Positions 1 through 64,000 of a stretch of DNA of 64,000 bases are shown piece after piece; within the stretch, counting starts at the first letter, position 1, and every line of letters starts with the position of its first letter. A program made the position numbers and the translations under genes. The stretch is taken from positions 1,674,001 through 1,738,000 of the forward strand of contig NZ_AP027080.1 in NCBI RefSeq assembly GCF_030295405.1. Reading direction: 5' to 3'. The notes under the pieces are model-generated. The model did not search any database and was not told the origin of the DNA. It was given only the letters and a program-made list of their open reading frames with translations. The DNA comes from Mesoterricola silvestris. Lineage in GTDB: Bacteria; Acidobacteriota; Holophagae; Holophagales; Holophagaceae.

Positions 1-261
1 ATCAAGCTCCAGCGGGACACCTTCCCCTCGCCCCAGGCCCAGGAGGCCCTGGCCAAGGTGGTCCCCCTCAGCCTCAAGACCCAATTCAAGGACGGCTCCC
101 CCACCGCCGATAAGGGCATCGAGCAAACGTACAAGGTCGAGGGCTTCCCGGCCCTCTTCATCCTGGACGAGAACGGGAAGGTCCTTTCGCAGCAGCCCGG
201 CTACCTTCCCGCGGCACCCTTCGCGGAATGGATCAACAAGTCGGCTAGTTCAAAGAAATAA
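1..261 (+). CDS. Thioredoxin-fold protein, C-terminal part (cut by window start)
   Basis: The frame is open from base 1 to a TAA at 259-261, so the last 86 residues of a longer protein are visible. The stretch EGFPALFILDENGKVLS has the cis-proline followed by the edge strand and turn (D-x-x-G-K) that is typical of thioredoxin-like folds. It is followed by a short helix ending in a lysine-rich tail. The active-site CxxC, if there is one, would lie upstream of the window, so oxidoreductase activity and cellular location cannot be judged. The following lipoprotein gene starts 11 bases downstream with its own strong Shine-Dalgarno sequence. Confidence 0.75.
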   Translation: MKLQRDTFPSPQAQEALAKVVPLSLKTQFKDGSPTADKGIEQTYKVEGFPALFILDENGKVLSQQPGYLPAAPFAEWINKSASSKK

Positions 262-272
262 AAGGAGGGGTC

Positions 273-1031
273 ATGGGGATCCGCATGCTGGTGGCCTCCG
301 TGGGGATCGCCGCCCTGGTGGGGTGCGCCACGGAGTCCAAGCTCGACACGAACACCTCGGACACCGAAGCCATCAAGGAATCCCCCGCGGGGATCTCGGT
401 TTTCGGGTTCACGGACGTGCTCACGACCCTGCCCGGGGTCCTGGGCGGCGCCTACCCGGCCTGCGTCACCCCCACGGTGAACGGCTCCACCGCCACCCTG
501 GCCCTGGCGGGGTGCAGGTCGGCCAGCGGGGGGACCCTCGCCGGCACCCTGACCCTGGCCGACGCCCTGTCGGGGTCCACCCACACCTACACCGAGACCT
601 TCGGATCCCTGGTGAACACCCGCAGTTCCACCGCCCAGTGGGTGTACTCCGGCAGCCTCACGGCGACGGTGAACGGCGCGGCCGGCACCCTGACCGCGAA
701 CCCGGGCTTCAAGATCACCGTCACGGACACGGCCACCCCGGCCAACAGCAAGGCCTGGACCTTCACCTGCGGCCTGTCCAGCACCACCACCTCCACGGGG
801 TTCAGCCTCTCGGGCAGCTTCGCGGTGGCCACCGCGGCCGGAGACAGCGTCAGCATCCAGATCGACCCCGCCTCGCCCCTCACCTGGGTCAAGGGCGGCG
901 CGTACCCCGTGACCGGCAAGCTGGTCATCCAGGACAACCGCACCTCGGGCACGGCCACCCGCGAAACCGTGACGGCCCTCTTCGACCACGGCACGGTCAC
1001 CATCAACGGCGGCGTCATCACGCTCGGATAG
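273..1031 (+). CDS. Putative lipoprotein of unknown function
   Basis: The protein has 252 residues. Its N-terminus has a short basic start, a hydrophobic stretch and a lipobox LVGC with the modified cysteine at residue 18, so export and lipidation are predicted. The rest is rich in Thr, Ser, Gly and Ala with alternating small and hydrophobic residues, which suggests a beta-rich extracytoplasmic domain, but I recognise no family. AAAGGAGGGG at 261-270 is a very strong ribosome-binding site close to the ATG at 273; an in-frame ATG at 285 is the alternative start. The gene lies between a thioredoxin-fold protein and a barrel-like protein on the same strand, with short gaps that suggest one transcript. 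Confidence 0.7.
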   Translation: MGIRMLVASVGIAALVGCATESKLDTNTSDTEAIKESPAGISVFGFTDVLTTLPGVLGGAYPACVTPTVNGSTATLALAGCRSASGGTLAGTLTLADALSGSTHTYTETFGSLVNTRSSTAQWVYSGSLTATVNGAAGTLTANPGFKITVTDTATPANSKAWTFTCGLSSTTTSTGFSLSGSFAVATAAGDSVSIQIDPASPLTWVKGGAYPVTGKLVIQDNRTSGTATRETVTALFDHGTVTINGGVITLG

Positions 1032-1047
1032 CTCCCAGGGAGGTCAC

Positions 1048-1821
1048 ATGCGGACTCTGGTCCTTTCGGCAGCCATGGCGGCGTCGCTGCCCGCCCTCGC
1101 CCAGGCCCCCGGCGCCTGGTACCTGGACCTGCACCGGGTGGCGCCGACCCTGGAGGGGAACTACACCGGCATGCAGGACGGCAAGCCGGTCAATTTCGAT
1201 ATCGTCAAGGATCTGGCCCTGGCCAAGGACGGCGCGAAGGTGGGGGTGGGCCTGGAATACCAGGGGCCCCGCTTCGGCCTCGAGCTTGCCGTGGAATCCC
1301 AGGACTACCTGGGGTCCAATCTGATCACGCGGGATGTCACCATTTCCGGCCAGACCTGGAACGCCCAGGCCACCGTGGCCACCTCCGTGAAGGTGACCAA
1401 CTACACCGGGAACTGGACCATCCGGTTCATGCGGACGCCCGGCTTCTGGATCGGCGTGGATCTGGGGGTGCGCGGCACCGCCCTGGATCTCAAGGCCACC
1501 GGAACGAGCTACCTGACAGGCCTCACCTCCCAGGCCTCCTTCAAGTCGGGCCTCCCCATGCCCCAGCTGGGCCCTTCGGTGGGGTACTACGGCCTGGAGG
1601 GCCGGTTGGTCCTCCGGGGCTACTACCACTACCTGGGCTACAAGGGCGCCACGTACCGGAACGCCGGGGCCGACGCGCGCTTCTTCCCCCTCCCCTGGCT
1701 TGGCGTTCGGGTCTTCACCGCGTCGGAGTCCTGGAAGGTGCCCACGGACAGCATCTCCAAGGACCTGGCCATCGAGCTGGACCGGACGGGCACGGGCTTT
1801 GGGCTTGTGCTGAAGTTCTAG
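1048..1821 (+). CDS. Outer-membrane beta-barrel-like protein
   Basis: The protein has 257 residues and a clear signal peptide, MRTLVLSAAMAASLPALAQA, with cleavage expected after AQA. The mature part consists of alternating polar and hydrophobic strands (for example VGVGLEYQGPRFGLELAV and LVLRGYYHYLGYKGA) and ends in phenylalanine (GFGLVLKF), the classical C-terminal signature recognised by the Bam machinery. No enzyme motif is visible. It starts 16 bases after the lipoprotein gene, with GGGAGG as ribosome-binding site. Its substrate, if it is a channel, is unknown. The TAG stop lies inside a CTAG that begins a 24-base copy of a dispersed repeat end (see the repeat at 1818). Confidence 0.65.
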   Translation: MRTLVLSAAMAASLPALAQAPGAWYLDLHRVAPTLEGNYTGMQDGKPVNFDIVKDLALAKDGAKVGVGLEYQGPRFGLELAVESQDYLGSNLITRDVTISGQTWNAQATVATSVKVTNYTGNWTIRFMRTPGFWIGVDLGVRGTALDLKATGTSYLTGLTSQASFKSGLPMPQLGPSVGYYGLEGRLVLRGYYHYLGYKGATYRNAGADARFFPLPWLGVRVFTASESWKVPTDSISKDLAIELDRTGTGFGLVLKF

Positions 1822-1841
1822 CCCGACATTCCGACCCATCC
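1818..1841 (-). repeat. Single copy of the CTAG-ended repeat terminus
   Basis: The 24 bases starting with the CTAG at 1818 match, in inverse orientation, the conserved right ends at 25762-25790 and 50395-50423, and match the left end at 25415-25439 directly. The shared core is TTCCGACCCA about 8-9 bases after CTAG. Here CTAG contains the stop codon of the preceding gene. No partner end or long palindrome is visible in the following 200 bases, so this may be a solo remnant. Confidence 0.45.
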
Positions 1842-1842
1842 G

Positions 1843-1867
1843 GTCCTGCAAAGCACCAGGACGTTTT
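1843..1867 (+). terminator. Weak candidate terminator
   Basis: GTCCTG and CAGGAC form a 6-bp stem around an 8-base loop just after the barrel gene and are followed by GTTTTC. The stem is short and the T-run is interrupted, so this is only a weak candidate. Confidence 0.25.
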
Positions 1868-1959
1868 CGGCACCTTATTGGCCCAATGTCTGCACCGTCG
1901 TGGGGATGAAGCCCGGAACGGCTTGTCCCGAGCGGGTCGGAAGACCCATCGAAAAGAAT

Positions 1960-2016
1960 AAACGCTGGGGCGCAGAGGACGAGACGCACTGCGTCGAGTC
2001 TGGGGCGCTGGGAAAG
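1960..2016 (+). repeat. GC-rich dispersed repeat (REP-like family 2), copy 1
   Basis: This copy starts with AAACGCTGGGGCGCAGAGG and ends with TGGGGCGCTGGGAAAGG, the same ends as the copies at 25819, 25944 and 57147. The middle differs and carries a near-palindrome around ACGCACTGCGT. It fills most of the 206-base gap between the barrel gene and the convergent gene at 2028. GGGTC-GGAA-GACCC (1934-1947), a perfect small hairpin, sits just before it. Confidence 0.6.
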
Positions 2017-2027
2017 GAAAAGAGCTG

Positions 2028-2648
2028 TTATTCCGTCCACCCCGCCGGGAACCGGAATTCCAGGCCCCCCTCCACCGAGGCCATGGTCAGGCCGCCCAGG
2101 TTGGTGGAGGCGTAGCGCACGGTGAAGGCCAGGGCGTCGGTGAACCGGTAGCCGGCCCCCGCCGCCAGGCCGAACTTCACGGAGGACTTTTCCTTGCTCC
2201 AGCCGATTCCGGCGCCGGAGGGCACCGGGCCCACGGTCTCGAATTCGACCCGGCTCAGGGATACGCCGGCCAGGAGGAAGGGGCCCCGCACCCGGAGGGG
2301 GAACAGGGTCTTCCGCAGGTCCACCCCCACCGAGAACTGGTTGGCGCTCACCTTGAGCGCGCGGGGCGGCATCAGGCCGTCCAGGAGGGTCCGGGTCCGG
2401 GCGGCGTCCTCCTTGAACGCCAGGAAATCGATGCGGGTGCGCAGGGTCCAGCCCGGGCCCTGGTCCACTTCGGCGAAGGCCCCCGCGCCCATTCCGGTGC
2501 GCCGGGTGATGGTGCCCAGGTCCTGGAGGGGGCGGGCAGCCGTGGCCTGGAGGCCGAAGCGCATGGGGGCATCCAGGTCCGCGGCGCCGAGGGGGGAAAG
2601 GGCGGCCAGGGCGGAAGCCGCCAGAAGAAGGGGCGAGAGGCTGGGCAT
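2028..2648 (-). CDS. Outer-membrane barrel-like protein
   Basis: The protein has 206 residues, begins with a signal peptide (MPSLSPLLLAASALAALS, cleavage near GAA) and continues with about eight amphipathic strands. FGLAAGAGYRFTDALAFTVR resembles the closing strands of OmpA/OprF-type or Opa-like eight-stranded barrels. It has no identifiable peptidoglycan-binding or enzymatic domain. AAGGAG lies just upstream of the ATG at 2648. It converges with the preceding barrel gene and diverges from the pilin operon; an AT-rich stretch at 2659-2690 probably holds its promoter. Function unknown. Confidence 0.6.
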   Translation of the reverse strand: MPSLSPLLLAASALAALSPLGAADLDAPMRFGLQATAARPLQDLGTITRRTGMGAGAFAEVDQGPGWTLRTRIDFLAFKEDAARTRTLLDGLMPPRALKVSANQFSVGVDLRKTLFPLRVRGPFLLAGVSLSRVEFETVGPVPSGAGIGWSKEKSSVKFGLAAGAGYRFTDALAFTVRYASTNLGGLTMASVEGGLEFRFPAGWTE

Positions 2649-2738
2649 GGAAGGCTCCTTGACAAATGATTAATAATAATCTTTCAATCGTCTTTGGCAA
2701 TGGCCGGGTGGGGGAGGATCGGATTGTTCGGTCTCCCC

Positions 2739-2767
2739 TTGGCGCGGCGGGCTCCAGGCGCCATAAT
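2739..2767 (+). promoter_or_regulatory. Predicted sigma70-type promoter of the pilin operon
   Basis: TTGGCG (2739-2744), a 17-base spacer and CATAAT (2762-2767) match the -35/-10 consensus at 9 of 12 positions. The -10 region sits in a short AT-rich island within otherwise very GC-rich DNA, 23 bases before the start of the first pilin gene. Confidence 0.5.
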
Positions 2768-2790
2768 TAATAAATATCTAAGGGAGCCCC

Positions 2791-3420
2791 ATGCAACGTC
2801 CCGAAGGATTCTCCCTGGTGGAGGCGGTGGTGGTCATCGCCGTGGCGGCCATCCTGGCGGGAGCCGCCCTTCCCCTGTTCCTCAAGTCCATGACGGACGC
2901 CCGCTTGGCCCGTGCCCGCAAGGACATGAATGTCATCGCGGCGGCCCTGGTGAGCCAGATGAAGGATACCGGCTGCAGGCCCCGGGCCCCGGGGGGGCCG
3001 GGAGGGGCGGACGGACGTGGGGACATCCTGTGGCATTCGGAGGGCCGGCGGCCGGGGGGTGCCCCCTGGGGGCCCGGGGACGCGGGGCAGTCCTTCCAGA
3101 ACCTGTTCACGGCCCCCGCCGCGGGAACGGACCGGACCTTGGGCCGGGCCAACGCGCTGTTCGGCCTGGGCGACCTGGATTTTCGGGACCGGTTCCGGTA
3201 CCGGGGGCCCTACCTGAGCGAGCCCACGGCACGCCTGACGGACCCCTGGGGCAACGCCTACCTGATCCTGGGATACAACGGGAATGGCCAGGATCTTGGC
3301 CTGCCCATCCGCATCGTGTGCCTGGGGGAGGAGGGCACCGTGGAGGCCGGAAACCTGACCGGAGGTCCCTGGAACCCCGCGGGCCTCTCCGCCGGGAATC
3401 TCATGGTCCAGGTACGGTGA
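2791..3420 (+). CDS. GspG-like type II secretion pseudopilin / type IV pilin, paralogue 1
   Basis: The protein has 209 residues. It has a short leader ending in Gly, then FSLVEAVVVIAVAAILAG. The G|F cleavage site, Glu at mature position 5 and hydrophobic helix are the class III signal of prepilins, processed by a PilD/GspO-type peptidase that is not encoded in this window. The C-terminal half contains YRGPYL and DPWGNAYLILGYN; the DPWGN motif is characteristic of the calcium-binding loop of major pseudopilin GspG. It is clearly paralogous to the next gene, which shares YxGPYL and DPWGNAY. It is the first gene of a nine-gene cluster running to 11760. Whether the product forms a surface pilus or a periplasmic pseudopilus is not determined. 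Confidence 0.85.
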   Translation: MQRPEGFSLVEAVVVIAVAAILAGAALPLFLKSMTDARLARARKDMNVIAAALVSQMKDTGCRPRAPGGPGGADGRGDILWHSEGRRPGGAPWGPGDAGQSFQNLFTAPAAGTDRTLGRANALFGLGDLDFRDRFRYRGPYLSEPTARLTDPWGNAYLILGYNGNGQDLGLPIRIVCLGEEGTVEAGNLTGGPWNPAGLSAGNLMVQVR

Positions 3421-3428
3421 AAAAAAAT

Positions 3429-3457
3429 ATTTTTTATTAATATTTTCTGCCTATACT
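3429..3457 (+). promoter_or_regulatory. AT-rich promoter region before the second pilin gene
   Basis: Directly after the first pilin stop codon comes a run of A and T (3421-3446), striking in DNA of this GC content, followed by TATACT at 3452-3457 as a good -10 box. The -35 element is poor (ATTTTT or TTTTTT at 16-17 bases spacing). The A/T tract could act as an UP element, giving the second pilin gene its own strong promoter. Confidence 0.4.
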
Positions 3458-3540
3458 GCAGTGAGCGGCCACGCCGTGGGAATTCCGGCGCCCCGGTGCC
3501 GGGCATCGTCAGTCCCCGCTTTCTGTAAAAGGAATCATTA

Positions 3541-4233
3541 ATGAAAAACACCAAGGGATTCACCCTCGTGGAGGCCGCCGTCGCCATCGGCGTGGTGGCC
3601 GTGCTGTCGGGCATCATCATCCCCCTCGTGCTGAAGAGCATGCGGGACGCCAAGATGGCCCGGGCCCGCAACGACCTCATGGTCATCGCCGGGGCCCTGG
3701 CGCACCAGATGAAGGACACGGGCACCCGGCCCCGGGCGGCGGTCGCCGGCGGCGGCCCCTCGGGGGCGGGCGATGCGGTGTGGTATACGGAGGGACGGAT
3801 CCCGGAGGTGGCGGCCGCCGCGGGGGCCGCCGCGGCGGCCCTTCCCGCCCGGGGGTTCAACACCCTGGAGAACCTGCTGTCCGTCGCCGTGCACGACGTG
3901 CTGGGGAACGCGCTGTTCGGTTTCCCCGCCCGGGTGGCCGGAGACGAATTCGGCTACAAGGGGCCCTACCTGGCCGCGGATGCTGCCCGGCGGACCGACC
4001 CCTGGGGCAACGCCTACGTGATCCTGGGCTACAACGCCAATGGCCAGGCCTCGGGAGGCCCCATCTGGGTGGTCTCCGCCGGGGAAGGGCGGACCATCCT
4101 GGACGTCAACCTGGTGCTGGCCGGTGGCGTGGCGAGGCCGGGCGCCGTCGGGGGGGCCTATCCGGGCACCTACCCCACGAACTGGAACTACAACGGCCAG
4201 TCCGAAACCAACCTGGCGGTCCGGGTCAACTAG
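3541..4233 (+). CDS. GspG-like type II secretion pseudopilin / type IV pilin, paralogue 2
   Basis: The protein has 230 residues. MKNTKG is followed by FTLVEAAVAIGVVAVLSGI, a canonical prepilin leader with Glu5. The globular part has YKGPYL and TDPWGNAYVILGYNANGQ, the GspG-type calcium-loop signature, and closely parallels the preceding gene. Compared with that paralogue it carries an alanine-rich insert (residues about 82-103) and a longer Asn/Tyr-rich tail. The first and second pilin genes are separated by 120 bases with their own promoter-like sequence, so the second could be the more abundant subunit. The ATPase gene begins 3 bases after the stop. Confidence 0.85.
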   Translation: MKNTKGFTLVEAAVAIGVVAVLSGIIIPLVLKSMRDAKMARARNDLMVIAGALAHQMKDTGTRPRAAVAGGGPSGAGDAVWYTEGRIPEVAAAAGAAAAALPARGFNTLENLLSVAVHDVLGNALFGFPARVAGDEFGYKGPYLAADAARRTDPWGNAYVILGYNANGQASGGPIWVVSAGEGRTILDVNLVLAGGVARPGAVGGAYPGTYPTNWNYNGQSETNLAVRVN

Positions 4234-4236
4234 CCC

Positions 4237-5826
4237 ATGGCCTCGACGGTTCCCGGGATTCGCAGACGCCTGGGTGAGCGGCTCCAGGACCGGGGCCTGC
4301 TCACGGGCCGTCAGCTGGAACTGGCCCTCCTGGAACAGGGGCGCACCGGGGCCCTGCTGGGGGAGATCCTTCTCCGGCTGGGCCTCGTGACCCCCTCCGC
4401 CCTGGGCGAGGCCCTGGCGGACCAGGCGGGGGTGCCCTTCGTGCACCTGGGGGACCTGATCCCCGACGCGGAGGCGGTGGCCCTGGTGCCGGAGGCCATG
4501 GCCCGGCGCCTGAGGGTGCTGCCCCTGGACCGCAAGGGCCGGGATCTGCGCCTGGCCATGGCCAACGTGTTCGACCTGGACGCCCTGGCCGAGGTGGAGG
4601 GCCACACCCTGCTGCGCATCACGGTGGTGTGCGCCGCCGAGGAGGACCTGCTGGCCTGCGCGGCCCGGGTCCAGGGCTCGGGACAGTCCCTGGAGCAGGT
4701 GCTGGAGGAGGCCATTGTGCGGGCGGAGGAGGGAGACGCGGAACGCTCCATGACACGACTGGTGGACCAGTTGCTCGCCAAAGCCATCCGGGACCGGGCC
4801 ACGGATGTGCATATCCAGCCCGATGAACGCACCGTCCTCACCCGCTTCCGGGTGGACGGTTCCCTGGTTCAGGGGCCCAGTCTGCCCAAGGCCCTGCAAC
4901 CGGCCGTGTTGGCCCGCCTGAAGGTCCTGGCGGAGGTGGATCTGTCGGAATCCCGGCGCCCCCAGGACGGGCGTTTCAGCCTGCCCCTGGGCCGGCGGAC
5001 CCTGGACGTGCGGGCCAGCTTCCTGCCGGCCCGCCACGGGGAAAAGGCGGTGCTGCGCCTCCTGGACAAGACCAACCTGGTGCAGGGCCTGGATCAGCTG
5101 GGCATGCCCGGGCGGATCCAGGAGCGGTTCGAGGCGCTGCTCCAGAGGCCCCACGGCCTGCTGCTGGTGACCGGTCCCACGGGCAGCGGAAAGACCACCA
5201 CCCTCTATTCCGCCCTCCACGCCCTCAACAGCTCCGAGCGCTGCCTGGTGACGGTGGAGGACCCGGTGGAGTACGAGCTCCCCCTGGTCACCCAGGTGGG
5301 CGTGAACCCCAAGGCCGGGATCACCTTCGCCTCGGGCCTGCGGGGCCTCCTGCGCCAGGATCCCGACGTCATCCTGGTGGGCGAGATCCGGGACGGGGAG
5401 ACGGCCTCCATCGCCCTGCGCGCGGCCATGACGGGACACCTGGTGCTGGCGACCCTCCACGCCGGGCAGCCCGTGGGCGCCCTGGCGCGGCTCCGGGACC
5501 TGGGCGCCACGGGCGGGGACCTGGCGGAGACGCTGCTGGCCATCCATGCGCAGCGCCTGGTTCGCCTGCTGTGCGCCGCCTGCGGGGGGCGGGGCTGTCC
5601 GGCCTGCGGCGCCACCGGGGTGTGGGGACGGCGGGCCATCCACGATCTGCTGCCCATCACCCCCGCGGTGCGCGATCTCATCGCCGCGGGGGCCGCGGCG
5701 CCCGCCATCGAGGCGGAGGCCCGGCGCCAGGGCAAGGGGAGCCTGGGTGAGCATGCCCTGGCCCTGGCGGCCCAGGGGCTCATCTCCGCGACCGAAGCCC
5801 GGCGCGTGGCCGCCGAGGAGGCCTAG
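4237..5826 (+). CDS. gspE: GspE/PilB-type assembly ATPase
   Basis: The 529-residue cytoplasmic ATPase powers pilin polymerisation. The N-terminal 150 residues match the MshEN/GspE N-terminal domain (ERLQDRGLLTGRQLELAL, then DQAGVPFVHL). The motor domain has Walker A GPTGSGKTTTLYS, the Asp box VEDPVEYELP, Walker B region RQDPDVILVGEIRDGETA and the His box TGHLVLATLHA. A zinc-binding CxxC pair follows (CAACGGRGCPACGATG), as in GspE and MshE. The length is typical. ATG at 4237 is placed 3 bases after the pilin stop; the gene is followed one base later by the GspF-like gene, which indicates translational coupling. Confidence 0.93.
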   Translation: MASTVPGIRRRLGERLQDRGLLTGRQLELALLEQGRTGALLGEILLRLGLVTPSALGEALADQAGVPFVHLGDLIPDAEAVALVPEAMARRLRVLPLDRKGRDLRLAMANVFDLDALAEVEGHTLLRITVVCAAEEDLLACAARVQGSGQSLEQVLEEAIVRAEEGDAERSMTRLVDQLLAKAIRDRATDVHIQPDERTVLTRFRVDGSLVQGPSLPKALQPAVLARLKVLAEVDLSESRRPQDGRFSLPLGRRTLDVRASFLPARHGEKAVLRLLDKTNLVQGLDQLGMPGRIQERFEALLQRPHGLLLVTGPTGSGKTTTLYSALHALNSSERCLVTVEDPVEYELPLVTQVGVNPKAGITFASGLRGLLRQDPDVILVGEIRDGETASIALRAAMTGHLVLATLHAGQPVGALARLRDLGATGGDLAETLLAIHAQRLVRLLCAACGGRGCPACGATGVWGRRAIHDLLPITPAVRDLIAAGAAAPAIEAEARRQGKGSLGEHALALAAQGLISATEARRVAAEEA

Positions 5827-5827
5827 G

Positions 5828-7018
5828 GTGCCCAGGTACGCCTTCCTCGCCCGCAGCCGGGCCGGTGCGGCCGTGCGGGGCCTGCGCCTGGCGGACTCCC
5901 CGGGGGCCCTGGCGCCGGTCCTGGCCGCCGAAGGGTTGTTCCTGGTGCGGGCCGAAGCCGCCGCGCCCGCCCGGGCCCAGGGCAAGGCCGGGCCCGGGGA
6001 TCTCCCTCCGCTCCTGCATCATCTCGCCACGTACCTGGAGGCGGGCATCCCGCTCCTCACCGCCCTGCGGGATTTCCGGGATCCCGGGCGCCCGCGCCTG
6101 GAGGCGGCGGCCCTGGACCTGGCGGCGCGGGTGGAGGAAGGGGCCGCCTTCTCCGCGGCCATGGCCGCCCATCCGGGGCTCTTCCTCCCCGTGCACGTGG
6201 GCATGGTGCGGGCCGGGGAGGCCGCTGGCCGGCTGGATGAGGCGCTGCACGCCGTCATAAGCCTCGTGGACTGGAGGATCGCCTTCCGGGCCCGGGTGCG
6301 CAAAGCCGCGACCTATCCCCTGATCCTCGCCGCCGTGCTGGCGGTGGTGATCCTGCTGATCAGCATCTTCAGCCTGCCGCCCATCCTGCGGCTCCTGGAG
6401 GACCTGGACATCCCGCTGCCGCGGGTGACCCGGGCCCTCCTGGCCCTGGGGCGGGGCCTGGGCCGGTTCGGGTGGGTGGCGGTGGCGGTTCCCGCCGCCC
6501 TGCGGGGGGGGCTGGCCCTGGCCCTGCGCCGCCCCGGGTTCCGGCTGGCCTGGGACACGGCCCTCCTGCGGGTGCCCGTGGTGGGCCGCCTCATCGCGCG
6601 CATGGCCCTCTCCCGCTTCGCCCACTTCCTGGCCGCCCAGCACCGGGCCGGCCTGCCCCTGGTGCAGGCCCTGCGGGCCTGCGAGGAGGTGACGGGCAAT
6701 GCCCGCATGCGCCTGGCGGTGCGGGCCATGCGCTCCGGCGTGGAGCAGGGCCGGGGCCTCGCGGCCTCCGCCGCCGGCACCGGCCAGGTGCCCCAGCTGG
6801 TGCTGCGCATGCTGGCCCTGGGGGAGGAGACCGGGCACCTGGGGGAAACCCTGGACCGGGCCGCGGCCCACCTGGACGCCGAGGTGGACGAGGCGGTGGG
6901 CCTGGCCTTCCAGCTGGTGGACCCGGCGGTGAAGATCCTCATGGCCTGCCTCCTGCTCTTCCTGGCCACGGCGGTGCTGCTGCCGCTCTACACCCTGATC
7001 GGGGGGATCAATGCCTAG
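5828..7018 (+). CDS. gspF: GspF/PilC-type inner-membrane platform protein
   Basis: The protein has 396 residues from a GTG at 5828, one base after the gspE stop, with GAGG just upstream. PRYAFLARSRAGAAVRG corresponds to the short N-terminal beta region of GspF. Two helical T2SSF repeats follow, each followed by hydrophobic spans (residues about 160-185 and 370-393; another hydrophobic stretch near 215-235). ALRDFRD and LRACEEVTGNARM mark the two repeats; YLEAGIPLLTAL and HRAGLPLVQAL are the repeated GIPL-type motifs. It anchors the ATPase to the membrane. The last 8 bases overlap the next pseudopilin gene. The frame is open far upstream, but that part overlaps gspE and is not coding. Confidence 0.9.
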   Translation: MPRYAFLARSRAGAAVRGLRLADSPGALAPVLAAEGLFLVRAEAAAPARAQGKAGPGDLPPLLHHLATYLEAGIPLLTALRDFRDPGRPRLEAAALDLAARVEEGAAFSAAMAAHPGLFLPVHVGMVRAGEAAGRLDEALHAVISLVDWRIAFRARVRKAATYPLILAAVLAVVILLISIFSLPPILRLLEDLDIPLPRVTRALLALGRGLGRFGWVAVAVPAALRGGLALALRRPGFRLAWDTALLRVPVVGRLIARMALSRFAHFLAAQHRAGLPLVQALRACEEVTGNARMRLAVRAMRSGVEQGRGLAASAAGTGQVPQLVLRMLALGEETGHLGETLDRAAAHLDAEVDEAVGLAFQLVDPAVKILMACLLLFLATAVLLPLYTLIGGINA

Positions 7019-7802
7019 GGACGACCGCGGATTCAGTCTGGTGGAGGCGGCGGTGGCCATCGCCGTGACGGCGATCCTGGCCGGGATGATGGCGCCCCTG
7101 GCCCTCAAGGTGCTGGACCAGCGCCGGGAGGCCGCCACGCGCCGGAGCCTCAAGGCCGCCTTCGAGGCCCTGTTCGGCCTCCGGGACCGGCGGGTGGCGA
7201 ACCTGCGCGCGGATTGCGGCTTCAATCCGCCCAACGGCACCTGGACCCTGGGCCTGATGGTGGACCGCACCTACCAGGAGGCCCATCAGCTCTCCATCGG
7301 GTTCACCCCGGCCTTCGGACCCCAGTACGGGACCGCCTTCCGCTGGGGGTGGAACGGGCCGTACTGGCGGGGGGATCTCCGGGGACGGCTTCCGGTGGAC
7401 GCCTGGGGCAGCCCCATCCAGCTCCGGGTGGTCAACGGCGCGGTCCAGGTGTACAGCCCCGGGCCAAGCCGGCGGGACAGCCCCGACAGCCTCACGTACC
7501 CGTCGACGCCCCTGCCCCTGGCCAGCCTCGAGGCCTGCGTGAACATCCATCTGACGGTGGCCTCGGAGGGCGTCCGTTCGGCCATGGCGGATGTGGCCTA
7601 CGGGAACACCGCCGCCCTCCCGAATCGCACCACGCCCTTTGCCGTGGAGGCGGGAACCCCGGTGACGCGCACCGTGTGCGTGCCCGCCGGCGGCCTGGAG
7701 GTGGGGGCCCGCTACCAGCGGAACAACGGGCCCTTCCAGACCTTTTCGCTCCCCCTGGATCTGCTCCCCGGGGAGATCCGGGATGTGTGGGTGAACCTGT
7801 GA
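7011..7802 (+). CDS. Third pseudopilin-like protein
   Basis: The 263-residue protein begins MPRDDRG then FSLVEAAVAIAVTAILAG, a prepilin leader with cleavage before Phe and Glu5. The globular domain includes VDAWGSPIQL, reminiscent of the WG loop of GspG/GspH-type pseudopilins but without the full calcium-site motif. It is longer than a major pilin and has a C-terminal beta-rich extension (residues about 170-263). It may serve as a minor tip subunit; that role is inferred from position and length only. The start overlaps gspF by 8 bases. Confidence 0.75.
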   Translation: MPRDDRGFSLVEAAVAIAVTAILAGMMAPLALKVLDQRREAATRRSLKAAFEALFGLRDRRVANLRADCGFNPPNGTWTLGLMVDRTYQEAHQLSIGFTPAFGPQYGTAFRWGWNGPYWRGDLRGRLPVDAWGSPIQLRVVNGAVQVYSPGPSRRDSPDSLTYPSTPLPLASLEACVNIHLTVASEGVRSAMADVAYGNTAALPNRTTPFAVEAGTPVTRTVCVPAGGLEVGARYQRNNGPFQTFSLPLDLLPGEIRDVWVNL

Positions 7803-9121
7803 ACCCCGTGCACACCCTGCTGATCCAGGAAGGCGGCGCGCGCCTGCTGGACGGGTCCGGCGGCGCGCCGGTGCCCTGCGAGGCCGCCGCCCTGCGGGAA
7901 GCCCTGCCCGCGGGCGCCCGGGTGCAGCTGATCCTGGCCGGGTCCGCGGTGCACTGCGCCGAGGTTCCGTTCCTTCCCCCGCGGGAGCGCAGGGACGTGG
8001 CGGCCCGGCTGGCCCGGGAGGCCGGCCTGCCCGGGGACGCCGTGCCCTTCCTGGAACGGGACGACCACGCCGACGGGGGCCACCTGCTTTGGCTGGCGGC
8101 CTTTCCCCACCGGGAACTTGAGGCCTGGCTGGAGGCCCTGGCCGGCGCCGGGGCCACCGTGCTCTGCGCGCTGCCGTGGCAGCGGGCCGTGGCCGCCGAG
8201 GGCCTGGACGGCGGCCCCAGCGCCCTGTTCCTCCTGGCGGACCGGGACGAGGCGCGCCTGGTCTATTTCCGGGGACGGGGCCCACGTTTCGCGCGGACCT
8301 TCCGCCTGCCTTCCGCCACGGCCTTCCCCGGGGAGGCCCTTCCCGCCCTTTCCCGCCTGGCCGCGGAGGAGCTCACCCTCCTCCTGCACTACCTCCGGCA
8401 GAAGCACCGCGACGCGCCGCCGGCGCGGCTCACGGTCGTGGGCCTTCCGGAGGAAGCCCTGCCCACCCTGGAGGCTCTGGATCTGGAGCTTTCCGTGGTT
8501 CCGGGCGGCCTGGACGGGTTCCTGGCGCGGGGGGCGGACCGGGCGCGCCTGGAGCGGGGGGGGCTGGACCTGCTGCCCCCGGGCCTGCGGGAGGCCCGCA
8601 GGATCGCCGCGCTGCGGACGGTGGTGCGGGTGGCGGTGGCCGGCGCCCTGGTGCTGGGGGCCGGAACCCAGGTCTTCCTGGCTCGCCACGAACGGACCCT
8701 GGCCCGGGAGGTGGTGGCCGCCGAGGCCGCCGCCCGCCGGCGCGAGGCCCTGGCCAGGGACGGGGACGCCGCGGCGCGCCAGCGCTTCGGGCTCCTGCGC
8801 CTGCGCAGGGCCGAGGAACGCCAGCGGCGGGAGGCGGCGGAACTGGAGCGGCTGGGCCTGCGCATCCTGCGGGCCTCCGAGGGGGTGGACCTGGGCCGGG
8901 TGGAGATCGGCCAGGACCCCGCCAACGACCTGGTCCACCGCTTCACGGTGGAGGGCACGGCCCGCACGGGCCGCTTGTTCTCCCTGGGGTTCCTGGCGGC
9001 CTACGTCCGCCACGTGGAGGAGGAGCCCGGGCTGAAGCTGGAACCCCTGAAGGACATCACGGTGGGCGATGATCCGGGGGCGGCCCAGGCGAAATTCAGG
9101 CTCACGGGGACGGCGCCATGA
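7799..9121 (+). CDS. GspL/PilM-PilN-like assembly protein
   Basis: The protein has 440 residues from GTG 7799, overlapping the previous stop (GTGA); a second GTG at 7808 is possible. About 280 residues of cytoplasmic domain resemble the actin-like fold of GspL (LLIQEGGARLLDG; LPPRERRDVAARLAREAG). A single membrane span follows near residues 280-300 (VVRVAVAGALVLGAGTQVF). After it come a long charged coiled coil (residues 300-360) and a small C-terminal ferredoxin-like domain. This layout joins PilM- and PilN-type parts as in GspL. It is expected to link the ATPase with the periplasmic GspM/PilO and GspC/PilP-like proteins encoded next. The assignment rests on architecture and gene order rather than on a diagnostic motif. 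Confidence 0.65.
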   Translation: MNPVHTLLIQEGGARLLDGSGGAPVPCEAAALREALPAGARVQLILAGSAVHCAEVPFLPPRERRDVAARLAREAGLPGDAVPFLERDDHADGGHLLWLAAFPHRELEAWLEALAGAGATVLCALPWQRAVAAEGLDGGPSALFLLADRDEARLVYFRGRGPRFARTFRLPSATAFPGEALPALSRLAAEELTLLLHYLRQKHRDAPPARLTVVGLPEEALPTLEALDLELSVVPGGLDGFLARGADRARLERGGLDLLPPGLREARRIAALRTVVRVAVAGALVLGAGTQVFLARHERTLAREVVAAEAAARRREALARDGDAAARQRFGLLRLRRAEERQRREAAELERLGLRILRASEGVDLGRVEIGQDPANDLVHRFTVEGTARTGRLFSLGFLAAYVRHVEEEPGLKLEPLKDITVGDDPGAAQAKFRLTGTAP

Positions 9122-9717
9122 AAGGTGAACGCATGCTCATGGCCCTGCTGCTGGCCGGGGTTCCGGCGGTGATCGTCGGGGCCGTCATCCTGCCGTCGGC
9201 GCGGCGGACCGCCGCCCTGGGCCGGCGCCTGGACGCGGCCCACGCCACCGCCCAGGACGCGCGGCCCTTCACGCCCCTGGGACGGGAGGAGCGGGCCGTC
9301 CTCGCGGGCCCCTGGCGCTCGAGGATCGCCTGGGTGCCCGACGACGCGGCCCGGCTCGCCCAGGTGGACCGGGTGGTGACCCAGGTGCACGCGGCCTTCG
9401 CGGCCAAGGGGGTGCGGGTGGCCGGCATGAAGGTCGCCACGGATCCGGTGCGGGCCGATTTCACCCTTCCCTCCCGGGCGGACCGGGCGGCCTTCCCCGC
9501 GGAGGCCGCCCAGGACGGACCGGAACGGCGGGTGGACGGCTGGGTCCTGGACGTGGAGGTCGCCGGCCCCACCGGGGACCTCTTCAAGGCCCTGGCGGCC
9601 GTGGCCGATGTGGACTCGCTGCTGGAGCCCGTGGGGCTCACCTGGGAGGCGGGCCCGGACCGCCCCGCGACCCAGCATCTCCATCTCCGGGTCCTTCAGC
9701 TGAGGCCCGGGAGCTGA
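9118..9717 (+). CDS. GspM/PilO-like inner-membrane protein
   Basis: The protein has 199 residues. An N-terminal membrane helix (LMALLLAGVPAVIVGAVIL) is followed by a short coiled coil and an alpha/beta periplasmic domain, as in PilO and GspM. VDGWVLDVEVAGPTGDLFKAL resembles the ferredoxin-like fold segment of PilO. Start and preceding stop overlap (ATGA), and the gene sits between the GspL-like and GspC/PilP-like genes, which is the usual N-O-P order. Sequence identity to known PilO is not judged here; confidence comes mainly from topology and synteny. Confidence 0.6.
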   Translation: MKGERMLMALLLAGVPAVIVGAVILPSARRTAALGRRLDAAHATAQDARPFTPLGREERAVLAGPWRSRIAWVPDDAARLAQVDRVVTQVHAAFAAKGVRVAGMKVATDPVRADFTLPSRADRAAFPAEAAQDGPERRVDGWVLDVEVAGPTGDLFKALAAVADVDSLLEPVGLTWEAGPDRPATQHLHLRVLQLRPGS

Positions 9718-9718
9718 C

Positions 9719-10240
9719 ATGTCCTTCGTGGAACGGAACCGGCGCTGGCTGTTGCCCGCCCTCGCGCTGCCCCTGGCGGGCGTGGCGTGGATGAACCTCC
9801 CCGGCACGGCCCGGCCCGCGACGGGCGGCGCGTCCCCGGCTCCCCTGGCCGCCCAGGCCCCGCCGGCCCCCGCCTCCGCCTACGCCGAGGACAACGAAGT
9901 CCTCCCCCTGCTCCTGGCGGGGCGCCAGTCCCTCTCCCCCCCGGATCTGGTGGCCCCCCGGGCGCCGCGCACGCACCCCGTCCGGTGGACGGGGCTCAAC
10001 GAGGCGCGGGGCCCCGCCCCGGCCCCCCGGCCCCAGGCGGCGGCCCCGGTGCCCCGGCTGGATTTCCTGCTGGAAACCCCCACCCGCCTGGAGGCGTGGA
10101 TGGGCGGAAGGGCCTGCCGGGAGGGCGATGCGCTGGAAGGCGGCTTCGTCCTGAAGAAGATCACCGGCACCGGCGTCCTGGTGACCGGCCCCCACGGGGA
10201 GGTGCGCATCCCCCTCATGAAGCAAGGGAGTCCGCCGTGA
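9719..10240 (+). CDS. GspC/PilP-like secretin-coupling protein
   Basis: The protein has 173 residues with one N-terminal membrane segment (WLLPALALPLAGVAWMNL), a Pro/Ala-rich linker (residues 30-110) and a small C-terminal beta domain. The segment ACREGDALEGGFVLKKI followed by VLVTGPHGEVRIPL resembles the homology region of GspC/PilP that contacts the secretin N0 domain. It starts one base after the GspM-like stop and overlaps the secretin start (GTGA). PilP proteins are often lipoproteins; no lipobox is seen here, so the GspC-like topology fits better. Confidence 0.55.
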   Translation: MSFVERNRRWLLPALALPLAGVAWMNLPGTARPATGGASPAPLAAQAPPAPASAYAEDNEVLPLLLAGRQSLSPPDLVAPRAPRTHPVRWTGLNEARGPAPAPRPQAAAPVPRLDFLLETPTRLEAWMGGRACREGDALEGGFVLKKITGTGVLVTGPHGEVRIPLMKQGSPP

Positions 10241-11760
10241 AACCTGTCCTCCTCCTCCCCCTCCTGCTCCTGCCCCTGGGGGCGGCCCCGCCCCCGGAGC
10301 GCATGACCATCGCCGTGAACGAGGCCGATCTCAAGGATGTCCTGCGCGCGGCCACCGCCGACACGGACCTGAACCTCATCTTCGAGCCGGGGCTGGCCAC
10401 CGGCGTGCAGGGCATGAATCTCAAGGCCATGACCCTGCAGGATCTGCTGGACCAGGTGCTGCCCCGGCTGGGCCTGACCGCCGTCCGGGAAGGACGGAAC
10501 CTCTTCATCCAGCGCAGCGACACGGGACTCCGGTTCTACCACCTGGATCAGCTGGCCATGCAGCGCACGGGTTCCAAGGCCTTCCAGGTGAACGCCTCGG
10601 GGCAGGTGCCCCAGGGCGGCGCAAGCCCGGCGTCCCAGAGCGCCTACACGTCCACCGTCCAGGTGGGCAGCGCCAGCGATCCCTGGGCGGACGTGGAGAG
10701 CGGGCTCATGCTGCTGGTCTTCGGGCGGACCGTGGAACGCCAGGCCGGGGCCCCCCCGGGGGCCCCGGGTTCCCGGGGCTACGCCGCCGACGGCAAGAGC
10801 CTGCTCATCCAGCCCAATTCCGGCCTGGTGGCCGTGAACGCCGACCCGGGCACCCACCGGAGGGTGGAGGCCTTCCTGAAGGAGACCCGCGCGCGCAGCC
10901 AGCGCCAGGTGCTCCTGGAGGCCCGCATCGTGGAGGTCACCCTGGGGGCCGACAGCCAGCTGGGGGTGGACTGGAACGGGCTCCTGTCCTCCTCGGGCAA
11001 CGCCGCCCTGTCCTCCTTCCAGACCGGATCCACCGCCAACCCCAACGTCGCCCCCGGGCAGGGCCTCCTGAAGCTCGTGGCCCAGCGGGGCCGGGTGCAG
11101 GCCACCCTCGCCGCCCTGGCGCGGGACAACCGCCTCACGGTGCTCAGCGCCCCCCGCCTGGCCACCCTCAACAACCAGAAGGCCATCCTGAGGGTGGTGC
11201 GGGAGGAGGCCTACGCCCTCCCCAGCAGCCAGATCACCCCCGGGGCGGCCGGGGGCGCCGCCGTGGCCGCCGCCCAGCTGGCGCCCCTCATCGTGCCGGT
11301 GGGCATCGTCCTGGACATCCTGCCCCAGGTGGGGGACGACGGCGTCATCTCCCTTTCCGTGAATCCCAGCATCTCCGAGGTGGCCGAAGTGCGGACCTTC
11401 TCGGTGCCCAGCCCCCAGCCCAACGCCCCCCCCCTGGCCGAGACCCGGCTTCCGGTGGTGGACCGCCGGGACCTGGACGCCGTGGTGCGGGTGGCCAGCG
11501 GCGAGACCCTGGTGCTGGCCGGCATCATCCGCCGGAAGGAGGGCTCGGACAACCGCGGCGTGCCCTGGGTACGCAGGATCCCCCTCCTCGGCGCCCTCTT
11601 CTCCAAGACCGAGAAGACCTTCACGCGGACCGAACTGGCGATCTTCATCACGCCCACCCTCATGGAGGACACCGGCCAGGTGCAGGCGGCACGCAAGGCC
11701 GCCGAGCAAGGACTGATCCAGGGCATCGCGCCGGTGGACGCGCCGGCTCCCCTGGAATAG
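10237..11760 (+). CDS. Secretin (GspD/PilQ/MshL family)
   Basis: The protein has 507 residues from GTG 10237, overlapping the previous stop. A signal peptide (MKPVLLLPLLLLPLGAAPPP) is followed by an N0/STN-type domain (TIAVNEADLKDVLRAAT), a spacer with a Gln/Ser/Gly-rich loop, an N1-like domain and the secretin core (ARIVEVTLGADSQLGVDW onward). The family signature is present near the C-terminus: VPWVRRIPLLGALF then RTELAIFITPTLM. It forms the outer-membrane channel. It is shorter than typical GspD, with fewer N-domains, closer to MshL or PilQ-like secretins. It ends the operon; the next genes run on the opposite strand. Confidence 0.88.
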   Translation: MKPVLLLPLLLLPLGAAPPPERMTIAVNEADLKDVLRAATADTDLNLIFEPGLATGVQGMNLKAMTLQDLLDQVLPRLGLTAVREGRNLFIQRSDTGLRFYHLDQLAMQRTGSKAFQVNASGQVPQGGASPASQSAYTSTVQVGSASDPWADVESGLMLLVFGRTVERQAGAPPGAPGSRGYAADGKSLLIQPNSGLVAVNADPGTHRRVEAFLKETRARSQRQVLLEARIVEVTLGADSQLGVDWNGLLSSSGNAALSSFQTGSTANPNVAPGQGLLKLVAQRGRVQATLAALARDNRLTVLSAPRLATLNNQKAILRVVREEAYALPSSQITPGAAGGAAVAAAQLAPLIVPVGIVLDILPQVGDDGVISLSVNPSISEVAEVRTFSVPSPQPNAPPLAETRLPVVDRRDLDAVVRVASGETLVLAGIIRRKEGSDNRGVPWVRRIPLLGALFSKTEKTFTRTELAIFITPTLMEDTGQVQAARKAAEQGLIQGIAPVDAPAPLE

Positions 11761-11782
11761 GTTCACCGGCCGCCGTATCCGT

Positions 11783-13267
11783 TCAAAGGTCCTTGACCCC
11801 CCCGGGCGGCTTCCTGGGCAGGCGCTGCCGGAGGCCGTCCAGCTCGTCCTGACGGGCGGCCTGGCTGGGCGGGGGCGGGGGCGGCTTCTTGGGATTGGGC
11901 GGGGGGGGGCCGGGGTCCCTCAGGAGGGTCTGGAGGTTGTGGACGGCCTCCTCGCGTCCCGGCTGCTCGGTGAGGACCCGCTCCAGGAGGGCGCGGGCGT
12001 CCTCGGGGCGGTCCAGGTCCATGCAGGCCTTGGCGGCCAACAGCAGGGCGGGGGCACGCCAGGGGGGCAGGGGGCGGGGGGCGCCCTGGCCCGTGAGGGG
12101 GGCCAGGGTCTCCAGGGCGTCCTTGGGCGCCTTGGTTTTCAACTGGATGCGGGCCCGCAGGAGGCGGTGGGTGGGGGCGTCGCCCCGGGGCAGCCAGCGC
12201 CGGGCGGCATCCAGGTCCTCGCGGTCCAGGGCGCTCTGGGCCAGCCAGGCGCGGATGGATTGGGGCAGGGGGATCTCGGCGCGGGAGGGGGTGGCCATGA
12301 GGGCGGCCAGCACCAGGAGGAAGGGCCGCCAGGCCCGCATGGGTTTGCCCGCGGCGGCCAGCCAGATGACGATGCCGGCCAGGGCCAGCCAGGCCCCGGC
12401 CTCGGGGTGGGCGGGCAGGAGGGAGCGGGACATGGGCAGGGGCTCGCGGCCCTGGGCCAGGTCCTGGAACAGCCGGGGCAGGTCGTCGCCCGGGGCCAGG
12501 GCGCGGCCCCCGGTGGCCCCGGCCAGGGCCGCCAGGTACTCCGGACGGGCCTGGCTGAACAGGGCCTCGCCCTGGCCGCCGCCCGCCACGGGCTGGGGTT
12601 CGGTCCCCCCCACGCACAGGGTGTAGAGGGGCAGCCGGGCCTTCCTCAGGGCGGCCGCGCACCGGTCCAGGGCCGCCTCCGGGGTCTCCCAGGTCTCCTC
12701 GCCGTCCCCCACCAGCAGGATCACTTCGGGGGTGCGGGGCCCGGCCTGGGCCGCCACCTGGGGCAGGCCGCGGCCCAGGGAGGTGCCCGGGGAACCCAGT
12801 TCGCCGGGGGTGACGGCGCGGGGGGCGTCCCGCAGGAGCCGCAGGTCGTCGCCGGGGGGAAGGAGCGGGATGGCGTCCCCGGTGAGCAGGTCCAGGCTGA
12901 AGAGGATGCCGGGGTTGGGCTTGGACCAGAGCCGGTCCAGGGCGGCCAGGGCCGCGTCCCACCGGGTGCGGACGGCGCCGCCGGGGCCCGGCGCGTCCTG
13001 CACGGTCATGGAGCGGCTGGCGTCCAGGACCACCCGCACCGTGAGCCGCGGGGCCTCGGGCTCCCCCCACCGGGGTTCGGCCAGGCCGATGCCCGCGCCC
13101 AGCAGGATGAAGGCGAGGCCCAGTCCCTGGACCAGGGGCAACTGGCCCACCACCCGCACCCCGAGCCCGGGCCGGGTCTGGGCGTAGACCCCCAGCGCCA
13201 GGGCCAGGGCCGCCAGGCCCAGGGCGGGCCAAAGGAGGGCGGGGTGGGAGAAGGTGCCGGGGATCAT
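11783..13267 (-). CDS. VWA and TPR domain membrane protein (BatB/BatC-like)
   Basis: The protein has 494 residues from ATG 13267, overlapping the stop of the upstream VWA gene (ATGA). Two N-terminal membrane segments precede a von Willebrand A domain with a MIDAS start VVLDASRSM (D-x-S-x-S variant DASRS) and EVILLVGDGEETWE. A further membrane helix lies near residue 300. TPR-like repeats follow (AWLAQSALDREDLDAARRWL; ALLLAAKACMDLDRPEDARA), and the tail is very Pro-rich. BatB and BatC are separate proteins in Bacteroides aerotolerance operons; here they appear fused. Bat proteins are thought to act in the periplasm in stress tolerance; the role here is inferred. Confidence 0.75.
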   Translation of the reverse strand: MIPGTFSHPALLWPALGLAALALALGVYAQTRPGLGVRVVGQLPLVQGLGLAFILLGAGIGLAEPRWGEPEAPRLTVRVVLDASRSMTVQDAPGPGGAVRTRWDAALAALDRLWSKPNPGILFSLDLLTGDAIPLLPPGDDLRLLRDAPRAVTPGELGSPGTSLGRGLPQVAAQAGPRTPEVILLVGDGEETWETPEAALDRCAAALRKARLPLYTLCVGGTEPQPVAGGGQGEALFSQARPEYLAALAGATGGRALAPGDDLPRLFQDLAQGREPLPMSRSLLPAHPEAGAWLALAGIVIWLAAAGKPMRAWRPFLLVLAALMATPSRAEIPLPQSIRAWLAQSALDREDLDAARRWLPRGDAPTHRLLRARIQLKTKAPKDALETLAPLTGQGAPRPLPPWRAPALLLAAKACMDLDRPEDARALLERVLTEQPGREEAVHNLQTLLRDPGPPPPNPKKPPPPPPSQAARQDELDGLRQRLPRKPPGGVKDL

Positions 13268-14226
13268 GCGTCCGCCATCCAGGCCGGGGCCTGCCGGCCC
13301 CGCTTGCGGCCCAGGTCCAGCGCCAGGGGCAGGGCCAGGATGCCCGCGGCCAGGAGGAACCAGCGGGCCAGGGGCCTGCCCTCCGTGGGCGCGTCCACGG
13401 GAAGCGCCGTCTTCTCCAGGCGGTCGATGGCGGTCATGCTCCGGGCCAGGCCCGCGGGGTCGCCGGCGCTGAAGGCCTCGCCGCCCGTGGCCTGGGCGAT
13501 GCGCTTGAGGGTCTCGGGATCGGTGACCACCTTGAGGCTGGCGAAGCCGCCGCCCTCCAGGGGGAAGAGGGCGTCCCCGTCGCCCCCGATGGCCACGGTG
13601 TGGATGCGGATGCCGTTGCGCCGGGCCTCCTCCGCGGCTTCCATGGGCTCCACGTGGCCCCGGTTCTGGGCGCCGTCGGTGAGGAGCAGGATGACCCGGG
13701 ACCGGGCGGGGCTGTCCGAGAGCCTGCGCACGGCGGTCATGAGGGCGCTGCCGATGGCGGTGCCGTCGTCCCGGCTCTCGATGTCCAGGCGCTCCAGCAT
13801 CGCCCACAGACGCCCGTGGTCGGCGGTGAGGGGGCTGAGGGTGACGGGGTGCGCGCTGAAGAGCACCACGGCGAAGCGGTCGTCGGGGCGCCCCGCGATG
13901 AAGAGCTTGAGCAGCCGCCGCGCCGCGTTCCACCGGTCCTCCCGGGCGCCCCCGTCCATGGCCTTCATGGAACTGGAGCCGTCCAGGACCACGGCGAAAT
14001 CCACCACCGGGCTCCGTCCCTTCACGGCCGTGCGCCGCTCGGGCACCGCGGCGGCCACCACCAGGAGCGCCGCGATGAGGGCCGGGATGAGGTGCGAGAG
14101 CCACCGCGCCAGGGGCCCCGAAGGCCGGGAGCTGGGGATGCCCCACCGGTAGCTGGTGCGCACCGCGATCCAGATGCCCGGCAGGAGGAGCAGCAGGAGC
14201 CAGGGGTAGCGGAGGGCGAAGGTCAT
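13264..14226 (-). CDS. VWA domain membrane protein (BatA-like)
   Basis: The 320-residue protein starts with a hydrophobic segment (YPWLLLLLLPGIWIAV), a second membrane helix near residues 47-65, then a von Willebrand A domain with an intact MIDAS: FAVVLDGSSSMKAM (DGSSS), a threonine in DGTAIGSAL and VILLLTDGAQNRG. A C-terminal membrane span sits near residue 300. This is the arrangement of BatA: the VWA domain is held in the periplasm between membrane anchors. Start and stop overlap those of neighbours on both sides, so it is translated as part of one operon. Confidence 0.8.
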   Translation of the reverse strand: MTFALRYPWLLLLLLPGIWIAVRTSYRWGIPSSRPSGPLARWLSHLIPALIAALLVVAAAVPERRTAVKGRSPVVDFAVVLDGSSSMKAMDGGAREDRWNAARRLLKLFIAGRPDDRFAVVLFSAHPVTLSPLTADHGRLWAMLERLDIESRDDGTAIGSALMTAVRRLSDSPARSRVILLLTDGAQNRGHVEPMEAAEEARRNGIRIHTVAIGGDGDALFPLEGGGFASLKVVTDPETLKRIAQATGGEAFSAGDPAGLARSMTAIDRLEKTALPVDAPTEGRPLARWFLLAAGILALPLALDLGRKRGRQAPAWMADA

Positions 14227-14930
14227 TTCCCCTCCAGGGCGTGGAGGAGATCGGCCGCCGGGGGGAAGGGGGGCTCGGTGCGGGCGAAGCGGGCCGCGTC
14301 CAGGCTGAGCACCCAGGTGGCCCACACCTCCAGCCCCTGGGCCCGCAGGGCGTCGGCGCCCCATCCCAGGGCCTCCTCGCCCCGGTGGGAGGCCAGGAAC
14401 TCCCGGCCCGTGGCGTGGGCGGCGTCCAGGTCCAGCCTCCCCGAGGTGCGGGGCGGGTAGTGGTGGAGGAAGGCCCTGCGGGCCGCGCGCCGCCGGCGCT
14501 TGGCGGAGCCCCGCGCGCGCTGCCGGCGCAGGGCCCAGGCGGCGCCGGCCAGGGGGATCAGGAGGAGGGTGGCCCATTCCCAGGGGAAGGGCACGAAGGG
14601 CAGGATATCCTCCTTGCCGCCGCCCACGGCCACCCAGGGCGCCCCGAAGGGCACGGTGCGGGGCACGGTGATGCGCAGTTCCGGGGTCCTGCGGCCATCG
14701 CCCAGGTCCATGGGCCGGATCACCGCGAGCCCGGGGCCCAGGGGCTGGACGGTGATGCGCCAGCCGCGGCCGTCCTTGAGGGGATCCACGCCGCGCACCG
14801 CCAGGGGCCCCAGGCGCTCCTCCCCGGGCCGGGGCAGGGGCGGCGCCCCGGGGTCGTCGTCCCGCAGCTCCAGGCTGCCCAGGCTGCCCATGGGCAGTTC
14901 GGCGGGGGCCTTCCACACGGGGGTGCCCAT
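14223..14930 (-). CDS. Membrane protein between DUF58 and VWA genes (DUF4381-like position)
   Basis: The protein has 235 residues. An N-terminal extracytoplasmic-looking beta domain (residues 1-110, with LRITVPRTVPFGAPWV) is followed by one membrane span (WATLLLIPLAGAAWAL), a very basic cytoplasmic stretch (RRQRARGSAKRRRRAARRAF) and a helical tail. In DUF58-VWA operons this slot is commonly filled by a DUF4381-type protein; the topology fits, but I see no unmistakable family motif. It overlaps both neighbours by 4 bases. Confidence 0.55.
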   Translation of the reverse strand: MGTPVWKAPAELPMGSLGSLELRDDDPGAPPLPRPGEERLGPLAVRGVDPLKDGRGWRITVQPLGPGLAVIRPMDLGDGRRTPELRITVPRTVPFGAPWVAVGGGKEDILPFVPFPWEWATLLLIPLAGAAWALRRQRARGSAKRRRRAARRAFLHHYPPRTSGRLDLDAAHATGREFLASHRGEEALGWGADALRAQGLEVWATWVLSLDAARFARTEPPFPPAADLLHALEGK

Positions 14931-15700
14931 CAGGCGCCTCCGCCCTTGAGCCAGATCCCCAGGCGCGTGACGGGATCCTCCATGATGTTCCAGTTCTGGC
15001 GCTCCACGTTGGGCGGGAAGCCCGGGTCGGGCCAGTTGGGCATGTGGCGGTAGTGGGGCTGGTCGGGCCGGAACCACACCACCCGGTGCCGCGCCGCCAG
15101 GGGCTTGAGGAGGGGGGCCAGGCCCTGGAGGCCCGCGCCGTTGCTGAGGATCCACAGGCGGTGGCCCCGTCCGTGGTCGCCCCAGCGCCCCAGGGCGGCC
15201 TGCCAGTCCCCGGGCCCCGGAATGGCCGGGCCCCGGTCGGCCAGGGCCTCCAGGAGGTGCAGGCCCTGCACCCGGCCCCGGCGGGGTGCGATGCGCAGGG
15301 GCGGGGTGCCCGCGTCCCCGGGCACCAGGAGGCCCAGGCGGTCCTTGCCCGCGGCCGTGGTGGCCTGGGCGGCCCCGCAGATCTCCAGGGCCCACCGGAT
15401 GGGGCTCACGGGGTCCCCCAGGAACATGGAGGGGGAGGGGTCCACCACCAGCCACACGATGAGCTCGCGGCTGGTCTGGAAGGTCTTGATGATGGGCTCG
15501 CCGGTGCGGGCCGTGAGGGGCCAGTTGATGGCACGGGGATCGTCGCCGGGCACGTAGGGCCGGTTCTCCACGAAGGTCAGCCCGGCCCCCTTGGTCTTGC
15601 TGAGGTGCAGGCCCTCCGTGCCGCCGCGAAGGACCCTGCGCAGCCTCAGCGGGAGCCGCCGGAGCCGGGACAGGAATCGCTTCCAGCCTCTGGGAGTCAT
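14930..15700 (-). CDS. DUF58 domain protein
   Basis: The 256-residue protein carries the DUF58 signature: HLSKTKGAGLTFVENRPYVPGDDPRAINW (split here as LTFVENRPYVPGDDPR plus AINWPLTART), followed by a VWA-like segment LIVWLVVDPSPSMFLG. DUF58 proteins normally accompany a MoxR AAA+ ATPase and VWA proteins and are thought to help assemble or activate extracytoplasmic complexes. Here the VWA partners are downstream, but no MoxR gene is adjacent. Translation starts 9 bases after the preceding MipA-like stop, and its ribosome-binding site overlaps that stop codon. Confidence 0.85.
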   Translation of the reverse strand: MTPRGWKRFLSRLRRLPLRLRRVLRGGTEGLHLSKTKGAGLTFVENRPYVPGDDPRAINWPLTARTGEPIIKTFQTSRELIVWLVVDPSPSMFLGDPVSPIRWALEICGAAQATTAAGKDRLGLLVPGDAGTPPLRIAPRRGRVQGLHLLEALADRGPAIPGPGDWQAALGRWGDHGRGHRLWILSNGAGLQGLAPLLKPLAARHRVVWFRPDQPHYRHMPNWPDPGFPPNVERQNWNIMEDPVTRLGIWLKGGGA

Positions 15701-15709
15701 GCGTTCATC

Positions 15710-16528
15710 CTAGCCGAAGCGGTAGCCGAATCCCGCACCTGCGTTCAGGTAGGTTTCACGGCGCACCAGGGGGCTGGTGCGGGCTCCGCCCTGGAAGGCG
15801 CCCCCGAACAGGCTGAGGTGGTAGGAGAAGCGCGGTCCCGGGTGGAAGATAAGCGAGGCCATGCCGCCCACGTCGCGCAGCCCCGCCCCCGGGGCGAAGG
15901 GGCCGGTGTCGCCGGGCTTCAGGCGGGTGTCCCCCGCGGCCACCAGGGCCGCGCGGCGCAGGGCCTGCTCGGGGGTGATGCCGAAATCGTAGGCCATGTT
16001 GTCGGCGTCGGCCCAATCCGCGTGGAGGGCGGCCGAGAGGGTCCACTGGGGGGCCAGGCGAAGGATTCGCCCCACGGAAAGGGTCCCCCGGTTCCCGGCG
16101 CTGTCCCTCAGGCCGTGGGCCACCGTGGCCTTGGCGTTCCAGCCCCCGCCGCGCCAGAGGAGCCCGGTTCCGGCCCACACGCTCCGGCTCCGGTCCCCCA
16201 TGCCCGCCAATTCGGGGGCGCGGTTTTCGGGACGGCCGTCCCCGGCCCCCACGCCCACCTCCCAGGTCCACGCCGGGGTGCGCCACACCTGGACCCCCCC
16301 GCCGAAGCCCAGGGCCACCCGGCTGGAGCCCAGGTAGAACCGCCCGTACTGGGCGCCCAGGGTGGGCAGGAGGAGGGTGCGGTTCGTGGCCGAGCCCGGC
16401 GCCGAAGGGTAGGTGAGCACCATGGCCCCCACCGTGCCCGTCCAGTGATCCGAAGGCGCGCCGCCGCCGGCGAGGTCCTGGGCCGCCAATGGCAGGCAGG
16501 CGAGGAGAACGAGGGGGGACAGGGACAT
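15710..16528 (-). CDS. MipA/OmpV-like outer-membrane protein
   Basis: The 272-residue protein has a signal peptide (MSLSPLVLLACLPLAAQ), a series of amphipathic strands and a C-terminal phenylalanine-glycine end (AGFGYRFG), as expected for a barrel. Segments such as LPTLGAQYGRFYLG and WNAKATVAHGLRDSAGNRG, the long loop with DFGITPEQA, and SLFGGAFQGGARTSPLVRR are typical of the MltA-interacting protein (MipA) family, which includes OmpV. MipA proteins associate with murein hydrolases. GGAG lies just before the ATG at 16528. It is the first gene of the DUF58/VWA set on the minus strand, only 9 bases upstream of the DUF58 gene. Confidence 0.75.
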   Translation of the reverse strand: MSLSPLVLLACLPLAAQDLAGGGAPSDHWTGTVGAMVLTYPSAPGSATNRTLLLPTLGAQYGRFYLGSSRVALGFGGGVQVWRTPAWTWEVGVGAGDGRPENRAPELAGMGDRSRSVWAGTGLLWRGGGWNAKATVAHGLRDSAGNRGTLSVGRILRLAPQWTLSAALHADWADADNMAYDFGITPEQALRRAALVAAGDTRLKPGDTGPFAPGAGLRDVGGMASLIFHPGPRFSYHLSLFGGAFQGGARTSPLVRRETYLNAGAGFGYRFG

Positions 16529-16590
16529 GGGCGCTCCAAGGCCGAAGAGGCGATCAACCAAGGATAGCCTCTGGACCCGCCCGGACGGCC

Positions 16591-16757
16591 ATTCCTTATC
16601 CCCTTCATCCCCTTCATCGGCGTCCATCCCCGTTACCGCAGGGCCAAGGCCAGGATGGGTCGGCGCCAGCGGATCACGCCCGCGCCGTCCCAGACCATCG
16701 CTGGCCCCGCGGAAACGGGGATGGACGCCGATGAAGGGGATGAAGGGGATAAGCAAT
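16591..16757. repeat. Long palindromic intergenic element (family 1), copy A
   Basis: Arms at 16591-16645 and 16703-16757 are 55 bp each and complementary with about three mismatches. They contain the tandem CCCCTTCATCCCCTTCATC and the inner block GCAGGGCC / GGCCCCGC. The 57-base centre holds a second stem (GGTCGGCGC with GCGCCGTCC). Copies B, C and D share the arm motifs and inner stem. The element occupies about half of the 329-base gap between hydC and the MipA-like gene; the rest of that gap (16758-16857) shows no gene. Confidence 0.8.
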
Positions 16758-16857
16758 GCCATCGGGTCCCATCCCCAGACAGAAACCTGGCCGGAGATCC
16801 AGGACGGCGTTCCCACGCGCCGCCCCGGGCCTCCGGCCATTCTCGGGATCCTTCGGG

Positions 16858-17403
16858 TCAGGCCTTGGGAGCCGTCTTTTCCTTCTTGAGGTACTTCTCG
16901 AGGATCAGGCTGACTTCGCCGGGGGTGACGGGGCCGTGGACCTGGTCGTCGATCATCACCACGGGCGCGAGGCCGCAGGTGCCCAGGCAGCGGGTGGACT
17001 CCAGGCTGAACATGCCGTCCTTGGTGGTCTCCCCGAACTGGATGCCCAGGTTGTCCATGAGGCGCTGGCTGATCTTGTCGGCGCCCTTGACGTAGCAGGC
17101 GGTGCCCAGGCACACGTTGATCATGTGCTTGCCCCGGGGCTGGAGCCGGAAGTAGTGGTAGAAGGTGGCCACCCCGGTGACCTTGGCCAGGGGGATCTGG
17201 GCCAGCTGGGCCACGGCTCCCATCTGCTCCGTGGAGAGCCAGCCGGTCTCGGCCTGCACCATGTGCAGGATGGCGATGAGGTGGCTTTCGGAGTGCACGG
17301 AACCTTCGAGGGAGGCGATGAACTCCACCACGCTCGGAGGCAGGGCGGCCACGGCCGCGGCCTTGATCTCAAGCCAGTTGTCGGTGTTGGCGATGGTGCT
17401 CAC
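16858..17403 (-). CDS. hydC: [FeFe] hydrogenase subunit HydC (NuoE-like, [2Fe-2S])
   Basis: The protein has 181 residues from GTG 17403, overlapping the hydA stop (GTGA). It matches the 24-kDa NuoE/HydC family: an N-terminal helical bundle (LIAILHMVQAETGWLS), VTGVATFYHYF, then the thioredoxin-like domain with cysteines in CLGTACYVKG and CLGTCGLAPVV that bind one [2Fe-2S] cluster. In trimeric hydrogenases HydC pairs with the flavin subunit HydB to pass electrons between NADH and HydA. It is the last gene of hydB-hydA-hydC. Confidence 0.93.
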   Translation of the reverse strand: MSTIANTDNWLEIKAAAVAALPPSVVEFIASLEGSVHSESHLIAILHMVQAETGWLSTEQMGAVAQLAQIPLAKVTGVATFYHYFRLQPRGKHMINVCLGTACYVKGADKISQRLMDNLGIQFGETTKDGMFSLESTRCLGTCGLAPVVMIDDQVHGPVTPGEVSLILEKYLKKEKTAPKA

Positions 17404-19166
17404 TTGATCCCCCTGGGCATCCGGGCGTGGTAGTGGGTGTGGAGGAGGTGGTGGGCCTTCTCCCCGTTGGGTTCGCCTAGGTACTCGGCATAGAGGTGCT
17501 CGATGGCCGGATTCTCATGGCTGCGGCGCAGCTGCTTGTCGGTGTCGATCTTGTAGAGGGCCTTGGCCCGCAGCCGGCCCAGTTCGGGATCCAGCACGTC
17601 CATGGAGAAGGGCGGGTAGGGCTGGCCGCCGCCGGCGACGCAGCCTCCGGGGCAGGCCATGATCTCCACCAGGTGGTACTGCTTGCCGCCGTTCTTGATG
17701 GCTTCCAGGATCGTCTTGGCGTTGGTGAGGCCGTTGGAGACGGCGATGTTGATCTCGGTGCCGGCGAGGGTGATGGAGGCCTCCTTGAGGCCGGTCACGC
17801 CGCGCACGTCCTCGAAGACCAGCGGGCCCAGCTCGTCGCCGGTGAGCTTCACGGCGGCGGTGCGCAGGGCGGCCTCCATCACGCCGCCCGTGGCGCCGAA
17901 GATGTCGGCGGCGCCCGAGGAGATTCCCAGGGGCCGGTCGAATTCGCCGTCGGGAAGATTCACGAAATCGATGCCGTAGCTCTTGATCATCCAGGCCAGC
18001 TCGCGGGTGGTGAGCACGGCGTCGGTGTAGGGGGTGCCGTCCTCCATGGCGTGCTCGGGGCGCGCGGCCTCGAACTTCTTGGCCACGCAGGGCATGATGC
18101 CCACCATGTAGATCTGGTCGGCGGTCAGGCCCTTCTTCTCGGCGTAGTGGGTCTTGGCGAGGGTGCTGAGCATGGACATGGGGGACTTGCAGGTGGAGGT
18201 GTGGGGGATCATCTCCGGGTAGAACTTCTCCATGAAGCTCACCCAGCCCGGGGAGCAGGAGGTGAGCAGCGGCAGCGGGCCTTCCCCGCCCATGCGCCGG
18301 AGGAATTCGTTGGCCTCCTCGATGATGGTCAGGTCGGCGCCGAAGTTGGTGTCGAAGACCGCGTCGAAGCCCAGGCGGCGCAGGGCCGTGATGAGCTTGC
18401 CGGTGACCGGGGTGCCGATGGGCAGCCCGAAGCACTCGCCGATGGCGGCGCGGATGGAGGGGGCGGGCTGGGCCACGAGATGCTTCTTGTCGCGGGGCAT
18501 GGCCAGGGCCTCCCACACGCGCTCGGTGTGGTCCTTCTCCAGGAAGGCGGCGGTGGGGCAGACGTTGATGCACTGGCCGCACTGGATGCAGGCGCTCTCG
18601 TCCATGGGGCCCAGGTTGGCGGGGCCCACCACGGTCTCGAAGCCGCGGCCGTGCTGGCTGAGGTTGTGCACGCCCTGGACCTCCTCGCAGACCCGGATGC
18701 ACCGGCCGCAGAGGATGCACTTCTCGGGGGTCCGCACCACGGATTCGCTCTGGTCGTCGATGGGGAAGCGCTTGCGCTTGCCTTCGAAGTGGCGCTCGCG
18801 CACCCCCAGGCGGTAGGCCTGCCGCTGCAGCTCGCACTGGCCGTCGCGGTCGCAGGTCTGGCAATCCATGGGGTGGTTGTCCAGGAGCAGCTCCACGATG
18901 TCGCGCCGGGCGAGGCGGATCTCGGGGGAGTTGGTCTGGACGTTCATCCCTTCCCACACCTCATGGCTGCAGGCGGTGAGGAAGCTGCTGAAGCCCTCCA
19001 CCTGCACCACGCAGATGCGGCAGGCGCCTTCGAGGCTCAGCTTGGGGTGGTAGCAGAGCCTGGGGATGTGGATCCCCAGCTTCTCGGCGGCCTTGAGGAC
19101 CGTGGTCCCCTTGGGCACCTGGATGTGCTCGCTGTCGATGGTGAGGTTGATCATGGTCTCGGTCAT
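17400..19166 (-). CDS. hydA: [FeFe] hydrogenase catalytic subunit HydA
   Basis: The protein has 588 residues. Domains in order: a plant-type [2Fe-2S] domain (CYHP ... ACRICVV, residues 35-60), a His-Cys3 [4Fe-4S] motif (HPMDCQTCDRDGQCELQ), two [4Fe-4S] motifs (CILCGRCIRVCEE; CIQCGQCINVCPTAA), then the H-cluster domain. L1 reads TSCSPGW (near residue 302), L2 MPCVAKKFE (near 357) and L3 MACPGGCVAGG (near 499); a small-subunit-like tail ends the protein. Textbook L1 is TSCCPxW, so one cysteine is serine here. Together with HydB and HydC this forms an NAD(H)-linked, possibly electron-bifurcating enzyme producing or consuming H2 in the cytoplasm. Maturases HydE, HydF and HydG are not in the window. 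AGGA lies 8 bases before the ATG. Confidence 0.93.
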   Translation of the reverse strand: MTETMINLTIDSEHIQVPKGTTVLKAAEKLGIHIPRLCYHPKLSLEGACRICVVQVEGFSSFLTACSHEVWEGMNVQTNSPEIRLARRDIVELLLDNHPMDCQTCDRDGQCELQRQAYRLGVRERHFEGKRKRFPIDDQSESVVRTPEKCILCGRCIRVCEEVQGVHNLSQHGRGFETVVGPANLGPMDESACIQCGQCINVCPTAAFLEKDHTERVWEALAMPRDKKHLVAQPAPSIRAAIGECFGLPIGTPVTGKLITALRRLGFDAVFDTNFGADLTIIEEANEFLRRMGGEGPLPLLTSCSPGWVSFMEKFYPEMIPHTSTCKSPMSMLSTLAKTHYAEKKGLTADQIYMVGIMPCVAKKFEAARPEHAMEDGTPYTDAVLTTRELAWMIKSYGIDFVNLPDGEFDRPLGISSGAADIFGATGGVMEAALRTAAVKLTGDELGPLVFEDVRGVTGLKEASITLAGTEINIAVSNGLTNAKTILEAIKNGGKQYHLVEIMACPGGCVAGGGQPYPPFSMDVLDPELGRLRAKALYKIDTDKQLRRSHENPAIEHLYAEYLGEPNGEKAHHLLHTHYHARMPRGIK

Positions 19167-19196
19167 CGTGGATTCCTGTGTCAGGGGTGCGATGGA

Positions 19197-21389
19197 TTAG
19201 ACGCGTTCGACCGCGTCGAACCGGCAGACTTCGAAGCACTGCCCGCACTTCACGCAGCGTTCCTGGTCGATCAGGTGGGCGGTCTTGCGCTGGCCGGAGA
19301 TGCACTCCACCGGGCAGTTCCTGGCGCAGACGGTGCAGCCGATGCACGTCTCGGGATCGATCTGGTAGCGGATCAGGGCGACGCACTTCTTCGCCTTGCA
19401 CTTCTTCTCCACGATGTGCTCGCGGTACTCGTCACGGAAGTTCTTGAGGGAGCTGAGCACCGGGTTGGGCGCCGCCCGGCCCAGGCCGCACAGGGCGGTC
19501 TGCTGGCAGAGCTTGGCGAGGCGCTCGAGCTTGTCCAGGTCGGAGAGGACGGCCCGGCCCGAGGTGACCTTTTCGAGGATCTCGAGCATGCGGGTCGTGC
19601 CTTCGCGGCAGGGGGTGCACTTCCCGCAGGACTCCTCCTGGGTGAAGCTGAGGTAGAACTTGGAGAGGTCCACCATGCAGTCGTCCTCGCTGAGGACGAT
19701 CATGCCGCCGGAGCCCATGATGGAACCGGCCCGGCTCAGGGGGCCGAAGTCCACTTCCATCTCCGACTGGGAGGCGGGGATGAAGCCGCCCGCGGGACCC
19801 CCGGTCTGGATGGCCTTCAGGGCCTTGTCGTCCTTGACGCCGCCGCCGATGTTGAAGACCACCTTGGAAAGCGGGGTGCCCAGGGGCACTTCCACGAGGC
19901 CCGTGTGCTTGACGTTGCCGGCCAGGGCGAAGACCTTGGTGCCGCCGCTGTCCGCGGTGCCCTGGTTGGCGAACCACTCGCCGCCGTAGTTGATGATGGC
20001 GCTGATGTTGGCGAAGGTCTCCACGTTGTTGATGCAGGTGGGCTTGCCCCAGAGGCCCCGCACGGTGGGGTAGGGGGGGCGGACCTTGGGCTGGCCGCGC
20101 TCGCCCTCGATGGAGCGGATGAGGGCGGTCTCCTCGCCGCACACGAAGGCCCCCGCGCCCAGGCGCACTTCCATATCGAAGTCCCAGCCCGAACCCATGA
20201 TGTTCTTGCCCAGGAGGCCGGCCTTGCGGCACTGGGCCAGGGCGTTCTGGATGCGCTTGATGGCCAGCGGGTACTCGGCCCGGATGTAGTAGAAGCCGTG
20301 GCCGGCGCCGATGGCGAAGGCCGCGATGATCATGCCCTCGACGATGTTGAAGGGGTCGGACTCCAGCATGCCCCGGTCCATGAACGCGCCCGGATCGCCC
20401 TCGTCGCCGTTGCAGATGAGGTAGCGGGTCTTCTCGGGCTGGTCGTGGGCGATCTTCCACTTCTGGCCGGTGGGGAAGCCGCCGCCGCCCCGGCCCCGCA
20501 GGCGGGCCTTGAGCACCTCGTTGATCACCCACAGGGGATCGTTCTTGCCCAGCACCGTGGCCAGGGCCGCGAAGCCGCCGAACCGGACGTACTCCTCCAG
20601 GTTCTCGGGGTCCACGATGCCGCTGTTGCGCATGGCGATGCGGTTCTGGTGGTTGAAGAAGTGGATGTCGCCGTACAGGGAGTAGAAGTCCTGGGTGATG
20701 GGCTTCTCGGGGCACCGCAGGTGCTCCACAGGCTCGCCGCCGATGGCGTGCTTCGCCAGGATCTCGTCCAGGTCCTTCTCGGTGGAGATGCGGTAGAGCA
20801 CCTGGTCGGGGTTCACGAGGACGTGGGTGCACTTGCCTTCGGTCTCGTCGCTGCAGGCGCCGAAGCACCGCACGTGGGAGGTCTTCACCCGGCTCGCGGG
20901 AACCCCGGCCTCCTTGAGCTTGCGGTCGAAGGCGTGCTTGAGGGTCTGGCCCGTGGTGCAGCGCCGGCCTTCGCAGAAGATGAAGCTGAGCTCGGCCCGC
21001 TCGTCCAGGGAACCGTCCAGGGCGTGCTCCACCAGGGGCTCGCCCTTCTGGATGTGGCTGGAGAAGATCTTGTGCACCAGGGCCCGGTCCACCCGCTCGT
21101 ACTTCACGGGCATCTTGCCGGGGGAGATGATGCCCACGATGGGCTCCTTGCTGCAGCGCCCCGTGCAGCCCGTCTTGTGGATGACGATGTCGTCCCGGCC
21201 CGAAGCCTGGATGTGCTTCTGGAATTCGTCCAGGGCCTCCAGGGAACCGGCGGCGTGCTCGCAGGTGGCCGAGCCGATCTGGATCTGGATCTTGGCGGAA
21301 TCGCCGCTTTCAGCCAGCACCGCGTCCGCGTTCTTCCTCAACCTGTCGAAGAAGTCCGCAACCGGGTTTGCCGCGACCGGGTTTGCCAT
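19197..21389 (-). CDS. hydB: [FeFe] hydrogenase flavin subunit HydB (NuoF-like)
   Basis: The protein has 730 residues from ATG 21389, preceded by GGAG; a TTG at 21428 is less likely. Two thioredoxin-like ferredoxin regions open the protein: residues 33-95 (SATCEHAAGS, KTGCTGRC) and 135-195 (FCEGRRCTTGQ, VRCFGACSD). Then comes the NuoF core with the FMN/NADH loop GRGGGGFPTGQKW and ICNGDEGDPGAF, an SLBB-like part, and the [4Fe-4S] motif SCGKCTPCREGT with a later CGLG. Two C-terminal ferredoxin motifs follow (CIGCTVCARNCP; CVKCGQCFEVCRF). It oxidises or reduces NAD(H) on FMN and distributes electrons. It is first in hydBAC, 30 bases ahead of hydA. It is longer than usual HydB because of the extra N-terminal domain. 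Confidence 0.92.
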   Translation of the reverse strand: MANPVAANPVADFFDRLRKNADAVLAESGDSAKIQIQIGSATCEHAAGSLEALDEFQKHIQASGRDDIVIHKTGCTGRCSKEPIVGIISPGKMPVKYERVDRALVHKIFSSHIQKGEPLVEHALDGSLDERAELSFIFCEGRRCTTGQTLKHAFDRKLKEAGVPASRVKTSHVRCFGACSDETEGKCTHVLVNPDQVLYRISTEKDLDEILAKHAIGGEPVEHLRCPEKPITQDFYSLYGDIHFFNHQNRIAMRNSGIVDPENLEEYVRFGGFAALATVLGKNDPLWVINEVLKARLRGRGGGGFPTGQKWKIAHDQPEKTRYLICNGDEGDPGAFMDRGMLESDPFNIVEGMIIAAFAIGAGHGFYYIRAEYPLAIKRIQNALAQCRKAGLLGKNIMGSGWDFDMEVRLGAGAFVCGEETALIRSIEGERGQPKVRPPYPTVRGLWGKPTCINNVETFANISAIINYGGEWFANQGTADSGGTKVFALAGNVKHTGLVEVPLGTPLSKVVFNIGGGVKDDKALKAIQTGGPAGGFIPASQSEMEVDFGPLSRAGSIMGSGGMIVLSEDDCMVDLSKFYLSFTQEESCGKCTPCREGTTRMLEILEKVTSGRAVLSDLDKLERLAKLCQQTALCGLGRAAPNPVLSSLKNFRDEYREHIVEKKCKAKKCVALIRYQIDPETCIGCTVCARNCPVECISGQRKTAHLIDQERCVKCGQCFEVCRFDAVERV

Positions 21390-21673
21390 GGGGAGCTCCG
21401 TGGGAACTGGGCCGGGGACTGCGGCCAATGTTAGAAAAAATATCGATACAAAATGATCGAATTGGGTTACACTGTTTGCCGTGGTGCCTGATCATGCGTC
21501 GCATGACGATGCGGGGTGGGTATCCCATGACCAGAGAGCGTCGAAGACTCGACTCTCGCATTTTGTCGTTCCCCACGGAGCCTACGAATCCAGAGAGAGG
21601 GCTCGCGTCAGGTCGACCACAGATCCAAAATAGCCGCACCTCGGGGTGCGTGCGTTGATATAAGTCACATCGG
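21390..21673. other. Intergenic region upstream of hydB
   Basis: These 284 bases lie between the hydB start and the end of the DUF4139 gene, both on the minus strand. The part next to hydB (21430-21475) is unusually AT-rich and presumably holds the hydBAC promoter, but I could not assign an unambiguous -35/-10 pair or a known regulator site. The remainder contains no coding signal, tRNA-like cloverleaf or copy of the two repeat families. Confidence 0.4.
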
Positions 21674-23104
21674 TCACCAGCGCATGCGCGCGCGGTAGGT
21701 GAGGGTGGCGCTCCCTTCGGCGGGGACGGCCACCTCGAAGCGGGCCAGGCCGCTGGACTCCTTCGTGAAATCGTGGCTCTTCTGGACGATCTCCCAGTCA
21801 CCGTAGATCGGCTCCAGCACGGACACCGTGACCGGTTCCTTCTTCGCGTTGCGCACCTCGATCTGGAAGGCGGCCTCCGTCACGTGGCGGTAGGCGCCCT
21901 GGACCCCCAGGACCTTGTAGTCGGTCTGCTTGCGGGTGGCGGTGACGTCGAAGGCGTCCCCGAGCTTGAGTCTCACCGTCTCGTTGCGGGGGGTGTGGTC
22001 CACGGCGTCCTCGCCCACGAACTGGGGCCGGCCCTGGCCGTCCCGCTTGTACACGCGCACCACGCCCTTGGGCATGGGCATGCCCATGCGGGATTCCTCG
22101 CGGTTGCGGAACTCAACGAAAACGCCCACCTTGGACTTCTCGCCCAGGTCCTCGTAGCGGGCCTGGTAGTAGTAGGGCTCCCCGCGCAGGAGGTACTCCT
22201 TGCGCACCGGCACGCCCTGGGCGGTGAGCAGGGCCACCTGCTTGGTCTGGTTCTCCTTGAGGGTGGTGAGGCGGTCCAGGGTGTAGAGGTGGTACTCGAA
22301 GAGGTTCTCCTCCTTCATTTCGGCCCGGCCGGAAGCCTTGGCCATGGTCATCATGGGGGCCGCCTGGGGGGCCCGGTTCGCGGGGGCCCGGTGCACGTCG
22401 CCGGCCACCAGCTGCAGGGTGGCGTTGGGGTAGGCGGACCCGCTCTGGTTGGTGAGGGTGACCCAGCCGCTGAGGTCCAGGGTCTTCTCGTCGGGGGAGA
22501 GGTTGGCCACGTAGTCGGCGCGCCAGGAGAGGCCGCCGGTGAGGTAGCTCAGCTCGAGCTTCTGGGCGTGGTCCCGGGGGGAGTGGAGGCTGAGCACCAG
22601 GGTGGGGCGGGCCCTGAGGTTGGCGGGCACCCCGGGGTAGATGATCCGGCCCGGGATGCTCGTCTCGATGCGGTCGGGGAACTTCAGCACCACGCCGCCG
22701 TTGGTGGCCAGCACCTCGGCCTCCTCCCGCGTCTCCCGGGAGCCGGCCCCTTCGGGGTTGGGCTTCTGGGAGACGACGGTGACCTTGCGGCCCACGTACT
22801 TCTCCAGCAGCTTCTGGGGCGTGAGCAGGTCGAAATCGAAGTTCTGTTCGTTGATCCAGAAGTCCTTGGCCTCGGTCAGGTTGCGGATCAGGGCCGTTTC
22901 GGGCCGGATCTGGGCCGAAACCTCCTGGAAGGCCAGGTCCAGGTCCCCCTTGGGCAGCCGCACCTCCCGCAGATCCTTGACGAGCGCAAGATTGTCGTTG
23001 TAGATGGTCACGGCCAGGCCCTGCTGGTCCTTGAGGGTGGTGGTCTGTTCGGGGCTCTGGGCCGCGAGCAGGGCCGGAAGGGAGGCGAGGGCGAGGATGC
23101 GCAT
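21674..23104 (-). CDS. DUF4139 domain protein, exported
   Basis: The 476-residue protein has an N-terminal signal peptide (MRILALASLPALLAAQS). It continues with VTIYNDNLALVKDLREVRLPKG, typical of the N-terminal part of DUF4139 proteins, and the conserved core YLTGGLSWRADYVANLSPDEK followed by LSGWVTLTNQSGSAYPNATL. The C-terminal half matches the family (EPIYGDWEIVQKSHDFTKES). The function of DUF4139 is unknown; members are periplasmic or surface-associated in many bacteria. It lies downstream of cheW but with a 70-base gap, so joint function with chemotaxis is not implied. Confidence 0.85.
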   Translation of the reverse strand: MRILALASLPALLAAQSPEQTTTLKDQQGLAVTIYNDNLALVKDLREVRLPKGDLDLAFQEVSAQIRPETALIRNLTEAKDFWINEQNFDFDLLTPQKLLEKYVGRKVTVVSQKPNPEGAGSRETREEAEVLATNGGVVLKFPDRIETSIPGRIIYPGVPANLRARPTLVLSLHSPRDHAQKLELSYLTGGLSWRADYVANLSPDEKTLDLSGWVTLTNQSGSAYPNATLQLVAGDVHRAPANRAPQAAPMMTMAKASGRAEMKEENLFEYHLYTLDRLTTLKENQTKQVALLTAQGVPVRKEYLLRGEPYYYQARYEDLGEKSKVGVFVEFRNREESRMGMPMPKGVVRVYKRDGQGRPQFVGEDAVDHTPRNETVRLKLGDAFDVTATRKQTDYKVLGVQGAYRHVTEAAFQIEVRNAKKEPVTVSVLEPIYGDWEIVQKSHDFTKESSGLARFEVAVPAEGSATLTYRARMRW

Positions 23105-23174
23105 GGGTTCTCCTGGGTGTCCCGGGGATTCGGGTCCCAGTTTAGACCTCCGGGGAAGCCGGATCGTTCCCGAT

Positions 23175-23684
23175 TCAGGCGGAAATTTCCGACAGCTCCT
23201 CCACGGAGAGGACCCGGTCCACGTCCAGGAGGATCATGAACTCGCCGTCCACCTTGCCGATCCCCTCCAGGAAGTCGCTGCGGAGGCTGCCTCCGAAGGC
23301 CGGCGGGGGCTCGATGTCGGCGGCGGCGATGTCCAGCACCGCCCGCACCTGGTCCACCAGGAAGCCCAGGGCCAGGGCGCCGCCGGGGTGATCCACCTCC
23401 AGCACGACCACGCAGGTGCGCCGGGATGGTTCGCGGGCCCCGCGGCCGAAACGCACCGCCAGGTCCAGGACGGGCACCACGGCGCCCCGGAGGTTGATCA
23501 CGCCCCGGATGAAGGCGGGCATCATGGGGACGCGGGTGAGGGCGCCGTACTGGATGACCTCCTTGATGGAGCGGATCTCCATGGCGTACGTCTCGCCGTC
23601 CAGCACGAAGGCGAGATACTGGCGGGAGGCCTGGCCGTGGACGGGGGCGGAGGCGCGGCGGTTGACGGTCATGGGTTGGGTCAT
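23175..23684 (-). CDS. cheW: Chemotaxis coupling protein CheW
   Basis: The protein has about 169 residues. The CheW fold is recognisable: QYLAFVLDGETYAMEIRSIKEVI, TRVPMMPAFIRGVINLRGAVVPVLDL and LGFLVDQVRAVLDI. It bridges chemoreceptors to the kinase CheA, which is not in this window. The ATG at 23684 is chosen because GAGG lies 9 bases upstream; an ATG at 23693 would have no spacing to that site. A 20-residue Ala/Arg-rich N-terminal extension precedes the conserved domain. It follows the receptor gene immediately (stop at 23696), so the two are co-transcribed and probably dedicated partners. Confidence 0.92.
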   Translation of the reverse strand: MTQPMTVNRRASAPVHGQASRQYLAFVLDGETYAMEIRSIKEVIQYGALTRVPMMPAFIRGVINLRGAVVPVLDLAVRFGRGAREPSRRTCVVVLEVDHPGGALALGFLVDQVRAVLDIAAADIEPPPAFGGSLRSDFLEGIGKVDGEFMILLDVDRVLSVEELSEISA

Positions 23685-23695
23685 GGCGTCCATCC

Positions 23696-25303
23696 TCAGA
23701 ACCGCGCGAAGCCGGGTTCGTCGAAGGTGCGGGCATCCCGGACCCTGGGGAGGGCGGCGGCCTTGCGCCGGGCGGGCTCGGCGGAGCCCCCCTTGAGCCG
23801 GAAGAAGGCCATGACGTTCTGGAGTTCCAGGGCGTTGGAGGTCACCTCCTCGGCGGTGGAGGCCAGCTCCTCGGACGCGGCCGCGTTCTGGGCCACGGCC
23901 TGGCTGATCTGGGCGATGGCGCCGTTGATCTGGCCCACGCCGGAGTTCTGCTCGGCGCTGGCGGAGGCGATCTCCGACACCAGGTCCGAGGTCTTCTGGA
24001 TGGAGGGCACGATGGTGCCCAGGAGATGCCCGGCGCGCTCCGCGAGATCCACGCTGCCCGAGGCGAGCCGGCTGATCTCCTCCGCCGCCACCTGGCTGCG
24101 CTCGGCCAGCTTGCGCACTTCGGCGGCCACCACCGCGAAGCCCCGGCCGTGCTCGCCGGCCCGGCCCGCCTCAATGGCCGCGTTCAGGGCCAGGAGGTTG
24201 GTCTGGTAGGCGATGTCGTCGATGATGCCGATCTTCTGCGCGATCTCCCTCATGGCGCCCACGGTCTCCCGCACGGCCTGGCCTCCCTCCACGGTGTCCT
24301 TGGCGGTGGCGGTGGCGAGGCCCCCGGTGGTGCGGGCGTTGTCGTTGGTCTGGGCGATGGAGGCGCTCATCTGCTCCATGGAGGCGCTGGTCTCCTCCAC
24401 GCTCGCGGCCTGTTCACTGGCGCCCTGGCTGATGGACTGGGCCGTGGAACTGAGCTGCTCGGCGGCCCCGGCCATGGAATTGGAGGCTTCCTGCACCTTG
24501 CCCACCACCTCCGAAAGGCGGCCGACCATGTCCTTGATGGAGGCCATCATGCTGGTGGTGTCCCCGGGGGCGGTGTTCACGTCCACGGAGAGATCGCCCG
24601 CCGCCACCCGCCGCGCCACGTCGGAGGCCTCCGAGAGTTCGCCCCCCACCTGCTTGCGGAGGATGCTGGAAACGGCCAGGCCCAGGCCCACCGCCACCGC
24701 GAAGCCCAGGGCGATGAGGGCCAGGGTCTGGTTCTGGATGGAGGCGACGGCTTCCAGGCTTTTCTTCTGGGTGGCCGCGGCGTCCTGGAGGTTGACCTCC
24801 TCGATGGCCTTGAAGGTCCTGTCCAGTTCCAGGGTCTTGGGCCGCACTTCCGCGAAGAGGAAGGTGCTGGCCTCGGCGTGCTTGTTGGCGTCCACCAGGG
24901 CGAGGAAGCGCTTGTTGGCCTCCTCGTAGGGGCCCCAGATCTTGTCGAAGGAGGCCCAGAGGGCCACTTCTTCCGGGGCCATGCGCGTGGCGCGCTCCTC
25001 CTTGATGCGTTCGAACAGGTTGGCCTGGGCGGCGGCCAGGCCCTCGCCCACCGTGCGCCGGTGCTCGGCGTCGGGGGCCACGTAGTAGTTGTTCACGAGG
25101 CGGGCGTACATGACCCCCGCGCTGCGGGCCTTGCCCACCAGGGACACCGAGATGAGGTTGTTGTCATACATCTCCTTCATCATTCCGGCCACGGTGCGGG
25201 TGTTGCCCAGGCCCCGCAGGCCCACCAGGACGGCCACGAGGGCCACCAGGGTGAACGCGAGGATGAGCTGGGTCGCCAGTTTCAGGTTGCGGTACCACGT
25301 CAT
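23696..25303 (-). CDS. Methyl-accepting chemotaxis protein
   Basis: The 535-residue receptor has a membrane helix at residues 12-31, a periplasmic four-helix-bundle-type sensor domain (residues 35-185), a second membrane helix at about 187-207, a HAMP domain (to about 260) and a long coiled-coil signalling domain. The hairpin tip is canonical: [19 protein letters not shown] and [18 protein letters not shown]. Methylation-type Glu/Gln pairs occur in [19 protein letters not shown]. The C-terminus (DEPGFARF) lacks the NWETF-type CheR tether. The ligand is unknown. cheW follows directly. Confidence 0.93.
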
Positions 25304-25414
25304 GGGATCTCCTTGGACAGGGCTCGGCCCGGCCCGCCGGAGAACGGCTCCGGGGACCTGCCTTCCGCCATCAAGTGTGAATGAATCTCAGTTCCCGGCC
25401 ATACGCTGCATTAC

Positions 25415-25790
25415 CTAGTCCATTTTTCCGACCCACTCCAGCTATCACTACCGAAGCCAGCACATCGTCTTCCCATGAAAACTACAGCCTTCCCCCTTCG
25501 CCAGGAATGACCTGGGTTCGGCGCTTCATCCCCTTCATCCTGATCATCCGATTCATCCCTGTTCCAGCAGGGCCATAGCCGGGATGGGTCGGGGCATGCA
25601 GAGCAACTACGCGCCGCCCCACCCCGGCGCTGGCCCTGCGGGAACAGGGATGAATCAGATGGACTGGATGAAGGGGATAGAAACCGGATCGAATTCGGAT
25701 CGTGAATTCCGGCGAGTTGCCCCGACCGAAAATCCGTGCGATTGGACTTACGGTTTTATGAGGTGGGGTGGGTCGGGGAAGTTGGGCTAG
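25415..25790. mobile_element. MITE-like segment with inverted CTAG-ended termini
   Basis: The left end (25415-25439) begins CTAG and contains TTTTTCCGACCCACTCC. The right end (25762-25790) reads GGGGTGGGTCGG then AAGTTGGGCTAG, an imperfect inverted repeat of the left. The interior holds the long palindrome copy B and no coding frame. CTAG at both outer ends would fit a Tc1/IS630-type TA target duplication within CTAG. The nature as a transposable element is inferred; no transposase is in the window. Confidence 0.4.
25527..25679. repeat. Long palindromic intergenic element (family 1), copy B
   Basis: Arms 25527-25575 and 25631-25679 (49 bp each) pair with about five mismatches. They share CCCCTTCATCC, ATTCATCCCTGTT and GCAGGGCCA with the other copies. 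The centre has the inner stem CCGGGATGGGTCGG with CCGCCCCACCCCGG, nearly identical to copy C. Confidence 0.8.
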
Positions 25791-25818
25791 TGTGCTGGGG
25801 TTAACCAGGAGAAATGCC

Positions 25819-25860
25819 AAACGCTGGGGCGCTGAGGGCTCGCTGGGGCGCTGGGGAAAG
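25819..25860 (+). repeat. GC-rich dispersed repeat (family 2), copy 2
   Basis: The copy starts AAACGCTGGGGCGCTGAGGG and ends CGCTGGGGCGCTGGGGAAAG. It is almost the exact reverse complement of copy 3, 83 bases further on, so the two could form a long hairpin. Confidence 0.7.
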
Positions 25861-25943
25861 GCATACCCTGGGTGCTCTCCCCGAATTCGTGTCCTGGGTC
25901 CCTCCCGGGGTTCCTGCCGCCCTTCCTTAGGCCTGCTCTCCTG

Positions 25944-25985
25944 CTTTTCCCAGCGCCCCAGCGAGCCCTCAGCGCCCCAGCGTTT
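25944..25985 (-). repeat. GC-rich dispersed repeat (family 2), copy 3
   Basis: This copy lies in inverse orientation to copy 2. On the plus strand it starts CTTTTCCCAGCGCCCCAGCG and ends CAGCGCCCCAGCGTTT. It is nearly identical to copy 4 at 57147. Confidence 0.7.
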
Positions 25986-26109
25986 CAGCTTTTCGCCCGT
26001 TTTTCCGTCACGCTCCGGACAGGCCGTTCAGATCATGAACCAAATACGAATAAAGCCCCTCATCCCTTGCATTTGGCATTTTTAGAACCCCCGCTTCAGG
26101 CGGGAAGCG

Positions 26110-28542
26110 TCAACGGAGCGTAATGACCGTCGCCCCGGCTCCGCCCTGGGCCTGGGGGGCGTCCTCCACCTTGGCGATGCCGGGGTGGCCTTTCAGGGCC
26201 TCGCGCACGGCGGCTTTCAACCGGCCGGTGCCGTGGCCGTGGACGACGCGGATGAACTTCTGGCCGGCGGCGAGGGAGGCCTCCACGAAGCGGTGGATCT
26301 CGGTGTCCACGTCGTCCGAGGCCCGGCCGATGAGGTTGATCTCGGACTGGATGTCCTCGGCGCCGCCCCGGAAGCGCACGGAGCCCCGGCGGGGGCTTTC
26401 GGAGCCCAGGGCGCCCCGGTGGATGGGCTCGAGCTCCCCGGCCCGGGTCTCCATGCGCCTTCCCTGGGGGGTCTCCAGCATGACCCGGTCCCCCTTGAGG
26501 CTGGCGATGCGGCCCTCCACGCCCAGGCCCCGGTGCCGGGCGTAGCCGCCCTCCCGCAGTTGCGGGGCGTCCTGGGGCCGGGGCGGGGCGGCCCCGGCCC
26601 GGAGCTCGGCGCGGGCGATGTGCTCCATGGTCTTGACCCGCTCCCGGGCCTCGGTGCCCACGCGGTCGGCGTTGAAGGGCTCGGTGGCCCGGTGCTTCTC
26701 CTTGAGCTCCTTCACGAGGCGCTTGGATTCGTGATCGATGAAGTCGAGCACCCGCTGGACCTTCTCGGCGGATTCCCGCTGGAACTTCTCCTGGGAAAGG
26801 CGCAGGGCCTCCTCCCGGCCCGCGAGGATCCTGCGGTCCTTCTCCACGGCGGCGGCGGCCTCCCGCAGGGCCTGGGTCTCGTCCGCCAGGCGCAGGCGAT
26901 CGGCCTCCAGCTGCCGGAGGAATTCCCGCCAGTCCTGCTCCCGCCGGCCCAGCACCTTCTCGGCGTGGTCCAGGATGGACCGGGGCAGGCCCAGCTTGGC
27001 GGCGATGGTGAGGGCCCGGCTCTGGCCGGGCATGCCCACCATGAGGCGGTAGGTGGGGGCCAGGCGCTCCTCGTCGAACTGCACCGAGGCGTTCTGGAAG
27101 CGGGGGTGGCGCAGGGCCCACTGGCTGATCTCCCCCAGGTGGGTGGAGCAGAGCACCCAGCACTGGCGCCGGGACAGGGCCTGCAGGAGGGCGATGCCCA
27201 GGGCCGCGCCCTCCTTGGGGTCGGTGCCCGTGCCCAGCTCGTCCAGCAGCACCAGGCCCCCGGAGCGGGCCTGGCCCACGATGCGCTTGAGGTGGAGGAT
27301 GTGGCTGGAGAACGTGGACAGGCTGCCGATGAGGGTCTGGTGGTCCCCGATGTCGGCGTGGAGGGTGGCCATCTCGGGCACCTCGGTGCCGGGCCGCGCC
27401 GGGATGGCGCAGCCGGACCGGGCCAGGGCGGTGAGCAGCCCCACCGTCTTGAGGACGACGGTCTTGCCGCCGGTGTTGGAGCCGGAGATGACCACGCCGG
27501 GGCGCTCCCGGTCCAGTTCCAGGGTCAGGGGCACGGCCTCGTGGTCCAGGGGGTCCAGGTCCAGGGCGGCGCGCACGTTGGGCAGGAGCAGGGGATGGCG
27601 GGCCTCCTGGAGGTGGAGCCGGTCCCGGCCCAGGTCGGGCAGGACCCCGTCGCACAGGGCGCCCCAGCGCAGCAGGGCCAGGGCCTCGTCCGCGTCGGCC
27701 TGGAAGCGGTGCCAGCGCTCGAAATCGAAGCGCCGGGCCCGGAGCCCCTCCAGCAGGTCCCGCAGGAAGGCCTGGACGGCCTGCATGTACTCGCGGTCGG
27801 CCTCCACGTGGTCGTTGTTGAGGGAGACCGCCTCGAAGGGCTCCACGAACACCGTGGCGCCGCTGCTGGAGCGGTCCAGCACGAGCCCGGGGACCATGCC
27901 CCGGCGCTCGGTGCGCACCGGGAGGCAGAAGCGCCCGTTGCGCTCCACCACGTTGAACTCCTGGAAGGCGTCGGGGAAATCCCGGAGGATGCGCTGGAGG
28001 CGGTTGCTGATGGCCTGGTAGCACCGGGACCGGGCCCGGTGCAGGTCGGCCAGGCCCGGCACCCGCATGGGGTCCAGCTGGCCGTCCTCGGTGAAGCTCC
28101 GGCCCAGCTGGTCGGCCACGGGGCCCGGGTCGGGCAGGAGGTCGGCGGTGACCTGGAGCCGGTCGATGCCCAGTTCCGTGCCCTCGGGCCCGGGCTGGTC
28201 CCCGGGCCATTCCAGGCCCCGGACCGTGCGCAGGAGGGTGGCCAGGGAGCGCAGCCCCTCCCGGAGCTGGCGCCAATGCTCGGGCAGGGGCCACCCGGCG
28301 GGGTTGATCACCTCGTCCAGGGCCTCGTCGAAGGGCACGATGGGCAGGGAGCCGGGGTCCAGGGACCAGGCGGGTCCCAGCTCCATCTGCTTCAGGCGCC
28401 GCAGGCCGCAGAGCCCGTCCCAGGGATGGAGGGCCTGGAGCCCGGCGCGGCCCAGGCGGGTGCGCGCACCCCCCGCCACCAGGGCGGCCAGGGTGGGGAA
28501 TTCCACGGCTTGGAGTTCGGATGCGAGGGGGGGCTTGGTCAT
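26110..28542 (-). CDS. mutS2: MutS2 endonuclease / ribosome-rescue ATPase
   Basis: The 810-residue protein has the MutS-type core and clamp helices. The ABC-type ATPase has Walker A SGSNTGGKTVVLKTVGL, Walker B region GGLVLLDELGTGTDPKEG and CSTHLGEI. A long coiled coil follows (residues 530-650), then a KOW-like segment (GRIASLKGDRVMLETPQG). The C-terminal Smr nuclease domain includes VHGHGTGRLKAAVREALKGHP. No N-terminal mismatch-recognition domain is present, which separates it from MutS1. MutS2 proteins suppress recombination and, in Bacillus, act on collided ribosomes. The gene lies downstream of rpsU, with a terminator between them. Confidence 0.95.
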   Translation of the reverse strand: MTKPPLASELQAVEFPTLAALVAGGARTRLGRAGLQALHPWDGLCGLRRLKQMELGPAWSLDPGSLPIVPFDEALDEVINPAGWPLPEHWRQLREGLRSLATLLRTVRGLEWPGDQPGPEGTELGIDRLQVTADLLPDPGPVADQLGRSFTEDGQLDPMRVPGLADLHRARSRCYQAISNRLQRILRDFPDAFQEFNVVERNGRFCLPVRTERRGMVPGLVLDRSSSGATVFVEPFEAVSLNNDHVEADREYMQAVQAFLRDLLEGLRARRFDFERWHRFQADADEALALLRWGALCDGVLPDLGRDRLHLQEARHPLLLPNVRAALDLDPLDHEAVPLTLELDRERPGVVISGSNTGGKTVVLKTVGLLTALARSGCAIPARPGTEVPEMATLHADIGDHQTLIGSLSTFSSHILHLKRIVGQARSGGLVLLDELGTGTDPKEGAALGIALLQALSRRQCWVLCSTHLGEISQWALRHPRFQNASVQFDEERLAPTYRLMVGMPGQSRALTIAAKLGLPRSILDHAEKVLGRREQDWREFLRQLEADRLRLADETQALREAAAAVEKDRRILAGREEALRLSQEKFQRESAEKVQRVLDFIDHESKRLVKELKEKHRATEPFNADRVGTEARERVKTMEHIARAELRAGAAPPRPQDAPQLREGGYARHRGLGVEGRIASLKGDRVMLETPQGRRMETRAGELEPIHRGALGSESPRRGSVRFRGGAEDIQSEINLIGRASDDVDTEIHRFVEASLAAGQKFIRVVHGHGTGRLKAAVREALKGHPGIAKVEDAPQAQGGAGATVITLR

Positions 28543-28551
28543 GGGGGCACG

Positions 28552-28575
28552 AAAAAGGCCCGCCGTGGGCGGGCC
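28552..28575 (-). terminator. Rho-independent terminator after rpsU
   Basis: Read on the minus strand, GGCCCGCC, a 3-base loop and GGCGGGCC form a perfect 8-bp stem followed by five T. It lies between rpsU and mutS2, 10 bases before the mutS2 start, so mutS2 expression would depend on read-through or its own promoter. Confidence 0.85.
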
Positions 28576-28601
28576 TTCCTATCCTATCGGAAACGAGGGC
28601 A

Positions 28602-28808
28602 TCAGCCCATCAGCCTCCGCTCCTGGGCGAGGCGCTTCAGCGTCTTCTTGCGGGCGGCGAGCATCTTCCGCTTGCGCTTGGCGCTGGGCTTCTCGTAGTG
28701 CTGACGCTTCTTCAGCTCGCTGAGAATTCCAGACTTCTCGCACTTCCGCTTGAAGCGGCGAAGCGCGTTCTCGAAAGTTTCATCTTCCTTGATTTTGACC
28801 AGTGGCAT
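28602..28808 (-). CDS. rpsU: 30S ribosomal protein S21
   Basis: The 68-residue basic protein reads [19 protein letters not shown] and continues [20 protein letters not shown], then a Lys/Arg-rich tail: the standard S21 sequence and length. The ATG at 28808 is set by the AAGGAGGT sequence just upstream; the longer in-frame start at 28874 has no support. S21 binds near the 3' end of 16S rRNA in the small subunit. It has a strong terminator downstream. Confidence 0.97.
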
Positions 28809-28928
28809 GTGGGGACACCTCCTTCCGCCTTGATTTCGCCCGGAAACCTGAACACCGGTTCCAGGGCCGTCCACCAGACTACCACGGGGTCGCAGGCGGC
28901 GCCAGCCTTCATTGGGGAAGATGAGCAG

Positions 28929-28958
28929 TTGGCCGCGTCCGCTCCTGCGGTCTATAAT
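28929..28958 (+). promoter_or_regulatory. Predicted sigma70-type promoter of the kinase gene
   Basis: TTGGCC (28929-28934), an 18-base spacer and a perfect TATAAT (28953-28958). Transcription would begin about 14 bases before the ATG at 28979. The short leader has no clear Shine-Dalgarno sequence, so the message may be translated as nearly leaderless. Confidence 0.6.
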
Positions 28959-28978
28959 CCAGTTTTCTCGAGAATTTA

Positions 28979-30787
28979 ATGGCCCAGGCTCACCTGCTCA
29001 TCGTGGACGGCGAATCCTTCCGGACCCCCGACCTCTCCGCCCTCATGCGGAACGAAGGCTGGGACGTGGTCTGGGTGCAGGGCGCCCCCAGCGGGTTCGG
29101 GGGGGCCGCGGCCACGCCCCCGGACGTGGTCCTGTTCGACCCCAAGGTCATCGGCGGGGAGGGCCTGTCCCTCCTGCGGGACCTCCAGGCCCGCAAGCCC
29201 GGCATCCCCCTGGTGGCCCTGGGGGGCGCGGAATCCGACGCGGCCTGGGCCGCCAAGGCCGGCCTGGACACCCGGGCCCTGCACCGCATGGGCCGGGACG
29301 TGTCCACCCAGGCCTGGCCCGCGACCCTGAGGTCCTGCCTGGGGGGCTTCGGCCCCGGGGCCCAGAAGTTCACCACCGAGGACCTCTTCGCCGACATCCT
29401 CGCCGACATGGACGAGGTTCCCCCCGAGCCGCCCCGGGCCGTGACCCCGCCGCTGCCCAAGGACTTCACCCTCGGCGGGATACCCAGCATCTCGGGCTTC
29501 TTCGAGGGGTCCGAGGTGGACATCAAGGCCACCGGACCCCTGCCGCGGCTCCCGGAGGACTGGCCCCCGCCCCCCCCGCCTCCGGCGCCGGCCCCCGCGG
29601 AGGAGAGCATGGAGGAGTTCGGCAACTACTACCTCCTGGAGAAGGTGGCCGTGGGGGGCATGGCCGAGCTCTTCAAGGCCCGCCAGCGCGGGGTCCACGA
29701 TTTCGAGAAGATCGTGGCCATCAAGCGCATCCTCCCCCACCTCTCGGACAACGACGAGTTCGTGCGGATGTTCATCGACGAGGCCAAGCTCGCCGCCCAG
29801 CTGACCCATCCCAACATCTGCCAGATCTTCGATCTGGGGAAGGCGATGGGGTTCTACTACATCGCCATGGAGTTCGTGGACGGCCGGGACCTGCGCAGCC
29901 TGCTGCGCAAGGTGCGGGAGTACCGCCTGCCGGTGCCCGAGCCCATCGCCGCCGCCGTCACCATGAAGGTGGCCAGCGCCCTGGACTACGCCCACCGCAA
30001 GCGCGGGATCAACGACAAGGAACTCAAGCTCGTCCACCGGGACATCAGCCCCCAGAACATCCTCATCTCCTACGAGGGCGCGGTGAAGCTGGTGGACTTC
30101 GGCATCGCCAAGGCCGCCACCAAGAGCACCCAGACCATGGCCGGCGCCCTCAAGGGCAAGCTCCTGTACATGAGCCCCGAGCAGGCCCTGGGGGGAGCCC
30201 TGGACGGCCGGTCCGATATCTACTCCCTGGGCCTGGTGCTTTTCGAGCTGCTCACCGGGGAGCGCTGCTTTCAGGCGGACAGCGAGCTGGGGGTGCTCGA
30301 GAAGGTGCGCATGGGCAAGGTCCAGGAGGTGCGCGCGGTGAATCCGGCCGTGAGCCCCGCCATGGCGGCCATCGTGAACAAGGCCCTGAACCGGGACGTG
30401 GATCACCGCTACGTGTCGGCCCGGTTCCTGGAGCGGGACCTGAAGAACCTGCTGGTGAAGACCAGCAGCGAGCCCACCGAACACGACGTGGCCGAGTACG
30501 TGAACATGGTCCTCAAGGGGACCCGGGCCGAACTGGAGGAACTCCTGCAGCACCGGTACCCGGACCTCGCCCAGCCCGCCCCCGCGCAGCCTCCGCCGCC
30601 GCCCCGCCCCCTCCAGGCCCAGCCCCTGCCGGCCCAGCCGCAGCCCCAGCGGGTTCGCCCCCCGGAACCCATGCCCATGCCCCCTCCCGCCTCCATGGGA
30701 TCCACCCAGCAGCCCCTGTGGCTGATCCCCGTCCTCGTCGCCCTCATCGCCGGGGTGGCTTGGGTGGCCTACAAGATATTCAACTAG
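28979..30787 (+). CDS. Receiver-like domain fused to Ser/Thr protein kinase, C-terminal membrane anchor
   Basis: The protein has 602 residues. Residues 1-125 look like a CheY receiver: [22 protein letters not shown] with the acceptor Asp kept, but the acidic pair is reduced to Asp-Gly and the conserved Lys is not evident. A Pro-rich linker follows. The Hanks-type kinase domain (about 215-485) has a glycine loop [12 protein letters not shown], catalytic Lys in [24 protein letters not shown] and MSPEQALGG, so it should be active. A second Pro/Gln-rich linker leads to one membrane helix at residues 580-600, so the kinase is cytoplasmic and tail-anchored. It probably shares a function with the small coiled-coil gene downstream; substrates are unknown. 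Confidence 0.9.
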
Positions 30788-30854
30788 GCCAATTCCAGGT
30801 ATCCTGATCCATCCGAGATTTTGGTGCGCACCGTTTCTTGTATATGGAGAATTC

Positions 30855-31151
30855 ATGGACCTCAACAGGGATCAGAACCAGTTCTACGAGCAGGCCCGGG
30901 AGCGTTGCCGCCAGGACGTTGAGCAGATGAACAACACCATCCGGGTGGAATGGCAGCACCTGAACGACGAGATCAAGCGCGTCCAGGAACTCATCCAGAC
31001 CCTGGAGACCCGCAAGCAGACCGTGGGCCAGATCTACGCTTCCTCCAGCGAGATGCTCGGCCTGGCCAACGACCTGGACGTGTCGCCCGCCATCAAGGAC
31101 ACGGCCGAGGACACCGCCGACGACCTGGGCGTCGGGGAGATCGATCTCTGA
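30855..31151 (+). CDS. Small coiled-coil protein of unknown function
   Basis: The 98-residue, highly charged protein is predicted to be almost wholly helical: CRQDVEQMNNTIRVEWQHLN, DEIKRVQELIQTLETRKQTV. Heptad-like hydrophobic spacing suggests a coiled coil. The C-terminus is acidic (EDTADDLGVGEIDL). There is no signal peptide or known domain. GGAGA just before the ATG is the ribosome-binding site. It lies 67 bases after the kinase gene on the same strand; whether it is a kinase substrate or partner cannot be told. Confidence 0.7.
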   Translation: MDLNRDQNQFYEQARERCRQDVEQMNNTIRVEWQHLNDEIKRVQELIQTLETRKQTVGQIYASSSEMLGLANDLDVSPAIKDTAEDTADDLGVGEIDL

Positions 31152-31224
31152 TCCATGCCAATGCGGGCGTCGTCACAACGGACCCTGGGGCAGCCCGGGG
31201 TCCGCTTCGTTCCGGGGAGGACCT

Positions 31225-32478
31225 TTGAGCGATGAGAGCGGGCAGATCCGGCGGGCCCGGGGGAAGTTCGCGGCCATGGCCACGGCCTTCTTCCTGGGCG
31301 TGTTCAACGACAACTATTACAAGCAGGCCGTCCTGGTCCTCGCCGTGGCCGCGGGGCGCACCAGCCTGCAGGGGGTGGCGATCTTCGTGTTCACCTTCCC
31401 CTACCTGCTCTTCGCGGCTCCGGCGGGCTGGGCCTCGGACCGGTTCTCCAAGCGCTCCGTGGTCATCGCGGCCAAGGCGGTGGAGTTGGCCGCCATGCTG
31501 GTGGGGGCGGCGGGCATCGCGTGGGGTAATTGGTGGCTCATCATGATCATGCTGGGCACCATGGGCACCCAGGCCGCGTTCATGAGCCCGGCCATCAACG
31601 GCTCCATTCCCGAACTGTACCCCGGGGACTACGTGACCCGGGCCAACGGGGTGCTGCGCATGGTGGTGACGGTGGGCATCCTCGTGGGCATCGCGGCGGC
31701 GGGCTTCACCCTGGACGTGGCCGGCCCGGCCTTCCACGGCGTGGAGCGGGGGCGGCTCCTGGTGGGCGCCGGGGTGGTCCTGGTGGCCCTGGGCGGCCTG
31801 GCGGTGAGCTTCCGGGTGGCCTCCCATCCCGCCGCGGACCCCGGGGCCCCCTTCCCGTGGCTGGGCCCCCTGGCCACCCTGCGGGACCTCTCGGCCATCC
31901 GCAAGGACGGCCTCCTGGCCTTCACCGTGGGGGCCTCGGTGTTCATCTGGTTCTCGGGTTCCCTGCAGGTGCTGCTCATCAACCCCCTGGGGATCCAGGA
32001 ACTGGGCCTGAGCAAGTCCCTGACCAGCGCCCTCATCGTCAGCCAGCTCATGGGCATCGCCGCCGGCGGCATCCTCAGCCCCCGGTGGGCCAAGGGCGAC
32101 GGCTGGCACCGGGTGCTGGCGCCCGCGGGCGCCGGCATGGGCCTGGCCATGATGGCGCTGCCCGCCCTGCGCCTGCTGCCGGCGCCCCTGGTGGTGCCCG
32201 CGGTGTTCCTGGCGGTGGCCCTGGTGGGGCTGTTCGGGGGGATCTTCCTCATCCCCGTGGAGAGCTTCATCCAGCGCCGCCCCGAGGCCGCCCGCAGGGG
32301 CGCGGTGCTGGCCGCGGCCAACTTCGCGGTGTTCGGCGGGATCATGTTGAGCGGACCCCTGTCGAATCTCCTCAACGCCCACTGGGCCCCCACCACGGGA
32401 ATGGGCGTCGTGGGGGCCCTGGCCCTCGTCCTCAGCGCGGGGATGCGGGTCCTCCTCAGGAGTGCGAAATGGGCGTGA
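31225..32478 (+). CDS. MFS transporter, lysophospholipid flippase LplT-like
   Basis: The protein has 417 residues from a TTG start, supported by GGGGAGG four bases upstream. Twelve hydrophobic segments are visible. AMATAFFLGVFNDNYYKQAV contains the FND(N) motif near the first helix that characterises the LplT-type branch of the MFS. The gene overlaps the following acyltransferase/ligase gene by 10 bases, the same pairing as lplT-aas in enterobacteria, where LplT returns lysophosphatidylethanolamine to the inner leaflet for reacylation. The function is inferred from this pairing and the motif. Confidence 0.8.
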   Translation: MSDESGQIRRARGKFAAMATAFFLGVFNDNYYKQAVLVLAVAAGRTSLQGVAIFVFTFPYLLFAAPAGWASDRFSKRSVVIAAKAVELAAMLVGAAGIAWGNWWLIMIMLGTMGTQAAFMSPAINGSIPELYPGDYVTRANGVLRMVVTVGILVGIAAAGFTLDVAGPAFHGVERGRLLVGAGVVLVALGGLAVSFRVASHPAADPGAPFPWLGPLATLRDLSAIRKDGLLAFTVGASVFIWFSGSLQVLLINPLGIQELGLSKSLTSALIVSQLMGIAAGGILSPRWAKGDGWHRVLAPAGAGMGLAMMALPALRLLPAPLVVPAVFLAVALVGLFGGIFLIPVESFIQRRPEAARRGAVLAAANFAVFGGIMLSGPLSNLLNAHWAPTTGMGVVGALALVLSAGMRVLLRSAKWA

Positions 32479-35087
32479 TGGCCTCCCTCTTCATCGGCGT
32501 GGGGCGCGTCCTCCTCTCCCTGCGCTACCGCATCCGGGTGCAGGGCCTGGAGGACGTGGCCGCCCGGGGCACCGGCGGGATCCTCTTCCTGCCCAACCAC
32601 CCCGCCCTCATCGACCCGGTCATCGTGGCCGGGACCCTGTACCCCCGCTTCCGCCCGGCCTCGCTGGCGGACCGGGACCGCATCGCCGGCCCCGGCATCA
32701 ACTGGATCACCCGCCAGTTCGGGGTCAAGGCGCTGCCGGACCTGGCCAAGTACGGTGAAAGCTGCCGGCCCGAAGTGGAGCGGGTGATCCGGGAATGCGG
32801 GGAGGACCTGGCGGCGGGAAGGAACCTCCTCCTCTACCCCGGCGGGCATCTCATGCGCAGCCGCCGGGAGGACCTGGGGGGCAACAGCGCCGTGGAGACC
32901 ATCCTCGCCGCCGCGCCCGGGGCGCGGGTGGTGCTGGTGCGCACCCGGGGCCTCTGGGGGAGCCGCTTCAGCCGCGCCGCAGGCCACTCCCCGGACTTCG
33001 TGAAGGTCCTCCTGCGCCAGGGCCTGGATATCCTCGCCAGCTTCATCTTCTTCTGCCCCCGCCGGGACGTGACGGTGGAAATGATCGAACCCGCCGACTT
33101 CCCGCGGAACGAGGGCCGGGAGGCCATGAACCGGCGGATGGAGGCCTTCTTCAACGAGGATGCGCCCCCCGCCCTCCACGTGCCCGCCACGCCCTGGGAG
33201 CCCGGGGGCCGCCGGGTCATCCCCGATCCGCCGCAGGTGCGCCTGCAGGGCGACCCGGGGCAGGCCTCCCCCGTGGTGCGCGAGCAGGTGCTGGCCAAGC
33301 TCCGGGACATGTCCGGCAAGCCCGGGCTGGGGGATGGCGACCAGCTCGCCCGGGACCTGGGCATGGACAGCCTCATGCGCCTGGAGCTCCAGCTGTGGAT
33401 CGAGCAGGAATTCGGCCACCACCTGGGCGACCCGGATTCCCTCGTGACCGTGGGCGACGCCCTCCTGGCGGCCTCGGGCCACACCCTGGACACCGCCGGG
33501 GCCCCCCTCAAGCCCGTGCCCTCGTCCTGGTTCCGCCACATGGGCCTGCCCGCGATGGTGCCGGAGGGCGCCACCATCCCCGAGGTCTTCCTCCGCCAGG
33601 CGGCGCGGGACCCCGGCAGGACGGTCATCGCGGACCAGGCTTCGGGGGTGCGCACCTACCGCGACATCATCACCTCGATCCTGGCCCTCAAGCCGGTCCT
33701 GGAGGCCATCGAGGGCCCCTACGTGGGCATCATGCTGCCCTCCAGCGTGGGCGCGGCGGTGCTGTACCTGGCCGTGCTGTTCGCGGGCAAGACGCCGGTC
33801 ATGGTGAACTGGACCACCGGCGTGCGGAACATGACCCACGGCCTGGACCTGCTGGACGTCAGGCGGGTGCTCACGGTGGGCAAGGTGGTGGAGCGCATCC
33901 AGTCCCAGGGCATGGACCTGGAGGCCCTGCGGGACCGCCTCCTCCTCATGGAGGACGTGGGCGCCTCGCTCACCGGGGGGGCCAAGCTCAAGGCCCTGCT
34001 CCGGGCCTGGGTCTCCTGGAAGCCCCTGCGCCGGGCCCGGATCCCCGGCACCGCCGTGGTGCTCTTCACCAGCGGCAGCGAGAACCTGCCCAAGGCCGTG
34101 CCCCTGACCCACGCCAACCTGCTGGCCAACGTGCGGGACATCGCGGCGGAGTACCGGTTCCTGGACGGGGCCCGCTTCGTGGGGTTCCTGCCGCCCTTCC
34201 ATTCCTTCGGGCTCACCGGCACCGTGGTCCTGCCCCTGTGCTGCGGGTTCCAGGCGGTGTACTACCCGGTGCCCACCGACGGCACCGCCCTGGCCCGGCA
34301 CATCGAGGCCTACCGCGTCACCGCCCTGGTGGGCACCCCCACCTTCCTCAACGGCATCGTGCGGGTGGCGCGCACGGCCCAGCTGGAATCCCTGGGATTC
34401 GTCATCACCGGGGCCGAGAAATGCCCCGAAGCGCTCTTCGAGGCCATCCACGAGCGGTGGCCGGGCATGGTGATCCTGGAGGGCTACGGCATCACCGAAT
34501 GCTCGCCGGTGGTCGCCGCCAACCGCGAGGAGCGCCGGCGGCACGGGACCATCGGGTGGTGCATGCCTTCCGTGGCCCACGTCCTGGTGGATCCCGACAC
34601 CGGCGAACGCGCCCCGGCCGGGTCCATGGGCATGCTCCTGGTGAGGGGCCCCAGCGTCTTCGGGGGCTACCTGGGGTTCGACGGGCCTTCCCCGTTCGTG
34701 GAGTTCGAAGGCCACGCCTGGTACCGCACCGGGGACCTGGTGCGGGAGGAGGACGGCATGCTGGCCTTCGCGGGCCGGCTGAAGCGCTTCGTGAAGATGG
34801 GCGGCGAGATGGTGAGCCTGCCGGCGGTGGAGGAGGCCCTCCTGGCCCGCTTCCAGGACCCCGAAGCCGACGAGGCGTCCCTGGCCGTGGAGGCCCGGGA
34901 GGAGGGCCACGCCGTGGAACTGACCCTCTTCACCACCCGGGGCCTCACGCGGGAGGAGGCCAACCAGGCCATTCGCGAGGCGGGCCTCAGCCCCATCCAC
35001 AACATCCGCTCCGTGATCCCCCTGCCGAAGATCCCGGTGCTGGGAACGGGAAAGACGGATTACCGGGCGCTCAAGTCCCTGCTCTAG
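32469..35087 (+). CDS. Aas-like acyltransferase - carrier domain - acyl-ligase fusion
   Basis: The protein has 872 residues from ATG 32469 (AGGAG six bases upstream; a second ATG at 32478 is possible). Residues 1-200 are a PlsC-type acyltransferase with FLPNHPALIDPV (the NHx4D box) and LLYPGGHLMRSR. Residues about 275-335 form an acyl-carrier-like domain with the phosphopantetheine serine in LGMDSLMRLELQLW. Residues 360-870 are an AMP-forming acyl ligase with VVLFTSGSENLPKAVPLTH, EGYGITECSPVV and YRTGDLVREEDG. It should activate a fatty acid and transfer it to a lysophospholipid at the inner membrane. E. coli Aas, as I recall it, lacks an internal carrier domain. The 3' end overlaps the convergent YdcF-like gene by 17 bases. 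Confidence 0.85.
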   Translation: MGVMASLFIGVGRVLLSLRYRIRVQGLEDVAARGTGGILFLPNHPALIDPVIVAGTLYPRFRPASLADRDRIAGPGINWITRQFGVKALPDLAKYGESCRPEVERVIRECGEDLAAGRNLLLYPGGHLMRSRREDLGGNSAVETILAAAPGARVVLVRTRGLWGSRFSRAAGHSPDFVKVLLRQGLDILASFIFFCPRRDVTVEMIEPADFPRNEGREAMNRRMEAFFNEDAPPALHVPATPWEPGGRRVIPDPPQVRLQGDPGQASPVVREQVLAKLRDMSGKPGLGDGDQLARDLGMDSLMRLELQLWIEQEFGHHLGDPDSLVTVGDALLAASGHTLDTAGAPLKPVPSSWFRHMGLPAMVPEGATIPEVFLRQAARDPGRTVIADQASGVRTYRDIITSILALKPVLEAIEGPYVGIMLPSSVGAAVLYLAVLFAGKTPVMVNWTTGVRNMTHGLDLLDVRRVLTVGKVVERIQSQGMDLEALRDRLLLMEDVGASLTGGAKLKALLRAWVSWKPLRRARIPGTAVVLFTSGSENLPKAVPLTHANLLANVRDIAAEYRFLDGARFVGFLPPFHSFGLTGTVVLPLCCGFQAVYYPVPTDGTALARHIEAYRVTALVGTPTFLNGIVRVARTAQLESLGFVITGAEKCPEALFEAIHERWPGMVILEGYGITECSPVVAANREERRRHGTIGWCMPSVAHVLVDPDTGERAPAGSMGMLLVRGPSVFGGYLGFDGPSPFVEFEGHAWYRTGDLVREEDGMLAFAGRLKRFVKMGGEMVSLPAVEEALLARFQDPEADEASLAVEAREEGHAVELTLFTTRGLTREEANQAIREAGLSPIHNIRSVIPLPKIPVLGTGKTDYRALKSLL

Positions 35088-35754
35088 CGTCGTCGGGGGT
35101 GGGCTCGCGGTTTCCCAGCATCGTGTGGGGGGGGAACCAGCGGTCCAGGACGGCCACGTGCCGGGCCGCGAATTCCCGGGCCAGGAAGCCGGTCCTGGCC
35201 CTCAGGGGCACCTTTGAGGTGTCCGCGGCCACGCCGGTGGCCTCCAGGCCCATGCTGGAGGCCAGGTACAGGGCCCGGGGCAGGTGGAAGTCCGAGGTGA
35301 CCACCACGGCGCGGCGGACCCCGAAGACGGCCTGGGCCCGGCGCAGGCTGTCATAGGTGCGCCTGCCGCCGTAGTCGCTGACCACGAACTCCACGGGGAT
35401 CCCCCTGCGGATGAGCCACTTGCGCATGGCCTGGGGCTCGTTGTAGTTCTGGGCCCGGTTGTCGCCGGACACCAGGATCCAGCCCACCTTGCCGGCCCGG
35501 AAAAGCGCCAGGGCGGTTTCCAGGCGGCCCTCCAGGATCGGCGAGGGCTCCCCGTCGGCGTAGACGCCGGCCCCCAGGACCAGGGCGGGGCCCCGCTGCG
35601 CGGGAAGGGCGTCCCGCAGAAAAATGCGGGAAGCGAACTCCTTGGGGAACCATAGGAGAATCCAAAGCAAATCAATGGTAAAGAATACAAGAAGGGTTGC
35701 CCACAGCCACCGCCGTGAACCGGATCGGAGAGTAACCCAGGCAGATAGTCCCAT
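35071..35754 (-). CDS. SanA/YdcF-family (DUF218) membrane protein
   Basis: The 227-residue protein has one N-terminal membrane helix (WATLLVFFTIDLLWILLW) and a DUF218 domain: PALVLGAGVYADGEPSPILEGRLETAL (read as VLGAGVY then SPILEGRLETAL), VGWILVSGDNRAQNYNEP, DYGGRRTYDSLRRAQAVFGV and VVVTSDFHLPRAL. These are the standard motifs of SanA/YdcF proteins, which influence envelope permeability and vancomycin resistance in enterobacteria. The biochemical activity is not established. It converges with the Aas-like gene, sharing 17 bases at the 3' ends, and diverges from the large lipoprotein gene. Confidence 0.88.
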   Translation of the reverse strand: MGLSAWVTLRSGSRRWLWATLLVFFTIDLLWILLWFPKEFASRIFLRDALPAQRGPALVLGAGVYADGEPSPILEGRLETALALFRAGKVGWILVSGDNRAQNYNEPQAMRKWLIRRGIPVEFVVSDYGGRRTYDSLRRAQAVFGVRRAVVVTSDFHLPRALYLASSMGLEATGVAADTSKVPLRARTGFLAREFAARHVAVLDRWFPPHTMLGNREPTPDDARAGT

Positions 35755-35808
35755 CGTGAGTTAGCATAGTCCCTTACCCCCAACGGGGCCCATCGCGAGT
35801 GAGAATTA

Positions 35809-38800
35809 ATGAATCATACAAGCCCCGTGCGGCCATTTTCTCGTCCCTACCCCCGCGTGGGTGTCGCGCTCACCGTGCCCGCGCTGCTGGCCCTGACGGC
35901 CACGGGCTGCTACCGGGCCACGGGCTTCCAGCGGACCACCGTCGTGGCGGAGGCCATCCCCGAAGCCGGCGGTGACCGGGTCGCGGGCCTGAAATCCACC
36001 GCCGGCCCTGGCGACTACTACCTGGGCAACGACTTCGTGCAGATCGCCATCGACGGCACCCGCTGGGGGGACGCCTCCCAGCAGCCCATCGCCGGCGCCG
36101 CCTCGGGCGGCAGCATCGTGGACGCGGGCTACGTGGCCCTGGACACCAGCTACCAGCGGGTCAACATGCCCGCGGACACCCTCGAACGGCTCACCCCCGT
36201 CGTCAACCAGGACCCCGATCTCCAGCTGGTCTTCGACACCTTCGAACCCGAGACGCTCACGGAACCCAGCACCCTCACCATGAGGGGCCGCATCCTGGAC
36301 AGGGCCCACAAGATCCCGGGCGCCGCCTGGGACGATTCCGGCCGCGTGCTGGGCGTCAGCGTGGTCCATGTCCTCTCCCTGGCCAAGCTCAACCGTTACG
36401 TCCTGGCCACCACCACCATCGTCAACGAGAGCGGCTCTCCCGTGGGCGTGCGCAGCATCGGGGACGCCCTCCACCAGACCTCCAGCGGCTACCGCTTCTG
36501 CGTGCCCGCGGGGGTCAACGTGTACGGCCAGCCCTTGAACCTGACGGATGCGGACGACAACAACTGGGGCGTCCGGATCCCGGGGAGCGATTTCGGCAAT
36601 CCCATCGCCACCTCCGTGCAGTCCCCCATGGTGGTCCTCATGGCCGTGGAACCCAGCGCCGGCGCCGTGGATTCCCACGCCTCCATCGGGATCATGTCGC
36701 AGGACGCGCCCGCCCTCGCCGTCGCCGCGGACCGCCAGGACGCCCAGGACACCCTCCGGCCCTCGTTCCCCGAGCGCCTGGTGGCGGGCAGCCTTCCCCT
36801 CCCGCCCGCGGGCCTCGCCGCGGGCGCCTCCCTCTCCTACAACCGGCGCCTGTACATCCTGGGCGGCATCAGCAGCGATTCCTCCACCCCGAACCACGGC
36901 CAGGTCCTTTTCGACGAGATGGCCCTGGCGAAGTACAACACCACCGACGGCCTCTGGCCCCAGGGCTTCGGCCAGCTCCAGTTCTCGCTCACGGGATCGG
37001 CCATGAAGCAGGGGCCCCTCTCCACCGAAGTCCGGGTGGAGCGCAACGCGGGCCAGACCGGCAATGCCATCTGGATCCCCGAGCGGGTGGTCTGGCTCGA
37101 GCCCGGCGAGAACATCACCAGCATCTCCACCTTCCCGAGCGACAGCACGACGATGTACCTGCCCGTGGGCACCTACCGGATCGTGGTCACAAACAAGGTG
37201 GGCCAGCAGGTCAAGTACCAGAGCGTGAACTCGTACAACACCCTGCGCCCCCTCCTCAGCGGGCCCATCGCCATCTTTCCCAGCCAGGGCTACTACGTGG
37301 GTCCAACCGACTACCTGTGCCCCGAAGCCAAGGACATCGTCAGCTCCACGGGCTCCGCGTTCCGGAGCCTCTACGCCGCCCACCTGTTCGATACCCGGGA
37401 GGCCGATGCCCCGACGGGCAACCTGCAGCCCATGCGCTTCACATTCAAGGGCACCGGGATCACGCCCGATCCCGAGCTCCGGAGGACCCGGACCCTTTCG
37501 TCCTATTTCGACGCCATCACCAAGAAGGTGGCCGTCGTGGGCAGCGGTGCGGGGCAGAGCCAGTTCCGCGCCGGCAACGAGATGTTCGGCACCGGGTTCT
37601 TCTCCAACGTCCCGAACGTCTACTTCTGGTTGGCCAACGGCTCCTCCACGGGCCAGGTCACCGAAACCGGCAACCCCCTGATCCAGGGCGGCACCTACCG
37701 CGCCTACGCCACCCACGGGCCCCTTTCCAACCTCCAGAGCGCGGACATCACCGCGTACGAGGGCCAGACCGCCACATCCCACTCCTTCATCGTCTGGCCC
37801 CGGGCCTTGCCCGCGGGCTGGACCACCTTCGACGTGCCCGGGCCCTCCCAGGCCAGCGGCGGCGGGTACCTCCCCGTGGAGAAGCTGGTTTCGGCCCTGG
37901 CCGAGGCCGTGCAGGTGGTGGCCTCCACCGAGAAGGACCTCGGCACGGACGGCAACCGGCTCTACAACGACTTCCGCACCGAGTTCGACTATGTCGGCTG
38001 GAGCGCCGGCCAGCTTTCCGCCGTCAAGAACGATCCCTTCGTCATGAACGCCCGCACCTCCGAACTGCCCGGCTACGGTGCCGTCACCGCGCTGTCCACC
38101 CCCGCGGCCACCGCCTACCGTTTCGGCGGCGCGCTCCAGCCCGAGAACTGGACCCTCTCCGATTTCATCACGCAGGCCAAGGGCTCCTTCACCATCGTGC
38201 ACCGCCCCCGGGGCGCCAGCGGGCTCTTCACCCTCAAGGGCTTCGACCCCGCCGTGCCCGTGGGCACCGGCGTCAACGCCTGGTGGAACGAATCGGGCTT
38301 CTACGCCAACGGCACCGTCAACGGCGCCTTCGACGCCATCGAGCTCCTGCGGGGCGAGGGCTTCGTGAAGACGGCCCCCGATCCCTGGTTCCAGGAATTC
38401 CTCCAGGTCCGCTCCGACTGGTTCGGCCTCCTCAACCAGCAGACCCCCGCGGCCTTCACCAAGGCCCTGGGCCTGTCCTCGGCGAAGTTCAGCCTCGACA
38501 CGCCCGTGGGCCTGGCCCGCACCTACCTCAAGGCCACGCCCGTCCTCACCAATCCGCCCATTGCCGGCACCGCGCCCACCTCGGACCTGATCCAGGATCT
38601 CTCCACGGTTTCCGCTGCCCTGAAGTCCGGCGCCGCCGTGGCCTCCACCGGCCCCTTCCTGGACGTGACGGTGGGGGGCACGGGCCCCGGCGGCCTGGTG
38701 AAGGGCCCCATGGCCACCGCCAACGTCGTGGTGAACCTCTACAGGACGGACTGGATGCCCGTGGACCAGGTGCGCATCGTCGTGAACGGCGTGGTGGCCA

Positions 38801-39051
38801 CCACCCTGGATCCCTCCAGCCTCACCCAGTCCGCCACGGACAACCGCCTCTTCAGCGCCACCGTTCCCGTCGCCCTGCCCACCACGGGCACCGGGGCCTG
38901 GATCGTGGTGGAGGCCGGCGTCCCCCTGGACCAGACCGGGCCCTACCGGGCCGGGACGCCCTGGTACGAAATCATGCGGGGCATCTACCCCATCGCCGTC
39001 ACCAACCCCATCTTCATCGATGTGACGGGGACCGGCTACACCCACCCCTGA
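35809..39051 (+). CDS. Very large lipoprotein with a degenerate PHP (CehA/McbA-like) domain
   Basis: The protein has 1080 residues, with a signal and probable lipobox ending ATGC (Cys about residue 34). The N-terminal third (GDYYLGNDFVQIAIDG, SGGSIVDAGYVAL) resembles the beta domain found before PHP-type metallohydrolase domains in myxobacterial CehA/McbA-like proteins. The region from about 660 to 950 follows the same PHP layout: VVASTEKDLGTD where TDH is expected, TIVHRPRG like an HPR motif, AFDAIELLRGEGF like AxEVxNG, LSSAKFSLDTPVGLARTYL like SDSHxxxxxPVGxxRTY, and AVASTGPFLDV like the conserved TNGPFL. Most metal-binding His/Asp positions are replaced, so catalysis is unlikely. This assignment is from memory of the family pattern. 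The middle segment (about 300-640) is unrecognised. dnaB starts 9 bases downstream. Confidence 0.6.
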   Translation: MNHTSPVRPFSRPYPRVGVALTVPALLALTATGCYRATGFQRTTVVAEAIPEAGGDRVAGLKSTAGPGDYYLGNDFVQIAIDGTRWGDASQQPIAGAASGGSIVDAGYVALDTSYQRVNMPADTLERLTPVVNQDPDLQLVFDTFEPETLTEPSTLTMRGRILDRAHKIPGAAWDDSGRVLGVSVVHVLSLAKLNRYVLATTTIVNESGSPVGVRSIGDALHQTSSGYRFCVPAGVNVYGQPLNLTDADDNNWGVRIPGSDFGNPIATSVQSPMVVLMAVEPSAGAVDSHASIGIMSQDAPALAVAADRQDAQDTLRPSFPERLVAGSLPLPPAGLAAGASLSYNRRLYILGGISSDSSTPNHGQVLFDEMALAKYNTTDGLWPQGFGQLQFSLTGSAMKQGPLSTEVRVERNAGQTGNAIWIPERVVWLEPGENITSISTFPSDSTTMYLPVGTYRIVVTNKVGQQVKYQSVNSYNTLRPLLSGPIAIFPSQGYYVGPTDYLCPEAKDIVSSTGSAFRSLYAAHLFDTREADAPTGNLQPMRFTFKGTGITPDPELRRTRTLSSYFDAITKKVAVVGSGAGQSQFRAGNEMFGTGFFSNVPNVYFWLANGSSTGQVTETGNPLIQGGTYRAYATHGPLSNLQSADITAYEGQTATSHSFIVWPRALPAGWTTFDVPGPSQASGGGYLPVEKLVSALAEAVQVVASTEKDLGTDGNRLYNDFRTEFDYVGWSAGQLSAVKNDPFVMNARTSELPGYGAVTALSTPAATAYRFGGALQPENWTLSDFITQAKGSFTIVHRPRGASGLFTLKGFDPAVPVGTGVNAWWNESGFYANGTVNGAFDAIELLRGEGFVKTAPDPWFQEFLQVRSDWFGLLNQQTPAAFTKALGLSSAKFSLDTPVGLARTYLKATPVLTNPPIAGTAPTSDLIQDLSTVSAALKSGAAVASTGPFLDVTVGGTGPGGLVKGPMATANVVVNLYRTDWMPVDQVRIVVNGVVATTLDPSSLTQSATDNRLFSATVPVALPTTGTGAWIVVEAGVPLDQTGPYRAGTPWYEIMRGIYPIAVTNPIFIDVTGTGYTHP

Positions 39052-39060
39052 CGTGATCCC

Positions 39061-40431
39061 ATGAGCGAGTGGCTCCCCCAACGCCTGCCCGAGGACATCG
39101 AGGCCGAACGCGCGCTGCTGGCCACCTGCTGCGCGCCCGGGGCCGAGACGGCTGCGGCCGAAGCGTCCTTCGTCCTCACGGAGGAGGACTTCGTCCACCC
39201 CGCGCACCGCGCGGTGTTCAAGGCCCTGAAATCCCTCATCGAAGCCCAGCTGGAGGTGAACTCCCTCACCCTCAAGGACGCCCTGGACCAGGCCGGGGAC
39301 CTGGGCCGGGTGGGCGGTTTCACCGGGCTGGTGGACCTGCTCAGCGCCGAGGAGGTGGGCCGGCCCAAGGTCCTGGCCGACCTGCTCATCCGCAAGCGCA
39401 AGCTGCGACAGCTCATCCGATTGGGCGCCCAGCTGGTGCGCCAGGCGGCTGAGGAGGAGGCGCCCCCCGACACCCTCGTGGAGCAGGCCGCGGTGGATCT
39501 CTTCCGCCTGGCCCAGGGCCAGGAGCGCCGCGGGCTCGAGCACATCGGCGACGTGGCCAAGGACGCCATGGAGAACCTCCTGGACCGCCTGGAGGGGCGC
39601 GGCTCCACCGGCCTCAAGGTGGGCTTCTCCAGGCTGGACGCCATCACCCAGGGCTTCCAGCCCGGCAACCTCATCGTCCTCGCCGCCCGCCCCGGCATCG
39701 GCAAGACGGCCCTGGCCCTGAACTGGCTGCTGCGCTCGGCCATGTACCACCAGGCCCACGCGGCCTTCTTCTCGCTGGAAATGTCCAAGGAGGAGGTCTT
39801 CAACCGCCTCCTGTCGGCCCACTGCGCCGTGAACCTCCGGAGCGTGGCCGCGGGCAACTTCGACGAGGCCGTCCAGGCCCGGCTCCTCAAGAGCCGGGAC
39901 GCCCTGCTGGAGCTCCCCATCTACATCAATGACCAGGCCGCCATCACCACCCGCGAGATCACGGCCATGGTGGACCGCCACCTCTCCCAGGCCAACCACA
40001 AGCTGGACCTGCTGATCGTGGACTACCTGCAGCTCCTGAGCAGCCCGGATTCCTCACGCGCCGCCAAGCAGAGCGAGGCCACCCGCATCGGCGAGATCAG
40101 CCGCGGCTTCAAGCTCCTGGCCAAGGACCACGGGATCCCCGTGGTGGTGCTCAGCCAGCTCAACCGCGAAGTGGAACACCGCCAGGGCGGGCGCCCCCAG
40201 CTGTCGGATTTGCGGGATTCCGGCGCCATCGAGCAGGACGCGGACATGGTCATGTTCATCCACCGCCGCATGCAGCCCCCCGCCGACGGCCAGGTGGAGG
40301 ACGACCGCAGCGCCGAACTGATCATCGGCAAGCACCGCAACGGCCCCGTGGGCACCGTGGGCCTCTACTTCGAGGGCGAGTACGCCCGGTACCGCGAGAT
40401 GGAGCGCGCCACCGATTCCGAGATGGGCTGA
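39061..40431 (+). CDS. dnaB: Replicative DNA helicase DnaB
   Basis: The 456-residue helicase has the N-terminal helical domain (LPEDIEAERALLATCC; FVHPAHRAVFKAL), a linker and a RecA-type motor: Walker A AARPGIGKTALALN, FFSLEMSKEEVFNRLL, Walker B LLIVDYLQLL, VVVLSQLNREVEHR and SGAIEQDADMVMFIHR. The length and motifs are standard, and there is no intein. It unwinds DNA at the replication fork as a hexamer. It lies 9 bases after the large lipoprotein gene, and its TGA overlaps the recG start, so it is transcribed with unrelated genes. Confidence 0.96.
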   Translation: MSEWLPQRLPEDIEAERALLATCCAPGAETAAAEASFVLTEEDFVHPAHRAVFKALKSLIEAQLEVNSLTLKDALDQAGDLGRVGGFTGLVDLLSAEEVGRPKVLADLLIRKRKLRQLIRLGAQLVRQAAEEEAPPDTLVEQAAVDLFRLAQGQERRGLEHIGDVAKDAMENLLDRLEGRGSTGLKVGFSRLDAITQGFQPGNLIVLAARPGIGKTALALNWLLRSAMYHQAHAAFFSLEMSKEEVFNRLLSAHCAVNLRSVAAGNFDEAVQARLLKSRDALLELPIYINDQAAITTREITAMVDRHLSQANHKLDLLIVDYLQLLSSPDSSRAAKQSEATRIGEISRGFKLLAKDHGIPVVVLSQLNREVEHRQGGRPQLSDLRDSGAIEQDADMVMFIHRRMQPPADGQVEDDRSAELIIGKHRNGPVGTVGLYFEGEYARYREMERATDSEMG

Positions 40432-42521
40432 TGGCCGCGGCGCTGCCGGTGTTCCCCCTCTCCTCCAAGGTCACGGCCCTGCGGGGCGTGGGGCCGGCCT
40501 TCGCCCAGGCCTTCGAGGACGCGGGGATCACCACCCTCAAGGAGCTGCTCTGGTCCCTGCCGTACCGCTACATCGACCGGGGCACCCTCCAGAAGATCGG
40601 CGAGCTGGACACCCGCTGGAGCCCCGACCGGGAGCCCGTGACCGTGCTGGGCACCGTCAAGGACCTGCGCAGCACCACCACCCGCGTGCAGCGCATGGCC
40701 CTCACCGAGGTGCTCCTGCAGGACGGCACCGGCACGATCCGCCTCATCTGGTTCAACCAGGGCTACCTGGCCAAGGCCCTGCGGCCTGGGGACCGCATCC
40801 TGGCCTTCGGGCCCGTGGCCATGGGCCGGGGGGGCCTGGAGATGCGGGGCCCGGCCTTCGAGAACATGGGCAAGGCCGGGGACGAGGAGAACCTCTGGAT
40901 CCGGCGCTTCCTCCCCCTCTACCGCAAGCTGGGCCCCATCACCGGGCGGTTCCGCCAGAGGCTGGTGCAGGAGGCCCTGGCCCGCGCCGCGGACCCAGGC
41001 GAATGGCTGCCCCCGGACCTGGCCCGGGGCTACCCCGACACCCTGGGCGCCCTGCGGCTGCTGCACCAGCCCCCGGACGACAGTGACGCCGCGCTGCTGG
41101 ATGCCCACGCCACCCCCGCCCACCAGCGCCTGGCCTGCGAGGAGCTCTTCGCGTTCTCCCTGGGCGTCTCCCTGCGCCGCGCGGGGCGCCTGGCCCGCCG
41201 GGGGCAGCGGGTGCCCACCTCCCCCGAACTGCGGGAGCGCCTGAAGGGCTTCCTTCCCTTCCGGCTCACCGGGGCCCAGCGCACCGCCTTCCGGGAGATC
41301 GTGGAGGACCTCACCTCGGGCCGGGTCATGCACCGCCTCCTCCAGGGCGACGTGGGCAGCGGCAAGACCCTGGTGGCCTTCCTGGCCATGGCCATGGTGG
41401 CCGAGACCGGAGGCCAGGCGGCGCTCCTGGTGCCCACCGAGGTCCTGGCGCGCCAGCACGCCGCCACCTTCCGCCGGATCCTGGCCGGGGAGGCCGGGCG
41501 CATGGAGCTGCTCCTGGGCCCCATGAAGGCCGCGGAAAAGCGCGCGGCGCTCTCCCGCATCGCCTCGGGCGAGGCCGCCTACGTGGTGGGCACCCACGCC
41601 CTCTTCCAGGAGGCCGTGGCCTTCCACCGGCTCCAGCTGGTGGTGGTGGACGAACAGCACCGCTTCGGCGTGCGCCAGCGGGAGGCCCTCAAGGAGAAGG
41701 GCCTGGACCCGCACTGGCTGGTCATGAGCGCCACCCCCATCCCGAGATCCCTGGCCCTGGCCCTCTTCGGGGACCTGGAGCAGTCCGTGCTGGACGAGCT
41801 GCCCCCGGGGCGCCAGCCCATCACCTCCCGCCTCCTGGAACCGGATCGCGCCGAGCGCGCCTGGGAGCTGGTGGAGCGCGAGCTCCAGGCTGGCCACCAG
41901 GCCTTCGTCATCAGCCCCGCCATCGACCCCCAGGACGAGACCAAGGTTCCCCTGCGGGATATCCAGGCCATGGAGGGCCTGCTGCGCGCGCAGTTCCCGG
42001 ACGCGGCCATCGCCGTGGTCCACGGTCGCCTCAAGGCCGACGAGCTGGCCTCGCGCATGGACACCTTCGTGAAGGGCGAGGCCCGCATCCTCCTGGCCAC
42101 CACCGTGGTGGAGGTGGGGGTGGACGTGCCCAACGCCACGGTCATGGTGGTGGACCACGCCGAGCGCTTCGGCCTGTCCCAGCTCCACCAGCTGCGGGGC
42201 AGGGTGGGGCGGGGGTCGGCGCGCAGCCAGTTCATCATGCTCTCCGCCAGCGAGAACGAGCGCCTGCGGGTGCTCACCGAGACCCAGGACGGCTTCCGCA
42301 TCGCCCAGAAGGACCTGGAGCTGCGGGGGCCCGGGGAGTTCTTCGGAACGCGCCAGGCGGGGCTCCCCCGGTTCCAGGCCGCGGACCTGGTGCGGGACCG
42401 GAAGCTGCTGCTCACGTGCAAGGACGCCGCGGAGAAGGCCCTGGCCAGGGGCCTCACGGATCCGCAGAAGGACTGGCTGAAACAGGAACAGGCACGACTC
42501 AAGCTGGCGGAGATCTCATGA
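40431..42521 (+). CDS. recG: ATP-dependent DNA helicase RecG
   Basis: The 696-residue protein has the N-terminal wedge/OB domain (VTALRGVGPAFAQAFEDAGI; LPYRYIDRGTL), then helicase motifs: QGDVGSGKTLVAF (Walker A), LLVPTEVLARQHA, VVVDEQHRFGVRQREAL (motif II DEQH), MSATPIPRSLALALFGDL, TTVVEVGVDVPNATVMV and QLRGRVGRGS. RecG remodels stalled forks and branch-migrates Holliday junctions. It shares one base with the dnaB stop and overlaps the Nudix start by 4 bases (ATGA). Confidence 0.96.
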   Translation: MAAALPVFPLSSKVTALRGVGPAFAQAFEDAGITTLKELLWSLPYRYIDRGTLQKIGELDTRWSPDREPVTVLGTVKDLRSTTTRVQRMALTEVLLQDGTGTIRLIWFNQGYLAKALRPGDRILAFGPVAMGRGGLEMRGPAFENMGKAGDEENLWIRRFLPLYRKLGPITGRFRQRLVQEALARAADPGEWLPPDLARGYPDTLGALRLLHQPPDDSDAALLDAHATPAHQRLACEELFAFSLGVSLRRAGRLARRGQRVPTSPELRERLKGFLPFRLTGAQRTAFREIVEDLTSGRVMHRLLQGDVGSGKTLVAFLAMAMVAETGGQAALLVPTEVLARQHAATFRRILAGEAGRMELLLGPMKAAEKRAALSRIASGEAAYVVGTHALFQEAVAFHRLQLVVVDEQHRFGVRQREALKEKGLDPHWLVMSATPIPRSLALALFGDLEQSVLDELPPGRQPITSRLLEPDRAERAWELVERELQAGHQAFVISPAIDPQDETKVPLRDIQAMEGLLRAQFPDAAIAVVHGRLKADELASRMDTFVKGEARILLATTVVEVGVDVPNATVMVVDHAERFGLSQLHQLRGRVGRGSARSQFIMLSASENERLRVLTETQDGFRIAQKDLELRGPGEFFGTRQAGLPRFQAADLVRDRKLLLTCKDAAEKALARGLTDPQKDWLKQEQARLKLAEIS

Positions 42522-42964
42522 CAGGCTGGAGGCCCACCGTGGCCGCGATCATCGAACGCGAAGGACGCTTCCTGGTGGTGGAGGAGACCGACGGGGTCCA
42601 CCCCGAGCGCGTCTTCAACCAGCCCGCGGGCCACGTGGATCCCGGCGAGACGATGCTGGAGGCCGTGGTGCGCGAAACCCTGGAGGAGACGGGGCTCCCC
42701 TTCACCCCCGAGGCCTTCCTGGGCATCTACCACCTCAAGGCGAAGAACGGCCGCGACTACCTGCGCGCCGCCTTCACCGGCACGGTGCCCGCGGGCCTGG
42801 AGCCCGCCCCCCGGGACCCCGTGATCCTGGCCTGCCACTGGCTCACCCGGGACGAGATCGCGGCGCGGCCCCGGTCGTCGGTGGTGGTGGCCTGCATCGA
42901 CGCCTACCTCGCGGGCACGCGGCACCCGCTGTCCATCGTGGAGCACGCCTTCTCGGACCGGTGA
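42518..42964 (+). CDS. Nudix hydrolase (NudJ-like)
   Basis: The protein has 148 residues from ATG 42518. It begins TGWRPTVAAIIEREGRFLVVEE and carries a perfect Nudix box, GHVDPGETMLEAVVRETLEETGL, with the pattern Gx5Ex7REUxEExGU (split: GHVDPGETMLEAVV and RETLEETGL). FNQPAGHVDPGE is close to E. coli NudJ, a phosphatase acting on nucleoside and thiamine pyrophosphates. The exact substrate cannot be predicted. It ends the dnaB-recG unit. Confidence 0.88.
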   Translation: MTGWRPTVAAIIEREGRFLVVEETDGVHPERVFNQPAGHVDPGETMLEAVVRETLEETGLPFTPEAFLGIYHLKAKNGRDYLRAAFTGTVPAGLEPAPRDPVILACHWLTRDEIAARPRSSVVVACIDAYLAGTRHPLSIVEHAFSDR

Positions 42965-43041
42965 ATCCGCCGTCGTCTTGATTCGTTCATTTCCGCGCTA
43001 TGACTCATTCAAAACGGCCTTCCCCGCCGCCCCGCGCGCGC

Positions 43042-43070
43042 TGGGAAGATCCCTCCGGCCCCGCTACAAT
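43042..43070 (+). promoter_or_regulatory. Predicted promoter of the CheR-kinase hybrid
   Basis: A good -10 box, TACAAT, lies at 43065-43070. A weak -35 match (TGGGAA at 43042-43047) stands 17 bases upstream. The expected transcript start near 43077 supports ATG 43102, not the earlier in-frame ATG at 43000, as the translation start. Confidence 0.4.
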
Positions 43071-43101
43071 TCCATCGAACTCCCCCCAGGAGCCCGAAGC
43101 G

Positions 43102-46100
43102 ATGGGCATGCCGCACGATCATCTCCAGGACCCCAAGGACCCGGCCGAGGTTCTGCAGAGCATCTGCGAAGTGCTCGCCCGCAAGACGGACAACGACTTC
43201 AGCCGGTACAAGCCCGGCACCCTGCAGCGGCGCGTGCAGAACCGGGTGCGGGCCACGGGGTCGCGCACCCTCCATGAGTACCTCGGCCACCTGCGGGATT
43301 CCTCGGACGAGGCCGAGGCCCTCCTGAAGGATCTGCTCATCGGCGTCACGGAGTTCTTCCGGGATCCCGGGGCCTTCGTGAGCCTCTCCAACCACCTCCT
43401 GGCCGAGCTGGCTTCGGGGAAGAGCGATCCGGAGCCGCTGCGCATCTGGGTCCCGGGCTGCTGCACGGGGGAGGAGGCCTACTCCATCGCCATGCTGGTC
43501 AAGGAGCAGCTGGACGCACTGGGCGCGAGGCGCCCGGTGCGGATCTTCGCCACCGACATCGACACCAACGCGCTCATGCAGGCCAAGGCGGGCCGCTACG
43601 CCGCCGGGGCCCTGCGGGGCGTCTCCCCGGATCGCCTGGCCCGGTTCTTCACCCCCGAGGGGGCCCTCTTCCGGGTCGCCAAGGAACTGCGGGACATGTG
43701 CGTCTTCTCCGTGCAGAACCTGGTGCGGGACCCGCCCTTCTCCTCCCTGCACCTCATCGCGTGCCGGAACGTGTTCATCTACCTCCAGCCCGACCTCCAG
43801 CGCAAGCTGGTACCCCTCTTCCATTTCGCCCTCAAGCCCCGGGGGGTCCTCTTCCTGGGGCCCGCGGAGGGGCTCGCCTCCAACCCGGAGCTGTTCGAGG
43901 CGGTGGACAAATTGAATCGGATATTCATCAAACGGGACGTGCAGTACCAGCTCCCCCTGGATTTTCCCCTGGGGGACCGGCGGCTCCTGTACCGGGAGCG
44001 CCCCCGCCTGGACCGGGCGGTGTCCGGCAGGCCGACCTTCACCACGGATGGCCTCTTCGAGCGGATGCTCCTGGAGGAATACGCCCCGGCCAGCGCCATC
44101 GTGAACGAGCTGGGGGATGTGCTCTTCTGCGCCGGGCGCATCGGACGGTTCCTCCACCCGCCCATGGGCCCCCCCAGCAGCAACCTCCTCGAGAGCGCCC
44201 CCGGCCCCCTGCGCCGGGAGCTGAGGAACCTCCTGGCCCAGGCGGCGGATCCCACCCGTCCGGGCCAGGCCACCGCCGTGGTGAAGGCCGACGCCGGCCA
44301 GGGCGAGGAGACCCTGCGCGTGACGGTGCGCCCCATGCCGGGACTGGAGCGGGAATCCGGCGTGTACGCGGTGATCCTGCAGGCCCTGGAATCCGCGGGC
44401 CCCCAGCCGCCCCTGCCCTCGGCCCGGGACAACCCGCTCCTGGACCAGATGGAGATGGAACTGCGGGTCACCCAGGCCGAGCTGCAGGCCACGGTGGACG
44501 AGCTGGGTTCCACCAACGAGGAGTTCAGCGCGTCCAACGAGGAGCTCCAGGCCTCCAACGAGGAGCTGCAGGCCTCCCAGGAGGAGCTCCGGTCGGTGAA
44601 CGAGGAACTCACCACCCTCAACCACGAGCTCCAGCAGAAGGTGGGCGAGTTGCGCCTGGCCAACAGCGATCTGCAGAACCTCCTGGCGTCCACGGCCATC
44701 GCCACCATCTTCCTGGACGGCGAGCTGCGCATCACCCGCTTCACGCCGGCCTCCACCGAGGTCTACCGGCTCATCGAAGGCGACCTGGGCCGGCCCATCG
44801 GGGACATCGTGCCCCTCTTCCGCGGCGCCGACGTGCTGGGCCTGGCACGCGACGTCCTGGCCACCCACGGCACCCGGGAGGAGCACGCCCAGGCGGTGGA
44901 CGGCAAGCGCTGGTTCATCGTGCGGGCCCTGCCGTACCGCACCCTGGCCCAGACCGTGGACGGCGTGGTGATCACCTTCACCGACATCACCGAGGTCATG
45001 CTGGCCCAGTGCTCCATGCAGATGAGCGAGGAGCGGCTCTACTATTCCCTCCAGCGCAGCCACACCGGCGCCTGGGAGTTCGACGACGCCGAGGGCTCCG
45101 GGTACCGGACCCTGGAGCATGCGCGGATCTTCGGGTACGTCTCCGCGGAAACCCCCTGGACCCGGGAGATCTTCCTGGCGCATGTGGTGCCCGAGGACCG
45201 GGCCGAGGTGGCCCGGACCATCCGCGAAGGGGCCGAGACCGGTTCGGACTGGACCTTCCAGTGCCGCATCCGCCGCACCGACGGCGAGATCCGCTGGATC
45301 CTCGTGGCCGGCGGCCCCCGGGGCGGCAGGGACCACAAGCCCGGGCTCATGGCGGGGATCGTGCAGGACATCACCGCCCGCAAGCAGGCCGAGGAGGAGG
45401 TCCGCCTTTCGGAGGAGCGCTTCGCCATCACCTTCCACGCCAGCCCCGACGCCATCGCCATCACCCGCATCGAGGACGGGACCTACCTCCTGGTCAACGA
45501 GAACTTCACCCGGTTCCTGGGCTACGGCCCGGGGGAGGTGCTCGGGAAGACCTCCCTCGAGCTGGGGGTGTGGGCCGACCCCCTGGACCGCGGGCGGTGG
45601 ACGGAGGAACTCCGGCGGGAGGGCCAGGTCACCTGCCTGGAAATGGCCTTCCGCAGGGCCGACGGCGCCATCGTCATCGGGCAGGTGTCCTCCCGGATCA
45701 TCAACCTGGCCGGGGAGGCGGTGCAGCTCTCCATCATCCGGGACGTGACCCGGCAGCGCAGCGAGGACGAGCACCGCCGCCTCCTGGAGGCCGAGGTGGA
45801 GCACATGCAGCGCATGGAAAGCCTAGGGCGCCTGGCGGGAGGCGTGGCCCACGACATGAACAACGTCCTGGCCGCCATCTTCGCCCTCACCCAGGCCCTG
45901 CGGGTGCGCTACGCCGAGGACGCGGACCTGGACGGGGCCCTGGCCACCATGGAGCGGGCCGCGGCCCGCGGGCGGGACCTGGTCAAGGGCCTGGTGGGGT
46001 TCTCCCGCAAGGGCCTGCGCGAGCCGGCCCCCGTCAACCTCAACGACCTGGTGCGCCAGGAGGTGGCGCTCCTGGACCGCACCCTCATGCAGAAATACGC

Positions 46101-46878
46101 GCTGGTCATGGACCTGGACGAGGCGCTCCCGCCCATCCTGGGCGAGGCCGGCACCCTGGGCAGCGCCCTCATGAACCTCTGTATGAACGCCGCGGACGCC
46201 ATGGCGCCGGGCGGAACCCTCACGCTGCGCACCCGCCGCGCGGAGGGTGACTGGGTGGAAGTGGCGGTGGAGGACACCGGGGAGGGCATGGCCCCGGAGG
46301 TGATGCGCAAGGCCATGGAGCCCTTCTTCACCACGAAGCCCTCCGGCAAGGGCACCGGCCTGGGGCTGGCCATGGTCCTCAACGCGGCCCGGGCCCACGG
46401 GGGCACCCTGGGCCTCCAGAGCGAGCCGGGCCGGGGCACCCGGGCCCTGCTGAGGTTCCCTGCGGCCAGCGCCGCCCCGGAGGCCCCGGCCCCGGAGGCC
46501 TCGCCCGCGGTGCCCCCCCTGGCCATCCTGATGGTGGACGACGACGAGCTTCTGCGGGCATCGGTGCCCACCATGCTCCGCATGCTGGGCCACCACGTGG
46601 AGACGGTGGAAGGGGGCCCGGCCGCCCTGGCCTGGCTGGACGCGGGCAACCGGGCCGACCTGGTGCTCCTGGACCTGAACATGCCCGGCATGGGGGGCCT
46701 GGAGGCCCTGCGGGGCATCCGCGCCCGCAGCGGAAGCCTTCCGGTGCTGCTGGCCACCGGGTACCTCGACCCCGAGGCGGAGGAGGCCGCGGGCCGGGAT
46801 CCCCAGGTGCGCATCCTGGGCAAGCCCTTCAACCTGGTGGAGATCCAGAAGAAGTTCCTGGAGCTGTACGGAAGCTGA
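43102..46878 (+). CDS. CheR methyltransferase - PAS - histidine kinase - receiver hybrid
   Basis: The protein has 1258 residues from ATG 43102, with AGGAG nine bases upstream. Order: CheR N-terminal helices and methyltransferase domain (residues 10-280; SAM loop [39 protein letters not shown]), a PAS-like linker, and a coiled coil with the [14 protein letters not shown] repeats typical of CheB/CheR/PAS proteins. Three PAS domains follow (about 530-900), then a HisKA helix with [19 protein letters not shown], a HATPase domain ([20 protein letters not shown]) and a C-terminal receiver ([31 protein letters not shown]). The usual N-terminal CheB methylesterase is absent. It is cytoplasmic with no membrane helix. 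It converges with coaD with no gap. Confidence 0.92.
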
Positions 46879-47370
46879 TCAGACCTGGGCCGGGGCCTTC
46901 AGCCGCCGGGCGACGCGGTCCACCAGCGCCTCGGGCACCAGCCCGGAGATGTCCCCGCCCATGCCGCCCACTTCCCGCACGATGCGGCTGCTCACGACGC
47001 TGTACTCCTCCTTGGGCATGAGGAACACCGTCTCCAGGCTGGCGGAGAGCTTGCGGTTCATCAGGGCCATCTGGAACTCGTACTCGAAGTCCGAGAAGGC
47101 GCGCACCCCCCGCACGATGAACTGGGCGTCCCGCTTCCGGGCGTAGTCCACCAGCAGGCCGTGGAAGCTCGTCACCTCGATGTTGGGCAGGTTCCCGGTG
47201 AGCTCCTTGAGGAATTCCACCCGCTCGGCCACGGTGAAGGCGGTGTTCTTGGCGGGATTGTGGAGCACGGCGACGATGAGGTGGTCCACGAGCTTTTCCG
47301 CGCGCAGGATGAGGTCCCAGTGGCCGAGGGTGACGGGATCGAAGGAACCGGGGTAGATGGCGGTGCGCAA
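46879..47370 (-). CDS. coaD: Phosphopantetheine adenylyltransferase
   Basis: The 163-residue enzyme begins MRTAIYPGSFDPVTLGHWDL, containing the nucleotidyltransferase TxGH motif. It has FIVRGVRAFSDFEYEFQMAL, the CoaD-specific signature, and EEYSVVSSRIVREV near the C-terminus in place of the more common SSTxVRE. Length is standard. It transfers AMP to 4'-phosphopantetheine in the penultimate step of CoA synthesis. It is divergent from ddl, with 44 bases between the two start codons. Confidence 0.96.
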   Translation of the reverse strand: MRTAIYPGSFDPVTLGHWDLILRAEKLVDHLIVAVLHNPAKNTAFTVAERVEFLKELTGNLPNIEVTSFHGLLVDYARKRDAQFIVRGVRAFSDFEYEFQMALMNRKLSASLETVFLMPKEEYSVVSSRIVREVGGMGGDISGLVPEALVDRVARRLKAPAQV

Positions 47371-47414
47371 GGGAACTCCTGCGGAAGGCGAAGCTACTAG
47401 TCTAGACTTGTCCC

Positions 47415-48509
47415 ATGGACAACGCGCGCCTTTCCATCGGTCTCCTTTTCGGCGGGGAAAGCCCGGAGCACGAAGTGAGCATCGTGTCGGCCCGGAGCAT
47501 CGCCGCCCACCTGGATCCGGAGCGCTTCGAGGTGCGGCCCATGGGCATCGCCCGCAACGGCGTGTGGGTGCTCAACGGGGACCCCTTCGCCCGGCTCGCG
47601 GCGGGAGAGATGCCCCCGCGCGGACCCTACCCATTCCTCCCCCTGGAGGCCGGCGCCGAGATGGCGGAACTGCCCGACGTGTTCTTCAACGCCATCCACG
47701 GCGCCGGGGGCGAGGACGGCCAGATCCAGGGCTTCCTGGAGCCGCTGCACCGGCCCTACACCGGCGCGGGCCTCCTGGCCATGGCCGCGGGCCTGGACAA
47801 GTGGATCACCAAGCGCATCTGGGAATCCGGAGGCCTGCCCGTGGTGCCCTACGTGGGCCTCACGGAGGAGGAGTGGAGGCGCGGCTCCGGGGAGGTGCTC
47901 CGCTCCCTGGCGGCCCTGGGCCTGCCGGTCTTCGTGAAGCCCGCCAACCTCGGCTCCAGCATCGGCATCGAGAAGGTCAAGCGCGAGGAGGACCTGCCCG
48001 CGGCCCTGGAGCGGGCCTTCACCTACGACCGGCGCGTCCTGGTGGAGCAGGGCCTCACCGTGCGGGAACTGGAAGTGGCGGTGCTGGGCGGGGACGACCC
48101 CCGGGTGAGCGTGGTGGGGGAGATCCTTCCGGCCGGGGAATTCTACGATTTCAAGGACAAGTACCTGGACGGCAAGAGCACCACCCGCATCCCGGCCGAA
48201 CTGCCCGAGGGCGTGGCGAACCTGGTGCACCGCTACGCCGTGGACGCCTTCCGGGCCCTGGACGCCTATGGCATGGCCCGGGTGGACTTCTTCCTCGACC
48301 GTTCGACTGGCAGGCTGTTTCTCAACGAGATTAACTTCATCCCCGGCTTCACCAGCATCTCCATGTATCCCAAGATGATGGAAGCCAGCGGCGTGCCCTA
48401 CGCGGAGCTCCTGACCCGCCTCGTGGACCTGGCCGTGCGGCGCTTCGAGGAGAAGGCAAAAAAGACCCGGCTCTTCCGGAGCGGCAGCACCTGGTACGAA
48501 CAGTCTTGA
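47415..48509 (+). CDS. ddl: D-alanine--D-alanine ligase
   Basis: The 364-residue ATP-grasp enzyme starts with the signature LLFGGESPEHEVSIVSA, followed by NAIHGAGGEDGQIQGFLE, PVFVKPANLGSSIGIEKVK and the metal-binding end LNEINFIPGFTSISMYPKMM. GSSIGI and NEINFIPG match the ATP and Mg binding residues of Ddl. The residue context (EKVK and a loop with EFYDFKDKYLDGKS) includes the tyrosine-containing omega-loop typical of D-Ala-D-Ala rather than D-lactate ligases. It makes the peptidoglycan terminal dipeptide in the cytoplasm. Confidence 0.95.
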   Translation: MDNARLSIGLLFGGESPEHEVSIVSARSIAAHLDPERFEVRPMGIARNGVWVLNGDPFARLAAGEMPPRGPYPFLPLEAGAEMAELPDVFFNAIHGAGGEDGQIQGFLEPLHRPYTGAGLLAMAAGLDKWITKRIWESGGLPVVPYVGLTEEEWRRGSGEVLRSLAALGLPVFVKPANLGSSIGIEKVKREEDLPAALERAFTYDRRVLVEQGLTVRELEVAVLGGDDPRVSVVGEILPAGEFYDFKDKYLDGKSTTRIPAELPEGVANLVHRYAVDAFRALDAYGMARVDFFLDRSTGRLFLNEINFIPGFTSISMYPKMMEASGVPYAELLTRLVDLAVRRFEEKAKKTRLFRSGSTWYEQS

Positions 48510-48552
48510 GAAGTTGAGGGTTCCGCCTATGCTGGAACTACCGAGGGGTTTC

Positions 48553-48870
48553 ATGGACGGCATCTCCGCAGGCGTTTCCGGCATCGGCGTTTCGGCCCAG
48601 GGCATCGCCCTTTCCGCCAACAACGTGGCCAACCTCAACTCGGACGGCTACCGGGCCAAGTCGGTCCGCCAGCAGGACCTGGAGCAGGGCGGGGTGAGGG
48701 CCTCCGGCATCAGCGAGAGCCAGGAGCCCACGAACCCCGGCGGCTCCAACGTGGACCTGGCCACGGAGGCCGTGAACCTGGACACCCGGGGCATCAGCTA
48801 CCAGGCCGACCTCAAGTTCCTCCAGGCCCAGCAGAACATTCTGGGCGTCGCGCTGGACATGAAGGCCTGA
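48553..48870 (+). CDS. Orphan flagellar basal-body rod/hook-like protein
   Basis: The 105-residue protein has the flagellar rod N-terminal motif (IALSANNVANLNSDGYRAKS) and a rod C-terminal helix (VDLATEAVNLDTRGISYQAD then LKFLQAQQNILGVALDMKA). These regions occur in FlgB, FlgC, FlgG and FlgE. The central domain is nearly absent, so it is shorter than FlgC (about 135-150). ATG 48553 is preferred with GAGGGG upstream; the earlier in-frame ATG at 48514 has no support. No flagellar genes are adjacent (ddl upstream, an AmpG-like permease downstream). Confidence 0.8.
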   Translation: MDGISAGVSGIGVSAQGIALSANNVANLNSDGYRAKSVRQQDLEQGGVRASGISESQEPTNPGGSNVDLATEAVNLDTRGISYQADLKFLQAQQNILGVALDMKA

Positions 48871-48888
48871 TCCAACCATCCTCGGAGG

Positions 48889-50118
48889 ATGCGGAAGAAA
48901 TCCCTGGCGATGGTAACGGTGGCCCTGATGGGGTTCGCCTCCGGCCTGCCCCTCTACCTCACCGGGTTCACCCTCAAGGCCTGGCTCACCGAAGCCGGAC
49001 TGGATCTCCGGGCCATCGGCCTCTTCGGCCTGGTGACCCAGCCCTACGCCCTCAAGTTCCTGTGGGCTCCCGTGCTGGACCGCTTCCTGCCCCCCTTCCT
49101 GGGGCGGCGGCGGGGCTGGATGGTGCTGTTCCAGGGGGCCCTGTGCCTGCTCCTGGTGCTCATGGCGCTGGCGGATCCGCGGGTGAGCGTCAGCCGCCTG
49201 GCCCTCCTGGGCCTCATGGTGGCCTTCGCCAGCGCCAGCCAGGACATCGTGGTGGACGCCTGGCGCCGGGAGGCCTTCGCCGAGCGGGACCTGGGCCTGG
49301 CCAACGCCGTGCACATCGGGGCCTACCGGGTGGCCATGCTCGCCAGCGGGGCGGGGGCCCTCGTCCTGGCCCAGGCCGCGGGGTGGCGGGCCACGTACCT
49401 GGCCATGGCGGGCCTCATGGCGGTGGGCGCCCTGGGCACCTTCCTGGCCTGGTCCACGGACGCGCGGATCCAGCCACCGAAGACCCTCCGGGAGGCCGTC
49501 ACCGCCCCCCTGGCCCAGCTCCTGAAGCGCCCCGCCATCGCCGAGATCCTCGCCTTCTGCCTCCTGTACAAGATCGGCGACCAGCTCGCCGACGCCATGA
49601 GCGCACCCTTCCTCCTGCGGGGCATGGGGTTCACCAAGCTCCAGATCGGCGCCACCACCAAGACCGTGGGGATGGTCTCCATCATCCTGGGCGGGATCCT
49701 GGGGGGGCTGCTCATGAAGAAGCTCAGCCTCAAGCGCGCGCTCCTCCTCTTCGGGTTCTGCCAGGCGGCGTCCATCCTCGCCTTCTGGGCCCTGTCCCAC
49801 CTGGGCCCCCGCCTGGCGGTGCTAACCGTGGCCCTGGCCCTGGAGAACCTCAGCTTCGGCATGGGGGGCACCGCCTTCGCCACCTTCATCATGCTGCTCT
49901 GCGACCGGCGCTTCACGGCCACCCAGTACGCCCTCCTGAGCAGCCTCCTGGCCATCACCCGGGGCTACCTGACGGCCCCGGCGGGCTGGTTCGCCCTGCG
50001 CTTCGGCTGGTCCGGCTACTTCCTGGCCTGCGCCATCGTGGCCATTCCCGGGCTTCTGCTCCTCGCGCGGTTCGACCGGTGGGGAATCGTGGAGGAGGAT
50101 CCCCGCGTTAAGGCCTAG
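48889..50118 (+). CDS. MFS permease, AmpG-like (muropeptide transporter)
   Basis: The 409-residue protein has twelve hydrophobic segments. Motifs such as LMGFASGLPLYLTGFTLKAW, LVTQPYALKFLWAPVLDRF and SASQDIVVDAWRREAF closely follow AmpG, which imports anhydro-muropeptides for peptidoglycan recycling. The start is uncertain: ATG 48889 directly abuts GGAGG with no spacing; ATG 48910 is an alternative. It follows the rod-like gene by 18 bases. The stop codon lies in a CTAG just ahead of repeat-rich DNA. Confidence 0.85.
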   Translation: MRKKSLAMVTVALMGFASGLPLYLTGFTLKAWLTEAGLDLRAIGLFGLVTQPYALKFLWAPVLDRFLPPFLGRRRGWMVLFQGALCLLLVLMALADPRVSVSRLALLGLMVAFASASQDIVVDAWRREAFAERDLGLANAVHIGAYRVAMLASGAGALVLAQAAGWRATYLAMAGLMAVGALGTFLAWSTDARIQPPKTLREAVTAPLAQLLKRPAIAEILAFCLLYKIGDQLADAMSAPFLLRGMGFTKLQIGATTKTVGMVSIILGGILGGLLMKKLSLKRALLLFGFCQAASILAFWALSHLGPRLAVLTVALALENLSFGMGGTAFATFIMLLCDRRFTATQYALLSSLLAITRGYLTAPAGWFALRFGWSGYFLACAIVAIPGLLLLARFDRWGIVEEDPRVKA

Positions 50119-50169
50119 GAGCCTGGCCATCACGAGAGAGGCTGGGGATTTCTCCGATCGAGGCTATCC

Positions 50170-50320
50170 ATCCCCTTCATCCCCTTCATCCGATTCATCC
50201 CCGTTCCAGCAGGGCCAGCGCCGGGATGGGTCGTGACATGCCGATCAACTTAGCGCCGCCCCACCCCGGCTAGGGCCCTGCTGGAACGGGGATGAATGAG
50301 ATGAAGGGGATGAAGGGGAT
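50170..50320. repeat. Long palindromic intergenic element (family 1), copy C
   Basis: Arms 50170-50216 and 50274-50320 (47 bp) are complementary with only about two mismatches. They contain ATCCCCTTCATCCCCTTCAT and ATTCATCCCCGTTCCAGCAG. The centre holds CCGGGATGGGTCG pairing with CGCCCCACCCCGG. It is the most perfect of the four copies. Confidence 0.85.
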
Positions 50321-50394
50321 GAAGCACCGGCCCCAGGTCCTTCCCGGCGAGTTGCCCCGACCGGTATTCCCCGCGAACGGAGATCTGGTTTATT

Positions 50395-50438
50395 GGATGG
50401 GGTGGGTCGGAAAGTTGGGCTAGAATTCGCTCCGACCC
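50395..50438 (+). promoter_or_regulatory. Repeat terminus plus inverted repeat upstream of polyphosphate phosphotransferase gene
   Basis: The 29-base terminus ending CTAG (50395-50423) is shared with 25762-25790. GGGTCGGA (50404-50411) and TCCGACCC (50431-50438) are a perfect 8-bp inverted repeat separated by 19 bases and centred on the CTAG, ending 18 bases before the start codon. It could be an operator overlapping the promoter or a footprint of the mobile-element end. Confidence 0.35.
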
Positions 50439-50456
50439 TCACCCACCGGAGCCACC

Positions 50457-51935
50457 ATGTTCGAATCCGCCGAACTGGGCCATTCCATAGAGAAGACCGT
50501 CTACGACCAGGAGGTGCCCGCCCTGCGGGAGGCGCTGCTGGACGCGCAGTACGACCTCGCCTCGGCCCGGAAGGTCCCGGTGGTCATCCTCATCGCCGGC
50601 GTGGACGGCGCGGGCAAGAGCGCCACCGTCAACACCCTCAACGAGTGGATGGACCCGCGCCACATCCTCACCCACGGACTTTCCGACCCTTCCGACGAGG
50701 AGCTGGAGCGCCCCCACATGTGGAGGTTCTGGCGCCAGCTCCCGCCCAAGGGCAAGCTGGGCATCTTCGACGGGTCCTGGTACTCGTGGGCCATCCTGGA
50801 GGCCGCCCACGGCCGCATCAAGGGCGCGCGCCTGGACCAGTCCCTGGAGCAGATCCGCCGATTCGAGCAGATGCTCATCGACGAGGGGGCCCTGGTGCTC
50901 AAGTTCTGGATGCACCTGTCAAAGCAGGCCCAGAAGAAGCGCCTGAAGAAGCTCGAGGGCGATCCCCTCACCCGCTGGCGGGTCACGGACCGCGATTGGA
51001 AGCACTTCGAGATGTACGACACCTTCCGGGACGTGGCCGAGCGCGCCCTGCGCAACACCAGCACGGCCGAAGCCCCCTGGATCGTCGTGGAGGCCGCCGA
51101 TCCCCGCTACCAGAAGCTCACCGTCGGCAGGACCCTCCTGGAGCGGCTCCGGGCCAGGATCGACGAACCGGCGCCCAGGGCCCCGGTGGTCCATGCCCCG
51201 GCCCCGGCCCCCAGCATCGACGGCGTGAACATCCTCCATTCCCTGGACCTCACCCGCAAGGTGGAGAAGGCCGAGTACGAGAAGGAACTGGAGAAGTGGC
51301 AGGGCCGCCTGAACCTCCTCACCCGCCACAAGGCCTTCAAGGACCACAACGTGGTCCTGGTCTTCGAGGGGGCCGACGCGGCGGGGAAGGGCGGCAGCAT
51401 CCGGCGCATCACCCAGGCCATCGACGCGCGCCTGTGCGAGATCACCCCCATCGCCGCCCCCACCGAGGAGGAGCGGGCCCAGCCCTACCTCTGGCGGTTC
51501 TGGCGCCGCCTGCCCCGCAAGGGGCGCTTCGCCATCTTCGACCGCAGCTGGTACGGGCGGGTGCTGGTGGAGCGCGTGGAGGGCTTCTGCACCGAGGCGG
51601 ACTGGATGCGGGCCTACGGGGAGATCTGCGATTTCGAGGACCAGATGGCGCGCTCGGGCACCATCGTGGCCAAGTTCTGGCTCGCCATCAGCAAGGAGGA
51701 GCAGCTCCGGCGCTTCAACGAGCGCCAGGAGAGCAAGTTCAAGCGGTTCAAGATCACCGATGAGGACTGGCGGAACCGGGAGAAGTGGGACGCCTACGAG
51801 GCCGCCATCTGCGACATGCTGGACCGCACCAGCACCGAGATCGCCCCCTGGACCCTGGTGGAGAGCGAGGACAAGTTCTACGGCCGCCTGAAGATACTCA
51901 GGACCCTCTGCGCACGCGTCGAGGCCGCCCTTTGA
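50457..51935 (+). CDS. Polyphosphate:AMP phosphotransferase (tandem PPK2 domains)
   Basis: The 492-residue protein carries two PPK2 domains. The C-terminal copy is complete: VLVFEGADAAGKGGSIRR (Walker A), RLPRKGRFAIFDRSWYGR (Walker B with the DRSWY lid) and FWLAISKEEQLRRF. The N-terminal copy keeps LIAGVDGAGKSATVNTL but reads IFDGSWYSWAIL, losing both arginines of DRSWYGR. This two-domain arrangement is that of class II PPK2 enzymes (PAP), which use polyphosphate to convert AMP to ADP and in which, by report, only one half is active. Here the second half should be catalytic. It overlaps the histidine-kinase start (TTGA). Confidence 0.9.
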   Translation: MFESAELGHSIEKTVYDQEVPALREALLDAQYDLASARKVPVVILIAGVDGAGKSATVNTLNEWMDPRHILTHGLSDPSDEELERPHMWRFWRQLPPKGKLGIFDGSWYSWAILEAAHGRIKGARLDQSLEQIRRFEQMLIDEGALVLKFWMHLSKQAQKKRLKKLEGDPLTRWRVTDRDWKHFEMYDTFRDVAERALRNTSTAEAPWIVVEAADPRYQKLTVGRTLLERLRARIDEPAPRAPVVHAPAPAPSIDGVNILHSLDLTRKVEKAEYEKELEKWQGRLNLLTRHKAFKDHNVVLVFEGADAAGKGGSIRRITQAIDARLCEITPIAAPTEEERAQPYLWRFWRRLPRKGRFAIFDRSWYGRVLVERVEGFCTEADWMRAYGEICDFEDQMARSGTIVAKFWLAISKEEQLRRFNERQESKFKRFKITDEDWRNREKWDAYEAAICDMLDRTSTEIAPWTLVESEDKFYGRLKILRTLCARVEAAL

Positions 51936-53074
51936 CGCGCGGGAACCACCTCGTCCTGGGGATGGTCCTGGGACCTCCCGCGGCCCTCCTGATCCTGGGG
52001 CTGTGCATGGCGGTGTGGCGGTGGCTCAAGCTCCGGCGGCGCCCCGTGGTGGATTCCGAGGAGGTGCTGCTGGGCGCCGTGAGCCAGAGCCTCCAGGAGC
52101 GGGGCCGGCTCGCGGCGAGCCTGGGCGAACTGCGCACGGTCCACGAGCGGCTCCTGGACGCGCTGCCCTTCGGCATCCTGTGGGTGGACCAGCGCCAGAA
52201 CCTCGCGGCCGTCAACGCCGCGGCCCGGGACCTGCTGGGCGTGAAGGCCGGCGTGGTGGGCCTGGAGGCGGCCTTCGTGCTGGAGGCCTTCCCGTGGCTA
52301 CTTGAGGGGCTGGAGCGCGCCCCCGGGCCCCCCTACCGCTGCGAAGGCGGGGGCAGGCGCTGGCAGCTCCGGCGCATCGAGGCGCCGCACATCGTGGGCG
52401 CCCTCCTGCAGTTCGAGGACATCACGGCCCTGGAGGCCGAGGAGCGCCGCCTCCAACTGCGGGACCGCTTCGCGGAACTGGGGGAGATGACCGCGGGCGT
52501 GGCCCACCAGCTCAAGAACGGGCTGGCCGTCCTCAAGGGCCACGGCCAGCTCCTGGACCGGGCCGGGCACCGGGACGCGGCCCAGGCCGTCCTGGGCGAA
52601 ACCGACAGCCTGGAGCGCCTGGTGCAGCGCTTCCTGCAGTGGGCCAAGCCGCTGGAGCCCCAGTGCGTGGACCTGCGCCTGGAGGAGGTGGCCTCCCAGG
52701 CCGCCCAGGAGGTGCACCGGCGCCCGGCCTTCTTCGACCGGATCCTGACCGTGGAGGGGGCCGGAAGGGCCCTGGCCGATCCCATGCTGCTCCACCAGGC
52801 CCTGGTGAACCTCCTGGAGAACGCCTGCCACGCCACGCCCCCCGGCAAGCGCGTGCAGGTGAGCGTGCGGGACCGCCTGGTGGAGATCCAGGACGACGGG
52901 CCGGGCCTGAGTCCCGAGGCCCTTTCCCGCATGCTCCGGCCCTTCGAGAGCGGGCGCCCCGACGGCACCGGCCTGGGCCTGCCCCTGGCGCTGAAGTGGC
53001 TCAACGCCCAGGGGGCGGATCTCTCCTTCTTCCCCCGGCCCGGCGGCGGGACGCGGGTGGTGGTGCGGCTTTGA
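51932..53074 (+). CDS. NtrB-like sensor histidine kinase
   Basis: The protein has 380 residues from TTG 51932 (GAGG eight bases upstream; ATG 51962 is the alternative). One membrane helix lies at residues 8-32, followed by a short coiled coil and a PAS domain (LDALPFGILWVDQRQNLAAV). The phosphoacceptor helix is LGEMTAGVAHQLKNGLAVLKGH, and the ATPase domain has LLENACHA, QDDGPGLS and GTGLGLPLAL. The H-Q-L-K-N box is of the NtrB type. No DNA-binding regulator is adjacent; the next gene encodes a PilZ/pseudo-receiver protein. It is coupled to the polyphosphate enzyme by a 4-base overlap. Confidence 0.88.
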   Translation: MTRGNHLVLGMVLGPPAALLILGLCMAVWRWLKLRRRPVVDSEEVLLGAVSQSLQERGRLAASLGELRTVHERLLDALPFGILWVDQRQNLAAVNAAARDLLGVKAGVVGLEAAFVLEAFPWLLEGLERAPGPPYRCEGGGRRWQLRRIEAPHIVGALLQFEDITALEAEERRLQLRDRFAELGEMTAGVAHQLKNGLAVLKGHGQLLDRAGHRDAAQAVLGETDSLERLVQRFLQWAKPLEPQCVDLRLEEVASQAAQEVHRRPAFFDRILTVEGAGRALADPMLLHQALVNLLENACHATPPGKRVQVSVRDRLVEIQDDGPGLSPEALSRMLRPFESGRPDGTGLGLPLALKWLNAQGADLSFFPRPGGGTRVVVRL

Positions 53075-53087
53075 CACGACGGAGCGG

Positions 53088-54281
53088 ATGATGACGACCC
53101 ACGATCAGGGGCAGGGCGGTGAGCGGTTCCTCCGGGATGCCGCCACGATCCTCGCCTACCTGGAGGACCTGGCCCGCACGGGAACGGAAGCGGAACTGCT
53201 GGCCGAGGGCCACGGGAGCGTGGCGGTGCGGGTGGAGGAGGCCCGGGAGGCGCCCCCCGGCTTCCGGGTGCGGCCCCTGCCGGCCGGCTTGGGCCCCGGG
53301 GCCGCGGCCTCGCTCCTGTTCACCCTGGACGGCGTCCGCCTCCTGGCGCCCGTGACCCTGCTGGAGGGCGGCGCGGGAGGCGGGTGGTTCAGCCTTCCCG
53401 AAGCGGTGGGCTTCGCGGACCGGCGCACCCGCATGCGGGTCCACTTCGGCCCGCGGGAGAAGGCCACCGTCACGGCCCTGGAGGGCTTCCTGGGCGCCCG
53501 GGGCGTCACGGGGCCCCTGCTGAACCTCTCCCTGGAGGGCATCCGCATGCGCGTGGACCGGGCCATCACGGTGCGCGGCAAGGCCCCCCTGGCCCTGGGC
53601 GCCGCCACCTTCCCGCCCGGCTCCCGGTTTCCCATCCTGCGCATCGACCAGCTGCCCTATTCCCCCGTGCTGGTGTGCTCCGGCGTCCTGGCCCATGTGT
53701 CCCACGGCGCCGACGGCATCCAGATGGGCATCCGCTTCGTGGACCTGGGCGACATGGAGGCCCAGGCCATCCGCCAGGTCCTGGGCCGGAGGCTGCACAA
53801 ATTCAACGCCGGATTCCCCGCCCGGGGGCGCCGGGAGGCGCCGGAAAAGGCCCTGGTGGACGTGCAGCGCGGCGAGGCCCCCGAGGACCCGCCCCGGGAT
53901 TCCCGCAAGGACGGGCGCCGCATCCTCGTGGCCCTCACGGACGACCTGGACCGGACCATCCTGGCCTCCTCCCTGCGCGCCGACGGCTACCGGAAGGTCC
54001 ACGAGGCCCGCAGCGCCGCCGAGGCCCTGGATCACCTGAAGGTCTTCCCCATGGACGTGGTGATCCTGGGGGAGACCGTCGGGACCCTCCCCGCCGCGGA
54101 CTTCCTCGCCCGCATCCGCCGCAGGGGCGGCGACCACACACCGGCCCTCCTCCTGGCGTCCCAGGTGGACGTGCGCACCCTGGCCCTGGCCCGCACCGCC
54201 CAGATCGAGCACGTGCTGCCCCTGGGCGGCGACTACGGCGACGGCTTCCGGGACATCCTGGCGGGGCTCCTGGATACCTAG
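53088..54281 (+). CDS. PilZ-type protein with degenerate receiver domain
   Basis: The 397-residue protein shows a YcgR-like N-terminal region (residues 15-110), then a PilZ-like beta barrel (LNLSLEGIRMRVDRAI; GIQMGIRFVDLGDMEAQAI). The RxxxR part of the c-di-GMP site may be RRTRMRVHF (residues 105-113). Residues about 280-397 fold like a receiver (RRILVALTDDLDRTILASSL, FPMDVVILGETVGTLPA), but the phosphoacceptor Asp is Gly. It may bind c-di-GMP and act as a non-phosphorylated adaptor. ATG 53088 or 53091 may be used; GGAG spacing favours the second. It converges with recR, overlapping it by 4 bases. Confidence 0.7.
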   Translation: MMTTHDQGQGGERFLRDAATILAYLEDLARTGTEAELLAEGHGSVAVRVEEAREAPPGFRVRPLPAGLGPGAAASLLFTLDGVRLLAPVTLLEGGAGGGWFSLPEAVGFADRRTRMRVHFGPREKATVTALEGFLGARGVTGPLLNLSLEGIRMRVDRAITVRGKAPLALGAATFPPGSRFPILRIDQLPYSPVLVCSGVLAHVSHGADGIQMGIRFVDLGDMEAQAIRQVLGRRLHKFNAGFPARGRREAPEKALVDVQRGEAPEDPPRDSRKDGRRILVALTDDLDRTILASSLRADGYRKVHEARSAAEALDHLKVFPMDVVILGETVGTLPAADFLARIRRRGGDHTPALLLASQVDVRTLALARTAQIEHVLPLGGDYGDGFRDILAGLLDT

Positions 54282-54874
54282 ACGAGTCTCCGGCCTTCCA
54301 GGGCCCGGTCCAGGGTCAGGTCGTCGGCGTATTCCAGGTCGCTGCCGATGGGCAGGCCCAGGCCGATGCGGGTGGTGCGCAGGCCCAGGGGCTCCAGGAT
54401 CCGGGCCAGCCACGAGGCCGTGGCCTCCCCGTCCAGGGTGGGGTTGGTGGCCAGGACGATCTCCTGGATGCGTTCGTCCTCCAGCCGGCGCAGGAGCTCG
54501 CGCACCTTGAGCTGGTCCGGGCCCACGCCCTTCAGGGGCGAGATGAGGCCGCCCAGGACGTGGTAGCGCCCGTGGAAGTGGCCGCTGCGCTCGAAGGTGA
54601 GGACGTTGCTGGCCTCGGCCACCACCACCAGGGTGCGGGAGTCGCGCTCGGGATCCGAGCAGATGGAGCACACGGGGCGGTCCGTGAAGGCCCCGCAGGT
54701 GGAGCAGAAGCCCACCGAGGTCGCCGCGTGGCGCAGGAGGTCGCCCAGGTGCTCCATGGCCCCGGGGCCCTCCTTCAGGAGGTGGAGCGCCATGCGCTGG
54801 GCGGACTTGGCGCCCACGCCGGGAAGCTTCTGGAGCGCTTCCACCACGGCTTCCAGGGGGGCCGGGAGCTTCAT
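54278..54874 (-). CDS. recR: Recombination mediator protein RecR
   Basis: The protein has 198 residues from ATG 54874. It has a helix-hairpin-helix start (LQKLPGVGAKSAQRMALHLL), a zinc finger FCSTCGAFTDRPVCSICSD (C4), and a Toprim domain (TLVVVAEASNVLTFERSGHF, GRYHVLGGLISPLKGVGPD, EIVLATNPTLDGEATA), all as in RecR. It loads RecA with RecF/RecO at gaps. The start codon overlaps the ybaB stop (TAATG), the classical ybaB-recR pairing. Confidence 0.96.
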   Translation of the reverse strand: MKLPAPLEAVVEALQKLPGVGAKSAQRMALHLLKEGPGAMEHLGDLLRHAATSVGFCSTCGAFTDRPVCSICSDPERDSRTLVVVAEASNVLTFERSGHFHGRYHVLGGLISPLKGVGPDQLKVRELLRRLEDERIQEIVLATNPTLDGEATASWLARILEPLGLRTTRIGLGLPIGSDLEYADDLTLDRALEGRRLV

Positions 54875-55176
54875 TACAGGCCGAGCCCGGGGATGTTGAG
54901 CCCGCCGGTGAGGCCGCCGGTGACCTTGCCCATGGACTCGTCCACCTTGGCGGAGGCGTCCTTGAAGGCGGCGGAGATGAGGTCCTCCAGCATGCTGGGA
55001 TCCTCGGGATCCATGGCCTCCTTGGCCACGGAGATGCCCACCAGCTCCTTGGAGCCGTTGAGGGTGACCTTGACCATGGCGCCGCCGGCGGTGCCTTCGG
55101 CGCGGAGGTTCTTCTGGGCCTCCTGGAGCTTGGTCTGCATGGCCTGGGCCTGCTTCATGAGGAAACGCATGTCCAT
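54874..55176 (-). CDS. YbaB/EbfC nucleoid-associated protein
   Basis: The 100-residue protein begins MDMRFLMKQAQAMQTKLQEA, the YbaB-family N-terminal helix. VKVTLNGSKELVGISV and LEDLISAAFKDASAKV follow. The C-terminus is Gly-rich. YbaB dimers bind DNA and are commonly encoded with recR, as here. AGGAG stands before the first ATG. Confidence 0.93.
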   Translation of the reverse strand: MDMRFLMKQAQAMQTKLQEAQKNLRAEGTAGGAMVKVTLNGSKELVGISVAKEAMDPEDPSMLEDLISAAFKDASAKVDESMGKVTGGLTGGLNIPGLGL

Positions 55177-55185
55177 GGGGTTCTC

Positions 55186-55725
55186 CTAGGGTTTCGGGTG
55201 GTGGCGGTGGGGCAGGTGGAGGTGGACCCGGCGCAGGCGGCGGGCCACGTGGAGCATGGCGAAGTAGCCCAGGGGCATGGCCAGGGCGCTGAGCACGAAG
55301 CCGCCCAGCAGGTAGGGCAGGAGGATGGGCTTGAGCATCCCGAACAGGCAGTCCAGGCCCTCCCGGGATGCGAAGCTGCGCCAGGTGATCTCGTGCCAGC
55401 GGATGCCCCCGAGATTGAGGTTCAATCCCCGCCCGAGCAGGAGGTTGCCCATGTAGGCGCTGGCGGTGGCCATGGGGACCATGGTCCAGGGGTTGTTGAT
55501 GAAGCACGCCAGGAACATGATGGGCCGGTGCAGGCGGCGGGAGAGGAAGCACGCCAGGAGGACGATGGCCGTGTGCAGCCCCAGGAGCGGGTTCCACGCC
55601 AGGGAGAAGCCCACCCCGAAGCTGAGGGCGACCTGCTCGGAGGTCATTTCCGGATGCAGGATGTGACTCTTGAGGGCGGCCAGCAACCCGGGCTTGGGTG
55701 CGTCCTGCGGGGGCTGATCGGTCAT
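55186..55725 (-). CDS. DUF2062 membrane protein
   Basis: The 179-residue protein has three hydrophobic segments. It shows the DUF2062 pattern: VALSFGVGFSLAWNPLLGLHTAI, RPIMFLACFINNPWTMVPM (the N-N/NP-W-T motif) and a C-terminal membrane helix pair (LLGGFVLSALAMPLGYFAML). The C-terminus is Arg/His-rich. The function of DUF2062 proteins is unknown. The start overlaps the thiL stop, so the two are co-translated. Confidence 0.88.
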   Translation of the reverse strand: MTDQPPQDAPKPGLLAALKSHILHPEMTSEQVALSFGVGFSLAWNPLLGLHTAIVLLACFLSRRLHRPIMFLACFINNPWTMVPMATASAYMGNLLLGRGLNLNLGGIRWHEITWRSFASREGLDCLFGMLKPILLPYLLGGFVLSALAMPLGYFAMLHVARRLRRVHLHLPHRHHPKP

Positions 55726-56645
55726 CGTTTCCTTGGGGTCGGGGCGAAGTGGTCGAAGCTGAGGTCCGGCATGGGCCGCAGCGTATCTCCATCATAGTGG
55801 AGAAGGGGCCCTTCGCCAGGATCCACCGCGGTGCCCACCGGGATCAGGGGGATCCCCAGGAGCCGCTCCAGTTCCGGGCGGGGCAGGGAGCTGGAGAAGC
55901 ACCGCGCGTAGTCCTCGCCGCCGGCGATGGCCTCCCGGGTCAGGCCCGGGTCCAGGACGATGGATCTGCCCGAGGCCAGGGCCAGGGTGCGCAGGTCCCG
56001 GCTGAGGCCGTCGGAGATGTCCATGCAGGCATGCACTTCCGGAATCGCCGCGAGGCGGGGGCCCAGGCCGATGCGGGGCCTGGGGTCCAGGTGGGCCGAG
56101 ACGTCGGGGTCCGGCAGCAGGGGGTCCTGGCCGGCCTGGAGCTTGCGCAGCCCCCGGAGGCTCGCGCCCAGTTCCTGGTCCGCGTAGAGGCCGTCACCGG
56201 TCTCCAGGGTGTCCCGGCGCAGCCACCGCCGCGCCGTGCCGAAGGCCGTGATGCCCAGCCCCAGCCCCCGGTCCCGGCCCACGGTGTCGCCGCCCAGGAC
56301 GGGCACCCCCGTCTCCCGCGCGGCCTGGGCGAGGCCCCGGAGGAAGGCGTCCACCCAGTCCGCCTCCAGGTCCCGGCCCAGGGCCAGGGTGAGCGTGAAC
56401 CCGGTGGGGACGGCCCCGCTGGCGTCCAGGTCCGAGAGGTTCACAAGAAGCAGCTTGCGGCCCAGGAGGGCGGGGGGATGCCAGTCCCGGCTGAAGTGCT
56501 GCCCATCCTCCATGAGGTCCGTGGTGACCAGGAGCGTCCCGCCCGGAGGGGCCGGAGGGATCCTCCCGCAGTCATCCGTCAGGTCCCCGCCGCCCGGAAA
56601 AAGATCCCGGATCCGGGCGAGGATGGCATTTTCCGATAGACGCAC
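55722..56645 (-). CDS. thiL: Thiamine-monophosphate kinase
   Basis: The protein has 307 residues from GTG 56645, chosen because AGGAGG lies four bases upstream; an ATG at 56702 has no ribosome-binding site. LTDDCGRI and LLVTTDLMEDGQHF are the N-terminal metal and ATP motifs of ThiL. VNLSDLDASGAVPTGFTL is the signature LSDIAAMGA-type segment, followed by VLGGDTVGRDRGLGLGIT, CMDISDGLSRDL and AIAGGEDYA. It phosphorylates thiamine monophosphate to the diphosphate cofactor. No TPP riboswitch was seen upstream. Confidence 0.93.
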   Translation of the reverse strand: MRLSENAILARIRDLFPGGGDLTDDCGRIPPAPPGGTLLVTTDLMEDGQHFSRDWHPPALLGRKLLLVNLSDLDASGAVPTGFTLTLALGRDLEADWVDAFLRGLAQAARETGVPVLGGDTVGRDRGLGLGITAFGTARRWLRRDTLETGDGLYADQELGASLRGLRKLQAGQDPLLPDPDVSAHLDPRPRIGLGPRLAAIPEVHACMDISDGLSRDLRTLALASGRSIVLDPGLTREAIAGGEDYARCFSSSLPRPELERLLGIPLIPVGTAVDPGEGPLLHYDGDTLRPMPDLSFDHFAPTPRKR

Positions 56646-56796
56646 AACCCCTCCTGGATCCGTACCATAGCCCAGAAAACCAGCCCCGGCCAGCCGGGGC
56701 ATTCGGTCACAATCCGGCTTGGAGGGCCGGGCCCGAGATGATAGGTTTGAGGAAGTGCAAACTGGTGGGGCCGAGGCCCCTGTTTAGGAGATACCC

Positions 56797-57051
56797 ATGG
56801 CCATCACCAAGGTTTGGATCGAAGAAGGTTGCATCGTGTGCAACGCCTGCGACGCGGAATGCCCCGACGTCTTCCTCGTCACCGACACCACCTGCGTCAT
56901 CAAGGGCGATGTGCGCGAGGACGGCCTCGAGACCGAGAACCGCGACGAGATGAGCTCCCTCAAGGGCGAGTTCCAGGACTCCATGGAAGCCGGCATCGAA
57001 GCCGCCGCCGCGGGCTGCCCCGTGGAAGTCATCAAGTTCGAGAAGGCCTAG
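56797..57051 (+). CDS. Small [4Fe-4S] ferredoxin
   Basis: The 84-residue acidic protein reads KVWIEEGCIVCNACDAECPD and ends AGCPVEVIKFEKA. The Cx2Cx2C group plus the late Cys-Pro give the four ligands of a single [4Fe-4S] cluster of the bacterial ferredoxin type; the extra Cys in AECP is additional. The spacing between cysteine groups (about 50 residues) exceeds that of clostridial 2[4Fe-4S] ferredoxins and fits Desulfovibrio-type single-cluster ferredoxins. It could supply electrons to the HydABC hydrogenase, but that is inference. AGGAG stands just upstream of the ATG. It has its own terminator. Confidence 0.88.
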   Translation: MAITKVWIEEGCIVCNACDAECPDVFLVTDTTCVIKGDVREDGLETENRDEMSSLKGEFQDSMEAGIEAAAAGCPVEVIKFEKA

Positions 57052-57072
57052 CCTCCACCTTCCCGAAGAAAA

Positions 57073-57095
57073 GGGCGCCGCGAGGCGCCTTTTTC
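57073..57095 (+). terminator. Rho-independent terminator after the ferredoxin gene
   Basis: GGCGCC, a GCGA loop and GGCGCC, flanked by AA and a T-run (TTTTTCTTT), give a strong stem-loop directly after the ferredoxin stop codon. Confidence 0.8.
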
Positions 57096-57146
57096 TTTGG
57101 AGGCTTGCCGGCCCCGGCCCTCCAGGGCCTTCCCGCGGTTCACCTT

Positions 57147-57188
57147 CTTTTCCCAGCGCCCCAGCGAGCCCTCTGCGCCCCAGCGTTT
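57147..57188 (-). repeat. GC-rich dispersed repeat (family 2), copy 4
   Basis: On the plus strand it starts CTTTTCCCAGCGCCCCAGCG and ends CGCCCCAGCGTTT, almost identical to copy 3. It lies in the gap between the ferredoxin terminator and the 3' end of the cheX-like gene. Confidence 0.7.
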
Positions 57189-57276
57189 GATTTTTTCCAA
57201 GGGTCCTTCCGAATCGCCGCGGCCAAGCCGTTCCCGGCCTCGACCCGACCCCGCCTTCGCCCTGGGAATTCCGCTC

Positions 57277-57741
57277 CTAGCTCTCCCGAAGCCCGACATT
57301 CACCTCGAAGTCGCCGAACTCCGTCGTGAACGGGATGGCGATGCAAGGCACGTCCCCGCTGCGGCTGATCTTGTGCCCCACGCCGATGACCACCGTCGGG
57401 ATGGAGATGTTGAGCTGGTGCCCGTCCTGGATGAGGCTCCGGCGGGCGTCGCCCACGACGATGTTGCCGATCTCGCCGATGGCGTCCTCGACGTTCTTGT
57501 TCAGGGTCTTGATCTCCTCCATGAGCATGTTGGAGGCGATCCTGCACGCCAGGGCCTCGGGCATGCTGATGATGATGGAGCCGGAGGTTTCCCCCGTGAG
57601 GCCGATGATGGCCGACACGTCGTAGGTGGTGATCAGGTCTTCCTTGAGCTCCAGCCCGGACTTCTCGGCCTGGATATTGGCCATCATGTCCAGGCTGCGG
57701 AGGGTGGACTCGATGAAAGGGTTAATGAAGGCAACGTTCAT
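57277..57741 (-). CDS. cheX: CheX-type chemotaxis phosphatase
   Basis: The 154-residue protein matches CheX: AFINPFIESTLRSLDMMA at the N-terminus, SAIIGLTGETSGSIIISM, and the catalytic helix EDAIGEIGNIVVGDARRS with the ExxN pair that dephosphorylates CheY-P. It is cytoplasmic. It stands alone, away from the receptor and cheW. GAGG lies nine bases before the ATG at 57741. Confidence 0.9.
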   Translation of the reverse strand: MNVAFINPFIESTLRSLDMMANIQAEKSGLELKEDLITTYDVSAIIGLTGETSGSIIISMPEALACRIASNMLMEEIKTLNKNVEDAIGEIGNIVVGDARRSLIQDGHQLNISIPTVVIGVGHKISRSGDVPCIAIPFTTEFGDFEVNVGLRES

Positions 57742-57861
57742 GGGGGGGAGGCCTCTCTGATTGTGTTCATTATTTCACTGGTTACGGCCCGGACGCGTGG
57801 ATTATTTCCACAACCGATTGATGGCGGACCGCTTCAAGGGCAGGATGAAAGGGTAGGTTGA

Positions 57862-58326
57862 ATGGAGTTTTCGCCCATGCTGGACCGATTGCAAGCTGAA
57901 TTGAAGGCCTCGATGATGGCCCGGGACGCCGCGAGGACAGCCGTGCTCCGCATGGCCCTGGCGGCCTACAAGAACGAGGCCGTGGCCAAGGGGCTGGGTC
58001 CCCAGGGCGTCCTGGCCGACGCGGATGCCCTCGCCGTCATGAAGCGGCTTGTGAAAAGCCGCGAGGACAGCGTGGAGCAGTTCACCAAGGCCGGCTATGC
58101 CGACCGGGCCGCCACCGAGCTGGCGGAGATCCAGGTTCTCAAGGAATTCCTCCCCTCCATGCTGGGGGGAGCCCAGCTGGAAGAGGCCGTGCGCGCCGCC
58201 ATCGCCCTGACCGGGGCCCAGAGCCGCAAGGACATGGGCGCCGTCATGAAGGCCCTCCAGGCCACCCACGGGGGCGCCTACGACGGGAAGGCCGCCAGCC
58301 AGATCGTCAATTCCCTGCTCGCCTAG
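57862..58326 (+). CDS. GatB/YqeY domain protein
   Basis: The protein has 154 residues. LDRLQAELKASMMARDAART, VLRMALAAYKNEAVAKG and VLKEFLPSMLGGAQLEEAV are YqeY family features, followed by the helical tail similar to GatB (DMGAVMKALQATHGGAYDG). YqeY is related to the tRNA-binding tail of the amidotransferase GatB; its own function is unclear. An internal ATG at 57877 could also serve as start. It is followed 26 bases later by proS. Confidence 0.9.
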   Translation: MEFSPMLDRLQAELKASMMARDAARTAVLRMALAAYKNEAVAKGLGPQGVLADADALAVMKRLVKSREDSVEQFTKAGYADRAATELAEIQVLKEFLPSMLGGAQLEEAVRAAIALTGAQSRKDMGAVMKALQATHGGAYDGKAASQIVNSLLA

Positions 58327-58352
58327 ATCCGACACCCCTTGAAAGAGACCCG

Positions 58353-60179
58353 ATGAAGCAGACCAAGATGTTGATCCAGACCCTCCGGGAGGTTCCCCGG
58401 GACGCCGACGTGGTGAGCCAGCAGCTCATGATGCGCGCCGGCATGATCCAGAAGCTCGCGGCGGGCATCTACGACTACCTGCCCCTGGCCCTGCGCAGCA
58501 TCCGCAAGTTCGAGCAGATCGTCCGGGAGGAACTGGCCAAGGACGGCTGCCAGGAACTGCTGATGCCCACGGTGCAGCCCGCGGAGCTCTGGCAGGAATC
58601 CACGCGCTGGTCCTTCTACGGCAAGGAGCTCCTGCGCCTCAAGGACCGCAAGGACGCCGAATTCTGCCTGGGCCCCACCCACGAGGAAGTGATCACCGAC
58701 ATCGTCCGCAAGAACGTCCGCAGCTACAAGCAGCTGCCCATGAACCTCTTCCAGGTCCAGACCAAGTTCCGGGACGAGATCCGGCCCCGGTTCGGGCTCA
58801 TGCGCGGCCGGGAGTTCATCATGAAGGACGGCTACTCCTTCCACGTGGACGACGCGGACGCCGACAAGGGCTACTGGGAGATGTTCAACGCCTACAAGCG
58901 CATCTTCTCCCGCCTGGGCGTGAAGTTCCGCCCCGTGGAGGCCGACAGCGGCGCCATCGGCGGCAGCTTCACCCACGAATTCCACGTGCTGGCGGGTTCG
59001 GGCGAGGACGGCATCCTCTCCTGCGATTCCTGCGAGTACACCTCCAACGTCGAGAAGACCGAGGCGCCCCGCATTCCCGCCGTAGACCACGGCCCGGCCC
59101 AGGGCCTCAGCCGCTCCCACTTCCGCACCCCGGGGATCACGGCCATGGAGGAGCAGGCGAAGGCCTTCAAGGACGACGCCCACGACGGCCTTCCGCTGCA
59201 CCAGACTTCCAAGGTGTACTGGCTGACCGCGGAATTCCCCGGGGAGGGCGACGCCACCCGCCAGGTGGCCGTGGCCTGCGTCCTCCGGGGCGACCACGAA
59301 CTCAACCCCGTCAAGGTCAAGAACTACCTGGGCGCCGCGGATCTCCAGCCCATGGCCGACGGCGAGGACTTCTGCGGAGCCGCCCCCGGCTTCCTGGGTC
59401 CCCTCCCCCAGGAGGGCACCCGCCACTGGGCCCTGCACCAGGCGCCCAAGGACGCCCTGGTGTACCTCGTGGACCGCAGCCTGGAAGGCGCCGTCAACCT
59501 CACCTGCGGGGCCAACGTCACCGAATGCCATCATTTCGGCTTCGACCCCAAGCGCGACCTGCCCGGGGCCGTCTTCCTCGACCTGCGCATGGCCCAGGAG
59601 GGCGACCTCTGCCCCCGCTGCGGCAAGGGGCATTTCCAGGCCTTCCGGGGCATCGAGGTGGGCCAGGTCTTCAAGCTGGGCACCAAGTACTCCAGGAAGA
59701 TGAACTGCGTCTACGTGGACGAGCACGGCAAGGAGAACCCCATGGTCATGGGCTGCTACGGCATCGGGATCACCCGCACCGTGGCCGCGGCCATCGAGCA
59801 GAACTACGACGCCGACGGCATCGTCTGGCCCTGGCCCATCGCCCCGTACCAGGTCCACCTCCTGGACCTGGACCCCGGGAACGGGGAGGTCCGCGGCGTC
59901 GCCGACGGCCTGGAGCGGGACCTGGAGGCCGCGGGCTTCGAGGTGCTCCACGACGACCGGGAGGGCCTCAGCCCGGGGGCCAAGTTCAAGGACGCGGACC
60001 TGCTGGGCTTCCCCCTGCGCGTCATGGTGGGCTCCAAGGGCCTCAAGGACGGCGTGGTGGAATTGAAGGACCGGCGCACCAAGGAGCTGCGCAAGGTGCA
60101 GCCCGCGGCCCTGGTCGCGGAAGTGATGGAAGCCAGGGACCGCATCCTGCGGGAACTGGAGATCCAGGGCGGGAGGTGA
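58353..60179 (+). CDS. proS: Prolyl-tRNA synthetase (bacterial type)
   Basis: The 608-residue class II synthetase has MLIQTLREVPRDADVVSQQL and LLMRAGMIQKLAAGIYDYLP-type N-terminal sequences, FRDEIRPRFGLMRGREFIMKD (motif 2, split FRDEIRPRFGLMRG / REFIMKDGYSF), an editing insertion domain (residues about 225-385), MVMGCYGIGITRTVAAAIEQ (motif 3 region) and a C-terminal anticodon domain. Two CxxC pairs occur (CDSCEY; CPRCGKG). Length is slightly above E. coli ProRS. Confidence 0.96.
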   Translation: MKQTKMLIQTLREVPRDADVVSQQLMMRAGMIQKLAAGIYDYLPLALRSIRKFEQIVREELAKDGCQELLMPTVQPAELWQESTRWSFYGKELLRLKDRKDAEFCLGPTHEEVITDIVRKNVRSYKQLPMNLFQVQTKFRDEIRPRFGLMRGREFIMKDGYSFHVDDADADKGYWEMFNAYKRIFSRLGVKFRPVEADSGAIGGSFTHEFHVLAGSGEDGILSCDSCEYTSNVEKTEAPRIPAVDHGPAQGLSRSHFRTPGITAMEEQAKAFKDDAHDGLPLHQTSKVYWLTAEFPGEGDATRQVAVACVLRGDHELNPVKVKNYLGAADLQPMADGEDFCGAAPGFLGPLPQEGTRHWALHQAPKDALVYLVDRSLEGAVNLTCGANVTECHHFGFDPKRDLPGAVFLDLRMAQEGDLCPRCGKGHFQAFRGIEVGQVFKLGTKYSRKMNCVYVDEHGKENPMVMGCYGIGITRTVAAAIEQNYDADGIVWPWPIAPYQVHLLDLDPGNGEVRGVADGLERDLEAAGFEVLHDDREGLSPGAKFKDADLLGFPLRVMVGSKGLKDGVVELKDRRTKELRKVQPAALVAEVMEARDRILRELEIQGGR

Positions 60180-60181
60180 GC

Positions 60182-60655
60182 ATGCCGGAAGGCCCGGTCT
60201 ACCTCACCACCTTCATCGAGGGCGTCCTCGTGCACGGATCGGCCATGCCCTTCGTGCTCCTGGTGCCCTCGGTGCATCCGCCCCACCGGGGCCTCCTCAT
60301 GCCGCCCCAGGTGCCCTGGTCCCCGGGCTACCTGCCCCCGGCCCTCCTCCAGGCCCAGATCGACACCACCTGGAAGATCCCCTTCCGGTTCCACGACCCC
60401 TCCCGGCTGCCGGTGGTCTTCGACGAGCGCACCTCGCGGCTCCCGACCCCCTGGCTCCTGCGCCTGGAGGGCCTGGAAGGCCAGCAGCGCCTCTACCTCA
60501 CCCACCTGCTGCGCACCAAGGCCCCCGAGGAGCAGGTCCCCCCGCCCCCCGAAGGCGGGCAGTGGGTGGGGGAGAAGGCCCTGGCCTCCCTGGACCTGGT
60601 GCCCGGGGTGCGGCGGCTGTGCCAGGCCGCCCTGGCCCTCGTGAAGGAACTGTAG
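60182..60655 (+). CDS. Conserved-looking protein of unknown function
   Basis: The 157-residue soluble protein starts 2 bases after the proS stop with GGGAGG overlapping it, so translation is coupled. It is rich in Pro and Leu, with beta-strand-like segments at the start (VYLTTFIEGVLVHGSAMPFV) and a helical C-terminus (VGEKALASLDLVPGVRRLCQ). It has no signal peptide or known motif. The codon use matches neighbours, so it is taken as a real gene. Confidence 0.7.
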   Translation: MPEGPVYLTTFIEGVLVHGSAMPFVLLVPSVHPPHRGLLMPPQVPWSPGYLPPALLQAQIDTTWKIPFRFHDPSRLPVVFDERTSRLPTPWLLRLEGLEGQQRLYLTHLLRTKAPEEQVPPPPEGGQWVGEKALASLDLVPGVRRLCQAALALVKEL

Positions 60656-60729
60656 GCCCGGCGGGCGCATCCCCGTCCAGGTCCATTTGGGTCGGCATGG
60701 TATGCCATCATGCCTTCCGGGAGTATTGA

Positions 60730-61317
60730 ATGTTTCCAGCGTCTTCCCAGGATCAGGCCGCGCCGCGGCCGGCGGTCTTCATCGACCGGGACGGGACCCT
60801 CAACGTGGAAGTGGGCTACCTCCACCGGCCCGAGGACGTGGTGCTGGTGCCCGGGGCCGCCCAGGCCCTGGCCCGGCTCAACGCCCTGGGCATCCCGGTG
60901 GTGGTGGTCACCAACCAGAGCGGCATCGGCAAGGGCCGCTACGGCTGGGACGAGTTCCACGCCGTCATGGACCGCATCGCCGAGCTCCTGGCCCCGCACG
61001 GCGCCCGCATGGACGCCATCTACGCCGCCCCCCACCACGAACGGGGCCAGGGCGACTACGCCCACCCCGATCACCCCGATCGCAAGCCCAACCCCGGCAT
61101 GCTGATCCGGGCCGCCGAAGAGCACGGCCTGGACCTGGCCCGCAGCTGGATGGTGGGCGACAAGGCCCTGGACCTGGAGGCCGGGCGTAACGCCGGGTGC
61201 CGGTCGGCCCTGGTGCGCACGGGGTACGGCTCCCAGGTGGACGGCGCCCTGGCCGACCTGGTGGCCGCCGACCTCCCCGAGGCCGTGGACCGCATCCTGG
61301 CCGGGGGCCTGCGGTGA
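60730..61317 (+). CDS. gmhB: HAD phosphatase, GmhB-like
   Basis: The 195-residue protein has the HAD nucleophile motif VFIDRDGTLNVEVGYLHRPE, motif II VVVTNQSGIGKGRY, DRKPNPGMLIRA and motif IV WMVGDKALDLEAGRNAG. These are those of GmhB/HisB-N histidinol or heptose-bisphosphate phosphatases. GmhB removes the 7-phosphate of heptose 1,7-bisphosphate for LPS heptose synthesis. The usual zinc-binding cysteines are replaced (AAPHHE, DHPDRKP). The palindrome GGCATGGTATGCC (60694-60706) lies upstream. It overlaps the MFS start (GTGA). Confidence 0.85.
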   Translation: MFPASSQDQAAPRPAVFIDRDGTLNVEVGYLHRPEDVVLVPGAAQALARLNALGIPVVVVTNQSGIGKGRYGWDEFHAVMDRIAELLAPHGARMDAIYAAPHHERGQGDYAHPDHPDRKPNPGMLIRAAEEHGLDLARSWMVGDKALDLEAGRNAGCRSALVRTGYGSQVDGALADLVAADLPEAVDRILAGGLR

Positions 61318-62468
61318 AACTGGCCCCCAAGTACGCCGCCCTGGTGGTGGTGGGCCTGGCCTTCTTCGCCGACACGGTGGTGTACGCCATGCTCCCGCCG
61401 CTCCTGCCGGCCTACGCGCGGCTCCACGGCCTGAGCCAGACCCAGTTGGGGTTCCTCTTCGGCAGCTACGCCGGGGCCCTGCTCCTGGCGGCCCTGCCCC
61501 TGGGCACCTGGGCCGACCGCCACGGGCGCCGCGGGCCCTTCCTGGGGGGCCTGGTGGGCTTCGGGGGCGCCACCATCCTCTTCGCCTTCGCGGGGAGCTT
61601 CCCGCTGCTCCTCCTGGCCCGGGTCCTCCAGGGCATCGCCGCCGCGGCCACCTGGGTGGCGGGCCTTTCCATGCTGGCGGACCACTTCCCCTCCCACCAG
61701 CGGGGCAGGGCCATGAGCACCTGCTTCGCCTGCGCCAACCTCGGCCTCTTCCTGGGCCCCTCCTTCGCGGGATGGATGACCCGGGTGTGGAACATCCGCG
61801 CCGCCTTCCTCTTCGCCGCGGGCCTGGCGGTGCTGGACGCCCTGGTGCGCCTGACCCTGCTGCCCGCGGACCCGCCCGCCCAGCCCGGCGGCGCGGGCTA
61901 CCTGGGCCTGCTCCGGGACCGCACCGTGCGGGTCTTCGCCGGCGCCATGGTCCTGGGCTCCGTGCTGGGCGCGGTGCTGGAGGCGGTCCTGCCCCTCCAC
62001 CTCGCCAACCACCTGGGCATGGACGCCATGGCCATCGGCCTGGCCTTCACCACCGCCGCCCTGGCCAGCATCGTCACCTCCCCCCTGGTCGGCCACTGGA
62101 CCGACCGCCGTGGGGCCCGGGGCCCCCTGCGCCTGGGCATGGCCCTGGCCGCGGCGCTCCTGGCCACCGCGGCCTTCCTGCCCACCCGGGCCGCCGTGTA
62201 CGCCTACATGCTGGCCATGGGCGGCACCTGCAGCCTGCTCATGTCCCCCTGCGGCCCCGCCCTGGCCGGGCACGTGGAGCGCAAGGGAAGCACGGACTTC
62301 GGATCGGTGTTCTCCCTCCTCAACATCGCCTTCTCCCTGGGGCTGATGGTGGGCCCCATGGCCGGATCGGCCCTGTCGGACCTGGTCGGGCTCCGGGTGG
62401 CCATGGCGGTGCTGGGCGCGGCCTTCGTCCTCTACCTCCTGCCGCTCCTGAAGGAGATGCATCCATAA
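61314..62468 (+). CDS. MFS transporter
   Basis: The protein has 384 residues from GTG 61314, overlapping gmhB. Twelve membrane segments are visible, and GTWADRHGRRGPFLGG is the loop 2-3 MFS signature; a second version, GHWTDRRGARGPLRLG, lies between helices 8 and 9. FFADTVVYAMLPPLLPAY suggests a DHA1-type drug/metabolite exporter. The substrate is unknown. Confidence 0.85.
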   Translation: MKLAPKYAALVVVGLAFFADTVVYAMLPPLLPAYARLHGLSQTQLGFLFGSYAGALLLAALPLGTWADRHGRRGPFLGGLVGFGGATILFAFAGSFPLLLLARVLQGIAAAATWVAGLSMLADHFPSHQRGRAMSTCFACANLGLFLGPSFAGWMTRVWNIRAAFLFAAGLAVLDALVRLTLLPADPPAQPGGAGYLGLLRDRTVRVFAGAMVLGSVLGAVLEAVLPLHLANHLGMDAMAIGLAFTTAALASIVTSPLVGHWTDRRGARGPLRLGMALAAALLATAAFLPTRAAVYAYMLAMGGTCSLLMSPCGPALAGHVERKGSTDFGSVFSLLNIAFSLGLMVGPMAGSALSDLVGLRVAMAVLGAAFVLYLLPLLKEMHP

Positions 62469-62512
62469 CTGGTATGGACAAAACCCGCTTTCGTCACGGG
62501 ATGGGTGGGCTT

Positions 62513-62663
62513 CATCCCCTTCATCCCATGCATCCTGTTCATCCCTGTCAGGCAGGGCCAAGGCTTCATTGGGTAGGCGCTTGCGGGTAATGCATGCGCC
62601 GACCCAAGCCATCGCTGGCCCTGCGAGACAGGGATGAACGCCGATGGGGGGGATGAACAGGAT
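62513..62663. repeat. Long palindromic intergenic element (family 1), copy D
   Basis: Arms 62513-62560 and 62616-62663. The inner 23 bases (TTCATCCCTGTC to GCAGGGCCA) pair almost perfectly, the outer parts less well. The centre has GGCTT, GGGT and GGCGC pairing with GCGCCGACCCAAGCC. It is the most diverged copy. Confidence 0.7.
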
Positions 62664-62743
62664 TGGGGATCCTTGCCCTTGCGCTACGCACGCTTTCCCC
62701 GGTGTTCAAGGGTTCTGTCACCCCTTCCTAAAAGAACCGACTC

Positions 62744-62771
62744 TTCGGACCTCCGGCGGCTCCCGTATACT
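62744..62771 (+). promoter_or_regulatory. Predicted sfsA promoter
   Basis: TTCGGA (62744-62749), a 16-base spacer and TATACT (62766-62771) stand 20 bases before the sfsA start. Confidence 0.4.
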
Positions 62772-62790
62772 TCCGCCTAGCGGAGACCCC

Positions 62791-63528
62791 ATGCTGATCC
62801 AGAAGAACGGCCTTGTCCCCGGCATCATTCTCAAACGGTACAAGCGCTTCCTCGCGGATGTCGAATTGCCCGGCGGGGAAATCATTACGGCCCACTGCAC
62901 CAACACCGGCACCATGGCCTCCTCCTGGGAACCCGGCGACGCCGTCCTGCTGGAGCCCAGCGCCAACCCGGCCCGGAAACTGGCCTACACCTGGCTCGCA
63001 TGCAAACGAGCAGGCACCTGGGTGGGGGTGGAGACGGGCATGCCCAACCGGGTGGTGGCCGAGGCCGCCCGGCAGGACCGGCTGCCCGGTTTGCCGGGGC
63101 TCCATTCGGTGCTCACCGAGCAGAAGTACGGCGACGAGCGGAGCCGCATCGATGTGCTGGCGCGGGACGCGTCGGACCGCTGCGTCTACATCGAGGTGAA
63201 GAACACCACCCTTCGCGTGGGGGACCTGGCCTGCTTTCCCGACGCCGTCAGCCTCCGCGGCGCCAAGCACCTGCGGGAGCTCCGGGCCATGGTGCGCCTG
63301 GGGCACCGCGCGGCCATCGTGTTCTTCGCGCACCGGGGCGACGTGACGGGCTTCGACGCGGCCCGGGAGATCGACGCGGACTACGCCGCGGAACTGGACC
63401 GGGCCCTGGCGGGGGGGGTGGAGATCCTGCCCCAGGCGGTGGCCCTGGAGGCCCGGCCCGGGCCCGGAGGGCTCTGGACCCTGGCCTGGGACCTGCCGGG
63501 AGTGCTTCCCTGGCGGCGAAGGGTGTGA
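62791..63528 (+). CDS. sfsA: SfsA family protein
   Basis: The protein has 245 residues from ATG 62791. It matches SfsA: GIILKRYKRFLADVELPGGE, AHCTNTGTMASSWEPGDAV, KLAYTWLACK, GLHSVLTEQKYGDERSRID and YIEVKNTTL, followed by SLRGAKHLREL and FFAHRGDVTGF. The E-V-K motif and fold relate SfsA to restriction-type nucleases; in E. coli it was named for sugar fermentation stimulation and binds DNA. GGAG lies upstream of the ATG. Confidence 0.95.
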   Translation: MLIQKNGLVPGIILKRYKRFLADVELPGGEIITAHCTNTGTMASSWEPGDAVLLEPSANPARKLAYTWLACKRAGTWVGVETGMPNRVVAEAARQDRLPGLPGLHSVLTEQKYGDERSRIDVLARDASDRCVYIEVKNTTLRVGDLACFPDAVSLRGAKHLRELRAMVRLGHRAAIVFFAHRGDVTGFDAAREIDADYAAELDRALAGGVEILPQAVALEARPGPGGLWTLAWDLPGVLPWRRRV

Positions 63529-63596
63529 AAATCTCGGGGGCTGCCCTACAATCAAGGTTCTGGCACGTTCAACCTGTCTTTGCTCATGGAGAAGCC

Positions 63597-64000
63597 ATGC
63601 CCGAACTCTTGAAGACCCCCCTCAATGCCGTCCACCGGGCCCTCGGGGCCAAGATGGTGGACTTCGGCGGCTGGGACATGCCGGTGCAGTACCCCACCGG
63701 CATCATCAACGAGCACGTGGCCGTGCGCACCAAGGTGGGCCTGTTCGACGTGAGCCACATGGGCGAGATCCGCGTCAAGGGCCCCCAGGCCATGGCCTTC
63801 CTGGACTGGCTCACCCCCAACGCCGTCGTGAAGCTGGCCCACGGCCAGATCCACTACACCGCCTTCCTCTACGAGAACGGCACCTTCGTGGACGACCTGC
63901 TCCTGCACAAGATCGCCGACGACCACTTCCTCCTGGTGGTGAACGCCTCCAACGTGGACAAGGACTTCGCCTGGGTGAAGAAGCACGCCGCCAAGTGGGA
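63597..64000 (+). CDS. gcvT: Aminomethyltransferase (glycine cleavage T protein), N-terminal part
   Basis: The protein runs off the window after 134 residues. MPELLKTPLNAVHRALGAKM, VDFGGWDMPVQYPTGIINEH and TKVGLFDVSHMGEIRVKGP are the canonical GcvT start; ALGAKM-VDFGGW and DVSHMGE form the folate-binding entrance. GcvT transfers the aminomethyl unit of glycine from lipoyl-GcvH to tetrahydrofolate. GGAG lies five bases before ATG 63597; TACAAT at 63547-63552 is a possible -10 box. No glycine riboswitch fits in the 68-base gap. Confidence 0.93.
   Translation, partial: MPELLKTPLNAVHRALGAKMVDFGGWDMPVQYPTGIINEHVAVRTKVGLFDVSHMGEIRVKGPQAMAFLDWLTPNAVVKLAHGQIHYTAFLYENGTFVDDLLLHKIADDHFLLVVNASNVDKDFAWVKKHAAKW

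Follow-up and report, generated by a model that had tools for sequence, protein, structure and literature searches.

The four long palindromes A to D, dispersed over the window (the whole stretch of 64,000 nucleotides that was analysed), are probably descendants, without an open reading frame (ORF), of a small selfish hairpin element with a GxxExxY gene that was captured by IS5-family transposons. The ordinary part of this finding is a new IS5-type family of MITEs at CTAG, whereas the unusual part is that the core of these MITEs belongs to a widespread ORF-in-hairpin class, whose arm cores track the clade of the associated nuclease.

Four palindromes of a dispersed hairpin family

Four long palindromes in separate gaps had been reported in a preliminary description of this DNA, and all of them are real, with coordinates that match within a few bases those given by a palindrome finder (A to C) or by a profile (D):

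16590 to 16758, forward strand: palindrome A, a type-1 hairpin with tandem TTCATCCCC arms, a 'solo' copy without MITE ends (palindrome finder)
25524 to 25682, forward strand: palindrome B, a type-1 hairpin within a complete MITE (palindrome finder extent 25528 to 25678)
50167 to 50325, forward strand: palindrome C, a type-1 hairpin (palindrome finder extent 50169 to 50321)
62510 to 62664, reverse strand: palindrome D, a type-1 hairpin without MITE ends, in the gap between an MFS-like gene and sfsA (profile match)

The arms of A to D are inverted repeats of TTCATCCCC units with tandem cores of about 7 bp, which in this type-1 hairpin read GGATGAA/TTCATCC at a spacing of 9 bp. The hairpin is polar, its apical stem TGGGTCGGCGC...GCGCCGCCCCA being found in one direction only. 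Predicted folds are very stable in the case of C (-128 kcal/mol, z = -13.1) and D (-104 kcal/mol, z = -7.4), with none of 200 shuffles equalling either of them. The motif GGGATGAA occurs 19 times in the window versus 2.3 expected. The shorter GCAGGGCC was rejected as a family marker on its own, being too frequent (48 matches in the window versus 17 expected) and replaced by GGCCCCGC in the right arm of A.

Compensating differences between arms, which had seemed present among the four copies, do occur above the level of shuffles in 38 aligned type-1 copies, with double-sided changes in 50 cells versus 22 and pairing in 95.0% of the cells versus 92.9%, but the effect is modest and many pairs are invariant and thus uninformative. 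The proposal that the homogeneity of the two arms is tied to structure obtains the same modest support from this covariation test. The location of the palindromes stands as first described, since A to D lie outside called genes, each of them downstream of at least one gene 3' end; all four sit between protein-coding genes and none in a 23S rRNA helix. Genes were called by a simple codon-usage script, and single boundaries may be off.

Further copies are present in this genome and in the same genus. A covariance model recovered at least 77 distinct places in the genome, among the matches listed, as well as related copies in other members of the genus, and a profile search recovered 25 full or near-full type-1 copies in 1.264 Mb, window included. 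Extrapolated from this sample to the genome size of 4,994,678 bp, the type-1 family has roughly 100 copies in the 5-Mb genome. The intergenic copies (n = 24) occupy 14 convergent, 10 co-directional and no divergent gaps, the background being 84 convergent, 309 co-directional and 128 divergent gaps. At the place orthologous to that of A, relatives G004 and G005 have no such hairpin and hold about 0.95 kb of other sequence. A further type-1 hairpin of this genome (G000:C1:1107206-1107363) lies in a gap that in G004 (L292) holds an unrelated hairpin with CTCGGCG arms, and this gap is a possible insertion hotspot.

A MITE inserted at CTAG

Palindrome B at both ends, and C at one, are bordered by the terminal repeats of a MITE of about 380 bp with ends of the form CTAG-CCCAAnnTTCCGACCCACCCC:

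25415 to 25790, no strand assigned: complete MITE with palindrome B, 376 bp, CTAG at both ends and inverted terminal repeats
25415 to 25439, reverse strand: left terminal repeat of MITE B, CTAGTCCATTTTTCCGACCCACTCC
25766 to 25790, forward strand: right terminal repeat of MITE B, GGGTGGGTCGGGGAAGTTGGGCTAG
50399 to 50423, forward strand: right MITE terminal repeat downstream of C, GGGGTGGGTCGGAAAGTTGGGCTAG
1818 to 1842, reverse strand: decayed MITE end, its CTAG overlapping the stop codon of the upstream gene

No matching left terminal repeat was found for C, and neither A nor D has a terminal inverted repeat (TIR) above background within 400 bp. Comparison of flanks placed the end of the conserved sequence beyond the hairpin at GGGGTGGGTCGGAAnnTTGGGCTAG on both sides. 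The TIRs, of about 24 bp, accompany 8 of the 25 sampled hairpins on both sides and 6 on one side, 11 having none. The 1.264 Mb contain five strict TIR pairs, and each of them encloses a hairpin. Over the genome, 38 sites match the MITE end with at most 3 mismatches (none in a reversed-pattern control), and 29 of the 30 examined adjoin a hairpin, the single site without an intact one being the remnant at position 1818 of the window.

Empty sites were found in relatives for two copies. In the case of the 702-kb copy (M702), G004 has a precise empty site, where the flanks meet at one CTAG, and G005 a near-clean one; in the case of the 146-kb copy (M146), G001 has a near-clean empty site, with CTAG and without the element. 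These empty sites, together with the ends and the CTAG at both of them, indicate that the type-1 element is a MITE with CTAG duplication. Duplication of PyTAPu, in most cases CTAG, is known from IS5 (PMC5493358). The type-1 MITE contains no transposase gene and is shorter than about 500 bp, and no transposase copy with its exact ends was seen in this genome at the 30 TIR sites examined.

CTAG is about 9-fold depleted, with 404 occurrences in 1.2 Mb where base composition predicts 3557. Of the 404, 126 overlap the stop codon of a called gene, and 13 of 22 sampled TIR ends likewise fall on one. Many of the palindromes, clearly B and probably C, ride on a reduced transposon with the rare CTAG as its insertion site, often at a stop codon. 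Since the MITE often lands on TAG stop codons, the neighbouring genes survive, and the same target accounts for the presence of MITE-borne copies at gene ends and never in divergent gaps.

The type-1 apical stem GGATGGGTCGG resembles the inverted MITE terminal repeat GGGTGGGTCGG, as if each half were a small TIR-bounded unit. Two MITE-like sequences that form a pair (G000:C1:140461-140735 and 577529-577801) have perfect terminal repeats of 35 bp, CTAGGAGCCTGTC..., which also start with CTAG.

GxxExxY genes in the loops of related hairpins

The weaker matches of the profile (type 2) are split into halves around a GxxExxY gene of the same genome, and such halves flank intact GxxExxY genes at L098-L101. 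The product of the hairpin-loop gene matches TIGR04256 with 136.6 bits (cut-off 35) and PF13366 PDDEXK_3 at 2.8e-38, and the hairpin-loop gene is thus a full member of this family. The DxnExK residues are conserved in the protein, and its AlphaFold model (pLDDT 96.7) has a nuclease-like order of elements, with weak fold matches (E about 1e-3) to PD-(D/E)XK exonucleases and Cas4-like nucleases; a single-domain PD-(D/E)XK nuclease fold is predicted. PADLOC gave no match to the protein as a known defence gene, and a sequence search gave no match to a solved structure. Searches by family names and arm sequences retrieved no description of the hairpin context of GxxExxY genes from a literature that excluded most subscription journals.

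An IS5-type insertion sequence with a pair of transposase ORFs contains the hairpin-gene unit at L098 and at L099. A GxxExxY gene of G001 is flanked by an arm that shares 88% identity with the left half of C, GGATGAAGGGGATAAAGGGGAT arms surround another one in Geothrix (L325), and arm cores of the GGATGAA type, as in A to D, occur around GxxExxY genes at L112, L325 and other loci. A to D themselves are without the gene, which is present in the homologous type-2, G001 and sister-family copies. The descent of type 1 from a gene-bearing form rests on this homology of the arms and on the sister family described below; no direct intermediate that would link a GxxExxY copy to the type-1 hairpin by deletion was found. 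At many places of G001:C1 (e.g. L134 and L137-L145), an IS5-type element carries a GxxExxY hairpin with CGCGGAGG arms; this element gives about 50 matches, in many of which the gene is cut short in the same way (profile positions 1-53), as amplified internal deletions.

The sister family is represented in the window by two features:

25819 to 25985, no strand assigned: fifth palindrome, adjoining B and absent from the preliminary description, an ORF-less hairpin of the CGCTGGGGC-arm family
1960 to 2020, no strand assigned: fragment of a CGCTGGGGC-arm hairpin, beside the decayed MITE end at 1818-1842, both of them likewise absent from the preliminary description

Its gene-bearing copy (G000:C1:777456-778004) corresponds to the fifth GxxExxY gene, between AAACGCTGGGGCGCTGAGGACTCGCTGGGGCGCTGGGG arms and their complement, and the palindrome search gave gene-less copies, with loops of 13-152 bp, at seven places of the 1.2 Mb sampled and at one in the window. 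Some of these loops retain portions of the gene-bearing copy of graded length, the longest of 182 bp, before the sequence passes abruptly into the opposite arm. They are direct evidence that internal deletion yields gene-less palindromes, in the sister family and not in type 1 itself. Two unrelated arm families in this genome thus each have gene-bearing and gene-less forms.

Other long inverted repeats were noted in the same genome:

G000:C1:244250-244659, 395694-396115, 518343-518868, 675514-675939 and 1116761-1117229: third family of very long inverted repeats, with arms of 91-120 bp around GACGCAGGCAAGCTGCGTC and loops of 200-290 bp
G000:C1:344619-344906, 667720-668116, 918473-918798 and 1166499-1166691: further long palindromes, possibly of a different MITE family, in which GCAGCAGCGAGCTGCTGC-like and CCGACCCACCGG motifs occur

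The arrangement extends well beyond this genus. With 260-bp flanks (longer ones being blurred by IS copies), a strong inverted repeat spans the GxxExxY gene at 79 of 127 loci, nearly all of them from Acidobacteriota, versus 4 with swapped partners and none after shuffling; far flanks, in a subset of 54 loci, gave no inverted repeat. By this test a third of the GxxExxY loci are without arms. The arm cores are tandem motifs of about 7 bp (CACAGAG, CACGAAG, CACCAAG, CACAGAT, CGCAGAT, CACCGAT, GGATGAA and others), and their type tracks the nuclease clade, GLxE proteins going with AG cores and GFxE proteins with GAT cores (Fisher p = 3.8e-9; Mantel r = 0.455, 0 of 500 permutations), the AG and GAT classes having been set after part of the first data set had been viewed, so that the out-of-sample test is that of the second set, which covers one clade. 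This second set comprised 80 clade B loci from named genomes of many phyla, of which 78 were assessed. Arms were found in 51 of the 78, with cores of the predicted GAT type in 48 and of the AG type in none, and far flanks gave none in 63. The swapped control was high in this set (19 of 78), because the arms of unrelated hosts resemble each other. Near 112 GxxExxY loci of other genera there was no IS5-type transposase like that of L098, and the hairpin-plus-gene unit is therefore independent of IS5.

Origin of the palindromes and likeness to known systems

The complete element, of about 0.5-0.6 kb, is a long stem whose arms are built of short tandem cores and whose loop holds a GxxExxY gene; loss of this gene by deletion would leave what looks like a perfect palindrome. 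In this genus, IS5-family transposons have probably captured the hairpin, and the resulting MITE, made of the hairpin, terminal repeats of about 24 bp and subterminal DNA, inserts at CTAG and duplicates it, presumably through a DDE transposase acting in trans. Outside the genus, the gene-plus-hairpin unit, without an IS5 transposase, would presumably spread by itself. The nuclease would recognise the tandem cores of the arms; the intervening sequences that encode S23p are likewise hairpins whose loop holds an ORF. We infer mobilisation of the MITE by an IS5-type transposase, recognition of the arms by the nuclease, movement of the hairpin on its own, mobilised by that nuclease, and a selfish rather than useful role. 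The 11 of 25 type-1 hairpins without MITE ends, A and D among them, oblige us to assume another route or a decay of the ends.

Among the options offered in the preliminary description, that of a non-autonomous mobile element is the one supported, both by the CTAG MITE, with its TIRs, duplication and empty sites, and by the homology to the GxxExxY hairpin. It would be simpler to regard the family as a plain IS5-derived MITE with the hairpin as an internal part, the likeness to GxxExxY hairpins being incidental or due to a past insertion without a continuing role. The TIRs, the CTAG duplication and the empty sites fit such a MITE, and a hairpin at nearly all TIR sites is what an integral part would give. 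This account is nevertheless unlikely in view of the copies that lack TIRs, of GxxExxY genes that, in other genera, lie between the same arms with no IS5 transposase, and of two unrelated arm families in one genome that are both gene-bearing and gene-less. Compared with the IS5 family and its MITEs, the likeness lies in the two-ORF IS5-type transposase of the GxxExxY-carrying insertion sequence, the CTAG duplication (PMC5493358) and the short TIRs; the difference is a centre formed by a 155-bp hairpin unrelated to transposase sequence, with no autonomous copy with exact type-1 ends found.

Retention by the host at gene ends, as a structured RNA or as a bidirectional terminator, would agree with the strong RNA folds, with some covariation and with the lack of copies in divergent gaps, but it is improbable. 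The MITE copies are placed by CTAG insertion, often on stop codons, and a terminator is not needed, their location at gene ends following from that target. Moreover, three relatives (G002, G004 and G005) have the MFS-sfsA gap without D (155 bp), the 702-kb and 146-kb copies are absent from otherwise conserved loci of relatives, and no U-run follows the stem in A to D. The search for a curated Rfam 15 family gave no match above the gathering score in the window, and this result, with the lineage-specific presence of the hairpin and its near-symmetric palindrome, speaks against a conserved structured RNA. An origin as REP/REPIN-like elements moved by a RAYT (HUH Y1 transposase), suggested by high-copy intergenic palindromes lying mostly downstream of genes as REPs do (PMC3733652), is largely refuted and most improbable, as this genome has no Y1_Tnp (PF01797) match while control genomes were positive, REPs, of 20-40 bp, are several times shorter than this stem, and the gene that goes with it encodes a PD-(D/E)XK protein.

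As a system, the captured GxxExxY hairpin does resemble REP/REPIN-RAYT pairs (REPtrons) in its many intergenic palindromes, in a presumed dedicated enzyme gene flanked by the same repeats and in the way that the enzyme and the type of repeat vary together (compare PMC8266576); it differs in the absence of a HUH transposase, in its long tandem-core stems and in the PD-(D/E)XK fold. The plan of an ORF in a hairpin is also that of the S23p-encoding intervening sequences (IVS) of 23S rRNA, such as the one of Coxiella burnetii. This IVS, of about 430 nt, has an S23p ORF looped out of a stable stem, 28-bp terminal inverted repeats and tandem GACAGAT heptamers at the edge; it is excised by RNase III and is considered selfish, with an ORF prone to deletion (PMC4990558). 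A small ORF in a hairpin loop with tandem heptamers is common to both, whereas the hairpins described here are dispersed between genes at high copy number instead of lying in rRNA, and their ORF encodes a GxxExxY protein of the PD-(D/E)XK fold where the IVS has a four-helix bundle. A to D are outside the IVS family as defined, not being in rRNA. The stem may have an IVS-like role at the RNA level, and by analogy with the IVS this would be a plausible reason for the tolerance of such insertions in transcripts.

A wider proposal, which we put forward tentatively, is that GxxExxY and S23-like proteins could be two branches of one widespread selfish ORF-in-hairpin class, in which the protein would recognise the cores of its own stem and drive the copying of gene-bearing and gene-less hairpins, in the manner of a REPtron with PD-(D/E)XK in place of HUH, the rRNA IVS being the part noticed so far. 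The finding as a whole provides a context and a testable substrate for two common protein families that are otherwise merely named, and links the intervening sequences of rRNA to intergenic hairpins that form a large population and have mostly gone unnoticed. From the arm cores, which are specific to the clade, a recognition target can be predicted for each nuclease, and the MITE layer, with insertion at CTAG and often exactly on stop codons, spares the adjoining genes.

S23-like (four-helix-bundle) genes of the TIGR02436 family, absent from this genome and abundant in the phylum, lie between inverted repeats with heptamer arms at 22 of 25 loci in Acidobacteriota (L390-L418), versus none with swapped partners or in far flanks. 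Their arms are perfect tandem heptamers, such as AGCTATC, GCAATAG or GACCTGG, and there are many copies per genome.
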